A stretch of 64,000 bases of DNA. Origin: Ascidia mentula. Taxonomy: Eukaryota > Chordata > Ascidiacea > Phlebobranchia > Ascidiidae. The stretch is taken from positions 16,568,001 through 16,632,000 of the forward strand of contig OX387201.1 of NCBI GenBank assembly GCA_947561715.1, written 5' to 3'. The notes under the pieces are model-generated. The model was not told the DNA's origin, searched no databases, and saw only the letters and a list, made by a program, of their open reading frames with translations. A program made the position numbers and the translations under genes. The stretch's first letter is position 1. Each line of letters starts with the position of its first letter. Of the stretch, positions 1-64,000 are shown piece by piece.

Positions 1-688
1 TTTTTTTGACTATAATCATAGTCGTGCAAGTAGTCTTCAAATTATGACCTATAAATTTTCATTCGGCACAGACTGGTTTCAAATGCGTAACAGTCTGTGG
101 AGTTGCATACCCCTGCTGCATACCATAATTCTAAGGTGCACAATATATATACAATTTAAGTTTTGTTCCGCAGCACACAAAAAATGGTTTACACTGAGAA
201 AAGCGCATGCTATTGCAACTACGACACCACTTTTGTCCCAGTCTCTTAAAGTTAGGCAAATAAAAAAGGCACTTGTTTCCTAACAATGTAACTTGTTTGG
301 TAACAATGGCAAATTTAAGCACGGCAATCTAATGCACAGTGCATTATGCACTTGGAAAACAGATTTCATACAATACATGTCAGTTTACCAACATTCCCGG
401 TTATTTACAGCTTTAATTTCCACTCGTACCAAGCGCGTCAACGTGTCGCAGTGCAAAATTAAGATTGTGACCAAATAAATGAAAATTTGCGGGGGGACAT
501 GGACCACAGTCAAACATTATGTTTTGTGTAAGGTGGCAACAACATGATTACTTCTGTGGCTTTAACATTTTTAAAAATGATCCAGGGACAACATTGATTA
601 ATTGAACAGCAAGGTATGAATTGCAGAGAAATCCGTGTATTTGAATATTTACCATATAATTAATGAATAAGCAGTGTAGACAAAGTAT
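1..688. other. 3' flank of CDIPT, no gene seen
   Basis: This AT-rich stretch lies downstream of the CDIPT stop codon and probably includes its 3' UTR. Short open frames occur on both strands, but none has recognisable protein features or splice-linked partners. Confidence 0.5.
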
Positions 689-3600
689 TTATTTTTGTTT
701 GTTCCTTTCATCTGCATCAATAGTTGCCAACCTAACTGAAGCGTCAACAAGATGAATCAGACTGATCAAAGCTTTTACAAGCATGATGGGTGTAGAGATG
801 TACAGTATCATACGGATGACACTTATCCCCAGCACTGCAAGAAAAATAAATATTTGTGTGAAACCACAGGTTCAGGCCAGTGAGTTTCAGCAGGTCACTG
901 TGATAACAATGCATGTGACGCCAAAAAACACAATGCATGTGACGCCAAATAAAGCAGCATGACCTATGTTACGATCCACCGAAACAAGCTATGACTGTTT
1001 TCATACCCAATGGTCCTTCAGTAAAATGAAGCAGATAAAGCATTGTAAAGAAGAGTTCGTTTCCAGCACACATCACAGATAGCACTGGCTGAAATAAAAA
1101 TAGAGTTTTTAATAACTGGAATATACGGTTTAAAATCTCCAAAACATCTATTGTTAGTTTTTTTTTAATTTCTGTAATTTTTTTGTCAAAGATGTCTTAA
1201 AATTGAAATATTTATTAACGTTTAATGGTCAGAGAACAATTAAACATTTCACATAAATTGTAGCATTGTTTTTACTTTAAACAACACCCAACGAAAACTC
1301 CACCCTTAAAAGTGTTACAATCATGTACTGTAGTCCTAAACTTTTGTTGCCATGCAACCAACCCTAGAAGTGTAGTAGATTCTCATGATTGGATTGCTGT
1401 CCAACCCCATGGCCTTGTGACTGGATGTTCCTTTCATCAAAGATGTGTGCAAATGCAACCAATGGCTGACAATGTCCAAAGCAAGACTAAAATTGATTGA
1501 AAAGTTATACTTAAAACATGATTTTGTGATGCTATGAAGGACGCATATTGGTATTTCTATCAAAAATAAGTTTTGGTGCTGGGAAATGCCCACCGTGTAT
1601 ACTTTTGTCACAGTATAAATTTTACGTTAGAAAGCAAACCAGTAATGCATATAATTCAATTTTACAGTTGAATGAGCGAACATGCGTGTGCTGTTGCCAT
1701 CGTGATTTTATGAAAGATCCATCCCAGATAAACAAAAATGATCAAAATTAGTCACTAGAAAAATGGTTTAGCCACCCCCTGGGGGCATTTGCCCCCTGGT
1801 TAGTCAATATTTTGAATCAAAAAGCAACAAAATTGGAACTGGATTTTGCAGAAAAATAAATCGTTCAACTACCCACTCATTTGCATTTTTTGTAAGTTCC
1901 GACTCTTCTCTATGAAATGGCATTGAATTTAGTTGCTGAAATAGTGCCAAAGCCGCCCCCCACCCCCAGGGCTGTTTATGCCCCCTGTTGGTCATAAGAC
2001 CTGTAGCAGATAATGAAAATTGTATTTTATCGCTTTTGTTTGTTTAACCTACATTCGTTTATTAACGCATGTCACTCTTTAATTCGCCTTGTCTCGATTT
2101 CCGTGCGTTATTAATCTGATAAGCCCGCTCTCGCACGTGAGAGAAATTCATCTTGATCACCTTCTAGTGATCGGAATTTTCCGCTGACCAAAGCCTTTTG
2201 ATTTTTTTGTAATCTACGTTTGTTGGATTTACTCGAATCATTGAAATTGCATCTTTTATTGTACTCGAATGCTTTAATAATTTTAATGCAACCCAGTAAT
2301 TACTAATTGCACAGTGTTGGAGTCTTTTTGGAGTCATAGTCAGGTTTTGTGTTATCTCTGAGTAAGCATATCATAAACCCTACAGACCTTCCAGGAGGCT
2401 TAAGTCCTTTCTCTGTACAGTCTCATCCTGTAGCAAAATATTTTTTCTTAACTTTGAAGAATTTTAGGTCCCTATGTAAGTCACAAAACCCATCAACGGT
2501 CATTGGGAAACAAGCGGAACAGTCGCTAGATGCATTATTGCAGAGGGCCTTGAAAACGGGATTTCTCCAATTTAATACACATATAGGCCCTTAAGTGCAT
2601 TTTGTTTTACATAGACACTGTACAGGATAGGTTTTCACAGTAATTTTCGTCTCAAACACTCAATGTTGTCTCAAACCATGACAGTGTTGTTTAGTGCGTT
2701 TTTAACAAAAAAGCCCATACAAATGTTGTTACGGCAAGCAGCAAAAAAAGTTTTTATAATTTGGTTAAGTAAGAAACTTAATCTGAATCAATTGTGACAC
2801 AACAGAGAAGCCAAAATCTTCTACCAAGTCTGACAAGATTATTGGGTTTCACAAGACTCTGTTATTCCAACTCGAACTGTTAGATTACTTGGAGAGGTTG
2901 AAGTTGCAACAACGCTAAAATATCCCAAATGCGTCTAATAGTAAATTTTATTGCATTGGGGATACTAAAAGCGATCAAATTATTTTTATTTTTTTGTAAT
3001 TGAATGTTATACATATATATCATTTTGACCCAAAAGCATGCAGCCTAAAGAACTTTTTACACAGTGGTAATTTCTCAAATTTTGTAAGCATGAATCCTGT
3101 TAATTAACCCTAGTACACGATAATGAGCATTGGTAGTTTTTTTTTATGTTTAAAAAGTTAAAATAAAATATAACAACAAAAGAAGTGAATATAACATGAA
3201 CGATAAAGACAAGTTGCTTGAACTAAAGTTAAAACTTTTTTTGCTGAAATTAAAACTTTGTGAACACACCGCTATGACTGTGTTTAACTTATTTAAAACA
3301 CTGCCAAATAGGCCTGTACAATAGGTAAATCACAAAAATTAATTTCACAATAAATCCTTGTTACCTCAACTGAAGCCATAGCATATAATTGGGGTAAAAG
3401 TGTGCAAGAGTAACAACCAGGCAAGCAGTGGCAGCTCGATCCGTCAACTGATCAAGCATTGCACCAAAGTTTGTAACCTGCATATAAACATTTTTTAAAT
3501 TAATTTGAAATGCATAAAAAGCAATTTACAAAAAAAATCCTGTACATAAAAACTTTTTATGAACTGCAATGAAAATATAAACCTGATTCAGCATGCGAGC

Positions 3601-4137
3601 AGCATGACCATCAAACTCATCCAAAAATCCACTTAATAGGTAACAAGATGATGCCATCACATAATCAAATGGCATATAATAAAATGAAGTGATGGCAAGA
3701 ACAATTCGAACATAACCTGAAAAAGAAATAGTATCGTATATGACAAATGTTGTATGCCAGCCAATAAAGCCACTCAAGATTGGAAATAAACTCTATATAC
3801 CCTCCGCATAATTTTGCAAAGATAATCTACAAAATAAAAGGTAAATATAATGAATTTACTAACCGCACAAAGTTAACTTAACGCACAATCAACAGTAGCA
3901 AAAAAAGTTACAAACATTTCAATCTAAATTCCATACATCAACTTTTTTAATTTTACAACAAAACAGATTTTTGAAAACATGCAGATACGGGAGTATTATA
4001 GTGAACACTGCAAGTTGATTCAATTAACCATAAAAGTATATTTTTGCCGATTAGTAAATGTAAAAAAATGAACAATAAAAAAACTCACCAATCAGATTCG
4101 GAACAAAAAGAAAGATGTTCGTTGCCGTCACTGCCAT
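689..4137 (-). CDS. CDIPT: CDP-diacylglycerol--inositol 3-phosphatidyltransferase (phosphatidylinositol synthase)
   Basis: This enzyme joins CDP-diacylglycerol and myo-inositol to make phosphatidylinositol in the ER membrane. The CDS has six exons: 4137-4089, 3716-3583, 3477-3365, 1486-1363, 1088-1007 and 834-689. Phases close to 215 aa, against about 213 in human. The N-terminus reads MAVTATNIFLFVPNLIGYVR. Exons 2-3 carry the CDP-alcohol phosphotransferase signature D-x2-D-G-x2-A-R-x8-G-x3-D-x3-D, seen as DEFDGHAAR followed by GAMLDQLTD, so all catalytic Asp residues are present. Exon 4 encodes the conserved SHWLHLHTS and RIYYTSR stretches. The last exon ends in a lysine-rich tail (DERNKQK), as in vertebrate CDIPT. 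The start is the only ATG that puts the conserved LFVPNLIG motif at the N-terminus. Intron 3 is by far the largest (about 1.9 kb). The family call is nearly certain. Confidence 0.96.
1760..2000. repeat. Imperfect inverted GC-rich repeat in CDIPT intron 3
   Basis: A segment around 1770-1800 with 'ccccctgggggcatttgccccctgg' style composition is echoed near 1950-1995 by 'cccccacccccagggctgtttatgccccctg', in an AT-rich intron. The remainder of the intron (about 2000-3360) is plain AT-rich sequence. It may be a small non-autonomous element, but no ends were resolved. Confidence 0.35.
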
Positions 4138-4336
4138 ATTTCTTATGTGTAAAACAAAGCGAATTATTCTACAAGCACAGAATTTTTTTAGAAAAATAAA
4201 ATTACGCCCGTTCACTAATGAGACTCGGTATTGTGGCAACACGCATGATTCTCTGGCCTAGTTCTGACCACTCCGCATATTTGCTGAAACTCAGGACTCA
4301 ACACTAGAACATCAGACCGAAAGGACACAGGCGGAC

Positions 4337-5574
4337 TTAAAGTGCATATGACACGGCCATGACAACTTTGCGTAAAACTAATGGTACACCTATACAACAA
4401 ACATATATCCAAAGTTTTTCGGTTATACGTCCACGAAAAAATGTAGAAAACTGCACAAAAAGTAGCGGCAACCAGAAATCGTGGACATTTTTCGCTGTGG
4501 CGAAATTGACATCACACAAGGCGCTCGCGTCGAAAAAATGCATTGTTTAGATAGGAGAAGGCGTCATTTTTGCAGATATCGAATAGTTTCAAACATAGGA
4601 GAATCCACAGATTACGTTACCTCAAGGTCCGGACAAGATTTTACATCACACTAAAATATATCGCTTGATCATCGGAAAAGCAAGGGTATAGCAGCAACGA
4701 CACTATACTCTGTATTTCGATAAGACGGGGGTGGTGCGTGTCTTTGCTCAGTGACATTACATGACGTCATTTTGGGTGTGATGTCACAACTCTAACCTCA
4801 TCTATCTGTAAATTCTAATTTGATGATTCCAATATTTCTAGTTACAACTATATTGCGAAAAATACATTAGTGGTTGATTGTGGCGAATTAAATAAATCAT
4901 TTATGACGCGAACTCGTAGGCAACGCTACTGTCGGAAAAAAAGTGGTGCTATAAGAGTGTTGTGTTGCTAATTTGGTCGTTATTTTCAGCGGTCTTTGCC
5001 AGCCTCAAAATTAAATTAACCTACTTTTATCTTTTGCTGTGTGTGGACAAAACCGCAATGCTAAATTGACGGTTTGTCTTTGTCGTGTTTGGAAAAAGTT
5101 CATGTGTCAGTGGTAACGTTAGCGATCATAAATGCTATAAAAACAAGAACACCCTGTCCCAGTAATTGTTTTATTATTACACAACTAAATAAGACATAAT
5201 AGGTCGAAACAGCGGTCATCTGTCTGCAGCTTAAATTAACATCAAAATCCGTTTGTTGCACTTGTTCACTTGTTGTCGCCTGTTTTGTACAGTACTATAC
5301 TAAACCAGTTTTACAATGTTATCCATTCCTACGCATAAGGCTTGCTGCCAGCACTCGCACGACCAAAGCGCCTTCTATGACGTCACGCAACAATAATCTC
5401 GCTTTCGCTCGATTTCGTTCGCAGCGGTTAAATTGCGACTTTGATCAGCTGTTTCTCAGAAACCAGTCGTCGTATGAAGTTACTTTTTGCGCCAAAAATA
5501 TTTTGAAGTTACGAACATCTCTTAGTTTATTTATCAACACGTTTTATTTTTACGTGTCAGCACATGCACTTTAA
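4337..5574 (+). mobile_element. TTAA-flanked non-autonomous DNA element, copy 1
   Basis: The element starts TTAA-agtgcatatgacac (4337) and ends ...gcacatgcact-TTAA (5574), so its termini are inverted repeats and the flanking tetranucleotide is TTAA on both sides. No long open frame or transposase was found inside, so it is non-autonomous. A second copy in reverse orientation is at 11718-12891 and a truncated direct copy starts at 7340. TTAA target choice is typical of piggyBac-type elements; that assignment is inference, as the terminal bases are not the usual piggyBac ones. Confidence 0.7.
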
Positions 5575-7339
5575 GCTTTCCTGCAAAGCTCAAACAAGCT
5601 TCTGATACCCTGCTGAACAACCATGTTTTTCCTGACACTTCGCTATGAAACGCCCTCGTAGTTATCGTTCTGTCTCTCTGCCTGCTTTTATTCTCGCCAT
5701 CGCGCTGAGTAGTATAGGGTGACATAGTAGAGAACGGGGAGACTTCCTTCCTGTCTCTCAGCTACTCTTTCCGGTTCGGGAGACAGGAAAGAGTACTCTT
5801 TCCGTTCTCTTTCGTATGCATTTCAAAAGGGGACTTGTGTCAGGGAGATACTCACAGTTACTCATGAGCCTTCCGGTCTTGATTGGGAGTAAAATAAGAT
5901 TCTCCTATTGTTTGTCTCTTTCCGGTGTCGCAATCGTGATTCTATTTTTATCTTGAGCGTGTGAACTTTGTTTGAGATGTCCGCGCCAAGGAATTCGAGG
6001 TCACACGCAGTTCACTGTGTGGTCGCGCGGCGTTTGTGGGTCTATCTGGTGAATTGTTTCCTGAATGCAACCGGTTCCCAATGCCTTCACAATGACATCA
6101 CGCGAGATGCGACGAGATCAACAAACAATTGTTTGTCGATCAGCTGTTTGTATCCGCTAGCGAAAATTCAGCGTGCCTCGTTTTCAGAGCTCTTGAAAAG
6201 CATAAACATACAAAGACTTGGTACATCGTGCGTTTGTATTGCCCCTCGCTTGACCCTTTCCAATAAGTTGGATTTGCAAAGTTGGGAATATTCAGGGTCA
6301 AGGTCTTCGGTGACCTGAATACCCAACATTGACCTGATTGCGTGTGGATTGTTTTCGAGCATGGAGCACTGACATGTTCGTGTAGGTAGTTCCTATCTTT
6401 ATCACAACATCGATGTGTCGGATTTTTTGTCGATCGGCATGTTTTGTCGGGCCACTTGTTCGACCTCTGTTTGAATCGACCCAGCCAACGTTACCATAAA
6501 GTTTTTGGACTTTACAGTCACATTACAGTATGCAGTGAATACAGTGGCGAACACGTCTCTCTTTGCTACGAAAGCAAAACGCTTTTGAGCTTGGGCAACA
6601 AACCTCAACGTCTTGATTAGATTTGACGTTTAATCGTTCAAGACTCCTGTCTGTAAATTCGATTGGTGGGCCACAAGATCTTAGGTGGCTGAGGTCGCGC
6701 ATGGATTGTTAACATTTTGTATTGCTGTGTTTGAGTAGGTAAACGATCTGTATCACAGGTCGAATGGTGTATCGCGACGGACGCTGTCTAAATGGATTTT
6801 AATGACATTACGCTGGTCACTTAGTTAATTTTCTGTTCGTCGCCATGTTTTGTCGGTCACCTGTTTCCTTTTTGCAACTTTCGGAACAAAATACTCATGT
6901 AACTGTATGTACCAGGAATGTTTAACATGCCAGCGAATACGATCGACAAGAAAACATTCGATTTGGGTCGAGTTTTCGCAAAGTAGTTTGCATATAGTTG
7001 TCTTGCGATCATGAAATATATTTTCCAAAGACAAAACAAAATCAGACGCCATCGATCAGTTATAGTAAAACGACCTATTGACCACCCTAAGGTGTAACAT
7101 ACAGTCCAGATCTAGGCGGAATAACCAAGCGGTTTGGCATTGCAAAGTACACGAATCATCGCTTACATTGCCTGCTATTGGTCCTAATTATGTATCTTGT
7201 AACCTTACCCATGACATCAGCAAAACGAGAGGATTGAAGTAATGCGTGGAGTTTTATGTGTCATTATTAAAGCTGTGTCTGTGACAATGGATATTCCACC
7301 TATGTTGCGTTTCTTGGTCGTAAATGTTCAGGAATGCAC
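5575..7339. repeat. Repeat-derived spacer with first copy of a ~240 bp direct repeat
   Basis: Positions about 6019-6265 match 7925-8160 in the same orientation. The shared parts include 'gggtctatctggtgaattg', 'atgccttcacaatgacatcacg' and 'catacaaagacttggtacatcgtgcg'. Neither copy has a convincing reading frame. A stretch at 6290-6315 is also mirrored at 8687-8712. The rest shows no gene. Confidence 0.5.
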
Positions 7340-7825
7340 TTAAAGTGCAAGTAACACGGTCATGGCAACTTTGCGTAAAACTAATGGTTCATCCGCAATA
7401 AACATATTTCCAAAGTATTTCGGTTCTACGACCAAAAATCGTAAACCTGCGGCGACCAAACATTGTAAACCTTTTGCGCTGTAGCGAAATTGACGCCACG
7501 TAAGGCGCTCGTGTCAAAACAATGCATTGTTTACATAGGAGAAGGCACCTTATATTGCAGATATCAAATAGTTTCAAACATAGGAGAATCCACAAATTAT
7601 GTTACCTCAAAGGTCGGGACAAGGTTTTACATCATACAAAAATATGTCCCTATGACGTCACAAATTCATTGCTTATCTGCCCCTAATGATGGGAAGACGA
7701 AAGAGTATAGCAGCAACGACACTAATCTGTACTTCGATAAGACGGAGATGGTGCGTTGCTTTGCTCAGTGACATTACGTGACGTAATTTTGTGTGTGATG
7801 TCGCAACTTTAACCTTATCTTTGTG
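7340..7825 (+). mobile_element. TTAA-flanked element, truncated copy 3
   Basis: It begins with TTAA-agtgcaagtaacacgg and follows copy 1 (4337 onwards) in the same orientation for roughly 480 bp, including the 'gcaactttgcgtaaaactaatgg' region and the TGATGT-rich segment. It diverges near 7820, so the distal end is missing. No coding capacity was seen. Confidence 0.6.
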
Positions 7826-9140
7826 TTGGGCAAGTGCCTGGGATACTCAAAAATTACATATTTTCAAGCTTTGATAGCTGAGGCTAATCGCGCACGCGGT
7901 TCACCAGTAATTTAATGTCATGGTCGTGTAGTGTCGTTGTGCGTCTATCTGGTGAATTGTTTCCTAATGCCTTCACGATGACATCACGGGAGAGACGACG
8001 AGATCAACAACAATTGTGTTTCGATCAGTTGTTATTTGTATCCGCGGCGAAAATTTTGCATGCCTCGTTTTGAGAGTTCACTCGTTGGCTGAAAGGTACA
8101 TACATACAAAGACTTTGGGTACATCGTGCGTTCTTATTTCCCCTCGGTTGACCTGTCAAAGATATGCAATGCATTCGTATGGTGCTTTTGCCGTTGGATG
8201 TACAGCCGCAAAATATTTATCCTATATATTATCCGCTTGTAATAGATTGTCACGACTTGCGTGTTTTTTTCAATTGTTGTGCCATTTCAAGAAAATGCTA
8301 CATGTCACTAACATCAAAATGCTTCATGCCACTAACATCAAAATGCTACATGTCACTAACATCGAAATGCCGTATGGCACTAACATCAAAACGTTACATG
8401 TCACGAACATCAAAGTGCGCAAGTGCGGCTTAACGCACCTACTGTTTTGTATTTGCCCGCTTCCGTTTCAGAACACCAATATTCCATACAATGGTAAAGA
8501 TACAGCGAACAAAAACCTGGTGGTCTACGAAACGGCACGCAAGTTCAACGAAACGCGATGTGATTAAACTATGCTAGGCAATTCGCTTGTTTTGCAGATG
8601 TCATAGATAGGCGAAATACAAAGTTGGGACAAATCGCGGGCACTACAAGCGATTAATCGTGGTACTTGTTCACACGCAACCTGAGTCGCCGAAGACCTTG
8701 ACCCTGAATACACTCAACATTGCAAATCCATCGTACAATCAAGGGTCAAGCGAGGCCAGTAAGAACGTACGGCTTACCGAAACGCCGATTCTGGCGAGAG
8801 ACGTAAGGATGTACAAAAGTCTTTGTATGTATGTACCTTTCTTTAAGTCTTTAAGCTCCCATTTTGCAGTGATTAAAAACATGCTGCTAATTGTTGTCAG
8901 CAAGTTTAACCGCCTATAACTATATTTCTATAGAAGTAAGACGAATACCTATACTGCGCGCTTAAACGTTCGCAAACTGAAACGCTCGCATTCAAGCCCC
9001 ACCTGTGATTTTCTTCAACGGTACTTCTCAGTTTGGTGCGATTCGAGAGATTGTCGAATCCGAGAGATACCGGATTCGCTTGACTCCCTAACATGCAGAC
9101 CCTTCCATATGCCTGACCTCCAAATGTACTAATTATTATT
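7826..9140. repeat. Second copy of the direct repeat plus an inverted segment
   Basis: The segment 7925-8160 repeats 6019-6265 with small gaps. Downstream, 8687-8850 contains the reverse complement of parts of both copies ('cgaagaccttgaccctgaat' and the 'aaagtctttgtatgtatgtac' stretch). The block could therefore fold back on itself. This looks like the remains of one or more non-coding mobile elements. Confidence 0.5.
8294..8417 (+). repeat. 24-nt tandem array, about 5 units
   Basis: Five consecutive units of the form 'aaatgctacatgtcactaac' plus 'atca' follow one another with a few substitutions each. The unit length is a multiple of three, so the array stays open in all frames it occupies, but the predicted peptides are low-complexity and probably meaningless. 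Confidence 0.85.
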
Positions 9141-9149
9141 ATTTAATTT

Positions 9150-11200
9150 TTCTTTGTAGGTTGGGTCTGATCCCTTTCCGTCGAACATACAGAATGTTGT
9201 CTCTCCGTCGCGTAGACACGTCCCAGAAGAGGACTTTATACAACAGCGAATTGTTTTGCCTCAGTCTGTGGCCAGAAAGTTTGATGGTGATCCGTTGAAC
9301 TACTGGTCATTTGTTCGTGCTGTTGAGTCCCATGTTCATAGCCGAACGAAGTCTCAAGATTCACGGCTAGTTTGTTTGCTGCAAATCTGTGAAGACTTCA
9401 TTGCTGTTAAACTTGAGATCTACAGTAAGGGTAAGATCTCAGGATACTCAAAAGCCCGTTCCCGGCTTGAATACGATTACGCACAACCCCATATTATCGC
9501 TAACGCATGTGAGCGCCGACTCAAAAAATTTCCGCCAGTCAAGCAAGGTCGACCAAAAGACCTGATGGAATTATCTGACCTGAGCTTGCTGAGTTCTCTC
9601 ACCTCAAGGACCCCTGCATCGTTTGGAAGGGGAAACTGTGACGATACTGATCGAAGCCGATGTTTCTGCAGCTTTCCACGTACAGTGTACACGTTCTGGA
9701 CCGCAGGGGACCCCTTGTGCTGTAAAGACAACTCATGACTGGTCATTGTTTGGTCCCGCACTTGGTTCGTCTGCAAGGAGCGAAGCACATGTCCGTTTTC
9801 TAAAGGTTGCACAAGTCATGTTCCAACGGGAGACAGAGTGTTATCGAGAACGACTTTGGCGACGGGACATCAGTATTCGACATGCCCACATCAAGGGAAG
9901 ATCGAATTGTTTATAACATGATGAAGGCATCGGTGAAGCACCAAGATGGACATTTTGAGCTCCCAATACCCTGGAGACCTGAAATCGAAAAGTTGTCACC
10001 CAGCCGCCAGAGGGCGGAAAAGCGACTGGTCGGTTTGTAAAAACGGTTGTCCAACAACGATGTTCTGCGAAAGGGATACGTAGACACGGTGCAAACGTAC
10101 ATATCCAAAGGATACGCTGAGGAAATTCCTGACAACAAGGTCGTGACAGATAATCGCATCTGGTACTTGCCGCACCACCCAGTATTTGACCCACACAAGC
10201 CTGACAAACTTCGTGTGGTCTTTGATTGTGCTGCCCGAAGCAGAAGCGTCTCACTGAACGACGCACTGATGCAAGGTCCTCATTTTGTACACGGTTTGGT
10301 TGGCGTGCTAACCCGTTTTTGCTGTCAGCCAGTTGGCTTGATTGCTGACATCGAGGCAATGTCCCACCAGGTTCGGGTGGAACCCCGTGATCGCGATGCA
10401 CTTCGATTTCTCTGGTGGCCCGGTGGAGATCTGACCTGTAAAACCGACGCCTCGCCGGATGAAAGTGCACATATTTGGTGCAACGTCCTCTCCGAGTTGC
10501 GCCACCTTCTGTCTGAGGCAGACTCCAGATTTATTTGGTAAAAACTTCGATCCACAGGTTGAATCTGTTCTACGGTGCAATTTTTATGTGGACGACTGCC
10601 TCGCATCCGTCAACAGTATAGAAACTGCTATTGCTGTTCGTCTTCGTTTGAAAGACCTGCTAGCCAGAGGAGGATTTCGCTTGAAAAAGTGGCTCTCTAA
10701 CGAACAACGCGGTTTGGAGTCGGTTCCCGAAAATGATCTAGCAAAGGTTGTGAAATCGCGTTGCCTCGATGATGCTGCGCAACAGAGAGTCCTTGGTGTT
10801 CATTGGTCTGTTGCGGAGGATGCATTTCTGTTCAAAGTCAAACTACCGAGCAGGCCGCACGCGCGTAGAGGAATCCTTTCAGCTGTCAGTTCACTTTACG
10901 ACCCTCTGGGTTTCGTATTTCCCGTCTATAAGCGCCAAGTTATTGCTGCGGAACTTATGTAAACTGGAACTTAATTGGGATGACGACATTCCGGATTTGA
11001 CATCCGATAACTGGAAGAGGTTACTTGCTGAGTTGCCTCACTTAGGCAATGTTGTCGTTTCCGCGAGGTCTTCGGCACTGAAACCTCCATTAAAGTATCA
11101 ACTACATCATTTCGCTAGTTTACTGTGTACTTGTAGCAATGTTGCTGAATGCTTTTCATTTATCGAAAGCATTTTTGCTATTAATTTCGTGAAATGAAGA
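9150..11200 (+). mobile_element. Degenerate BEL/Pao-type LTR retrotransposon (gag-pol remnant)
   Basis: Reading frames in three phases on the plus strand resemble a BEL/Pao polyprotein. The 9256-9590 frame carries a gag-like core with KFDGDPLNYWSF, usual in the DUF1759 region. Around 9620-9800 there are scraps of the region between gag and RT. The 10047-10541 frame has a Pao reverse transcriptase N-terminal part (LRVVFDCAARS, RDALRFLWWPGGDL). The 10459-10962 frame holds the YVDD catalytic box and the following A17-peptidase-linked segment ending DPLGFVFPVYKR. Homology continues in another frame to about 11090 (LNWDDDIPD). Stops and frame changes near 9735, 10040, 10540 and 10960 show it is dead. 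No LTRs, integrase or target duplication were found. It sits between the two opposed TTAA elements. Confidence 0.8.
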
Positions 11201-11717
11201 TACTGTATTCGATGAATCGATTTTAAGCCCATCTCCGCCATGGCCTAAAAAAATTAATCCGGTCCACGGAGCTTGATCTTTTAAAAGGAAAAGGTAAATC
11301 GCACTTTCAGAAAAATCTCGGTTTTTTCTGTACATCACTATTTGAATTTGAACACTTTTGTTATCTGGTTGAGACCCTGCTTTTCAACACTGTATCCTGT
11401 ATAGAGACCATTTTGGTAAAAATAGTCTTGTATTGATGCGGTTATCCTGCCACCGATTATATATCACCCTTTATGAAAAAAGTTTGGTGAACCCTGGCCT
11501 GAACGAAGACAAGGGGTTTTAGCCTGCGTGTGTACAGTACGACACATTAATACTTCATGAAATCGAAAATATATGGGTTATTTTGAATAAAAGTGCGGAA
11601 CAAAATGATCTACATATGTGAGTTGCTTTGATAAATTGACGAAAGTTTCACCTTTGTTACGACACAATACGCATAGCCCAGTTGCAAGGATTAATACGTG
11701 ATTGGATGTGTCCGCTT
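11201..11717. other. Spacer after the retrotransposon remnant
   Basis: AT-rich sequence with no recognisable coding frame, repeat boundary or LTR. It may contain unrecognised 3' retrotransposon sequence. Confidence 0.35.
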
Positions 11718-12891
11718 TTAAAGTGCATATGACACATAAAAACAAAACATGTTAATAATAAAACTAAGAGATGTTCATAACTTTAAAACATTTTTGGCAA
11801 AAAAAGGAGCTTGATACGACGACTGCTGATCAAAGTCGCACTTTTGCCGCTGCGAACGAAATTGTGCGAAAGCGAGATATTGTTGCGTGACGTCATAGAA
11901 GGCGCTTCGGTCGTGCGCGAGTGCTGGCAGCAAGTCTTATGCGTAGGAATGGAAAACATTGTAAAACTGGTTTAGCAAAATATTGCACTAAACAGGGGAC
12001 AAAAACTGAATAAGTGCAATAAACGGATTTTATGTTAATTTAAGCTGAAGACAGATGGCCGCTGTTCGACCTATTATGTCTTATTTAGTTGTGTAATAAT
12101 AAAACAGTTACTGGGACAGGGTGTTCTTTTGTTGTTACAGCATTTATGATCGCTAACGTGATACATGAACTTTTGAAAACACGACAGAGACAAACCGTTA
12201 GTTTAGTATTGTCGCTTTGTCCACTCAAAGTAAAACATAGAAGTAGGTTAATTGAATTTTCGCCGACCAAATTGGCTGATTATGCAACACAGTTATTCTG
12301 TCATAATACCACTTTTTGCCCGACAGTAGCGTTGCCTACGAGTTCGCGTCATAAATGATTTATTTAATTCGCCACAATCAACCACTAATGTATTTTTCGC
12401 AATATAGTTCGTAACTATAAATGTTGGAATCATCAAATTAAAGTCAACACAAAAGGGGAGGTTAAAGTTATGACATCACATCCAAAATGGCGTCGTGAAG
12501 TACAGAGTTATGTCGTTTCTTCCTTTAATTAGAGACAAATTAAGCCTTTGGTTTGTGACGTCACAATGAAATATTTTTGTGTGATGCAAAACCCTGTCCT
12601 GACCTTTGAGGTAACGTAATCTGTGGATTTTCCTATGTTTGAAACTAATCGATATCTGCAAAAAAGCGCCTTCTCCTATCTAAACAATGCATTTTTTCGA
12701 CGCGAGTGCCTTGTGTGATGTCCTTTTCTCCTTAGCGCAAAAGGTTCACGATTTTTGGTCGCCGCTACTTTTCGTGCAGTTTTCTACATTTTTTCGTGGA
12801 CGTAGAACCGAAAAACTTTGGATATATGTTTGTTGTAGATGTACCTTTAGTTTTGCGCAAAGTTGCCATGGCCGAGTCATATGCACTTTAA
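11718..12891 (-). mobile_element. TTAA-flanked non-autonomous DNA element, copy 2 (inverted)
   Basis: Bounded by TTAA-aagtgcatatgacac at 11718 and ...gtcatatgcact-TTAA at 12891. Along almost its full length it is the reverse complement of copy 1. For example, 12735-12890 mirrors 4337-4490 and 11820-12120 mirrors 5160-5450. No transposase frame is present. The pair of opposed copies lies 6.1 kb apart. Confidence 0.7.
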
Positions 12892-13658
12892 GTGTTTGTG
12901 GCACATGGCGAGTATTTGTTTAAGCTGCTGCTAATTAAAACAACTTGACTCCAATCTTGCAACTTTTAAGAATTTAAAAAGTTTAGTATGCGGTCCGCGA
13001 GAATTGTTTTTATCTGCTGTGGCCCTTGTGCAGGCCTCCTACAAGATATTAACAGTTTTTATTGTGATTTCATTAAGCAAAAGTGAACTACCATGTGTTG
13101 TACTAAGGTTTGGTTAGTACTTTTGTAAACCTGTACAACCAATGTAACTGTATGTCATGTTTTGCACAACAAAACACAGGAATGAAATAAAATAGATCAT
13201 TAAAATGAATGCATTTGCAATCGAACAAACCAGTTTTTATAAACACCATATTTTATAACATATGATTCCCATGACAAAACTTGGGTTTGGATCCAAATTG
13301 AAAATAATAGGCAAAAAAAGCACACAAGGAGTTGTGTTGCATTTGTATTGCAATTCGAATAGCACACTATCAAAGGTTTCTATGTAAGCACAAGACCCTT
13401 TAAACAGAAGATTTCAATCTTCAAAACAAAAAGACATTTCTTACTTTTTTGCAAAAAGTCAAAACTATAATCTTAGTTATACGTACAAAAATAACTTGGG
13501 GAATTTTAGGTGTCTTCAATGTGCAAATGAAAATAATGCAAATTCTGCTATTTTCACCCAATACATCAATGAATTATACTCCAATAAATATGTGTGTTGA
13601 AGGGTAAAAGATGGTCATTAATGATCTTATATGCTACTAGCAGTAGACGTACCCCATC
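12892..13658. other. Intergenic, 3' of the PIERCE gene
   Basis: This interval separates the inverted TTAA element from the stop codon of the PIERCE-family gene. It is AT-rich and probably includes that gene's 3' UTR. No other gene was seen. Confidence 0.45.
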
Positions 13659-14257
13659 TCAAACATTGGGGTTAGCTGAATAGCTTTTATGATAATTTAA
13701 TCGGTTCATGGAAGTGAGGCCTGCATTGTCAGGGCCAGTTACCACACTTTTTTCCACGAAAGTGTTCAAGGAATTGTTTTTGTACATGCCACAGAGGCCC
13801 AAATGCGTTGAAAATTTCTGAGATCTTGGCTTGAAAGATGTTGGAACTGTGTGGACAGTTGGGGCCCTGGATCCATATACCATGTTGGATGTTCTGTAGA
13901 TGGGGTGTGGGTCTGTAGTGCTAAAATTATTTACATTTTGTTACAGATTTGGCAAAACAAATTAAAGCAAAAGTAAGTGTTTTTTTTTCAAGTCATGAAA
14001 TTAAACAAATACAGAATTGGATACAAATCAGAAAGGAAAACTATTTCATTGTTAAAGACGTATTTGTAAAAATACTCTCAAGAACTATCAACATCAGTTG
14101 TACAAACAGAAAATAAGATTTGCAAAATCACTTACTTGTACCCTTTCATCCATTCAGGATTTTCAAATCTTCCAGGCAACTCTTCATCAGTTTTATAATA
14201 ATGTGAAGTCTTGTTTTTTGCAACCTCAATCTCATCTTTGCTCTCCACTTCAGTCAT
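13659..14257 (-). CDS. PIERCE1/2: PIERCE-family microtubule inner protein (Pierce1/Pierce2-like)
   Basis: Family members bind the lumen of axonemal doublet microtubules and are known to help anchor outer dynein arms in motile cilia. Two exons, 14257-14136 and 13920-13659, join in phase 2 to give 127 aa. Exon 1 ends with the family's LPGRFENPEWMKGY block. Exon 2 begins PHPIYRTSNMVYGSRAPTVH and continues with LCGMYKNNSLNT, EKSVVTGPDN and RLNYHKSY, all in the order found in PIERCE proteins. The acceptor chosen (ttttag before 13920) keeps the YRT motif in frame. A later AG at 13914-13915 would put exon 2 into a frame that stops early. Length fits the family. Which paralogue it is cannot be decided. 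Confidence 0.88.
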
Positions 14258-16264
14258 TGTATAGCTTTCTTGGCAGAAATACAATAAATCTAATAAAAAT
14301 CTAAATAATAAGCTTCACTGTATGACTTTTTAGTAATACAATCTACAATGTATTGTTTTAACATTTCGGATCTCTTTCTGTGCTGATACAACGTACAAAG
14401 TCTTGTTTGACATAGGCAAGTAACCTAAAATTTACCATAAATTTAAAACAAACTTTGTTCGTATAAATCTTCAAATCAAAAACAAATTTTACAACTTATT
14501 TAGTGGAAAAGATTTAATCTCAGTGATCAATCTTTTGTTTTGTTGTCATGGACACACTCACTCATGTATGACGAAATTTAACGGTTGAATAAACATACAC
14601 AATTACTGTCAAAATTCTACACTTATGACTTTATTGGCGCAGTCAGATATGTGGTTTGATTTAATATTTTTTGTTTAAAAAATATTGCAACCTATTGTCA
14701 TGCTGTTAAACGTATTGATACTGATAACAAATTGTGATATATTTTGTGCAATCGAGGTTGGACTAGCTATAATTGTTTTCCTGTTTAACCCTGGTGATTA
14801 ATTGCACTCAGTCAGGAAGTTTACATCGTCTGCTGTTTTTGATCAAAATGATTTCAACATTTGAACAAAGTAAAATCGAAAGTTCGATGCCAGCAAAACG
14901 CACATGCCATTAATACCCTGAGGGATTTTGCCTCCGCGCCTGATACAACCATATTGAGTTGGCCTTGTGCCCTCTGAGTCTCGGCATTATTTGGAACCAC
15001 GCACGTTTGGCTGTGTCTGATTTTATCACGTGCTATTACATTCTACAAAGAAATTGTCGAATTAGTCTCAACAAGAGTGAAATGAAGAAGAAGAAAGGTC
15101 AGCAAGCGATGTGTAAATGATTATTTAAAATCAAACACTTCTAGCTAATACTTTATAGTGTAGTTCTGACTGAGGATATTCCAAATGCTGAATGTAAAAC
15201 GTTGTGCACGTTTGTCTCCGATGCAACGTACAGACAAGTACTAATTGATGTCTTCTGAAATACTTGTCTACTGTGATTAGGGTAGTTTTTGTCGCAGCGA
15301 TGTAATTAAGGTGGAGACAAGGTTTGGCCATGAACCCGCGTAACCTTTGCCTTGTGCGCAAACAGTAATTAGTGCAGTGAACTGCTGGAACAGTTCAATG
15401 GGCAGCATCACGTAAACATATAGCATGCGCGGTCTGGCAAGGTATAAGAGTGAGTGATGCTGGAAACAAAGCCGGTGGTTTCAGCGGTTCGCTTACATGC
15501 AAATTATGGGCTCGGGTTTCAGTCAAACCTTGTCGATTGTTTCAAAAATGCTTGAAAGCTCAGTTGCCGAAGTAATACTATGACAATAATGGAAGTTTCT
15601 GGAAGGTTGCGCATTTATTTGATTGAATTGCGGCGATAATATTGTGTGCTGTCGCAATATCAATGCCAGACATGCTCAAATTGTGAGCATTTGTCGTGAA
15701 GCCGGAGGCTTACACAGGAATTCACTGATCCTATTAGATTACGTGTTGTTGTTATGTTATCACAAGGGTTACTTTCAAGTCAAGTTGGCAAATTAACCAG
15801 TAAATGCTCTTGCACGTCAATGCTCTTGCCTCAAATATAGACTACTTATATTTAAAACTCTAAATGCTGTTTGCCAGTAACAAGTTCTACGTTTTCACTA
15901 TCCCGTTCTTATAGACGTCGTTAGTTTTGCTTATTCAAGTACCTTGACATTAAAGGGCTTTAACAGCAAAAATCCAATTCTAAATTAATATTGCTACAGT
16001 TCTGTAACCTATACAGTAAGCTCAGAATTTACCGACAAAACTAGTTTTAAAGCTGTGTCAGTGTAGGGAAATTATAAGGAAATCATCATTATCGTCTCGG
16101 AAACAACAGCTTATTCCCTTTATTGTTTATCTTGTGCGTTTGAAACCTCTTTTATTGTTTTAGTTGCTATATAGTTTGCGATAATTGTATGTTCGAAACA
16201 CAATGAAGAAATCGAATAGAAAGTAAATAATGTTGCAAGATGGGTTATCAATGTTCTCGAAACT
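14258..16264. other. Intergenic between PIERCE (minus) and the olfactomedin gene (plus)
   Basis: The two flanking genes diverge from this 2.0 kb stretch, so it should hold both promoters. I saw no exon-like frame with matching splice signals. A short palindromic segment 'gacatgctcaaattgtgagcat' is present at about 15668-15690. No confident promoter element could be named. Confidence 0.45.
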
Positions 16265-19200
16265 ATGATTTTGCCGCCGAAAATACCAGTGCGTAAATGC
16301 TGCAGGCTTGTGGCACCTTCAATTGTGATTGTAATCACAGGATTGTGGTATTTTTCTATCTTGTACCTGAAGTTTCAGGCGACAGCTTTAACTTTTCAAC
16401 TGGAGAACATCGCATTGCAGGTTAGTCGAAGCTTCACATTCAATGCTCGAACATTGCAAGTCAACTTGGCTGTAAATCGAATTGGAAAATTACATTCTGC
16501 GTGCTTTATCACGACCTACATTAACTTGGTTATCTGAACCGTGTTTCGAAGTTTACTTGGTACCAAATCATACAAAAGCGCACAGAATGTTCATAACAGT
16601 TGATATCAGGTATTATTGTGTGTCTATAGCGGGAGATAGCAGCATCAGTAAATACCCAAATCCACATGTGATTTTACGTCACTTCGTGTTCTAAACTTTT
16701 ATCTCAGTCTTACAGAGGGGCAGTGGACATACGACCCTACTAATAAACCCTGTTTTGGAACCGAAAAATAATTCCACATTTTTCTTGTTTGTTTTTGAGC
16801 AGTCGAAATCCACCAGAAGCGAATCTTCGTTCTTAACAAGGCGGTTAAGCGACGTTTCTCAATCGTGGAGCGACAGCCGGATTTTACTGAGGGACGTTTT
16901 AAATCGAGTTTCTAAGGAACGCAAACTGATCATTTGGGGCATTGAAGAAGATGAAGAAGACGGCGATGAGGTTTAAGACACGATAACACACACAATATAT
17001 AGAGAAAATAATATTTTTATTGAGTTGTGCATATATCACATGTTGCGTAATTTTGTAATCGATATATTCCTGCTCTTTCGGCAAAACTGGGAAAGATAGT
17101 ATTTAAACCCACGTTTCAAATAAATCAGTATTTCGATTATAACTTAAAGAATCTTTTCACTATGCGCAAAATTGGCTTTTTGTATGCTACATAAAACGGG
17201 CGACGACGTACTGAAGATAATTATCTTAAGCTGTATCTACTTAGATTTTGAACGAAAGTTTCGCAAAAAAACTGTGCGGGACAAAGCTAACATTTTTTGC
17301 TAACTTGTATATTAAAAAGGGTCATTACACGTACCATGTTTCATAAAATAAATTTCAACGCTAATACGATGACTGTGCCACGCAGAACAATTTGATTGAA
17401 CTTCTTGCCGATCTTTATGACGTAACAATTGACCCCTCAGACGTGGATGCAGTGAAACGCGTCGGAGTTTACCGAGGTCACGTACCAAGGCCGCTTTTAA
17501 TTTACGTCACAAACAGCCACGTTAAAGTAAGTGTGATGGTTTTACTCGCAGAAAACGTGTATGTGACAATATCATTTTGTAGGACGTGATGTTGGGGGCA
17601 ATCGCAAATAAAAAAGAGCACCCTTTAGATGCACATGATTGGCCAATTCAACGACTGGAAAGATTCGATGAATCTCAGCAGGCTTGTTCAATGCACATAA
17701 AGGTTGTTGTCTATGCTTTCGTGCAGCAGTATAATCAGCAGTAATTTTGTGGTCGGTTGTTGAACAAAAACTACTGGAATTCAATAGTCTGTTCTTCTGG
17801 CACATTAAAAACGTAACTTTATTCACCAACGTTTCGCCTGTTATACAACAAGGCTTCCTCAGGGTAATGATACAGCACACAACCCACACCAGGGTAATAG
17901 TACACCACACAACCAACACCAAGAAAACGCACCAACACGAAAAAATACTAATGGTTTTGAATGCGCATGAATTTGCTCTCATTTTTACCACCATTATGAC
18001 CAACTTTTGCTAAACTCATTTACAACTGGTAGAAGTTAATTATTTAAAAACATAAAAACAAAAACCAGTTTAATTGATTTACTAAATTTACATCTCGATA
18101 TAATTTACAATCATTATAACTTTTTTTAGAGTGTGGGTAAATTTCAACTGTTACGTCACACAGAAGAAAAAGTTGGAGCCATCCTTACTGACGCATTATC
18201 GCCGAACGAAGACGACAAGCCGAATAACAGGTCAAATTACATATAAAGCGACACTCCAAGTGCATTTGGTTGTGAATTTGAAGTAATTTTCCGCGTAACC
18301 TTAAACAAATAAACACATGTTGAAAATTTCAAGCGGAGTGCATAAAACGTCATGGCGGGAAGGTAGTTGACCATTTATCGGAGCAGTTATTTTAAACACG
18401 TCACAGGCTCCTCTTCATACATAACATAGAACGCCTGCGTTATAGTTATCATACTACATTTTATTACATTCACCTTTTCCACAGGACGAAAGAGCGGTTT
18501 TGGATTGCGCACAAGCCCTACGGCAATCGCATACTTCTGGAATACGATAGGTCTGTTTATTGTAAAGGAATGTAGAGATACAAAATATTTACAACCTTAG
18601 TTTTTAATATTCAGTTGAAACAAATGAATGAATTAAATTACATATGTGTTGTCCATTCATTTTGTCTTTATAGCTTAGTTATGTCTATAGACATGTGGTG
18701 GATATGCTTTAATTTTTCTTTACCTGAAAAAAAATAATTTATATTAACATTGGAGACAATAACATGTGGTACAAATAGATGCAGACAGGGCCACTGCTTC
18801 AACCAATTGAGGTTCCATCCGTGTAGCTGATGTCTTCGTCTGCCTATTTAGCTGACAATAACAATCAAGTTATATACACTGAGACATATTGGGTCGAAAC
18901 TGTGGCCCCGTCTGCAGCTCACATAAAAATACATTGTTTATTGGGTTTTAGATATTAGATACCCGGGATACCCAGGGTACCGCTAAACTAAAAATAACTC
19001 TCTAATTTTCATTTTACCAGAGCAACATATTTTCTTAACACTTCGCAACCGATTGCAAATTACACCCTTCCCTACCCATGGGGTGGTACGAGTCACGTGG
19101 TTTTGGGCGGTTACTTCTTCTACGTCAGAGCCAAGTCCAACTTCATCGTCAAGTGAGTGGGATGCAAATTTCAGTGCTTTCTCTGTTTAAGTTCACGACT

Positions 19201-20449
19201 CTCAAACACAAATAAAGGTTAAGACCAAACCAAATAACATTCACAACTTTTTGTTTTAATATAGAGCGATATTTAAATTCCAACCTTCAGAAATAAAATA
19301 GAGTAATTATTAAAATTGAAGAACACCTTGACAGTTTATTGATTTTACTATATATGTACAAAGCCTAATTTAAACACTTTTTGCTTTAACTGGGTTTGTG
19401 GGGTTATTTTTTACCTAGATATGACCTTGAGAATCGACGAATGGTGAGATATCGCCAAATCAAGGGTGCCAAGTACACGGAGAAAGATAAAAACGATGCG
19501 AATTGTGCTTTCAGCCACATAAAATACTCAGACATCAGTCTTCACGTAAGTAGAAGGCACTTTTCGAATTTCATTAAATATATTGCCCCAATCGGTGTCG
19601 TTCGAACAAGAAGCATTTCTTGTGCTATTCTTGCTGCCTGGCATAGTAATTGATGAGAATTGTTACCACGTTATCGTTACTACATAATCCTGAGAAAGCC
19701 GGATGGTGGACGAAACGTTGGTTACAATGAACATTTGCCAGAAATGAGCATTTCGCAAAATTAGTTTGCAAACAAGTTTCATATTTTGTTGTTTTTACCC
19801 CTAAAACGAAGAACCTTGTAATGTAATTTGGAAATACTCGTTACTTGACATGGTCGGACATTACGAACAGATTGATGAGTTTGGTTTATGGGCGACGTAC
19901 TGCACGAGCAAAGGAGATATGAAACTATCTCTGCTGGACCCCGATTCGTTGAAAATTGTGAAGCAGTACGACACCGGGTGGCGGAAAAGCTGGTTCGAGG
20001 CAATTTTCGTTGCGTGTGGCGTGGCTTACGCCGTTAGGAGGTTCGTTTTTTAGATGTTTAAATTATTTTTTTATAACAGCAACGATTTTTTATTTATACC
20101 GCTAAGAAAATGGAATGCCTAGTGATTATTATTCAGTTGTAATCAGAAGAGTTAAACAACACATAAACTGACTGCCGATGAAGACATAGAATATATTAAC
20201 CAACTACATTTGTTTTGAGTTAGATTCCAAACGGCCCCATTTCTTCAAATAAAATACACCTACAATACCATCCGCGAGGAATCTAGTCATCCGCTTGACG
20301 ATGTGACTGTGGACTTACATGGGAAAAACCAAGGCCAGATTATGCATCTCAACTATGATCGCATTGAAAAACGGCTCACTGTGTGGACCAGCTTTGGTGC
20401 AATAGGATGGTTAAACGTTGAATTTAAATATGCATCGGTACCTAAGTAG
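16265..20449 (+). CDS. Type II membrane protein with L1-ORF1p-like RRM and olfactomedin domain
   Basis: Nine exons (16265-16420, 16803-16970, 17386-17526, 18130-18230, 18485-18550, 19021-19152, 19419-19545, 19871-20040, 20224-20449) close in phase to 428 aa. Residues 1-15 are basic; about 16-35 form one hydrophobic segment (VAPSIVIVITGLWYFSILYL), so a type II signal-anchor is likely. Residues 36-95 look helical. Residues 96-185 resemble the RRM-like domain of LINE-1 ORF1p: KLIIWGIEEDEEDGDE, then DVDAVKRVGVYRG, RPLLIYVTNS and finally VGAILTDALSPNED. From about 190 to the end is an olfactomedin domain (LPYPWGGTSHVVLGGYFFY, FIVKYDLENRRMVRY, IDEFGLWATY, FVACGVAYAV). Colmedins such as gliomedin have the same TM-stalk-olfactomedin plan, but with collagen in the stalk. 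Exon phases are 0 throughout the stalk and RRM, and 2 in most of the olfactomedin part. No N-terminal olfactomedin cysteine is seen. The domain calls are firm for olfactomedin, good for the RRM. Confidence 0.85.
17583..17702 (+). other. Possible 120-nt cassette exon in the olfactomedin gene
   Basis: A phase-0 open segment bounded by ttttgtag before 17583 and GTTGTT after 17702 sits between exons 3 and 4. It would add 40 residues (begins DVMLGAIANKKEHP) inside the last helix of the RRM-like domain. Skipping it gives the better domain match, so it is excluded from the main model. It may be an alternative exon, or read-through from exon 3 intronic sequence with a stop at 17742. Confidence 0.3.
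17825..17865. repeat. Short repeat fragment shared with 19685-19725
   Basis: 'ttcaccaacgtttcgcctg' followed by 'cctcaggg' here is the inverse of 'tgagaaagccggatggtgga' plus 'cgaaacgttggt' near 19683-19717. The two lie in different introns of the olfactomedin gene and look like ends of a small mobile element. Confidence 0.4.
18775..18925. repeat. Small hairpin-forming dispersed repeat (GGCCACTGTTTCGACC family)
   Basis: A left arm 'gcagacagggccactgcttc' near 18781 is mirrored by 'gaaactgtggccccgtctgc' near 18897, giving a ~140 bp fold-back unit in an intron of the olfactomedin gene. The core occurs elsewhere in the window (about 26540, 27945, 33095, 45770, 56945). Confidence 0.6.
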
Positions 20450-20535
20450 CTGTCATCATCATTTTGTGGGGTAATTTTGTTTGAGTTAGCTTTGAGTATT
20501 TTTTAATATTTGATACATTTCAGATGTTAGGCAAA

Positions 20536-20541
20536 AATAAA
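20536..20541 (+). terminator. Poly(A) signal of the olfactomedin gene
   Basis: AATAAA lies 87 nt after the stop codon in an AT-rich 3' flank, a normal position for polyadenylation. Confidence 0.6.
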
Positions 20542-20775
20542 TGTTTTAGTCGTTGTTGATGTTATTTTTTCTATGCATGCCAGTGTAGTTTTCGCGTATA
20601 TTCCATGTGTAGTTCTATATCACAGTATTTTTGTATCTTTGTTTTGTATTTGCTCTCTGTAAACACAAATCTTGTTTATTTATTAATGCAAGTCATGTTT
20701 ACGGTTTTCGTTGATCTTGTGGTAAAAAATGTAAAACAAACAATTCGTGGATTTTTTTGAAATAGGTCTATTCAG

Positions 20776-20781
20776 TTTATT
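20776..20781 (-). terminator. Poly(A) signal candidate of the FAM187-like gene
   Basis: AATAAA on the minus strand, about 290 nt downstream of that gene's stop. Together with the plus-strand signal at 20536 it marks the convergent ends of the two genes, about 235 bp apart. Confidence 0.5.
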
Positions 20782-21071
20782 GTTTGAAGATCGCAATTTC
20801 CCAACAAAAACACAAACGATCGGTAAGAAGACCATCCGGAGGATATTAAATTTTCCAATTGGACGATCACCAACTTGATAAAAACACTGATAAAGTTTAA
20901 CGCCAAAATTTTTTCTGACAAACTTTAAAAAAGGTCCGTAATTGCAAAATTTTTAAATAAGAATTTAACACAGACATCCAGTCGTGTTTTCACATCATTT
21001 AATTCTGCATTACAACAACACCGCAAACAACTAAAATAAACACTATTTTTAATCAACCTAACATGGCATTA
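20782..21071. other. Short convergent intergenic/3' UTR
   Basis: AT-rich 3' flank of the FAM187-like gene. Nothing else was seen. Confidence 0.4.
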
Positions 21072-24017
21072 TCAAATTTCCAGACTGGTATCGATGGTGA
21101 ATGTACGAGCAGCATTGTAAACAGCCAAAATAAGCAAAAACGCAATAAACTGCACACAGCTCGACAGCGCCATGTAGCGGAGGTGATCTAGCGTGGTCGG
21201 AATGCCGATGGAGGGCAGTGGTTCTACTACAAGGTCGAATGTGACACGGTAAGTGCGATCGTCGACACAAGAGACTCTGCGTCAAATTATAAAACTCTGT
21301 TGATAAACCACATCTATTGGTATAGACTTTATCAATCACTTCAAAAAATGCAAATGTTATCGTATACTGAGTAAGAAACTGATGCCTACTATACATAGGC
21401 GGATTATTTCTAAACTTACAAATCAACTTACGTTAGTAAGAGGCCTAAGGTTTTATCAGTAGATGCCTATTGTTCAAAAGGGTTACAACAACCCAGTCTA
21501 ATATACTTTGGTTTAATGTTCATGTTTCAACATTTTTTGCAGTAAATTATTCTTTTGATTAGTACACGTAACATGACCAATTACAATGACTAACAAATGC
21601 CAAACCTACAGTTTTGTATTGGTATAAGTCGGGTAACGTATCTCTACTTCGTTTTTCTTTTAGTTTCAAACACCAAGACGTTTTAAGCTAAATTCTCTTG
21701 ATTGACACTCTTTTGTAAAAGACTGACTTTTGTAATGTGAAAAGTACACTAGTTTTCGCGATTTTCCCTCGCTTCGTCAGGTGTAAACGAACACAATGCG
21801 ATACAAAAAAAAACAAGCGCAAGGCGGTCGAAGAAAAAAGGCTTGTACACATATATAGACTGATACGGCACGTTTAATAATTTTAAGACGTTTTAGTATC
21901 AAGGCAAATTTCGCCTGTCTTCGATGAAGTAAACCTTAAATCTGTACCTTATTGTGCCTCCATTTGGCTTTTGCACGTTGTTTAAAAGCAAGGTGTTATC
22001 TTTGTCGACGTACATCGCCCTGCTTTTCGCGTAACCAAAACTGTAATCATTTCTCTTCAAGGTCGTTAAGCTTCGCTCCCATCTGACGGTCGACCGCACG
22101 GTGGCGCCAGGGCGACAAGAAAGCCTGACGTTGGCGTAATTGGTCAAGTCAATTCGCTTTTCACTCAGCTTCACTGGCTCTGTAAACCACAAAGAAATAC
22201 GATTGGAAGATGCAATGATTTCTTTTACAAAATTACGTATACGTGGTGGTCACTTTGCAATCGTTCTTAGTCGCAAAAGTCAAACATCTGAACGTTTATG
22301 CCCGTAGGCCCAATTGGCGAACGATATCCGGCGCAAACAAGAACGATACGTCACATAAAGACCACTTCTGTACAGGTTTTTACATCAAGGACAGGATTTT
22401 GTTTTGAATAAATATAGAGGAAGGTTGTTAAATCACCAGTAATGGTTAAGAGCTCTGCTAAATTTGGAAAATAAAATAATGATGAATTGGCATGACATGC
22501 TTACCTATTGGTTCAATGCAATGGTCATAGCACATGTCCACCAATATTTCCTCTGGTCTGTTTTTTGCTGCAGGCCGAAGGAAAATGGGGACATCCTTTG
22601 ACTTGCAGTGCTCCTCGCCGTCCAAAGTTCTCACTCGGCAGAACCCGAACCTATTTCACATTATGGTTTTGGTTCATAAAAATCACTGTTAAACTTTAGA
22701 AAAGTTTACCTTCTTCGTTCTCCGTTTCCCTGACAACCGTCGCATTTGGTCCAATCGCTCCAATGCATGAACACTTTAAACTCATTCATCACCTGTGGCA
22801 AAAGATGAGTTACTTTGTGTTTTCTAAGTTGCTATACTTGAGTGTACGGTTGCATTAGTAACATGTATTCCACTATTTTACCCCAAGATGCAATTTAGAG
22901 GAACTGCTAATACATTCCAAGAATTGCCGCAACGTTACAAGAATGGAGATAAAATCTGCTTTTTTTTCACGTTTTAAGATTACGGGTAAAAGGTTTTGGA
23001 ACATACTGTGTCATCGTATGGAGACTGTCCTCTCGCCGTAAGAATGTATTTCATCTTTCCAGGGTCGTGAACATCAACCTTCCTAGTTCCAAATATTCTT
23101 CCATCGGTTACACAATCGTATCGCCCTTCACGCAAAGAAAAAATTCATGATAATAGAAATCATAGGATTGTTTGTTTGTACATTTTTAGCGCGATTTCTA
23201 AAATGGGTGCTGGATGTGTAGAATCAATATATATTACCCATGTATTGTGTTTGTGCAATAGGCCCACTTAAAGGTAAAGGATTTTGTCCATGATTTGATT
23301 GTGTTTTTGTAGTTGCTTTAGTAAACAATTTGACTTATTCCTCGGTGACTCAAACATGACAAAAAGCAACTCTAATTGTAGATTAATGTACGCATGACAT
23401 CCTAACCTAATTCTGCTGGGGGTTCAAGCGCAAACTTTTGCGATAACCTGGCGCAAAACTACATAGAGTACCTGAATCAGATACCAGAGTCGATGCAATT
23501 TGTAACTTTAGTAAACTGTTGATGTTGACGACTTCCACACGATTATCGGTTTCATCGTTAGGTCGATAAACTTGCAATCTTGAGTCATGGTAACTGTTAA
23601 TAAACAGAAAAAATACCATTCCACGCCTTGCAAGTAAACTAAATGAGCTGGCGAGATTAAATCAGCAGGCTAACATTTGCAAACTGAGACTGCACCTGTA
23701 ATTAATCATCAAACTGCAGTTGACTGCAGGGCGTTGTGGTGAAAACGGCAAACGGTGGAAGGTCGCGTGTAACTTAATTATAAATCTTACAGCAGACGGT
23801 GCTCGTGGAAATTTACACAAACAAAAAAGAGTTACCTGTAGAAGTTCCAGTACGAGTGTTCCGTTGTCGTTATTTCGCAGGTAACTGTCAATGGTTCTTG
23901 TACAAAGATATCGAGCAAAGTAGAATTTACGTCTGCCGGGACCTCCTCGCCGAAAAAGAACGAACAAGTTACATGCAAATTTACACCAAACAGCAGTAAA
24001 AACGCAACGTTGGCCAT
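21072..24017 (-). CDS. FAM187: FAM187-like single-pass membrane protein with two Ig-like domains
   Basis: Seven exons (24017-23836, 23593-23472, 23125-23007, 22792-22710, 22650-22505, 22179-21948, 21276-21072) close in phase to 362 aa. A signal peptide (MANVAFLLLFGVNLHVTC) starts the protein. The first Ig-like part has the VTCEI strand, the YWNFY tryptophan and the DSGRYDC motif. A cysteine-rich joint follows: WSDWTKCDGCQGNGERRRF, then FCRVR. The second Ig-like part runs from VRLSCRPGA through VRWERS and LLLNNVQ to GGTIRVSC, split by an intron between the R and the C of the last strand. Residues CVQFIAFLLILAVYN form the membrane span, followed by a short tail. The order Ig, W-x2-W-x2-C joint, Ig, TM and the length fit FAM187A/B. 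The Ig and TM calls are firm; the family name is from memory of its layout. Function is unknown. Confidence 0.75.
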
Positions 24018-25828
24018 TTTGCAACTGTAACTCGTATCTTTTCATCAGACCATTGTCACAATCGTTGATAATGATGTCACAATGCTATTGTTGCCTTGGC
24101 ATTGTAAAAATAACTTGAAATATGGAAAACCAGTTGCAAAATGTTGCTGATTTGTGTAATGTGGGTTGCTTTTTAGGTATAGCTTTACTGGTTAGTAATG
24201 AAGTATAGAATAGGTGTTATAATATTGTGCTGGAGAATAGGATTGTAATGCATGGAGTGTTAAACACTGGAATTGGATTATTTTGTCTAACAAATACTGG
24301 AAATGGGATGTTTTCAAATCATCTTATTCGGTTGGACAGAAGATACCGATGATTCAAGCTGCCTTATGGTTAGTGTGTTGTATTACTACATAACCTAAAA
24401 TATGTGATTGTGTGAAAGGTCAGCAGGTGCATAAATCAAATATCAGGGGTGGCCAACCTATGACGTATGCGCCAACAGTGGTGCATTTCACGATTGTTAG
24501 TGGCGCACCTGCAACGACCCATATACCCCCGACGTAAAGCAACTACTATTATTGAACCGATTTTAATTTAAAACATACAAAACACTCAAATTGGTGCAAT
24601 AGCAAAGGGTGCGGTTATACCAAACAGCATAATAATATTTCTAGATGGCCAAAGAACAAGGTATGTGTTCAAATGTTTTACATAAACAAAAAGCTTTGTC
24701 GTTACAACATGACATTGTGCCGTCATATTCTGCATATATTCTGCGACTAGAAAAAATAGCAAGTTGGAGTCTCTATGCATTAAAAAAACAATATTTATTG
24801 TGTAATATCATGTGTTCTTGTCTATACAAAACTGGCACAACGAGCATTCGTTGCGACTTTGCTTCACTTATCACAGCTTCGTTTTACTGCTTTTTTATAT
24901 GTTTAGTTTGAACAACATGTGTTTATTTGCACAACAGCCAGTGTCAAAATACGAAACGGACGTATGCTGAATCAGGAAAACAATAGTTGAACAACTTTGG
25001 CGTACTTGAACAAAAAGTGAACATATGCTGTATATATATATACCAAAAACAAAACGAACTTTACGAGACAGCGTACATAGTGCATATAAACTCAGCCAAG
25101 CAATATATAAAAAGATCACTACAATATAGAAAACAACGCACATCAGGAAAAAGTGTATGATAGTCAAATACTGTCGCTGCCAGGCATATTGCAATTTAAA
25201 ATGTATATTCAAATATACTGTCGTTGGGAAACGTTGGTAACCAAACGGTTTGGTAACGGTGTACGTAATGTATTGCAACTCACAATGAACGTTAATGAGA
25301 TGTTGTAATGACATGTTTTATAGGTATATGTATATGTTTTTTTTGTACGAAATTTTCACCTTTTAAGTATAGAGGTTTTTGCGTGTATTAACATCCCTTG
25401 AACATATAGTCGGACGAAACAACACAGTGGGGTAGCAGTAAACGTTAACGGACTGAGGTCAAATTTCCAAAGTAAACGCCGTAAAAAACTTCTTTCATCG
25501 CGTTGTCAGCAAACTCTTACAGGAAGTTACCGAACTGTTTGGTCCGCTGTGCATTGCTTTGTGGCAAAGCACATTTTTGTCAGTGCTGAAAGCTTGCGTT
25601 TGAATTGTGGCATATCTAAAGTTATAGCAATTGTTTTCGTGCATGGTTTACAGCCATATTTGTGACTGTTCTTTTCCTACATTTTTGTGTAAATTTGTTA
25701 CACATAATGAATGTAGAATTCAACAAAGTCACGTATTTACGACTGCGTGGATTTTGGGAGCGTTTTGGAAATAAATCACGGTCCGGTCCAGCCTTCATTG
25801 CCTACTTAAAGTGTCTTTAACATACTCG
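24018..25828. other. Between collagen 3' end and FAM187-like 5' end
   Basis: This interval holds the collagen 3' UTR and the upstream region of the FAM187-like gene, both on the minus strand. A minus-strand AATAAA at 24922-24927 could end the collagen transcript, giving a ~0.9 kb 3' UTR. A 139-codon open frame at 25314-24895 is AT-rich, has no family features and is not called as a gene. Confidence 0.45.
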
Positions 25829-27824
25829 TCATAGAAAGCACGTCGGCCCAACTTTAACTCCAAACTTGTTGTCTTCGCGGACGTTTGCTATCGCGAAATC
25901 CCTCACAGGCATCATCCGCAGGTCACGTGACTGGATAGTAAATTCCGTCGTTTCGGGCTCGTCGTGTTTGTGCTGAGAAAAGTCAGTAATTTAGACCATG
26001 GAAAGGGTAATGTTGTGTTTACCAAATGGGCAGCTTCAGTATTTCCTGACTCATGACTTTTCGTTCGCTTCTGTGTAATATTTGTGCTGTTGGGCACATA
26101 ATGTATGTTACGCGAGCTCATCGTTAGTGGGTTTTATGAGCATTGAACATTGTTTTGGCCAGTGACGTAATATTATGATGTGGCTTCTTGTTGAGATCTT
26201 CCAGTATGCTTTCATATTTTGATTTGCACATTAAAAATGAAGGCATTTTTATACTTACGGGAGTTTAATCTACGTTTCTTCAAACAAATAAGGTCAAAGT
26301 GAAGTTAGTTGGAATGTGTTTGTTTTAACTACCATGTACAACAATACCTGACAGCCATCGTGGCCTACGTAATAGGCAGCTTCGCCATCCATGAGTTTGT
26401 GGACTTGACGGTCGTCGCCCATGTACTTCACAGCGTTTGAATAACTGTTTAAAACTGCGTCGTGAGCAGCAGCGACGCCACGACAAGAAAACACGAATTT
26501 CTGTCGAACAAAGCAATATATTTTGTGAGCTGCATAAATATGGCCACTGTTTCGACTTATTAGATCTAATCAGCACAAATTGGTGTAACAATGAACGATG
26601 TTGCCGGCCAAACGGCCAGGCAAGGACCTCCACTTAATTGGCTCTCATGCTCATTTAAGGGAATAATTGTTCGTTACTTTTGGGGTGTATAATTATTTTA
26701 TACCTGGGTTGCTTCTTTGCTGAAGTGGCGAAGAAGCTTCAGCTGCACGCGACTGGCCTTATATGTGAACACGTGACCTCCTGTATAACTCCGCCACCAC
26801 GTGTATCTGCGGTGGCGCCGCTTAGCGGGAACTTTCCAGTTTTTGTAGGCGACCTGTAATAGAATCATACCGACACTGAATTGCGTTTTTTTTTTTGTTA
26901 AGAAACAAAATTGCTGAAATTAAAAGCCTAATATTATCTATAGTTATGCAGTTACAAAAAAATTATACAAGTATTGATAAAACAAGCATCCAATTTGGGT
27001 CAGCAGATTTATTTAGAAAAATCGAATTTGCTCATATGCTATAATCAGACACACCAGTTGCAGTAACATGCTGTCGCTGAGAAGAAAGACAATGCCCAAC
27101 CGAGGACCAGATTCTCTTGCAGTTAATGAGCAAGTTTTAACTTTAAATAAAAGTTTGACAGGTCTGCGCTTCATGCGAAAATGTTCTAATTGGTGATATA
27201 CTTCATAAAAGTCAATTCGAGCTTTCTTAAGCATGATAACCACTATTTTACCACATCAGGATAGGAATCTGGGGCAGTTATGACTGACGATGAATTTTTA
27301 AATGTTTTCGTCTTCACTTACTTCTTCTTGTTTGGGTTTAACGCACGTAGCGCCCCCAGCGGTAAAGTTGCAAAACACGAAGATTGCGTCTTTAGTGCAT
27401 CCTTCGTTCGGGTCCACGTAGTAATTTCCTTAAAAATAGAGAAAAAGTTTCCAACAAAGTCGCTGACAAAAAAGCTGGTCTCGTTTATACTAAAACCACA
27501 ATAGTTGATTTATTAAACTGACACATGTGACTAAAAGTGCATCTGAAATAGCAATCTGTAAACACTTACCGTCCTGCAGGTTTGGTTGCGCGGTCATTAA
27601 GTCCCTACATGTGCGAGCTGGCGACTCAATTGAACCGGTTGGGCCTAGTTCATGACGTAGCAAATCCATGCTAATATCCCAAAGCTTTTCGAAAAGGCTT
27701 GTTCTCATAGTTTCCTGTTAAATACAGAGTAATTATTTGTTGCTTCGACGTCAGCTTTCGGATAACGACTTACGTTCAGTGTGTTGTTGAAGGTGTTGTT
27801 AATCATAGCCATAATATGCTCCCT
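25829..27824 (-). other. Collagen C-propeptide (COLFI) exons
   Basis: Exons 27824-27774, 27714-27570, 27428-27322, 26853-26704, 26500-26348 and 25972-25829 encode the trimerising C-propeptide. Recognisable blocks are [69 protein letters not shown] and [19 protein letters not shown] corresponds to the calcium-binding loop of fibrillar procollagens. Seven cysteines are present; the position that is the second cysteine in human pro-alpha1(I) is not cysteine ([12 protein letters not shown]). NNTF and NNTL near the start and NFT later are possible N-glycosylation sites. The first exon ([10 protein letters not shown]) is the short linker after the helix. Confidence 0.93.
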
Positions 27825-30800
27825 CTGTCAAATAAACAAGATAGTTAGACTATCCTGATTCGGACTCAGTTAAGTCATCAAGGATACATGTACAGCTAAT
27901 TGTGTATATACTCTTATACTTGTCAGTAAAGAGCCACAGGTAGGGCCACTGTTTCGATCACATCTGATACAAACGACTCTTACCAAAATCTCGTGAGATT
28001 GTCCCGGCGGCCCCTGAAAAACACGACAAAACAAAATTTTTGGCTTTAAAGTTGCAAACCGAATAAAGCTCAGTCTCTACCTGTTTTCCTGGCGCACCTT
28101 GCTTTCCTCTTTGTCCTTTTGGTCCAATTTTGCCCTAAAAAGCATTCTGGAAATTTTCTACTGATAATAAAGTCAATTTATTTTTTTAAATACGTTGTGA
28201 TCCACATATTTGCATTAAACAGATGCTGATTTGTTTAAATACATACCTTAAGTCCGCCTGCGCCTTTGGTTCCAATTTTCCCGGGCGGTCCAACTGGTCC
28301 AGTTGCACCTCCGGCACCAGCTGGACCCACAACCCCCTGCAAGAAAGCAACGTTCATTTTTGTGCTTCATTAATTTAGGGTGTACGTTGTTCTTTTTTAC
28401 GATTGAGTTTAGTCACTAACAATTTATTGTTCAAGTGTATATACCTGTTCTCCTTTGTTTCCTTTTGCGCCTTCTGGACCGTGCGGACCTACGGCGCCCT
28501 TAAATAGAAAATATGTGTGTATTAATTGGATAACAGATACTTCTTAAAGACATAACTATTCACGACAGAAAACCGACCGTATTGTTCTCTATAAAAAATA
28601 GTTGTTGTAACTAATGATATATCTGTTCACTGCATGAAAGGAAATGTGAATAATATCAGGATTAGATATATTTTTATGGTAGATTTTGGACACGGATGTA
28701 ATGGTCACCGATCGTCGTACCGAAAAGCCCTTTTCTCCCTTGTTGCCTTTTCCACCCTTTTCTCCGGAAAATCCCTTTTCTCCTTTAACTCCCACCTCTC
28801 CTTTGAGTCCAGGAACTCCTACGATTCCTGAATCGCCTTGCGGACCAAATGGGCCATAACGGCCGATTGACCCTTTTAAACCCTGTTGAATGAATAAAGA
28901 GCAACGCTAATGGTGTCATACAATGGCAATGTGAAGTTTACCTTTGAACCTTCTGTCCCATTGGCTCCATTTGATCCTGTTTCTCCGATACTGCCCTTCG
29001 CAATAAAAATTACACTGGTTCTAATTTCGACACAGAACTACAACATGAAATTTTCACAAAAGAAGTTTAAACTCACATTTTTTCCTGGACTTCCTGTTAA
29101 ACCTTTTGGTCCAGCAGGTCCAACGTCACCCTAACCATGCATGGTGGTTAATTTATGATATATATACGACTTGGTTTTGTTCACATACCTTTGCCCCCTT
29201 CGTCCCGTTTACACCAGGGAGTCCTGGGAATCCCGTTTGACCCTGTACATTAACAATTTAACATTCAAAATCTCGACTGGACAAATAACAAAATTTGAAC
29301 ATATCTTTAAGCCTACCATATAATATACCTTATGCAGACATACAACACTATAAACATTTTTGGCGTTACATTTGCTGAAGATGTATTGAAGTTACTTGAG
29401 TTGGCGTCTTTTACCAATGCTAAATTTACAAATACAAAGATCTGATGTTTAAACATTTGTTATGAACCACAACTTACCATTGTTCCATTCATGCCGTGCT
29501 TCCCAGATGTACCATTCCTACCAGGTGGTCCCTTAACGATACACATACCTTTTAAGACGCAAACTTGTAATTTGTGACTTTATAGTGAAAATACTTTGAA
29601 TGTATTGGACTCTAACATCAACCACACATGGTCGACTTTCTCACCACTTTTCCTTGCATTCCCTTGTTTCCTTTTGGTCCTGCTTCTCCATTTTTACCCT
29701 GCAACACGCATACATACTGTACACATAACGCCAGTGTGCCAAATAAATATACTTTAAATTTCGTTTTTAATCTGATGATGACGGTGGCCGTCTGAATATT
29801 AAGAAACGAACGAACCGCTGGAAGTTTTCGAAGAACCAACGGCTCATTTCCGTTCCTTGCATTCAAAAGGTCAGCTTTAACTCAGCATTCCAACGCTATG
29901 TACAGTTTTAACACGTATTAAATACTGAAAGTTTCCAACCTTAACTCCCGTGATTCCAATCTCTCCTCTTGGACCTTTTATTCCTTCGTCGCCCTGAATT
30001 GTTGTAATTTTAAACTTTTCAGTGCCTTTTTTGTATCAGTAACAACGCACTTACTGGTTCCCCTTGAATGCCGGGCAAGCCCTTGGTACCGATTGGCCCC
30101 TGTTTACCAACCGATCCCGTTTCACCCGACATCCCTTGTCGTCCGGTGGCACCATTTTTGCCCTAAAACACGCCTGCGTTCTTTATTTCTGAAATCGGGC
30201 TACTATACCAGGTGTATTTTCAGAGAAATCTCTTAATACCTGAAAGCCGGTCTTGCCCTTTTGACCCTCTGACCCTGCAAAACCGGGTTCTCCTTTCTGT
30301 CCTTTTATCCCCTGCACACCAGCGATTCCTTTCGGACCCACATCACCCTATATTAAAACGAAAACATTCGTAAAATGTACAGAGATTCTGGGTGTGAACT
30401 TATGATAGATGGTTTCTTACCACTAATCCTGGAGGGCCTGGGTCACCCGGGAGACCTGCTGGTTCGGGCATTGTCTACATAGAACATACATAGGTGTTAA
30501 TATTCATCAAAAAATTAATGATAAATAGCAATTACCGGAGGTCCAGGAAAGCCTTTATCTCCTTTCATGCCTGGTTCACCAGGAGGCCCCTACAATGTTT
30601 AAAGTCACTGTATCATTTGTAATTGCTAATTCGCAACGAAGAAATACAAATTCAAACTTACCGCAGATCCCAAAATCGGAAAGTATGGACCTGGATTACC
30701 CCTGTTTCCTTTTGCGCCCTATCAAAACGGAATACTTTATTTACTTTGCAACTGCAACTATTTGGTAATTATCATTCTAAATGTGTGCAAAATAGCCAAA

Positions 30801-33800
30801 TGTTATGTCACTAGCGACGACTTTACGTCACAGGATTTTTTAAGACTTTTTTGTGCGAGTTGGCACATTTTTACCTTTCTTCCTCGTCTTCCAGGCCGAC
30901 CGGGAATTCCAGGTAATCCGGGTAAACCCTAAATAAGAAATGTGTGCTGACTTAATGAACAAATGATGCATGATAATAAATATCCCACCTCCCTTCCCGT
31001 GTGGCCTATCTTTCCCTTTTTTCCGGGATACCCGACTTTCCCCTGACAAATGTCACGAGTTAATGAAAATGCAAAATGCGCAAAATGAAAAGTACATTTA
31101 CCAACGACCCTTTCCAGCCATCTTCCCCCCTGGTTCCAGGTTTCCCAATTTCTCCCTTTGTTCCCTTTTTTCCGCGTTTACCGCTGTACCCAGTGCTTCC
31201 GGGTTTTCCCTGGTATATGCAAACACGTAAACCAAACATTGATGGAAATAATTTTAGGGAAATGATTTACTTACTCGAACACCAGATCTTCCGCTTCTTC
31301 CCGAGTATCCTAACCTTCCTTTGCGACCCTGCAAGAATGCAGAACAGTTTACAGTTGCTACTTATGTTTTCGCAGATACTCACAACCTAAAACTTTATAT
31401 ATACCCCCAGGTTCGCCTGGTAAAATGCCGACCGATTGCTAAGGGGATTACGATTTATGGAATGTTAGTTCACAAGTGTTAAATCTTTTACACGAAATAA
31501 TATATAAGTGGGATGGTGTTAAAAGCGTCTCCGTAGTTTCAATGAGTAAAGCGGTTTCTGACAAGTCTTACTGTATCGCATCACTAAAGTTTGTAAAACA
31601 GAACATTAGTTCAATCAACTGATGCTGGTGCAACCTTACACACTTACGTTTTCGCCTTTCGAACCCTTCTGACCCACAGGGCCAGAAGACCCAGGTGTGC
31701 CCTGAAAATGTCAACATTAAATATGAAAGTTTTTTGAGCTCGATCATAAAAAGAATTATTACTTGTGCTCCACGTGAGCCCATATGACCAAGTGCCCCGT
31801 AGTTGCCTGGTTCGCCCTGAAAAACAAAAATATTATTTCCACACAGTTTAAAACAGCATTAAAACTTGTTCAACTGCTTGTTATTGACACACAACAAGTC
31901 TATACCTTTCCACCGGGCACGCCAGGTGAGCCTTGAAAGCCTTTTGGTCCCCTGTCACCCTACAATGAAAAAAAAAATTCCCAAATTAACTTTCCTAAAT
32001 CACAAACCCGATTTCGTTACCTTTTGGCCTCGAAGTCCTCTCACGCCATTAGATCCCGAGTCTCCCTGTATTAAAACATTTTATTTTAGTATTATTAGAA
32101 ACAGAATTTCCCATAATTTCAAGTAAATACCGCTGGGCCAGCAAGACCTTCTGGACCTGGGGCTCCGGGTGGACCCTGGAACAAAATAAATATTTTCCAT
32201 AGTTTTCGCAAACTGCCCTTGTGTGAGTTGTATAATGGTAACTTATTTGTAAAACATTGCTAACAATTAGCCTTTTTTTTTCGTAGAGGCAAAGTATGTA
32301 TGATCACAATCCTATACAAATATGTTGGATATCAAACACTTTTTTCAATAATTTTACCTTAACTCCTGCAGGACCGTGTACACCGGTTGGTCCAGGCGGA
32401 CCGATCAAACCCTTCAACAACAAAAATTAACTTGATTGGCTGCGTACTAAGCGGTTTAACGCAATTTCTTCTCTGAAAGCAACTGCTGATATTATGCACA
32501 ATAGTTACCTCAGGGGCAGTTTTTCCTCTATCTCCTTTTTGTCCCGTCTGTCCTCTTAATCCCTGTGAAAACACGGGTTCGGGTCTTACAGTAAAAACCA
32601 TATTGCAACAGCAATTAACGAACGTTCACAATGTACACAACCCAAATTGGCTGGAGTTTAGTTACAAAGCGATCTGTCAACTAATTTCCATTCACGCAAA
32701 GAAGAAATGTCAAATCGTGTCTCATATTGATTTAATACTGGCTGATTGAGAATATGAATGATGTCGCTTGAGCACACGACTGATCGGCCTGCATTATATC
32801 GCTTGCTTTACCGTGGTAGCGTGTATTACTTACTTACATACGCACCGACTTCTCCTTGCTTTCCAGGAGGTCCATCCTTACCGACGAAACCCTGAAACAG
32901 CAAAACTTTTCTGGACCGGTGTCTTACTGAGTTAAACATGCCTAACCAAATTATTAAAAAAAATCATAATAACGTGTTTTTATATTGAAAGTTTATTCAT
33001 AACTTATATGCAAAAGAGCCACAAAAATGGTTTACGGCTGCAGAGAGTTATGTACGCTCATGCCCTAAAAGGTCTTATGGCGGTCGTCAGCTGCACTGAT
33101 GAAACCTTCTAGGTCATAACAGTGTACACTACAATCTGCAGCTCTCACTAAAAGTTTTATTTCATTACACTTCTCTTACTTCTTTTCCTGGTTGGCCGAT
33201 GACCCCAGGAAAGCCGGGCAGACCGGTCGGACCCTGGATATGTAACAAATTGTTAGAGACGTAAGTAACGGTAGAGATTGTGGTGGCTTTTTCCAAATTT
33301 CGTCAAAAGGATATTAATGAAATGAGTTCATTTGTTGAATATATAATTTTTATGATAAGTTTTGATGCATGACGAGATCTTATCTTATTGCTATTTGATT
33401 TGGTTATAAAGGTTGCAGGCTACAACCATTAGCATCAGTTTGTGAACGTATGCGAAATTTACGGTATTTGATATTCGATGACATGAAACCGTTTGCATAC
33501 GTGGTATAGGTTGCGAACAGCGACAAGTTTTACAAACATTCAACTTACGTCTTCACCTTTTGTCCCTTTCACGCCCCTCTCTCCTTTGGGGCCCACCGAT
33601 CCCTGTAAACAATTATAGAATATAATATGATGTTTGTCGCAATCCAGTATCACAAAAAAGTTAACTAGATGATTTGACTCGTTAAGGTTTGTTTGCCATT
33701 GTCAGGTCAACAGTCGCTCTTGTCATTTTGATTTTGATCCCATTGTTATTATTTTGACCACCTTGGCAATGACTTACCTTATTTCCCTGGCCACCAGCTA

Positions 33801-36800
33801 CACCTGGTCTTCCAACTTTACCCTGCAATGACACATAATTTAAAACCGCATTACTCAACAGGTTCTAGCATGGCGCCATCAGTATGCCGTGTGCTGGTTT
33901 TGTGTTGTGCTAATCAAAGGTGGCATCATGATTGTACAAGATAACGCAGCATCACGTATCTTAAGATATGTTCTGCCGAAACCAATGTGTCATACGTACA
34001 CACGATGCAATTATAAACTTGGCATACGTGAAATGGATAATTATCGCAAAACCAATAGCTAGCAAAAAGAGCTGGGTTGGTTTGGCATTTTTACATTACA
34101 ACACACAGATAACCTGTGTACCAGATGGACCACGTTTTCCTTTGGAACCCCTGGGACCTCGTAAACCCTGCAATAAAAATTGAAAATTACATCCATTTTA
34201 TGTGTCTAAGGGTACGCGACAGAAATGTACTTACTCTTATGCCAGGTACCCCTCGGTCGCCTCGTAAACCTCTGCTTCCCTGAACACAGGTTTTTAGGTT
34301 AAATTGCTTTATGCTTGAACAAATAGCTTTACTTGTTAGGGTAATTCAAACAGTGGATATCTTATTATGATACAAAAAGAAAAAAAGATTAAGCTGAAAC
34401 TCAAGCATTTTATTGAAACTTGCGTCTTGTTCGATTTCTATTTGCAATCCCGCTGCCACAGCTCATAAAGTTTACTGCAATGCGAAACAACTTTCCACCC
34501 ACCCGTTTTCCCCTTCTTCCTCGCTTGCCAGGTATTCCGGGATATCCAAAATCACCCTAATAAGCATGTCGATATTCAGTAAACAAGATTTTTTGATAAA
34601 AGGATTTCATAGCAGCAGTTGCACAACAGTATTACACCTTGGTCTGTAACATTGGCAATTGTTTGGGATCGTTACAATAAGCGACCCTATAATACCTCTC
34701 ACATTTTACAACGATTTTAACTAAGGTTGTCATCAGCGGGCTATAGGACAGGAGAAAGACACCACTTGAAAGTACTCACTGTTATTAAACAGAGGTGAAA
34801 CACTACACAACAGCAGGAAGTGTTTCACCTCGCCTCGGAGATAAGGGTCAATCGAGGGCCCTGAGATATCCCATAAGTTTGACAGCCCGATTTGGTCTAT
34901 TACATATGTCCGTGCTGAATTAACGCCAAGCGACGTCAAAGTGGATTCGTGTCGCTCCACTTTGACCTTCAGTGCCATTGAGAAAATACATGTCACAAGT
35001 ACCATGGCCAGAATTACATAACAAGACCGAGGTAATGTAGATTTAACGTATTCCTTAGTTATAAAAACAAAATCACAAAAACATCCAGAAGCCAATGTGC
35101 CACCGAACAAAAACAGTTGTAAAAGATATGACAGAATTTCCCGCTTTAATTTCCTATATTGCTGCTTTATTGGAAATTGTCATTTGTGGAAAAACGTTTA
35201 ATGTTTGTAAATCCAAGACTCACCGCCAGACCTTCCCTTCCTTTAGGGCCCTGAAATCCTCTTTTTCCTCCCTCGCCCTTCAAAAAAGAAGAATTTCTCG
35301 AAAACAACGACATAAAACAACATTCCGTATTTCTGTTGTCAACAGTGAGTTGGCGGGGATGACAATAATTCTCCCTACTCTCTTCCCTTTCTGTCAGCAA
35401 ACTTCTCGAGCTGCCCATTTTGTTTGGTATGTCGACAAAACGTGCGGAGGCATGGCGCGTGCGACTTGCTCTCTCTTATAGGGTGCAGGAAGGTAACAAA
35501 AAGGGTGATGCCCTAACGAGGAAATGGGCGGTCTTTGACATTCGGGGTATGTTTACATGTAATGAGCTTGACCTTCGCCGTGAAAAAATATAACCGCAAA
35601 TTACTCTTTTCGTAGACATCCTCATTACTAATCAGCCATAAAACTGACGTGGGTGTCGTTTTACGTAATTTAAAACATATGATTGCGTTGATTACCTCGC
35701 CACCACGTAAGCCTGGGTGACCCTGTGGCCCCGGGGGGCCGGGTGGCCCTTGAGGCCCGGTAGGCCCTCGAATGCCAGGACGTCCACGACGACCCATGTT
35801 ACCCTGTAATGCAAAACAGGATAATTAAGCTCGGTAAAACATTCGCCAGTAACTACATTTTTGTGTTTACAAGAAATACACAGGCAAGCCCCATCTAAAA
35901 CACAGGTTGGTTCAGCGACGATATGTATCGTTTTCGTGTAACAAACATTTCATTTGAAAAATGCAGACGGTTCCTGACTAATGACATGGAAAAATTGTTG
36001 CCTGGTTAGGTTTAGTTGTTGCAACAAACCAAGTCCAATAAGCCAGCAGACTACCGGAGATATAATCTTACCTGATCTCCTTTAAATCCTGGCATGCCGG
36101 GAAGGCCTCTGCTTGCTCTTGTCCCCTGTGAAACACACATGTGTGTTAACATATAGGTGTCATTGGCAAGAGGGAAAGAAAACTCAAGTGGAGTATTAAA
36201 TGATTTTGATGTTTCAGGTTGTTAAACTTGTCTACCGTATGTATGAAATTGCCTTTTAGGCGCGCGGGAATGCATTCTTTCCGTCCCGTGCAGATAGCAT
36301 GTTCTGCCCTTTCTCTTTAATCACTTGGTTAGATCTAATGGTTGATAGCATATACTTTGTGTATCCTGTATCTGTTGGCGCCCTAATATGATTACTTGCA
36401 GTGGATTGGCATACTTTTTGTTCAACAAAAGTTAGAAATAAAAATTTAATATGGATTTTCCCCAGGTAATTTTGTTGTAAGCCATGTAAGGTATTTTCAA
36501 ATGCGTCAATTTCAGTGATAAATTTTACGTAACCTAATTTACGTAACTGTATACCAGGTGTTTGCAGTGTTTCACCTTATTCAACAACCCGATGACATAT
36601 CTGTCGTCTAAAGAAAATTTTCAAGCTTAAGCATTGGGGATATAGCAGACTAAATGGATATTCAAAGAGCTTTTTAAGCTGATCCTTTTGCATTCCTTCG
36701 ACCACGGCGAACAACTGTATGGAATCAATACGTAAACTTACAACTCCACCAGGTTCCCCTCTGACTCCCTTAAATCCACGCAGTCCTTTACTTCCGGGAG

Positions 36801-39800
36801 GTCCTGTTTTGCCTCGTTTACCAGCTTTGCCCTTAGTGCCCTTCAAGTTCAATAGATTTGATTGAAACAATGCGAAAAATGTAAAAAGCACCATTTGCCA
36901 ACTCATGCAGTTGGTGTATACGTTGTCATAAAATACCAGCATATTTCTAGAGTTAGACCTAAACAACAACCCCTTGAAACAATACAAGTGCCATAAATTC
37001 AAAACTTATTGCATGTTTATGGGTTCAACAGCTTCCAAAGCATTCAAATGGTTCCCCCTCCCCCCAAAAAATTATTTGTTTCTTGTCAACTAGAGTTGTC
37101 ACACGGACGGTGCCATTTTAAGTGTATATGCGATAGCGTTACAATGCAAACAGCGAAACAAACGTCACTAAGTGCCGTCTGCAAATTGTTACTTACTGTT
37201 TGTCCTTTTCTTCCTTTGACGCCATTTTTACCTCGCCGTCCCTGAAAAACGCTGCTATTGTTTGACCACATTTTTTGCCACTCATCAGATAAGCAAAACA
37301 GATACACACATACAACAAAATAATCTTTATTTTTCTATCAATAACATTTTAAATACCTTAACTTATACCTCATAAAATTGCGTTTATGAAAATGAGCAAA
37401 TTTGTCGTGAGATGTAAATGGTTGATGAAACGGGAATGCTGATAAAGGTGGGCTATTACCCAAACGAACACTGCTAGGTTTGTTCACAGTGTTGGAAACA
37501 GATTGGTTATATGAGACATTTCTGCGGTGGGTCTATTGCGCTTTTGTATGGTTTTAATTTATCTTCTGACTTCAGATGTTTGCCAAATTTACGGTCGGAA
37601 TTTTCTCCTGTACCCACAAAACACATATATTTCACAACTTTGTTTGACCGAATACTGCCCTTCACGGAAGTTCAACAATCATAGGTGGAGTAACCCGTGG
37701 CCGACAAAAGGTGGCTTTTCAAGGGATTAAAGTGACAGATCGGTGGCTTTTAAGCGTTTTTGTGGCACGAGTGGAACAAAGAGCGACTTTCAGTCAGCAC
37801 ATATATCATTTTGCAACGCAAGAAGTGTTTTGTCCGTTAATGCCGAGGAGTTTATGGCCATCAATTTGTTTGAGGTCGTTTTGTTTATTCTGAAGACACT
37901 GAAAACTCTTTATTGAGAGAGAATCCTGGCAGTGAAATAACATTGCATTAATATAATAAAAAGTACCAAGTGCTGTGGCAGGCTGTCAAAAAGAATCGCA
38001 TGTAATATTTCTATGTGTGGTCGAAAGCAGCGACCTTTACCACACTTTATTATCAATCAGGAAAAAATTATGCTTAATTTAAAATGGTTTTTACTTTTTC
38101 CGACGCTCTGACAAAGCTTCAACCATAATTACTGCAAGTGTGTTTCGACTATCCCCGAAAAACTTGATTCGTTGCTTCAGTATCCTAATTTAGTATCCAT
38201 CATAATACCTCGTGGTCAAAACCTATTTTTAGTTTTCAGAATCCCATTGTAATTGTGTAATAGGCAATTTGACTTTGTGCACCATTACAAAGCAGCAAGT
38301 TCCATTTGCTTGTGAATATCGCGTTAGTTTCGCGAACTAACCTGACTTCCTGGTGGACCGATCGGTCCCCTCGGTCCTTCATCTCCTCGTTGTCCCTGCG
38401 AATAAGGCATGTGGTGTGAGAGGGCACCTCAAAAGTAAATGTTAAACGGCATTTATGATAAACGAGCTGTGTGACATAGAGCCGAAAAGGTTCAAAACCT
38501 TCCTGCGTTCGGTGGCGATTTTACATTTTACGCTTGACCCGTTTCGAAACCATGTCACAGTGAAATAAGCAGACACACCGACACGTCATAATCCTGTTAG
38601 AACCCGAGGTCGGTTATTTAACGATAGGAAAGCACTCCAAGGTCAAGTGCAGGCTAATCCCTTGGTAACATTAGGTGTGTGTTTACCTGGATCCCTGGGT
38701 GCCCTCGTAATCCTTCCGGTCCCGGGTCGCCCTGAAAGACAAATTTTAGATTTTTCACTCATTTATTGAGTGGAATTTTGAGGAAAAACGAAATTAGAAA
38801 TTCATTCCTTTATGCTACGTAAAAACCGGATCCACCATTAGTTAACATTCCTTTTCCATTTAGGTTTTCTCCAAATACAATTTTGGGGTTGCGAGACCCG
38901 AGATTTGAGGGCACGTTTCTTGTTTTGTTAATTATTAACAAGTAAGCTACCACTGGAGAGGTCGATAGCATAACATTTTTAAAATGGGGTCGTAAAACAA
39001 AAAGTTTGAGACGCCCTAAAATAAAACATCCGAGTTTTTCACTTTATTGTTGATAGTAACTGAGAGTTAAAAACAACGTACCTTTGTCCCATTGCGACCT
39101 GGAGGACCCGCTGTGCCTCCAATACCTTCATTTCCCTGGGAACATAAAAACAGTGTTAAAAAACGACCATACTTTTAGCAATTGCATCAAGTTTTACCAA
39201 TGAGTTATTTCTCGCAATGACAACAGGCATAATGCGAATGGAGCTGGTACAGTATGTGCACTAAAATCCATTTGAGTGTTTCTTGTACAATGACAATATT
39301 ATAGTTAACTCACCAAACGACCTGGCGGTCCAGGTGGCCCTGGTAATCCAACCGGTCCCTGCCAGAATATATACAGATTTAAAACAATATAAAAAGATAT
39401 TATCTATTCTGTTTACGCATGTAAGGCAACGAAAGGTCAGCCTAGACAAAATAATATCGAATTTAGATAACAAAACTTACCATTTCTCCAGGTAAACCCA
39501 AGTTGCCTTTAGGTCCAGTATTTCCAGGATATCCCTTGAAAATAAAAACATTTATTTAACAGTTAGTTTTAATGACAACCATACAACTACGTTATATACT
39601 CTTAACCTTTACAATGATTATTTGAAGGATTTAATTTGCATTCGAGAAGTACATTTACAAAACCCATGAGGGTATAATGAACGAAAAACATACTTTAATG
39701 CCAGTAGATCCTCTCTTTCCATCTTTGCCCTTTACACCCTGCAGTAAAAATCTGTTTGATATTTGTGTAGTCGAATAATTTTTTTGCTATATTACCTTGT

Positions 39801-42800
39801 TCCCCTTCTCTCCAACATTTCCAGGCAAGCCAGTGTGTCCGGGTAATCCCTGATAACGTATGTGGAAAAAAATTCCATTCAACCAATTTCATCATTTTGT
39901 TTTATGATATTTAACAATTATAGAGTGAAAGTATATGGACAGACTTAGGTGAGAATGAATAAAATGGTTGATATATTTTATGTTAACGTTTAATGTTCAT
40001 ACACTCCTCGTATACGCCTATGCTTTCTACTGGTCGCAAACTGTTTTAAACGTTACGCTGGCAACAAAAGGGCCCAGTTTTCTGACATGAAAAAATGAAA
40101 TCCCCTAGTTCGAAAACAAAGAAGATTGTTTACCATGTCGCCTGGTCTGCTGTGTTCGTTATTAGGGCCAGGAAACCCGTGGGGACCCTAGAAAAACAAC
40201 AACCCGTTAACCTCATGCAGCCATACGTGACCGACCACGCCATGGCGGTGCATCATGTTACAACGAGTTTGATAGATTGAGTCCCTGACTAGGATGGTTA
40301 ACCGCGGTTCTTAAAATGATTTGTCGCAGGGCTAAGGTGTGGTTGGACTTATTGGCGAGTTTGTATGCAGTAAACATGAGTTACTAATTGGTTTGGCGAC
40401 TGTCAGCCATGTTAATGTAAATGATGAATAGTTCAGTTCATGTACTTGCAACTGCGGATCGGGTGCTGCAGTGATAAGTTTTTGCAATTCTAATGTAAAC
40501 GGATTGAGAACACCAAACAGATATCACTCTACATAAGTAAACATTGCCGAAACTACAAATAAGTTACAATTTTAAATGTCTTATCTTTGGAAATAAGAAA
40601 AGTTTCCTATCAAAGTCACTTTGACAACAATTCATTATTTCGATTTTTCTCAATCTCTCCAGTTGAAACTCTTCAGACAAATAGAATACACATTGTCTCA
40701 ACTTCCCGGGTCCATTGCGTCTGGTGACGTCAACACAGCCTAGTAATTAGGTTCTCTTTTGGCCTTTGTTGCAACCTTCCCATAACAGGAATGTTGGCCA
40801 CTGTTTTCGCCACAAACATATCGCCTCCCTGTGTAGTCAAAATAATGGTATAACCTTCTGGCCCTGGAGCCCAGGTTCCCCCTTGTCTCCTTGTACTCCC
40901 TTGCGTCCTGGTCCACCCTTCGAACCGCTATCTCCTGGTTTTCCCCGTGGTCCCATATAGCCCTTCAAAATAATGTCAAGTCTTTATGCACAATATCCTG
41001 CATTTGTTGTCATAACAATTTAAATATAACAACCTAAAGGTTTTGTAATGCGAAGTAAATTTTGCCATTTGCATGTTATGTTTGTAGAAATTCCAAAAGT
41101 AATGTCTGTTCAACATTTCCTCGAGTGCAAAATGCCTAAAGGAAATGTTTTTTGCAATAACCACATCACAAATCAAAATGCAGACTTGGTCGAACATACT
41201 TTGTGTAGTTGATGAGCAACGACATAATTTGTTTGAAAAATTACCCTGTTAGGCTAAAATGTCACATAAGGTACACTCGCAAATATTTCATATTTGAATT
41301 TGGGGGTTTGAGATAAGGAGCATGCCGCCTTTTGATGTGTATTACCTGTAAGGCTAGCTAAGATACAGCAAACCACAATCGAGAGTATTGGTTTTACTCG
41401 GTCAAGCATACTCGACTTCAAACGCTTGCCCTGTTACGCAGACACGCACTTTGTACACGTGTTTTGTTTGGTAATTTGTTGTGCATACAATGTACTTACA
41501 TAGCAAGGGAACAAAATATAGCGAAATTCAAGTTGCTATAGTTAAATTGTGTTTGTTGTGGAGAGTAAAAGATTTTCAGCAATGTCGTGCCGTTCGTGTA
41601 TTGAATTCAAAACAGCAGTGAAAAAGTATATTTCTACATCAACATTTTTTTGTTAGTTTTTAAAGTAAATTAGCTCCCGAACTTTGAATCAACTCTTGGA
41701 GGTTGGCTAGTCAACTCATTCGTCTGTGCAGGGTGGGGGCGAGTAGTTGAAACAGGCTCTTATTTTTCCAGCAACTTGGCTTGCCTCGCACAACCGCAAT
41801 TTTAATCTGGTGTCATATTCACGTTTCGCCGACAAAGGCACTTTTGTGTGCAAACGTCGTCCCCGACCCCAGGTCAAGGAGAATCCCTCGAATTTAAAAG
41901 GTAATCTACTGCTCCAGTCACGCGGCATTTCCTGTCTTTGTCGTTCGTTGTTTGATATAGATTCGACAAAACTTTTTCTTTATGTTATCACTATCAACTT
42001 GCAAAACTGCCGCACCAGCACTTAGTAATATTACTATCTCGTGAAGTAATGTTTTTATATAGAACGTCGTTTCCCCTTCAGCCGTTAAACATAAGCCGAT
42101 GATTGGGTTAATTTTGTGGACAAAATACCACCACGGAAATTGCTCGTTAACCTTTAATGAAGTTCTTTACTAAAAGTGTCTGTGGCTAAAATGACCTATA
42201 TCCAATAAATGGGCCGCCATTCTTTGGGTAGGTGCAGTAGCAAATTGTATCAAAAAAGGAACTTTTAACAAACTGATACCTCGACTCCCACAGCACCTTT
42301 TGGTCCAGGAAAGCCAGGTGATCCAAGCTCGCCCTGCGAACAAAACAAACAAATCATATGCAGCAAGCCAATGACTAAAATATATCAGTTTAAAGCGAGA
42401 AGATGTAAGTGAAAAGACACAAATGAAACGCATTCAGTTTGATGACAGATTGAAATTGCACCTTTGAGCCTGGTTTTCCCAATGGTCCTTGTGGTCCAGG
42501 CGGCCCAGGGGGACTCGGTACCTAAATCAAAACAAAACGTCAAATTAATATACAGTACATGCTTAAGAGTTTACAAGTTATATTTTCACTTTCATACTAA
42601 AATGATTAGGTTTAGTGATATTGGTATAACCGACCCTACGTTCACCAATTAACTTGGTAAAATAAATGACATATAAATAACGGATAGAAATCATACTGCT
42701 ACCAACATAATTTCGTTCAAGTCACGTCTGCCTGTTTATTTATAATACCACGTCGGCACTGTTTTTCCTTTTGTAAAAGGGTGTCGTACTTTACGTTTAT

Positions 42801-45800
42801 ATACCTGCAAAACTCGTCGTCTTAAAAGTTTCCTAGTTGTTGAAAAGCAAACGTCGGTTTGCGTGTACATGTTAACATGCAGGGCATAATATCTTCGGTA
42901 TCTCAGCAGCTGCAGTGGCGCGTTTATTCGTGCTGTGATACCGAGATACGGTAGCACGGAAATAAACACATTCCGGTGCACGGCAGTTGATGGCATCGTT
43001 ATCGTTAAGCACTTTATTTTATGAATGACTTTATCTCAAGCAGACATCGTCGGCTTCGCCATTTCCTATGCCTAAACGCATGTATTGTAAAGGTGTTCTA
43101 AAAGGGGCACGTTGGGAAAGAGAAGAAGCTATCAAGGAAGGGCTTGTTTATTTGACATTCACAACACTCCTTTCAGATCAATTTTATTGACATCTTTTGC
43201 TGTGCCTATAGTTCAAAACAAACATCAGAGAACACTCGGTGCAAACAAGGCCTTTCTCGGGATGTATGTAATTTCCAAGAAGGATTGTTGACGTCTGTGA
43301 TGTTATAATTTAATTGGACAGGATGTAGCTGTCATTTTGGGTTTCTGAGCGCATAGCTTGCGGATTTACAGATGTATATTAGACCTAAGCAATTATCACC
43401 GGTGGATTAAAGCACTTATAGTAATGGCATGTAGCGCCTTAAAATGCGATAATGATTTGGCTTTTATTAAGTTTGCTCTTCTGGCAAACTTTATTTATCG
43501 ACGTTTCTGGCAAGTCAGTAAAAAATATACCCTGCAGCGTCAGTAACAAGTCATTATTATTGTTTTGAACTAATCAAATTTACATGACAAGCCGTAAGCA
43601 TGACCAAAATCGGTGGTAAAATACTTTGGGATTTACCAAGTCATTAATTTCCCAGTTCTGAGCATGGTACAACTTCTGTGTCAAATCTACTTCGTTTACA
43701 GCATAACGAAACCATTATGGAATAAAATCCGGACAAGATTACTTTTGTTTCGACCTTACTGTATATGTTTTATATTTACTTACTGCAGAGTTCGGTCCGT
43801 AGTAGAAGCCAGGTTGCCCCATGGGTCCTGGTGGTCCACGTTCTCCTTTTGGTCCTTGTCTGCCTTTAAGGCCGGGTTCGCCCTGCAGTTAAATATAAAA
43901 ATGTAGCTCATCTACACAAATAGACTAAATATATTGAACAATAATCTCCACCTTAAATCCTTTTGGTCCAGGCAGCCCACCAGGACCCTATAAAATAAGC
44001 ATAACGATTTACAACCTTTTATTGACCTATGTATCTTAAACATCATGCATTGCGTTGTATAATAACAAAACGTATACGGTTACCTGCGGTCCTCCAACGA
44101 TTTCGACCTGCGACAAAATAACAATACATGTTGTTTCTGATGTTAACAATGCGCAGCAAAAACGCAAAAATTGTGTGTAACACGGGAAGTAATTATACCT
44201 TGTCCCAGCAATTATTCGTTAATTACCAGTTTGAAGTCAGTTCTGAGTGTAAAAACAAACCAAAGCGATATTCCTCTGCCCAACTAAACTTATATCAAAA
44301 GTCTTGTCGTTTCAGATTGTTTCGTTTGGGTTAACTTTGTATAATTGTTGTGGGTCATAAAGTTGACATGCGAAATTCTGAAAAAATGACCACTATCTAC
44401 TTTGAACATGATATTCAACTTTACGCTAACTCTTCATGTTTTTTTTTTGCTTTAAAAGAAGACATTCGTCAAGTTTACTAAAGTGTTTATTTTCAACAAT
44501 GATATGCATAACTGAAGTTAAGCGTTGATCGTCTCGCAATGAATTAAGCGACTTTGCGACCACGTTAGGTCTGTGCTGAAAGTATGATGCGACGAGAGAT
44601 AGATAAGGTCGAACAACAAATAAAGGGTCTTACAATTATTACGGCCGCAAGATAGCATCGGATATGCATCAACAGCTGTAGTTTTTGATCTTTCTGTTTA
44701 AGCCATATGCTGGTATCTTCTCAGTCTAGTTTTTAAATGAGTTTTTAAACTCCAGGTTAGATGCAAGTTTAAATAAGTTTGATATTTGAAACTGAATTTT
44801 GTTGAGCCCCCATCATCCCAAACCACAACTCATTCTTTCAACCACTTTTCCAGAAATTGTTGAAGACTTTCACTGACATGTCAAATTACAGCATTACCTT
44901 TCATATACTTTTCATTTATTAATTTCGTTAACTACTAAAACTCTAACTATCAGTGTAGCATAAAAATGTGATCGATTTGACATTGGATCAAAACATTATG
45001 GAACCCTCATGAGAAAGTCCGCACCTTTTAGTTAAGTAAACTACGGTGGCGACTGATCATGGGGCTTTCCGCTTTACCCACTGTTTTACCTTTTCTAAAA
45101 ACGACCAAATATAGATATACCACGATTGGGAGATTATAAAAAATTAAAGTTGCTGTCTGTAAAAGTTCATTGTTTACTTCCCTTCAAATCAAATACTTTA
45201 CTCCAATAACTACACAATCATTTTCACTATATATATAAATGTTGCACACATGAGTACTATCTTATCCTGATGCACGCCGACCTCCGATCACAAGGCACTC
45301 TGACCATAAGGTATCCTTGGCCATCATTTTAGCATCGCGATAACGACCGTATGCTGATGATATGTTTCACGGATCTCACGCATATGAGGAGTGCGGTTAC
45401 GCTTAATGTAAGAAGCGTGTAGCCCAAGATCGGGACCTTTGCCTGGACTCGACATCAAAGTGATCAACTCGACTGGCAATAATGGTAATCCCTGTTCGAC
45501 ACTTCGTACTGCACGTTTGTCTTGAGTTCTGTCGATTTGAGATCTGGGTGACGTACATCCAAATTAAAACAAATGCACAATAGGAGGGAGCTTGGTAACC
45601 AACGTACATAATTAACTTTTTTTGCAAAAAGCTTACAATGCACAGTAGGCGTAGAAACTATAACTAAGGGAGAAACTTCAATCATAATGCAAACGGATCT
45701 ATAATGTACAGTTGTTACAAACCCTTCTTTATAAGCGAAGTGAAGCCAATAATATGAACTGTGTAAGCTGCAGACAGATGGCCACTGTTTCGACCTAAAA

Positions 45801-46167
45801 GGTCTCATCAGTGCAGCTGGTGTGACATTCAGACGAATTTGCTGACCAAACGGCGTTTCCTTCTTTATGTTTAAATATGCAATATTTGTATTTTGTCTGA
45901 GATATATAAGGAAAAGCCTAAAGTCTTCTGGGACAATTTGGTGGCACCTGGGAATAAGTCCAGTAACTTAACAAATAGCGTTCAACCTTGTGAAACTTTT
46001 ATAAAGAATACCTGCTTTCTGTAAATCTCTCGTGAGATAAACTACACAAATTTCGCAAACGTCATTCATACTTTCAATTTAATGCTACTTACCCTTGGTG
46101 TAATAAACAAACAGATAAAAGCGAAACCCCACATCACACACAGGGTAAACAGGATTCTACTGCACAT
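25829..46167 (-). CDS. Fibrillar collagen alpha chain (complete gene, about 60 exons)
   Basis: The product is a secreted fibril-forming collagen of the extracellular matrix. The first coding exon, 46167-46093, gives a 25-residue start ([20 protein letters not shown]) that looks like a signal peptide. It joins in phase 0 to VEIVGGPQ (44107-44084), and Gly-X-Y sequence follows at once. No von Willebrand C or TSPN N-propeptide module was found. Fifty-two helix exons encode about 1069 residues. Almost all are phase 0 and 45, 54, 90, 99, 108 or 162 bp, the classic fibrillar-collagen exon sizes. A COLFI C-propeptide of about 249 residues ends [10 protein letters not shown]. The total is about 1351 aa. 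Exon coordinates are in the three entries that follow. Several Gly-X-Y breaks and a missing propeptide cysteine are unusual. Whether it is clade A, B or C cannot be settled by eye. Confidence 0.93.
26530..26580. repeat. Dispersed repeat core in a collagen intron
   Basis: 'tatggccactgtttcgactt' followed by 'attagatctaatcagcac' matches the repeat family best preserved at 45767-45830. It lies in the intron between the two COLFI exons 26853-26704 and 26500-26348. Confidence 0.5.
27930..27972. repeat. Dispersed repeat core in a collagen intron
   Basis: 'gggccactgtttcgatcaca' with 'tctgatac' next to it is the same family as 45767-45830. It sits just downstream of the last helix exon, within the intron before 27824. 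Confidence 0.5.
27984..34556 (-). other. Collagen exon map, 3' half of the helix
   Basis: Exons seen: 34556-34503, 34279-34235, 34167-34114, 33822-33778, 33602-33549, 33233-33180, 32891-32838, 32562-32509, 32411-32358, 32175-32131, 32065-32021, 31959-31906, 31816-31763, 31701-31648, 31328-31275, 31209-31102, 31042-30989, 30928-30875, 30718-30662, 30589-30536, 30474-30421, 30347-30240, 30162-30055, 29993-29940, 29698-29645, 29531-29478, 29242-29189, 29130-29077, 28995-28942, 28882-28721, 28498-28445, 28336-28247, 28134-28081, 28013-27984. Breaks: GKTAPE at the end of 32509-32562, [10 protein letters not shown] in the 57-bp exon 30662-30718, and TMPEPAG opening 30421-30474. Confidence 0.87.
33010..33155. 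repeat. Dispersed repeat copy in a collagen intron
   Basis: 'gtcagctgcactgatgaaac' continuing 'cttctaggtcataacagtg' and ending near 'tctgcagct' is a diverged, opposite-strand copy of the 45767-45830 repeat. Confidence 0.5.
34725..35000. repeat. Intronic element with two perfect short hairpins
   Basis: 'aggtgaaacact' (34793-34804) is exactly complementary to 'agtgtttcacct' (34819-34830). About 100 bp further on, 'gtcaaagtgga' is complementary to 'tccactttgac' (both within 34935-34966). It lies in a collagen intron and looks like a small fold-back mobile element. Confidence 0.45.
42886..42955. other. Intronic stem-loop
   Basis: 'atcttcggtatctcagcagc' (left arm) pairs with 'gtgctgtgataccgagat' (right arm) around a loop of about 19 nt, with one bulge and one mismatch over roughly 17 pairs. 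It is in the collagen intron between 43784 and 42521. It could be a small RNA precursor or chance. Confidence 0.35.
45767..45830. repeat. Dispersed repeat, best-preserved copy
   Basis: 'agctgcagacagatggccac' continues with 'tgtttcgacctaaaaggtct' and 'catcagtgcagctgg'. The segment has short internal inverted arms (gacctaaaaggtc; agctgcag with cagct). It lies in the first collagen intron. Related copies are at about 5201, 12050, 18781, 26540, 27945, 33095 and 56945. Confidence 0.65.
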
Positions 46168-49100
46168 AAACTGCAACAAATCGCATTTAAAGTACGTATA
46201 GCTTTGTTGCACGTGAAAAACAAACCACTTCGATACCACACGATTTAATCTGTGCCTAACACACAGAACGACAAATTTGCACCATTTAATCGGATATCTT
46301 GTTAGAGTTCATGAAATGCTATTTTCGCATTGTACAAGTGTCTTGCCAGGCCACATGAAGCAACCAGAGGTTGTGCTTAGGTTGCGCTGGGCCTGTTTTA
46401 TAAATCAACTTGCGTTGTTTTATACTTGACCCTCATACGGAATTTGACAAAAATATTTGTGAGGTTTTGAAACGTGTTGCGTGTTTATGTGTGTACTTGA
46501 TGTTCAACGCATATGAACGTAAAGTCAAATTTACGTCGAAATACTGATATAAACAACAAAGAAATCGCAATCTAACATTTGAGGCTTTTCACTGGCCTGA
46601 AACATAATAGATGTTCCCACGGTTAAGAGCAGTATATTTAGCTCAAGTCAAATCTGAGTTTGTACGCGATCTTTTACGATAGCACGCTTGATCCACCGCA
46701 TAACTAAATGCGGTGTGCAATTTCAAGACACAATACCACACGACAGGCGCAAACTATCAGTCTCCTATTCACTACGGTCTCCGCACAATGGAGGATACAA
46801 GGTAAATTTGGTCCGAAAACTACGACTCTTTTCATAGCCGTGTGTTTTGCGATTTTCCTCCCTTTATTGTGGTGTGTGGGTGAATGCCAGGTGGCCGTGA
46901 CGGTGTATGATTGAGGCTCGTGTTCCCAACCGAACCGCATGCCGTTGGGATAATCTTGAGCTGTGATTATTAGTTTATAGCCCGATCGCACCTGGGAATG
47001 CACTACGTAATTTCAGCAAAGTGCGGGTTGAATAGTGGCGAACATTTCCAAACTATGCGGTTTTCTCTGACAGGTTTCGTTGCTTCTAGTCTTTGCCCAC
47101 GACTGGAATGCGTTTCAATCACATGACGCTTGTTTGCTTGACAATATTATTATAATGAAAACTTTCTTGGGAAATACGACAAGATTGATGCAAGTCACGG
47201 TTACATTGTGATGAAGTATTTGCAAACCACTTGCAAACTGTCTGCTGAATTTTTAAACCCCTTACATCGCTCATGTGCTTAAACCACAGCGTCCGCCACG
47301 CGTCGTATCACCGAGGTACTTAAGGCTGTTTAAGGTGGAAATTAATCTCTCTTCACTGCTTATCTTGAAAGTCAGTGAGCCGTTTTATGTTTTGTTAATC
47401 TTGACATAAACATTTTACCCTAAAGATTGGTTGAGGTAAATGCTGTAGAGGTTAATGCTCATGAACAGTCAGTATTGCGTAATAAGTACATCAAGAATGT
47501 TCAATTCAAGCCAAATATCACCTCTTTTTGCTGTAATAATGTATGAAGTTATTCAATTGATGGAAAATTGTTTGAAAGGTTACTGGTTGCGACCGTCAAG
47601 ATTTTGGAACCGTCTGTACTCGTTAACCATTCCGTGCAATGCTGAGTAACAAGAGTGGGGTTTTGTGTTCACACGTAACACGATAGTTCACGTGTCACGC
47701 AAGGGGGGAGCCATGCAGGCCAATGAATAACCGCTATTGTGACAAAAACTATTTTAAAGAACTTTCTTTACAGATTGTTTTAGTGAAGTGGTATTTTTTC
47801 TGTAAACGTAGCCTATGCAGGTTGAAACACTTTTTTAATCGCAAAATGTGAAATCATTGCTCAATACAAGGACGAGGTAAATAGTTGTTCCGCTCGTTTA
47901 TCAGTGAATCAATATTCACGTCTCAGTCAATTCGCAAATTTTCGAAACCCTTGCGCGATAGTTTGCCCGCAATTCGCTTATCGATAACGACCTATAATGT
48001 TCACTTCCCTTGCTTTATGAGCATGGCAAAAGAGCAACTTCGCAACAACTTCCACGGTCCAGTGTTTGCCCAGACGTCTGAAACCCGATGCCAGCATCGT
48101 TGCGGTCACCTCTTACACCATCTTAACGACGGAATTCGGTTTTGTGTGACCGCATAAAGCCATAACAGTCTTGATACTTGCTTTTGCCTCCCGAGTTTAG
48201 AGAACTGCAACGTATGTGTCCATGTTTAGCCTATCGCATGGAAATGGGTGTTTTTTGGTTTTAATATTTTTAGGGTTTACATTACGTACTGAAAATATTG
48301 TAGGTCTTTCCAAAGACTTTTTTTGGCCAAATGAATCGTCTTCTTTCGTTCTTTAAACCCGACCACTGTTTGTTTATGCACCATCCATAAAGTGTGACCG
48401 AATGTTTGAGTGATCCATCACGTTGCATAAAACACCCCGAAAACCTCACCTGGCCTCGTTTAAAGTCAGTGTCTGGCGAAACTCAGTGACCTCAAACGTG
48501 CAAGTAACCTCAACAGGAAATATTGGGCGGCCTCCGCGTAAGTTTTGCAAGTGGAAAGCAAAAATTCGGACAAAAAAGTTACAAAATGTTCTGCCCGCAG
48601 GACGCAAGTACCGCGCTTGTTGCGGTGAGCGCGGTGTAATAAGTTTGCTTTTTCAATTACCTACGCGCCGATTGAAATTATTATGGCCCGTTTTGCTCGT
48701 GCAGAGCAGGTCGCATTTTGGGCTGCCAAGACCAAATTTTATAACCTGATTAGTCGTATCATTATGTTTGTGAAACTCACAGCTACGTGGTTACAAGTAG
48801 CTATTATCCTCGATTTACCGTGATAGCATTCCATAGACCAGGGCAAACCGAAACATGCACGTTGCTTTCATTGTCTTTCGATATTGAAGAAATACAAACA
48901 TATGACCTTGAAATAGAACTCATCAGTTTAACCACCTGAGAAAGCGTTTTGACATTCCTAGGCCTTAACAAACGCCCTACAGCAGTATTCACAATCCTCT
49001 GGCCCTCACCCAACGCAAGTTCTACGCAAACATCAATCGTCAAATGCCGGCGATTGTTTTGTTTTCTCCTCCAGGGGTCGGCTTTGACCTAACTAACCGA

Positions 49101-49300
49101 AGCCAGTCTCTAATCTGGCTCCGATGAATGACGTGAAAAGTTTAAAATGCTTTTAACACTTAAGTTCGTTCAAACACGCGAAATTTATCTTGCTTTCTAT
49201 GCTAATTAAATGACGTTTATACCGTGCCTTATAACGGCCGGTTTCGAATTTTGCATGTTAAGTTCTAGCTTAACCACCTTATCAAAACGCGGCATTAGGT
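46168..49300. other. Upstream region of the collagen gene
   Basis: This 3.1 kb upstream of the collagen start codon should hold its promoter. Open frames of 60-110 codons occur on both strands (for example 48423-48749 plus and 47003-46704 minus), but none shows a family motif, signal peptide or splice-linked partner. No Gly-X-Y exon was found here. Confidence 0.45.
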
Positions 49301-49306
49301 ATGGTG

Positions 49307-49825
49307 TCAGTGTGTTTTATTCATTTGTGCCAAAATGTATGTATTGGTTTGGGGAATGCGGCAATTATAATGTCCACGTACCGTTTGTGTGGTGATGGTG
49401 GTGGTTGCGGTAGTGGTGGGTGGTCTTGTTACGGCTTCCACAACCTCCACCCATTTCTTCCACGAGGACCAGGCATTCCAATTTGACCAGCTGTTAGGAC
49501 CATCGGTTTTACGTGAGGAAAACGTGTTTTCCTTTTCGTAGTCCCTCACGACGTCGAATGTCCCCGCTCGGCGAATTCTGTCACATTCGGCGGGCGAACA
49601 CCGCACCCTTTGCCGCTGCAAGTTCGTCTGTGGTTTGATCACTTGGGGTTGCAGTGAATTTGGCAGCGCCACAAGTTGAGTGCGAATCCGTGTTGAAATT
49701 CTGCTTTTAGGTTGTTGGTTCTGTTTCAAGTTTCCAAACCCAGGAGTATTGACCTGAAGGTTACCATGCGCAGATAACACCAAGTTCACGACCACATAGA
49801 GCCACAGGATGGTCGGTCGCCTCAT
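49307..49825 (-). CDS. Putative secreted protein or alternative 5' exon (uncertain)
   Basis: An ATG at 49825 opens 172 codons beginning MRRPTILWLYVVVNLVLSAH, a good signal peptide. A polar Gln/Asn/Arg-rich stretch follows, then RCSPAECDRIRRAG. In this frame a Trp-rich piece (NSWSNWNAWSSWKKW) and a Thr-rich tail (TRPPTTTATTTITTQT) come next, ending at 49307. A different frame of the same DNA (49489-49448) reads GQIGMPGPRGRNG, clear collagen-type sequence. A GT...AG segment of only 22 nt (49512-49491) would link the upstream frame to it. So this is either a short gene, or a first exon of a collagenous protein. Its possible donors are phase 2 and do not fit the phase-0 collagen exons downstream. 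Not recognised as a known family. Confidence 0.4.
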   Translation of the reverse strand: MRRPTILWLYVVVNLVLSAHGNLQVNTPGFGNLKQNQQPKSRISTRIRTQLVALPNSLQPQVIKPQTNLQRQRVRCSPAECDRIRRAGTFDVVRDYEKENTFSSRKTDGPNSWSNWNAWSSWKKWVEVVEAVTRPPTTTATTTITTQTVRGHYNCRIPQTNTYILAQMNKTH

Positions 49826-52800
49826 CTGGGCTGCCACCTCACTCTTCACTCTCAAAACTTGCAGGTTTGGTGGACTTACCCCCTGAAGTAACTTGCGCCC
49901 ATGTTATTTTAGATCAGAAATACTTACGAAGCTTCTGAAATATAACGAACACGACCCATTATCCAACAGTTTAGAGTAATCTACTGATTATGGACGCCTG
50001 ACTTGATATCTTTAGAGGTTATATCGGTGTCCAGACCAATCTATTTCTTTTGGGTCTTGTTCATCTGCATTGTTGGTGTTTGCGCAAAATACACATGATT
50101 TGATTAGCAACTTATTTACTTTCTAATTTTGGTGCCTCTTCCCTCACACTGTTTAAATTTGTCCATGCAACAATGGAAGTCAATTACATTCGACCTTCCA
50201 TTAACCTGTTAGTCCAACTATCTTCAAGCAGTTATCCCTTCAAGTATATATTTGCAATAACTTTTCAACAAATGCAATAAAATGGCACCCAAGATTAACA
50301 CTTGTCTACATTAGCTGCCCAGCAACACCGTCTATGGAATCCAGTTGCCAACCACAGACAGTACCACGCGCAGTTTCATCCACACACACTGGCCAACCAC
50401 GCTCTGCAGAGCATGAATAAACATAGGGGTGCAAAAAACTCATTTCCCTCAGCTGGGCTGTAGCTCAAGTGTAAAGCTAGATATCTGTGCGTTGCACAAT
50501 GTCACCCCCTACTTCGACGACAAGGAAGCAGTTGCACGTTTGTCAAGAAGCTTTTTTAGGGGAAGTAAGTGTGTAAGCCAGGGGTTATGAGGGTTAGTTG
50601 GAACCCAGGCATGACATCAAAGAAACATATCTTGCGAAAAGCCAGAACACAATTTTTACCAACAACACAATCATATTTACTTAAAGGTACAAATAATAGC
50701 TACTTGCCACTGAATTAATGCTATTGTTTGTATTGAACCGAAAACCAAAGATATCAAGTATCTTTTTATATAATTTTAATGTCAATGCTTTGGGTCCAAT
50801 TACTGTCACTGTTATTACAATGCACATCATTACCATGGGAACCACCAGTTAAAATAACCTCACAACCGTTATTTGATTCCGTCTGTCATCATATTTCATT
50901 ACTAAGGCTTGAAGTGCTTCGCAAAGTTCAATTCTGCACACGACGATGGTTGCAATTATACCACGCGCAGTCGTTTAATTGCCCTGTGGCCGGAGGAAAA
51001 GTTGAAACGGCAGAAGCGTGTATATTAAAGTATCTTGGCCCGTGGTTTTGTAGTTCAGTGTAACTCGCGGGCTTCCCACGCGAATGACGTCATTGATCGA
51101 ACGAAAGTTTCTTGTATTTACTAACCCTATGCCGTTATAAATGTATAGTTTTGAGCGTTTGCAAAATCACAATTCTTACTTCTAGGCGCTGCTGTTAAGT
51201 GCTTGGTCGTGTTTCAACATCTTCGGATGACGTAAACACACATTTTCGCCAGGTTAAGATGGAGGAAAATGTATTTTAAGATATAAACGTCGTAACCCGA
51301 AAGGTTAAGTTTTTATCGACCCGGTCAAAATTACGTGCTCATTTCGTCACGCCCCGAACCCAACACATTTCAACGGTCGTATATCACTCGGCATGCAACG
51401 ACAAAGATGAACGCCGCAGATATATGCACTAGAACGGTAACTAAAAGAGGGCAATTTGATTGATGGAGAAAATCATACGAGACCGAAATAGCATACTTAA
51501 CTTCAAATTGGCTCATTTTACCATCGCAAGTTAGTTAACTAAGTAATGCATTCAAATAAAATTTTGAATAAAAACTCATAAGCGATTCCAGTTTTACATA
51601 TTTGGCAAAAATATGACTACAACATTCTCATCAGCCACCTCAGTCGGGCGTTTAACAACCCCTGTTGTTACATGCTTTTGAAGTTGTCTTCAAACTCAAA
51701 CAAACCGCACATACCTTGCATCAATACCACCACGGGGCCTATATACTCAGTTGCTAGAAAACAACGTCGGATAATCTAATTACCACCACGGGTAAACAAA
51801 TTGAAGCCACCTCGCACGAGACTTTCAATAATTGATCTATCGTGTACTTGATATTTTCCCTCAGCCAACAAGTCACGACCGCGAGTGTACATTGCTAAGT
51901 CGTGCGTAACGATTCCTCTATGAACATCATGAAGTTTAAAGAGTATCTATTTTGATGTATGTAATCCTAATGCCGTTATTCTCATGTGGCTATCCGATTC
52001 CCGACTGGTGGAGCATTGCTATGGGTTTTACGCCTTACTGAATGTTTTGTAATTTGGTAGCAAGGGAAATGAAGCAACATCCACGGTCAGTGTTTGACGG
52101 GATATATGCGATCTTGTCACGAAATCTATTTGCGGAATTTCGTCAACTTTTCTTCCTCCAGCTCGGGGTTTAGGCGTAGGAAACCAGGTTGGGTGCCGCG
52201 GACGGAAACTTTAAACACAATTCACCGCTACCACTTCTACATCCTATCGCAAATAAGCGTGGGTCGTCGCTACCCGTTTGTTCAAGTACGCTCGTTTCGC
52301 TTGACGAGAGACAACATTGCAAACAAAACCTGTTTCGCTTCTATTGTGTTCGGTAAGCATCGTGTGACATTCCATCGCCTACACAATGTCTTGTACATAG
52401 TGCATGTAACCTTTGACAGCAACTGTTTTAATTGCTTCTTTAACATCAAAACGTTTGCGTTCTGATTTTGCGATTATCCCGAACAGGACAGAAATAATTG
52501 CAAAGAGCATTTTTGCAATGCTTAAGCGTTAAAATGAAGCACCCACTTGATACGATAATAAATTAAACTTTTTCTACAATTGCAGCAATATTAGGCAAAT
52601 ATACGTCATGATGTAACTAAAAGAACGTTATGCATGTCATTTGGAAAAGTCATAGGTTGCACAAAATGCGGGATGCACTTAATCATGTTTTAGCTAAAAA
52701 TGTGAACCAGAGACAAACAAAACCGTCCAGTTTTAGAATAAAACTTTGGCTGAGTTAAACCGAGTTTTAGAATTTTTTTTTACCATTTCGACCACCTGCC

Positions 52801-55800
52801 TCAATGACCTAGAATGTCAGGCATGTCTGGTCTTATAGCAGATATCAATTACTAACAAATTACTCGAGTGCATAAGAAGGGAGATTACACGGCGCCTGAG
52901 CAGCCGCTTACAGCATATCGACAAATACGTTTAAAATGACATTTGATTTCTTCAAAAGATCTACCTGATACCGACTTGCGTATTAAACAACAAGCACTGC
53001 TATTTTGCAAGATTTTTAAAGTTCTTTTGAACGTACCAAATAAAACCGAAAGACCTGCACTATAATCTCGGTGGGTGGCGCGCAAGAGTAATAAGCAATT
53101 ACGTCATTTTGTTGCCTGCGACGAGACGGAGGGTCGGATAGATTCTGGTCATGCAGGAAACGCGTCTCGGCTTATCAGGCATGCACGATTTTATCTGCTG
53201 TCGCTATCTACATCCCCATGAAAGTTGACAGCGGGTGTAGACCGAGGTGGTGTTAGACTGCATGTATATTAAATATAAACTGGATCGCGGGCTTTTGATT
53301 TATCATCTTTAATTACTGCGTTTACCCTTTTCTAAACTAAATCACTTGAAATCCGATTATGAAGAGTGGTGGCCATAAGCCTAATGATTGAAATGTCGAC
53401 TTTTCACAGGTGTGTGGATGGTATCACAGTGAGGCTTATGCCATAAAAAACCTTTTAAGAGGCTTATTGGACAGAATCGTAGCTATGGCTAGATCATTAA
53501 AATGCGGAAAATACAATTTCGTAATCTCTCCCATCAGCCAAATTGCATGGTGTACGCTGAAATTGTCTTCAGAGATAGCGTTACATCGTGTGGTCGTAGA
53601 CTGGCGCTTTCTATCTTAGTTCAGGTGATACTTAAGATGTTCCAGCCCTCAAGAATTTCGGATATTAATACTTAAACCTACAATTGCTAAACTTAAAAAC
53701 AGTTTAAGTAAAACCGCCGCACTTGAAATGAAATTCGTCACGTTGCCATTTAGATTATACAGTCGGTTGAAATGCAGATATGTAACAGCGCAACAAACCC
53801 CAGTGAAAACGCAGCATTTGTGCGACACAAAATCAGTGTTGTTTGTTTGTGGTTGTCAATCTGCACTTAGCTTGACGTAGGCTGGGGCAATCAAGCGTAA
53901 CTTCTACAATCAACGTTTTGCTCAACTATGTTGACCTACGCCAATACTAAACCGAATATTTTTGCAATTTATTATTCATTTCGCCTACACTGATTTTCTT
54001 CGTATGGTATATGACACGTTACAATTTACCATTCACCTAAGTTTTTGATGCACTTTAATTTGATAAAATGCTCTTCGATGCTACTCAAAGCAGCGAGGTT
54101 GCCTTGGCCATGACACAATGCTAATCCATAAATAAACGAAATTCACAGAATCAACATACCCAAAACTTTTCTTTCTCTTGCAAAGAATAACATTTCTCTG
54201 TCGTTCTTTTCAAAAGAAACCTCGTCAAAACATGACGAACATTGTACATATGTTATATCCTCTAAACAATGACGAGCCTTCAACTTTCGAGTTTCTGGCA
54301 AGTAGCAGCCGTTTTTCCTTCACAGCATCCAAAGCACTCGAGTTGGTTTCCTTGTGGCTATACACATGCTGCGTGGAAGCCGCAAAAGATTGTGGTTACT
54401 TAATTCCGGCCTTCTCGCAGACTTCATCTGACTACTTAAAAACATAATGTATCATTCGAACTGGCAGTGCGCACAATCGGACACGCTCTACTGCGTATAA
54501 ACATTCCGAAGAGATTATCTTGTCACTGGGTAATTGTATCTCATGAAGGCAAAACAAACTCTGTTGCGACGGCCTTCGTCAAATGCAATCAAGTGTCAAA
54601 TAATGCATTTCTAAAGCGGCAATTAAACTTGTTTTACCAAACAGACAATCCTTTCAATGCATTTTTGCATTTCAGTATAATTTTGGTTCTGTTTAAACCA
54701 AATTGAACCTCAGTTTGCACAAGCAAAGGCAAACCCATCTGTTCACATCACGTTTCCTATTCGACAATCTACAGGGCAGTCGTCACTCTAAACCTAACTA
54801 TAGCAATTTCGCTTTAAGTGGACAAGTTCTAACGAGCCTGTGCAAGTCACGCTGGCTTGCAACCACACCACACGCCGATAAAGAGCCGCGTCTTATCAGG
54901 GCTTAAATCGTAGCAGCCCGTCGGAGCTTTGGCTGAGTTAAACCGAGACGTCCAAAACGGTTACAGTTGCGGAAGTGTTTTGACCCGGTTTTCAGATGGA
55001 GCCGCAATTGAAAGCACTCCAGCACCGTCTAGCGTGCTATCCAACTAGCTCGTTTTGGAAAACAGTAGAGAAACCGCGCGTACTTGTGTTGTACGTGCAT
55101 AGTGATTTAAAGTGCTGTATAATTATTGGAAAATTTTGCCTCGTCAAGAATTTGATTGGCTAAATCAGTGGGCCGCGACTTAGTGTAATTGTCAACAATA
55201 TGATTCCAATAATGGCTAATTGTTAACGTTATGTGGACAAAAAGTTGTTTGAAATCTTTATTCATAGTGATAAAAAACTGTCGCCTATTTATTAAACTGG
55301 TCCGCGAATTAAAAACATTGAAAGTGGGCTGCGAATTAAAAAAGATGCGAAGAGTTGTGCTAAAATATATTAAAATCACATCAAGAGTCAACTTTCAGTT
55401 GCTTTGTCATATGTTTGAAAATTCCATCCACCAAGTGCTGGAGGTTTGGATTGGTTTCGTTATTTTAACATGTGATCAATAATTATGTCTTCCATTTCAA
55501 AACTCGTAGGGTGACAGCTAGTGTAAAAAAAACCTGACCCAGTGGTTCATAAGCTGACTCAAAATTAAACTCGAGAAACGGATCATCACCAAAATTTACT
55601 TCACTTAGCTCTCGAAGTCATGTGTTTGTCAATCTCACGATTAGTAAATTATACATAGACTACTGTGGCCGCGTTTATGTTGGTGATTTCAATACTCTTC
55701 TCTACTTGCACATCAAACACAGATGTACCATGCATGCATGCATCGTTGAGATTTCCTTCATGAAATCTTTTTGTTGTTGCCTACTTGCTGTTTTTTTCGG

Positions 55801-56440
55801 TGATTTATGAACTTTTAATAATGACGCAACGCGTACTCTATGGTGCAAGTTGATCAAAGAGTTTTAACCCGGTTTTAGTCACAAATTAGCGCAATTTTTT
55901 GCCACTATTAGATTTGTTTTCATATATGCCTTTTTTTGTAAGCATCTGACACATAACCCAAACGGTGGACTTTTAACTGGCCTATCCGTATCTGTTAACA
56001 TGCTTTGTGGCCCATGACAATGTGTGTCATGAAAATGTGTGTGGGCTTAAGTAACTGTGTAATCCGTTAGGTGGCGGTGGTGGGCGTTTTGGTTCGAACA
56101 GGGCAAACAGTTTGTCCTGATGTGTTTTGCAGTCTATTTCACTTTCGATTAAACTAGACAATCTACAATAGGAACGGATTTGTGCGAAAGTTTTAATGAT
56201 CAGATAAGATGAAAACCAGTTGGTTACCAAATTGACAGCGTTTCAAACAATCGTTTTACTGTAGCGTGTTTTTTCTACCTGTATTGCTTTCGTAATTTAG
56301 ACCAATAGTTTTTGGCTAGTGGCCGAAAATAATCGTCTTTGCATTGGGCAACATTGTATGGATGAAATTGTAGATCCAGATTGTATAAAATCGTTTCTAT
56401 TATCCTATAAATTTGCTTTAATGTTTTTTCGTTACTTTGC
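49826..56440. other. Gene-poor interval
   Basis: About 6.6 kb with no gene I can support. Single-frame stretches such as 50779-51063 and 52094-52465 (plus) lack family motifs and splice partners and have the base composition of the surroundings. The interval lies 3' of the homeobox gene and 5' of the collagen and 49.8 kb units, so it may contain control elements. Confidence 0.45.
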
Positions 56441-56939
56441 ATTTTTCACATTCACCCAGTTCTTCTTAAATGCACGGTGTTGACTTCGTTAGACCAAGAT
56501 CTATTTGTCTTCTAAACTTGTGCAGATGTGTCTCCGCCTTTCTCCTCCTGTTGCCTGGATGCGCGGCGCAGTTGTTCGTCTCTGTCTGGTGTGGCTTTTT
56601 GTCTGGATTGCGTGCGTTCCAAAATATGATCGGCGTAAGTGCGGTTAACCGCCCACAATTACGTATAGCTCCGCCATTAGCGATGCTCCTCTGTTTGTTG
56701 TGTTGCTTTGTACGACATACCAAGTCTGCTTATACTGTGCGAAAAGAATTCTAAAATTCTGCTGTGTAATGACAGCGCATAGTTCAACTTGAGCAATCCA
56801 TCTTTTGAGATCATTGAATTTTCTCGTGTGATTTATTGCTAAAAGCATCCTTCTTTCCATACTTCAGTATAAGTGGTTTGGGCCGTTTTTCCTTCGTCAT
56901 TTCCGCATTTAGGAATGCAGCTCGCAGATGACACAGCGT

Positions 56940-56990
56940 ATTACTTGGTCGAAACAGTGGCCATTCGTATGCAGCTCACAAAACTTATAT
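56940..56990. repeat. Dispersed repeat core
   Basis: 'ttggtcgaaacagtggccat' followed by 'tcgtatgcagctcac' is an opposite-strand copy of the 45767-45830 family. Confidence 0.5.
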
Positions 56991-57289
56991 TATTGGCTCC
57001 ATTCTTATGTAATGTATACTGTAGCTTACTGGACACGCAGGACGACAATTTCAATGTTTCTCATCACGATAATAAATCCGACAGGTTTTATAACAAAGCG
57101 GGGTAAACGTAATCACAAAGCAAAATGGATTTGTGAAGGTTCTCATACCTAGTTATAGAAATTTTGAGCGGTTTGTGTTTCTGGGATACCTGTTTTACTT
57201 TCTCTATTTCCAAGTCTGTCTGAAAATCAGATTTGACGAATGTTGGGCAAATTACCCAATAAGTGATTCATTAAGTGTGAGATTGCATA

Positions 57290-57775
57290 TCGCCCACAAA
57301 GCTTTGCTTCAACGGCCGCGTGTAAAGGCCGTGCCCTCCGCACGACCCTGTACTTATTCTCACGCGCGATTCTCCAAGCGCCGCATTCGAGAACGCCGTA
57401 GGGAGCTTCGCGGTGCCCTTGGCAGCAGCGCAGGCACCCCAGTTTATAGCTAATGGAATCGCTCGCTCGGTCAATGCTCCACAGCGCCTTCTGATCTTCC
57501 TACGCCTCGGCGTTCAATTAGTTAATGGAAGCTTGATATCCGCCCCTCGGAGTGTTCGCGCGGCCTACGCGGCCCTCGCCCTCTTGCAGTCCCGCGGGGA
57601 GGTCGAGGCACGCTGTCCGCTGACGTGTCCCTAATTTATTGCCTTATTGCGCATAATGAACAGTTATGATGTTGAACTTTTGCCCTGGGCTTCTTTCGTC
57701 GCGCTGCACACAAGCCGCTCGTTGAGGATCCCGTGGGCAAGGCTCATGCCTCACTCGTACGCAGCCTTATTATAT
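57290..57775. other. GC-rich patch in AT-rich DNA
   Basis: About 480 bp with clearly higher G+C and many CpG dinucleotides than its surroundings ('aacggccgcgtgtaaaggcc', 'ttcgcgcggcctacgcggcc'). Open frames run on both strands (57413-57634 plus, 57474-57271 minus), as expected in GC-rich DNA, with no recognised domain. It lies about 1.6 kb downstream of the homeobox gene's stop codon. Confidence 0.5.
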
Positions 57776-59380
57776 TGATGCACTCTTATTAGTCTGCGTT
57801 CAATCGGTGTTAATTTGCAAGCAGAGAGAAGTCACTTGGGCTATGATGCTGCCCCGGGCAGTTTAAAGTAAATTATTGCGACCAAGCCGTGTAGGCGACA
57901 AATTGAAATTACCCAACCTTGTTGGTAATACTATCTCGCCGTCTGAACGGCAATTTTTAAGTGGATTTTCTAAATCGGATCAATTAATCATCAATTTGGG
58001 GGGATATCGCCAGCTATCTCGGGTTGTGACTGAAAATCGGCGGCAGTGCGTGGTTTTTAAAAGCCCTAGTGGTTTTACTCTTAATTCGTTTGTGGGAAAT
58101 AACCTTCTCGTGAGTAAAAACAAAAACATATTTGTAGCGTGTGTTTAAAAACAATGTTTTGTTTTCTAATGTTTCAAACAAATAATTCTTTATCGATTGC
58201 TGTCGATTTATGTTTGATGGACTTTAGGGATAGGCATGTGTCCAAATGCGTTTTAGGACTAAACGCCTTAATAATGGCCCAGGAATAAATAATGCAAAGA
58301 GTTGGAGTTCCTCTGTTTGTCTGTTCTACTTCAGTTAATTCCTCTCCACCATCGAAACTCACGATCGTAGGTCGTTTTATTAGTATTTAATCATCACACG
58401 GGTATCACTTGCGGATGGTGGTTTATTAATATGAGACGCTTTCAAACAATGAACGAGATGCACGAACTTTAACATTAGGCGAAACAACGCCCTGAAGTTT
58501 TGTTCACACGCAACAAACAAAGAACGGAACTATGGCATTGGTAAATACGCTATGAAATGATAGATCTAAAAAGGCACATTAGGCGGGCAAAAAGAATTAC
58601 TACGCGAAGTGCTTCTTGTTTGTTTTTGTGAGCTTGTGACGGATAACAACTTGTTCTTTAATCATAAGAGCTACAATTGTGAAAATTCGATATTGTTCAA
58701 GTAATGGAACAATTCTAATCTAAATTCTCGATTACAAACGCACTTGGCAACGATAATGTGTTACTTTTGTAAATGGAGCACGATAAGTTACTTGCATTAA
58801 AAAGCGAAAAGTTGTTGGATTAGTTATAGTTTTGGGACGTTTTTAAATGTACTGATGCTCACATTGTGATGTTTGGATTAAACCGATAAAAGATTTTGGG
58901 TAATATTTGGCCGGGAGAAGAATTACTCAAAAGCGCAGTGTCAGTAAACTGAAATATACTCAAGTAACAGCGTGTCCTAAAACACGGCTTCCAATTCAAA
59001 CCTTGTTTCTTCCGTCACTGCAAAAATCCGCTCTGGAAAGCCATACCCTGCATCTTAAGTTGGGAGAAAGTGTCGCCCACATATGAGGGGTGATCGACCC
59101 CCATCGAAGCTGGGGCAGAACAGGGGAAACTTTTCATCGGTGGGGCTGACCTGTGCGGTATTATATTGTAAAACTTTCCAATGTAAGTAAATTACGTTGT
59201 TTGTCCACCAGAACGCCAAACTAACGAACGACCCTTGGCCCAAATTTTCTCAGGTATTAGCAATAACTACGCCAAAACGGTTTTTATGTGTTTTACCTTT
59301 AAGAGCTTATGCAGTTGCAAGGTAGATGCATACATATCATTTTATGGACAAATATTCCTTCTGTACTTTAGCATTGTTAA
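57776..59380. other. 3' flank of the homeobox gene
   Basis: No exon with a recognised motif was found. A 90-codon plus-strand frame at 57876-58148 has ordinary-looking composition but no known features, so it is left uncalled. Confidence 0.4.
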
Positions 59381-62300
59381 TCAGGTGTCCAGCTTGCTTA
59401 CAAAGTCAGGAATCAATTTAAATTCACCCACGGCATTTTGCTTGCGACGTTTTTTCGCATAATGAGACTCTAAAGTTGCAAAGCCTTCATGTACAAAAAC
59501 GCCAATAACAAAAGTGCTTCAAGTATGCCAGAATTTGTTAAAGCACGGTAAAAGTAAGGGAAAAATTGTGTACCGTTGTTACTTGCATTGGCAGAATCAA
59601 ACATGCAACAATCCCTAGCAGAATATACCATTTTATTGTTTCACATGATACTAAATTTCAAATCAAAATTTGATTTTGATGTGAGTGAAATAACAGGCGT
59701 ACGTAAATTTTGCTCGCTTACCATTGAAAGAAATGGTTTGGGGGCACAATCGGCAGTTGGCCTTCACAAAGAGGGTTTGAAGCTTGCGTTAGAAGTGAAT
59801 TATGTCTTGATAACATATTCTCACTTATGGAAGGCAACATTGGTTGGTTTCGGCACGTCGTGGATGTAAGACCTGACGAAGTGCAAGCTAGAAAATAAAG
59901 ACAAGGCGTTGGTGATTTGAAAAGACTTTCAGGTTTTTGTGAATATATTTCTGTTTTTTCCATGCAACATAAACCAAATGAAATAACAATAACAGAAAGA
60001 AAACGTGCGACACGTTAGGAAAAGGTAAAAACGATGTACACCAGGCACAGTTTTGTGCCATAGATTCTTGGTGTCTAGAACTTCTCGTGGAAATTTGAAA
60101 TTATCTTCAAACTCTTCGCCCATAGCAACATTTACGTAAGTCCACCTGACAACTGGGAAATAAATTCAGTGAATATGATGTGAGACAGTTTTTTTTCCGT
60201 TTTGTTGTTCCTATATTATGATTTATAGTTTGGTTTACAAACTCTGTGTTAACAAAAATACAATAAAATACGTGTGTGAAAAGTAGGTTGGAGTCGTTTC
60301 TTAATGACAGAAAACCAAAATGTAAAAGAAGGCAAACAACACAAGGTTCAGGTAAATTATGCTAAACAAAATGGCGTCGCTCTTACTTGATGGAGTGTGA
60401 TGATGCAATGGGTGGCGTATCGACATTCGAGCGGTCAACAGCGATCTTTCAGCTCTGCGAAATTTCGCTCTTCGATTTTGAAACCAAACCTTCAATTGAT
60501 AAACATAATCAATGGAACTTACAAATTTACTTTCAACACCCACATGAAAGTGAACTGTTTAGTCTAAAAAATATCTTTAATAACTCTTTACAAGTTTTCT
60601 TGTTGGATATATTTTAAATGGACATTTTATGAAGGAAATTTGATTCTGGTGTGTTTAAGCATAATTATAACAAGAAAAAGTAGTGAAATTTCTAATTATC
60701 CATAGATCAGAGACGCACAGTTGTAAAGTGTATTTAGTTTTCCCGGTTATTTTAATTGGCCGCAAGTAGTTGACTCACCAAAGCTTTTCGCAGACAATGA
60801 CGTTCGCGTTACGCTGACCATACTTTCTATATAGTTTTGTAACATTTTCACAGAAACTTGCGCTAAAATTTGCCATGTTGATCGCCACGAAAGAAGCTTT
60901 ACTTTCTGTAGCTTCATTTTAGCCAGTGCGTCTATAATGATCGAATTACTATAGCTGAGATCGCATTCGCAGTGTGTGGGTGATCCTGGTTTATCATGGA
61001 ATAGCATAAAACAGTACTTCAAATGTAACCTCATTTCAACCAAGTATTACTGATGAAAACCAGAAAGGAACCTACTTAATTTGTTACCTGAACTCTGGCT
61101 TCAGTCAAACCGACTCTTCTTGCGAGTTCTTCCCTAACGAAAGCATCCGGATAATGCGTCCGTTCAAAAACACGTTCAAGAGCAGCAAGTTGTCCACTAT
61201 TAAACGTTGTGCGCGTCCTTCATAAAAAGTAATAAAATACAGGTGTTGTTGTCTCGATTGTTTGATGAAAACCTTTTGTCTAAACGTATAATTTTTGCCT
61301 TTAGACTATTATTACAAACACCACATCTGCCATCTAATGTTTTGCATATGCCCTTCCATGAGTATAAAATACGAAGCAATACGTCCACAACCGATAGTTA
61401 CGAAACAAGTCTCGACTTCCAAAAAATTAGCTAGATAAATATCCTAACAACATCGTCGACATAATTTTTGTTTATATTTGAAAATTAGAAACATCTCAGT
61501 ACCAAATCGTCTCTACGTTTTGCTTTAATTTCATTTATTGGCTTATTTTTTTTACCACCTTCTCTGCTTTTTGCGGGGTGCGGTGACATTCATATGGGGC
61601 GTTTCTTCCTCACTTCCGTTCTGCATTTGTGACGTCATAAACACCCCATACGCGTCGTGTTGGGTCTTGGTATCTATTGCCGTCGAGGTGTAAGTGAGAC
61701 TCGCAAAGTCCGATGACGACTCGCTCTTCGGCTGAAACAGAAAATGGCTAACATTGATTTGGGATGATGTTTAGGTTGACATTTTTTCCGTGCACCATGG
61801 TAATGGCAATCCATATGTGTATTAAATTTTGATCAAATGCATTCATGGAGAAGATTTAGTTGATAAATATCGGACAAATGTGCATTATAATTGAAAAAAG
61901 TATGATTAGTTAAAAGCGAATAGTACGAAATGGTAGTAGGCTACAGTGCAAACAAACACCCACTGCCTCCTCAGCAACCTCCGAAACAAGAGCTGGCGGA
62001 GGACTTGCGCTGGATTCTGAAGAAGCTTCAACTGAAGTAGCATCTACAAAACCATTCGATTATCTTACTTTTTGACAAAATATAAACCTCAACCTGCCCG
62101 AAACAGCTGAACCTACAAACAAATCAACACATGTGTACCTTGGGATTTTCCACCGCTTTCACTGCTCCACTGTGTGGCGCTCTCTGAGTTTGCTGATAAC
62201 TTGCGTTGATCATTTTTATTAATCTCGGCGTCTTCATGATAATCCGCCACATCGCCCTTTTCTTTGGTTCCTTGATCCAACTTCCCTTTGTATGCACATG

Positions 62301-62634
62301 CCGGTAGCCCAGGATTCCAATTTTCATTCTCTATCACCTGTTTGTGGCCTTGCCAATTGGCCAACCGAGAAACACCAGTTTGTCCTTCTATTAACTCCTG
62401 GTACCCTTGTTGCTGTACCACAAAACTGTGTCCATTTTCCGGGTAAACCTGCGTCGGACGTCGGTCACCTTTGCTATGCATTGCCACGTTTGCAGCATTT
62501 ACCTCGAGAGAGGATTTATTTTCGGCGGGCCACGGGCACTGGTATGCTGGCAAGGCTTCGGTTTGGTGTCCGTTCGCTGCAAGGTTGAGAAGTCTGCTTA
62601 CAGTGAAATTACGGGCGGCGTGAAATTCTGTCAT
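59381..62634 (-). CDS. Prrx: Paired-class homeobox transcription factor, PRRX-like
   Basis: Seven exons (62634-62139, 62043-61964, 61731-61559, 61217-61088, 60489-60387, 59872-59722, 59516-59381) close in phase to 422 aa. The homeodomain is complete across exons 3-5: [20 protein letters not shown], then [26 protein letters not shown] and [15 protein letters not shown]. It has Gln at homeodomain position 50 and an intron between VQ and VW, a common paired-class position. [26 protein letters not shown] fits PRRX better than PAX3/7, SHOX or ALX. The N-terminus has [11 protein letters not shown], like the NFSVSHLLDLEE motif of PRRX proteins. No paired box is present. The last exon (STFVIGV... to LDT) lacks a clear OAR domain; [11 protein letters not shown] is at best a diverged one. 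First in-frame ATG is 62634. It should act in the nucleus as a DNA-binding regulator. Confidence 0.88.
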
Positions 62635-64000
62635 ACCACACGCCCCGCTGCACGGTTTAATAAAAATTATGTGTTTACTAATGACATTCAACGATCTCCT
62701 TTCTTCCTGCGCAAAAACAATCACATTATTTCTTTCAGCTAAACAAAACTACAAATTTTCCTAACATAAAATGTCCACCTACAGATAAAAATTTAGCTTA
62801 AAGCGATTTTTTTAATATTTTCTGCTTATTTCCTTTCATGTTCAAGAGCTTGGATGATATATTCGATTCATTATTCATCGATATTCACATTATTTTGGAG
62901 ATTATTGTGCAAAAATTAAAAAATGGATATGGCTGCCTTTAAAAGGAATTCACAACAATTTCTTAAATTTGATTATTTTTTATTTTATTAAAGAACAATT
63001 GTTAAATCCGTTATCTACTGCACACAAACAATAATATTAGTTTAGTTTGAAATGAATAGGCCCTAATATTTTTCCAATTCGTTAAAAGACACATTGTGGG
63101 AATTTTATTGTAAAGTAACGCTGGAAAAATTCCTTTTCTATTGAGTTTGAATTTGCTATAATTCCGGTTAGTAATCAAAAAATGTTTTTTTTGCATTTAT
63201 GGTGACAACGTGTTTGGGTAAAGCTAAGGTATCAAAAAAATCTTGGTATACCACCAAACACGGCCACTAGCTCGCATGTCAACTCTGCTGTTTGTATACA
63301 CGCATCTGACAAACTAATTCTATTGTTCACTTCGTATAAATCTCTGCTCGGTAATGCGCTATAGCCTGTAAGCACTCGTCCAAGCGTTGCAAAATTATAT
63401 TATTTACCATATCAAAAAAAGCATACCATCATTTTACAAATATTACTACCCTTCGCAAACACTAACTTAATAGTTTACATTCCTGGCACACAATTCTACG
63501 AAACAGACGTCAACATGAAGAAAACTTTTCATTGCTTTTCGCCTTTCTCCCAAACGCTTTCGATTTTTTCGCTTTTTGATTCAAAAAAAACTAGTCCTAT
63601 CTAAAACCAGTAAATTCACCAATGTTTTTGCCTATACATAACTTTTTGCTGGTGTCCACAATACCTGCTACCTCGCCGTCGTCTTTGAATCAAGTTAATG
63701 GATTTGCTGCCTAAGTGTGAGTAATGCCCATGGGAAATAGGCCGCTTTCGTCGCGCTTAAACCGAGGCGTGGTTCTTTATCGCACATTAAAGGGGCATTG
63801 TTGTCTCATTCGACTTCGTTTGTTACGCAGCCCAAGTATTGGAATGTCAAAGAGTAGTTTCGCTTTATTAAGAGTTGCGCCGGACCTGAGTTGTAGGTGG
63901 TGTAAGAGCTAAGTATGGAAATGATGTTCAAAATGCAACACGATGTAACATAAAACGGACTATTTTTAAGGTCTTAACACTAAATCGGTCAAAGCTTTGG
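62635..64000. other. 5' flank of the homeobox gene
   Basis: AT-rich sequence upstream of the homeobox gene that should include its promoter and 5' UTR. No other gene or repeat was recognised. Confidence 0.45.

Follow-up and report, generated by a model that had tools for sequence, protein, structure and literature searches.

RESULTS

A ten-exon olfactomedin gene

The window, a stretch of 64,000 nucleotides of Ascidia mentula chromosome 5, holds an olfactomedin gene that we modeled from sequence as an open, splice-consistent frame on the + strand, from an ATG at 16265 to a stop codon ending at 20449. Its ten exons (Table 1) encode 468 amino acids (aa), in which a hydrophobic N-terminal segment is followed by a polar stalk, an RRM-like domain, and an olfactomedin (OLF) domain. 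An AATAAA lies downstream of exon 10, at 20536-20541.

Table 1. Exons of the olfactomedin gene in the window
Exon	Position	Strand	Residues	Content	Boundaries and support
1	16265..16420	+	1-52	Start codon, short basic N terminus, hydrophobic segment, start of stalk	Open frame; donor CAG/gttagt; phase 0
2	16803..16970	+	53-108	Stalk, first RRM strand (KLIIWGI), acidic loop	Phase 0 on both sides
3	17386..17526	+	109-155	Helix 1, strand 2 (DAVKRVG), strand 3 (PLLIYV)	Phase 0 on both sides
4	17583..17702	+	156-195	RRM helix 2, linker to propeller, Cys190	40 codons, open; bounded by AG/GT; phase 0 on both sides; starts 56 bases past exon 3
5	18130..18230	+		Start of OLF domain, with AILTDALSP	Pfam OLF from residue 194; noelin alignment
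6	18485..18550	+		OLF domain	Gene model and Pfam OLF
7	19021..19152	+		OLF domain	Gene model and Pfam OLF
8	19419..19545	+		OLF domain	Donor CAC/gtaagt
9	19871..20040	+		OLF domain, with Cys386 (VACG)	Gene model and Pfam OLF
10	20224..20449	+		End of OLF domain, stop codon	

The hydrophobic segment of exon 1, with a best 19-residue Kyte-Doolittle mean of 2.11 at residues 15-33, is likely a signal anchor, and the protein is probably located at the cell surface. Judged by eye only, the stalk ahead of the RRM is free of stops and of any helix-breaking pattern. The C-terminal part matches Pfam OLF at 145.6 bits (E = 2.6e-42, residues 194-450; family cut-off, 23.9 bits), confirming the olfactomedin assignment made in an earlier, sequence-only reading of this DNA. 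A model in which exon 8 ran to 19549 and exon 9 began at 19812 (489 aa; Pfam OLF, 127.9 bits) was rejected in favor of the donor at 19545 and the acceptor at 19871, which give the 468-aa protein and the score above. Across the exon 8/9 junction, SDISLH/IDEFGLW aligns with TDIDFAVDEFGLW of L024, the paralogue described below. Olfactomedin domains have a disulfide that links the first residue of the propeller to the cysteine of an ACG/ICG motif. The window protein has Cys386 and Cys190, the latter aligning with the coiled-coil-end cysteine of noelin (RAC) rather than with its first propeller cysteine, and with Cys186 of DCREL in L024. The olfactomedin calcium triad of Olfm1 consists of Asp356, Glu404, and Asp453 (PMC4463452); by our assignment of residues to columns, the first Asp appears as Ser (SDIS) in the window protein and the last as Asn. 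This triad is usual for olfactomedin-domain proteins, not defining.

The sequence-only reading had proposed nine exons and 428 aa, which is the 468-aa protein minus exon 4. Its junction 17526/18130 bypasses that exon, which holds the rest of the RRM-like domain. Exon 4 has a counterpart in L024, an exon of 121 bases; the alignment of the window protein to the LINE ORF1 profile extends into it, and the last part of exon 4 is aligned to the point in noelin where the coiled coil gives way to the propeller. The model without exon 4, which lacks an exon that L024 has and severs the helix after strand 3, was rejected; the differences in score against the ORF1 profile are small (11.1 bits without and 12.6 bits with exon 4 for the whole protein; 13.7 bits for exons 2-3-5 versus 15.4 bits for exons 2-3-4). 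Because the frame is kept with or without it, exon 4 may be an optional cassette. AILTDALSP, earlier taken to be the final RRM strand, belongs instead to the first part of the OLF propeller, where it aligns with GSWMTDPLAP of noelin and GCWMRDPFLS of L024. With that motif in the propeller and exon 4 restored, the RRM-like part therefore begins late in exon 2, takes in exon 3, and finishes early in exon 4. Within it, LEQYGRRDCLEIKGIP of a LINE ORF1 aligns with the strand and loop region of exon 2.

Kinship of the middle domain to LINE ORF1s

The middle domain, at about residues 89-175, matches the RRM profile of LINE ORF1s at 16.0 bits (per-comparison E = 5e-7). This broad profile was built from 72 proteins (76 stretches), and none of 20,000 composition-preserving shuffles of the window RRM reached the same score (18,431 scored; highest, 12.0 bits). 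In a background of 944 real open reading frames (ORFs) of at least 60 aa, 794 of which scored, the top value of 8.8 bits came from the ORF containing window exon 3. A narrow profile of six ORF1s, with which 16 of 20,000 shuffles equaled the score of the window, was superseded by the broad one. Profile-profile comparison of the window and L024 RRMs, as a pair, with the ORF1s gave a probability of 96.7 and E = 4.3e-10, against values of at most 7.3 for 300 column shuffles. By these sequence comparisons, the match of the window middle domain to the ORF1 RRM exceeds chance.

The close relatives of the domain are ORF1s that belong to LINEs of the Ascidia mentula genome and that Pfam labels Baculo_FP or Baculo_FP_2nd. 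A profile search with these homologues among solved structures has human LINE-1 ORF1p as its best match, and the best ten Foldseek matches of their predicted fold are all LINE-1 ORF1p. The middle domain had been described as of the L1 ORF1p type: its kinship to LINE ORF1s stands by profile, while the boundaries and last strand claimed for it do not, and the likeness to L1 is indirect, the close relatives being the Baculo_FP-labeled ORF1s, which in turn match human L1 ORF1p.

Searches with the window sequence by itself were less productive. The window RRM has no Pfam match, and the whole protein has none to PF02994 (Transposase_22), the family suggested for it earlier, at E <= 10. Searching the genome with PF02994 gave no matches and is uninformative, since control genomes gave none either. 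With the window RRM alone, a genome search at E <= 10 returned four matches, all to itself and none to a LINE. The marks of a LINE element, multiple copies and a downstream ORF2 with reverse transcriptase, are not seen; an OLF domain follows the RRM instead. ORF1p was not among the PDB matches of the window RRM. In a protein database, the full protein gave 4597 candidates, none at E <= 0.01, and the RRM alone gave nine, none at E <= 10; this database appears to be poor in animal proteins, so that the blank is no proof of absence from other tunicates. Pfam families of the ORF1 C-terminal domain (Tnp_22 CTD or Baculo_FP_2nd) were found in neither the window protein nor L024, in which OLF follows the RRM.

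A paralogue with the same layout

L024, a second olfactomedin gene of the Ascidia mentula genome, lies on chromosome 9 and has, in the same order and the same frame, a hydrophobic N terminus, a helical-looking stalk, an RRM, and an OLF domain (281 bits with Pfam). Its N terminus is weakly hydrophobic (Kyte-Doolittle, 1.27) and may be a signal peptide. The earlier placement of the domain, as several exons between a hydrophobic N terminus and an olfactomedin domain, is borne out, and L024 repeats the whole architecture. The L024 RRM scores 34.7 bits against the broad ORF1 profile (E = 8.7e-13), while the highest-scoring shuffle among 20,000 reached 16.8 bits, and compared one to one the two RRMs are identical at 18 of 71 positions (E = 6e-7). 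Two introns, on either side of exon 3 in the window gene, interrupt the RRM at matching positions in the two genes (alignment columns 121/123 and 168/166) and are of phase 0 in both; within the OLF domain, no introns of the two genes are at a matching place.

Searched against the genome, the L024 RRM gave 21 matches, three to itself and 18 to others, all of the latter being LINE ORF1 copies at places also found by the LINE ORF1 of another locus, L033. These 18 are individually weak (best E, 0.007), with many near-copies among them; no canonical RRM gene was reported in this search. Against PF02994 the L024 RRM reaches 15.0 bits (profile positions 25-81 of 98), under the cut-off of 22.4, and Pfam ranks Bin3 and Scramblase, which are unrelated and also sub-threshold, above that family. 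Alone against the PDB, it gave nine matches, designed proteins only. The RRM is present in two of the seven OLF loci examined; in 10 kb at each of the other five none was found, the top stretch (7.0 bits, a 32-aa ORF of locus L023) being taken as noise. We regard L024 as the decisive evidence for the RRM/olfactomedin architecture; the sharing of the layout by a second gene of the same genome suggests that the domain was captured long ago and has taken on a new use.

An acidic RRM in the window protein

The window RRM is acidic (pI 4.7, charge -9.6), the L024 RRM is basic (pI 9.9, charge +4.3), and six LINE ORF1s have pI values of 9.6-9.9. Hydrophobic ORF1 columns are retained at 23 of 26 positions in the window and 24 of 26 in L024, counts that lean toward a match because the alignment was built with both rows added. 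At the conserved ORF1 columns R (70/71), H (72/72), K (65/72), and R (71/72), the window protein has E, K, Y, and S. As the window RRM is acidic though its hydrophobic core is kept, a structural role as a stalk appears likelier than RNA binding. Nucleic acid binding has probably been lost, and RNA binding outside the cell seems unlikely for a protein that is acidic and has lost the conserved basic residues.

DISCUSSION

We consider it probable that the window gene encodes a membrane-held or secreted olfactomedin protein in which a captured LINE-ORF1-type RRM serves as a folded spacer. The hydrophobic N-terminal segment would hold the protein in the membrane, unless it is secreted, and would be followed by the stalk and the RRM, with the five-bladed olfactomedin propeller at the C terminus. 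Type II ORF1 consists of a coiled coil, an RRM, and a C-terminal domain and is described from the L1, CR1, L2, and R1 clades (PMC4120745); the coiled coil of L1 is reported to trimerize and to bear the RRM (PMC5940361). An ancestral gene would have acquired the region around the RRM of such an ORF1, without the reverse transcriptase or the ORF1 C-terminal domain, and gene duplication after capture would have yielded the window gene and L024. That such a capture predates duplication follows from the two RRM introns that both genes share and the LINE copies lack. Stalk and RRM together would form a folded, probably oligomerizing spacer, occupying the place of the collagen of colmedins or the coiled coil of noelins and displaying the propeller for a partner on the cell surface or within the matrix. 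The sequence-only reading is partly supported, its core claim holding and its gene model and part of its domain being wrong.

The simplest reading is that the domain passed from a LINE into a host gene. An unrooted RRM tree of 73 rows groups both genes beyond a branch (94/91) and does not nest them within the LINEs; the window branch is very long (3.47) and the bootstrap unsettled. Of the LINE-derived capture proposed earlier, the relation to the ORF1 RRM stands and the direction does not follow from this tree. The OLF tree of the seven loci was unresolved. ORF1-like arrays on two chromosomes (L043 and L044), considered as host gene families, were set aside as probably degenerate or amplified elements. 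The lack of nesting, together with the introns that divide the domain in both genes, would also fit an old host RRM-like module that passed to LINE ORF1s, or a common ancestor of both. We think this distinctly unlikely, as the non-self matches of the L024 RRM in the whole genome are LINE ORF1s only, with no canonical RRM gene reported, and as type II ORF1 is described from several LINE clades (PMC4120745) against two of seven OLF loci for the domain. A chance resemblance of a short alpha/beta domain to the ORF1 pattern could explain why the window RRM lacks a Pfam match, why its single-sequence match is weak, and why 16 of 20,000 shuffles did as well with the six-sequence profile; the paralogue, by its own ORF1 score and by the two intron positions common to both genes, already disfavors this account, to which we give almost no credence. 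Two neighboring genes, one with a membrane segment and the RRM (exons 1-4) and one with the olfactomedin domain (exons 5-10), might have been wrongly joined across intron 4, which is 427 bases long. This is very unlikely, given that L024 keeps the same order and frame, that intron 4 contains no AATAAA on the + strand, and that the noelin alignment spans their junction.

The RRM might still bind polyanions in L024 and, perhaps with low affinity, in the window protein. Binding to sulfated glycans or to nucleic acid outside the cell would then anchor the olfactomedin protein in the matrix or cluster it there. The basic L024 RRM, which retains more of the ORF1 pattern, is consistent with this, as is the described association of gliomedin fragments with heparan-type proteoglycans (PMC4206993). 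The acidic window RRM, with most conserved basic ORF1 positions gone, argues against it, and both genes are missing the ORF1 C-terminal domain, which is described as the partner of the RRM in RNA binding (PMC5940361); we judge this reading unlikely. More speculative, and rather improbable, is a division of labor after an ascidian capture, in which the L024 RRM would still bind nucleic acid or polyanions outside the cell as a sensor or matrix anchor, the acidic window copy would act as partner or scaffold, and the shared stalk would allow mixed oligomers. The contrast in charge makes loss or retention of RNA binding directly testable in the two genes.

Few host genes made from LINE ORF1 are known, among them L1TD1 (PMC4161310) and a fungal effector family (PMC4641428). 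If the captured-spacer reading is true, a LINE RRM has become an olfactomedin building block, with introns common to two paralogues, and such a module can leave RNA handling and serve as a scaffold outside the cell.

With type II LINE ORF1p (human LINE-1 ORF1p, 2YKO/2YKP; Baculo_FP/Baculo_FP_2nd; Transposase_22), the two genes share the strand and helix order of the RRM and, as judged by eye, a helical-looking stretch directly ahead of it. They differ in having neither the ORF1 C-terminal domain nor an adjoining reverse transcriptase, in an RRM that is split by introns and joined to a propeller behind a hydrophobic N terminus, and, in the window copy, in acidity. Colmedins and gliomedin, which are transmembrane olfactomedin proteins, have a near-N-terminal membrane segment, a stalk, and an extracellular C-terminal OLF domain, as described in PMC4206993, a layout to which the two genes would correspond with their putative membrane segments; by Pfam scan, both the window protein and L024 are without collagen and have the ORF1-type RRM in its place. 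Among solved structures, the window OLF matches noelin/Olfm1 (5AMO) best (E = 1.3e-25), and the aligned region takes in the last part of the coiled coil of noelin. Noelin differs in being secreted, in the length of its coiled coil, which is long, and in lacking an RRM. L1TD1 of placental mammals is likewise a host gene made from LINE ORF1 and was described in 2014 as the sole known host gene almost entirely derived from L1 (PMC4161310); according to its description, it binds RNA and is almost wholly derived from ORF1, whereas the tunicate case is a single RRM within an existing olfactomedin protein. The EKA effectors of powdery mildew also arose as genes from part of a LINE ORF1, but they are fungal, with over 1,350 homologues among LINE copies and no olfactomedin in their cited description (PMC4641428).

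RESULTS

The window (C69:16568001-16632000) lies on chromosome 5 of the Ascidia mentula assembly that we searched (195.8 Mb, 79 contigs; kaAscMent1.1 is published as 197.0 Mb in 95 scaffolds [PMC11109543]). In a sequence-based splice model, ten joined exons of the olfactomedin gene give a 468-aa frame, with GT-AG at all nine introns and a GC content of 0.28 to 0.38 in introns and 0.42 to 0.51 in exons, and these exons very probably form one gene. The sequence-only reading had missed exon 4, which is restored here. Its claim of an olfactomedin domain is borne out, as Pfam OLF matches residues 194 to 450 at 145.6 bits; Pfam finds nothing else in the protein and so no match to PF02994. The closest solved structures are noelin (E 1.3e-25) and then myocilin, latrophilin, and gliomedin.

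Features of the window and of related loci
Feature	Location	Strand	Remark
Window gene exon 1	16265-16420	+
Window gene exon 2	16803-16970	+
Window gene exon 3	17386-17526	+
Window gene exon 4	17583-17702	+
Window gene exon 5	18130-18230	+
Window gene exon 6	18485-18550	+
Window gene exon 7	19021-19152	+
Window gene exon 8	19419-19545	+
Window gene exon 9	19871-20040	+
Window gene exon 10	20224-20449	+
Immunoglobulin-like exon, window	21899-22249	-	Pfam ig 19.9 bits, slightly below cut-off
Hydrophobic stretch, window	~21072-21281		follows immunoglobulin-like exon
Gly-X-Y collagen-like stretch, window	36577-37005	-	Pfam Collagen 23.5 bits, below cut-off
Retroelement frames, window	9160-10962	+	RVT_1 18.0 bits, below cut-off
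L024, olfactomedin paralogue	C73:4004000-4013999	-	chromosome 9
L035, long tandem repeat	284-5128	reverse	one frame open throughout; immediately before LINE copy
L043, ORF1-like array	G000:C71:10.39-10.63 Mb		pieces at ~900-base spacing
L044, ORF1-like array	G000:C70:19.52-20.92 Mb		dozens of degenerate copies with internal stops

The immunoglobulin-like exon comes shortly after the olfactomedin gene.

The genome is rich in LINEs; the reverse transcriptase search covers 150 scored out of 1,254 candidates. Among 14 LINE loci examined (10 kb apiece), four (L032 to L035) hold a first ORF (ORF1) with the pattern LEQYGRRDCLEIKGIP...DISISHRL...PPTIIAKF..RK.RD; Pfam assigns its C-terminal part to Baculo_FP_2nd and, weakly, its RRM to Baculo_FP. 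One protein search with an ORF1 of this type gave 66 relatives, which together with six ORF1s of the genome make up a broad profile (72 proteins, 76 stretches); a narrow profile holds those six only. Downstream of the ORF1-like pieces in L043 is a reverse-transcriptase/GIY-YIG-like frame, presumably Penelope-like. L044 looks like an amplified segment; in the single stretch examined, further gene-like pieces, one of them presumably USB1-like, adjoin its ORF1-like copies.

Seven OLF loci were found in the genome, and the RRM-like middle domain is carried by two, the window gene and L024; the 10 kb examined at each of the remaining five contained no RRM. The L024 model has eight exons and 444 aa, with an apparent GC donor at its first intron (AAAG/gcaagt, reverse strand 6413/6414), and runs from a hydrophobic start and a stalk through NYVRIKGVPEKTNELLEEK, IVELADFINVHITIDDIERANRIGVKRRNGARAIVAQMSSYK, and IKQQLIREAAAPFRNLEFTIQDDA to OLF (281 bits).

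Against the broad profile, the window RRM scores 16.0 bits (per-comparison E 5e-7), attained by none of 20,000 shuffles (of the 18,431 that received a score, the highest had 12.0). Among 944 ORFs (60 aa or longer) taken from the window and the 14 loci as real-sequence background, the highest, one containing window exon 3, scores 8.8 bits. The narrow profile is weaker (7.6 bits, reached by 16 of 20,000 shuffles). The L024 RRM reaches 34.7 bits with the broad profile (E 8.7e-13; best of 20,000 shuffles, 16.8), and hhalign of the window and L024 pair against the ORF1s gives a probability of 96.7 (E 4.3e-10; 300 column shuffles, at most 7.3). A PDB search with the L024 RRM by itself did not find ORF1p.

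The link from these ORF1s to L1 comes from comparison with solved structures. Searched as an alignment, 64 relatives out of the 66 retrieve human LINE-1 ORF1p first (E 5.3e-7 and 1e-6), in a match that takes in the coiled coil and is followed by many coiled-coil proteins. For one relative, P0001, AlphaFold2 predicts (mean pLDDT 93.9) a long helix followed in order by a strand, a helix, two strands, helices, and another strand; LINE-1 ORF1p fills Foldseek places 1 to 11, ahead of canonical RRMs, the eleventh being its central domain alone (2w7a, E 2.4e-3). Type II ORF1 is described from the L1, CR1, L2, and R1 clades (PMC4120745).

DISCUSSION

The ORF1 profile and the paralogue, combined with the introns that both genes share, indicate that the middle domain is very likely homologous to the LINE ORF1 RRM. 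The core of the sequence-only reading, a LINE ORF1p-like RRM, holds. The window RRM queried by itself is a weak match. Whole-genome search with the L024 RRM alone returned 21 places (3 self, 18 others), with no host RRM gene among them; all 18 coincide with places found by the L033 ORF1, being individually weak (E 0.007 to 6.6) and including many near-copies. Transfer probably ran from LINE to host. RRM introns lie at window and L024 alignment columns 121 versus 123 and 168 versus 166, in phase 0 throughout, whereas the junction at the OLF border differs (column 218, phase 0, versus 211, phase 1) and no intron within OLF falls less than 9 columns from one of the other gene. Because the RRM introns match and those of OLF do not, we read this as a single capture preceding duplication, with OLF introns changed afterwards.

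The host genes derived from ORF1 in the literature searched are L1TD1 (PMC4161310) and the fungal EKA genes (PMC4641428). The open-licence papers searched yielded none joining olfactomedin with an ORF1 domain, also when both names were sought together, which is not proof of novelty.

Whether the middle domain binds RNA or serves as structure can be weighed from its residues. With the window and L024 rows added to the ORF1 alignment, which biases it towards a match, 23 and 24 of 26 hydrophobic columns are retained, respectively, as are G and the R following H in both, while in place of the ORF1 columns R (70/71), H (72/72), K (65/72), and R (71/72) the window RRM has E, K, Y, and S and that of L024 has K, N, Q, and Y. 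The pI and charge are 4.7 and -9.6 for the window RRM and 9.9 and +4.3 for that of L024; the six LINE ORF1s have pI values of 9.6 to 9.9. Since hydrophobic columns are retained and basic columns and pI changed, the window copy has lost the RNA-type charge and is predicted to have kept the fold. The propeller of the window protein too is unusual as aligned, having lost calcium-triad residues (two of three replaced, by Ser and Asn) at a site where the myocilin Asp380 position is highly conserved across the phyla surveyed (PMC6719662).

L1 ORF1p is trimerized by its coiled coil and binds RNA through RRM and C-terminal domain jointly (PMC5940361); the window protein and L024 lack the latter domain. 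With RNA charge lost, that domain missing, and collagen or coiled coil holding the same place in relatives, the RRM of the window protein is somewhat more likely to be structural than binding, and stalk and RRM together would make a folded, probably oligomerizing stalk that presents the olfactomedin propeller. Between membrane and propeller, colmedins have collagen (PMC4206993) and noelin has a coiled coil, with Cys221 joining two chains and Cys227-Cys409 closing the propeller (PMC4463452); the window protein has stalk and RRM in the corresponding place.
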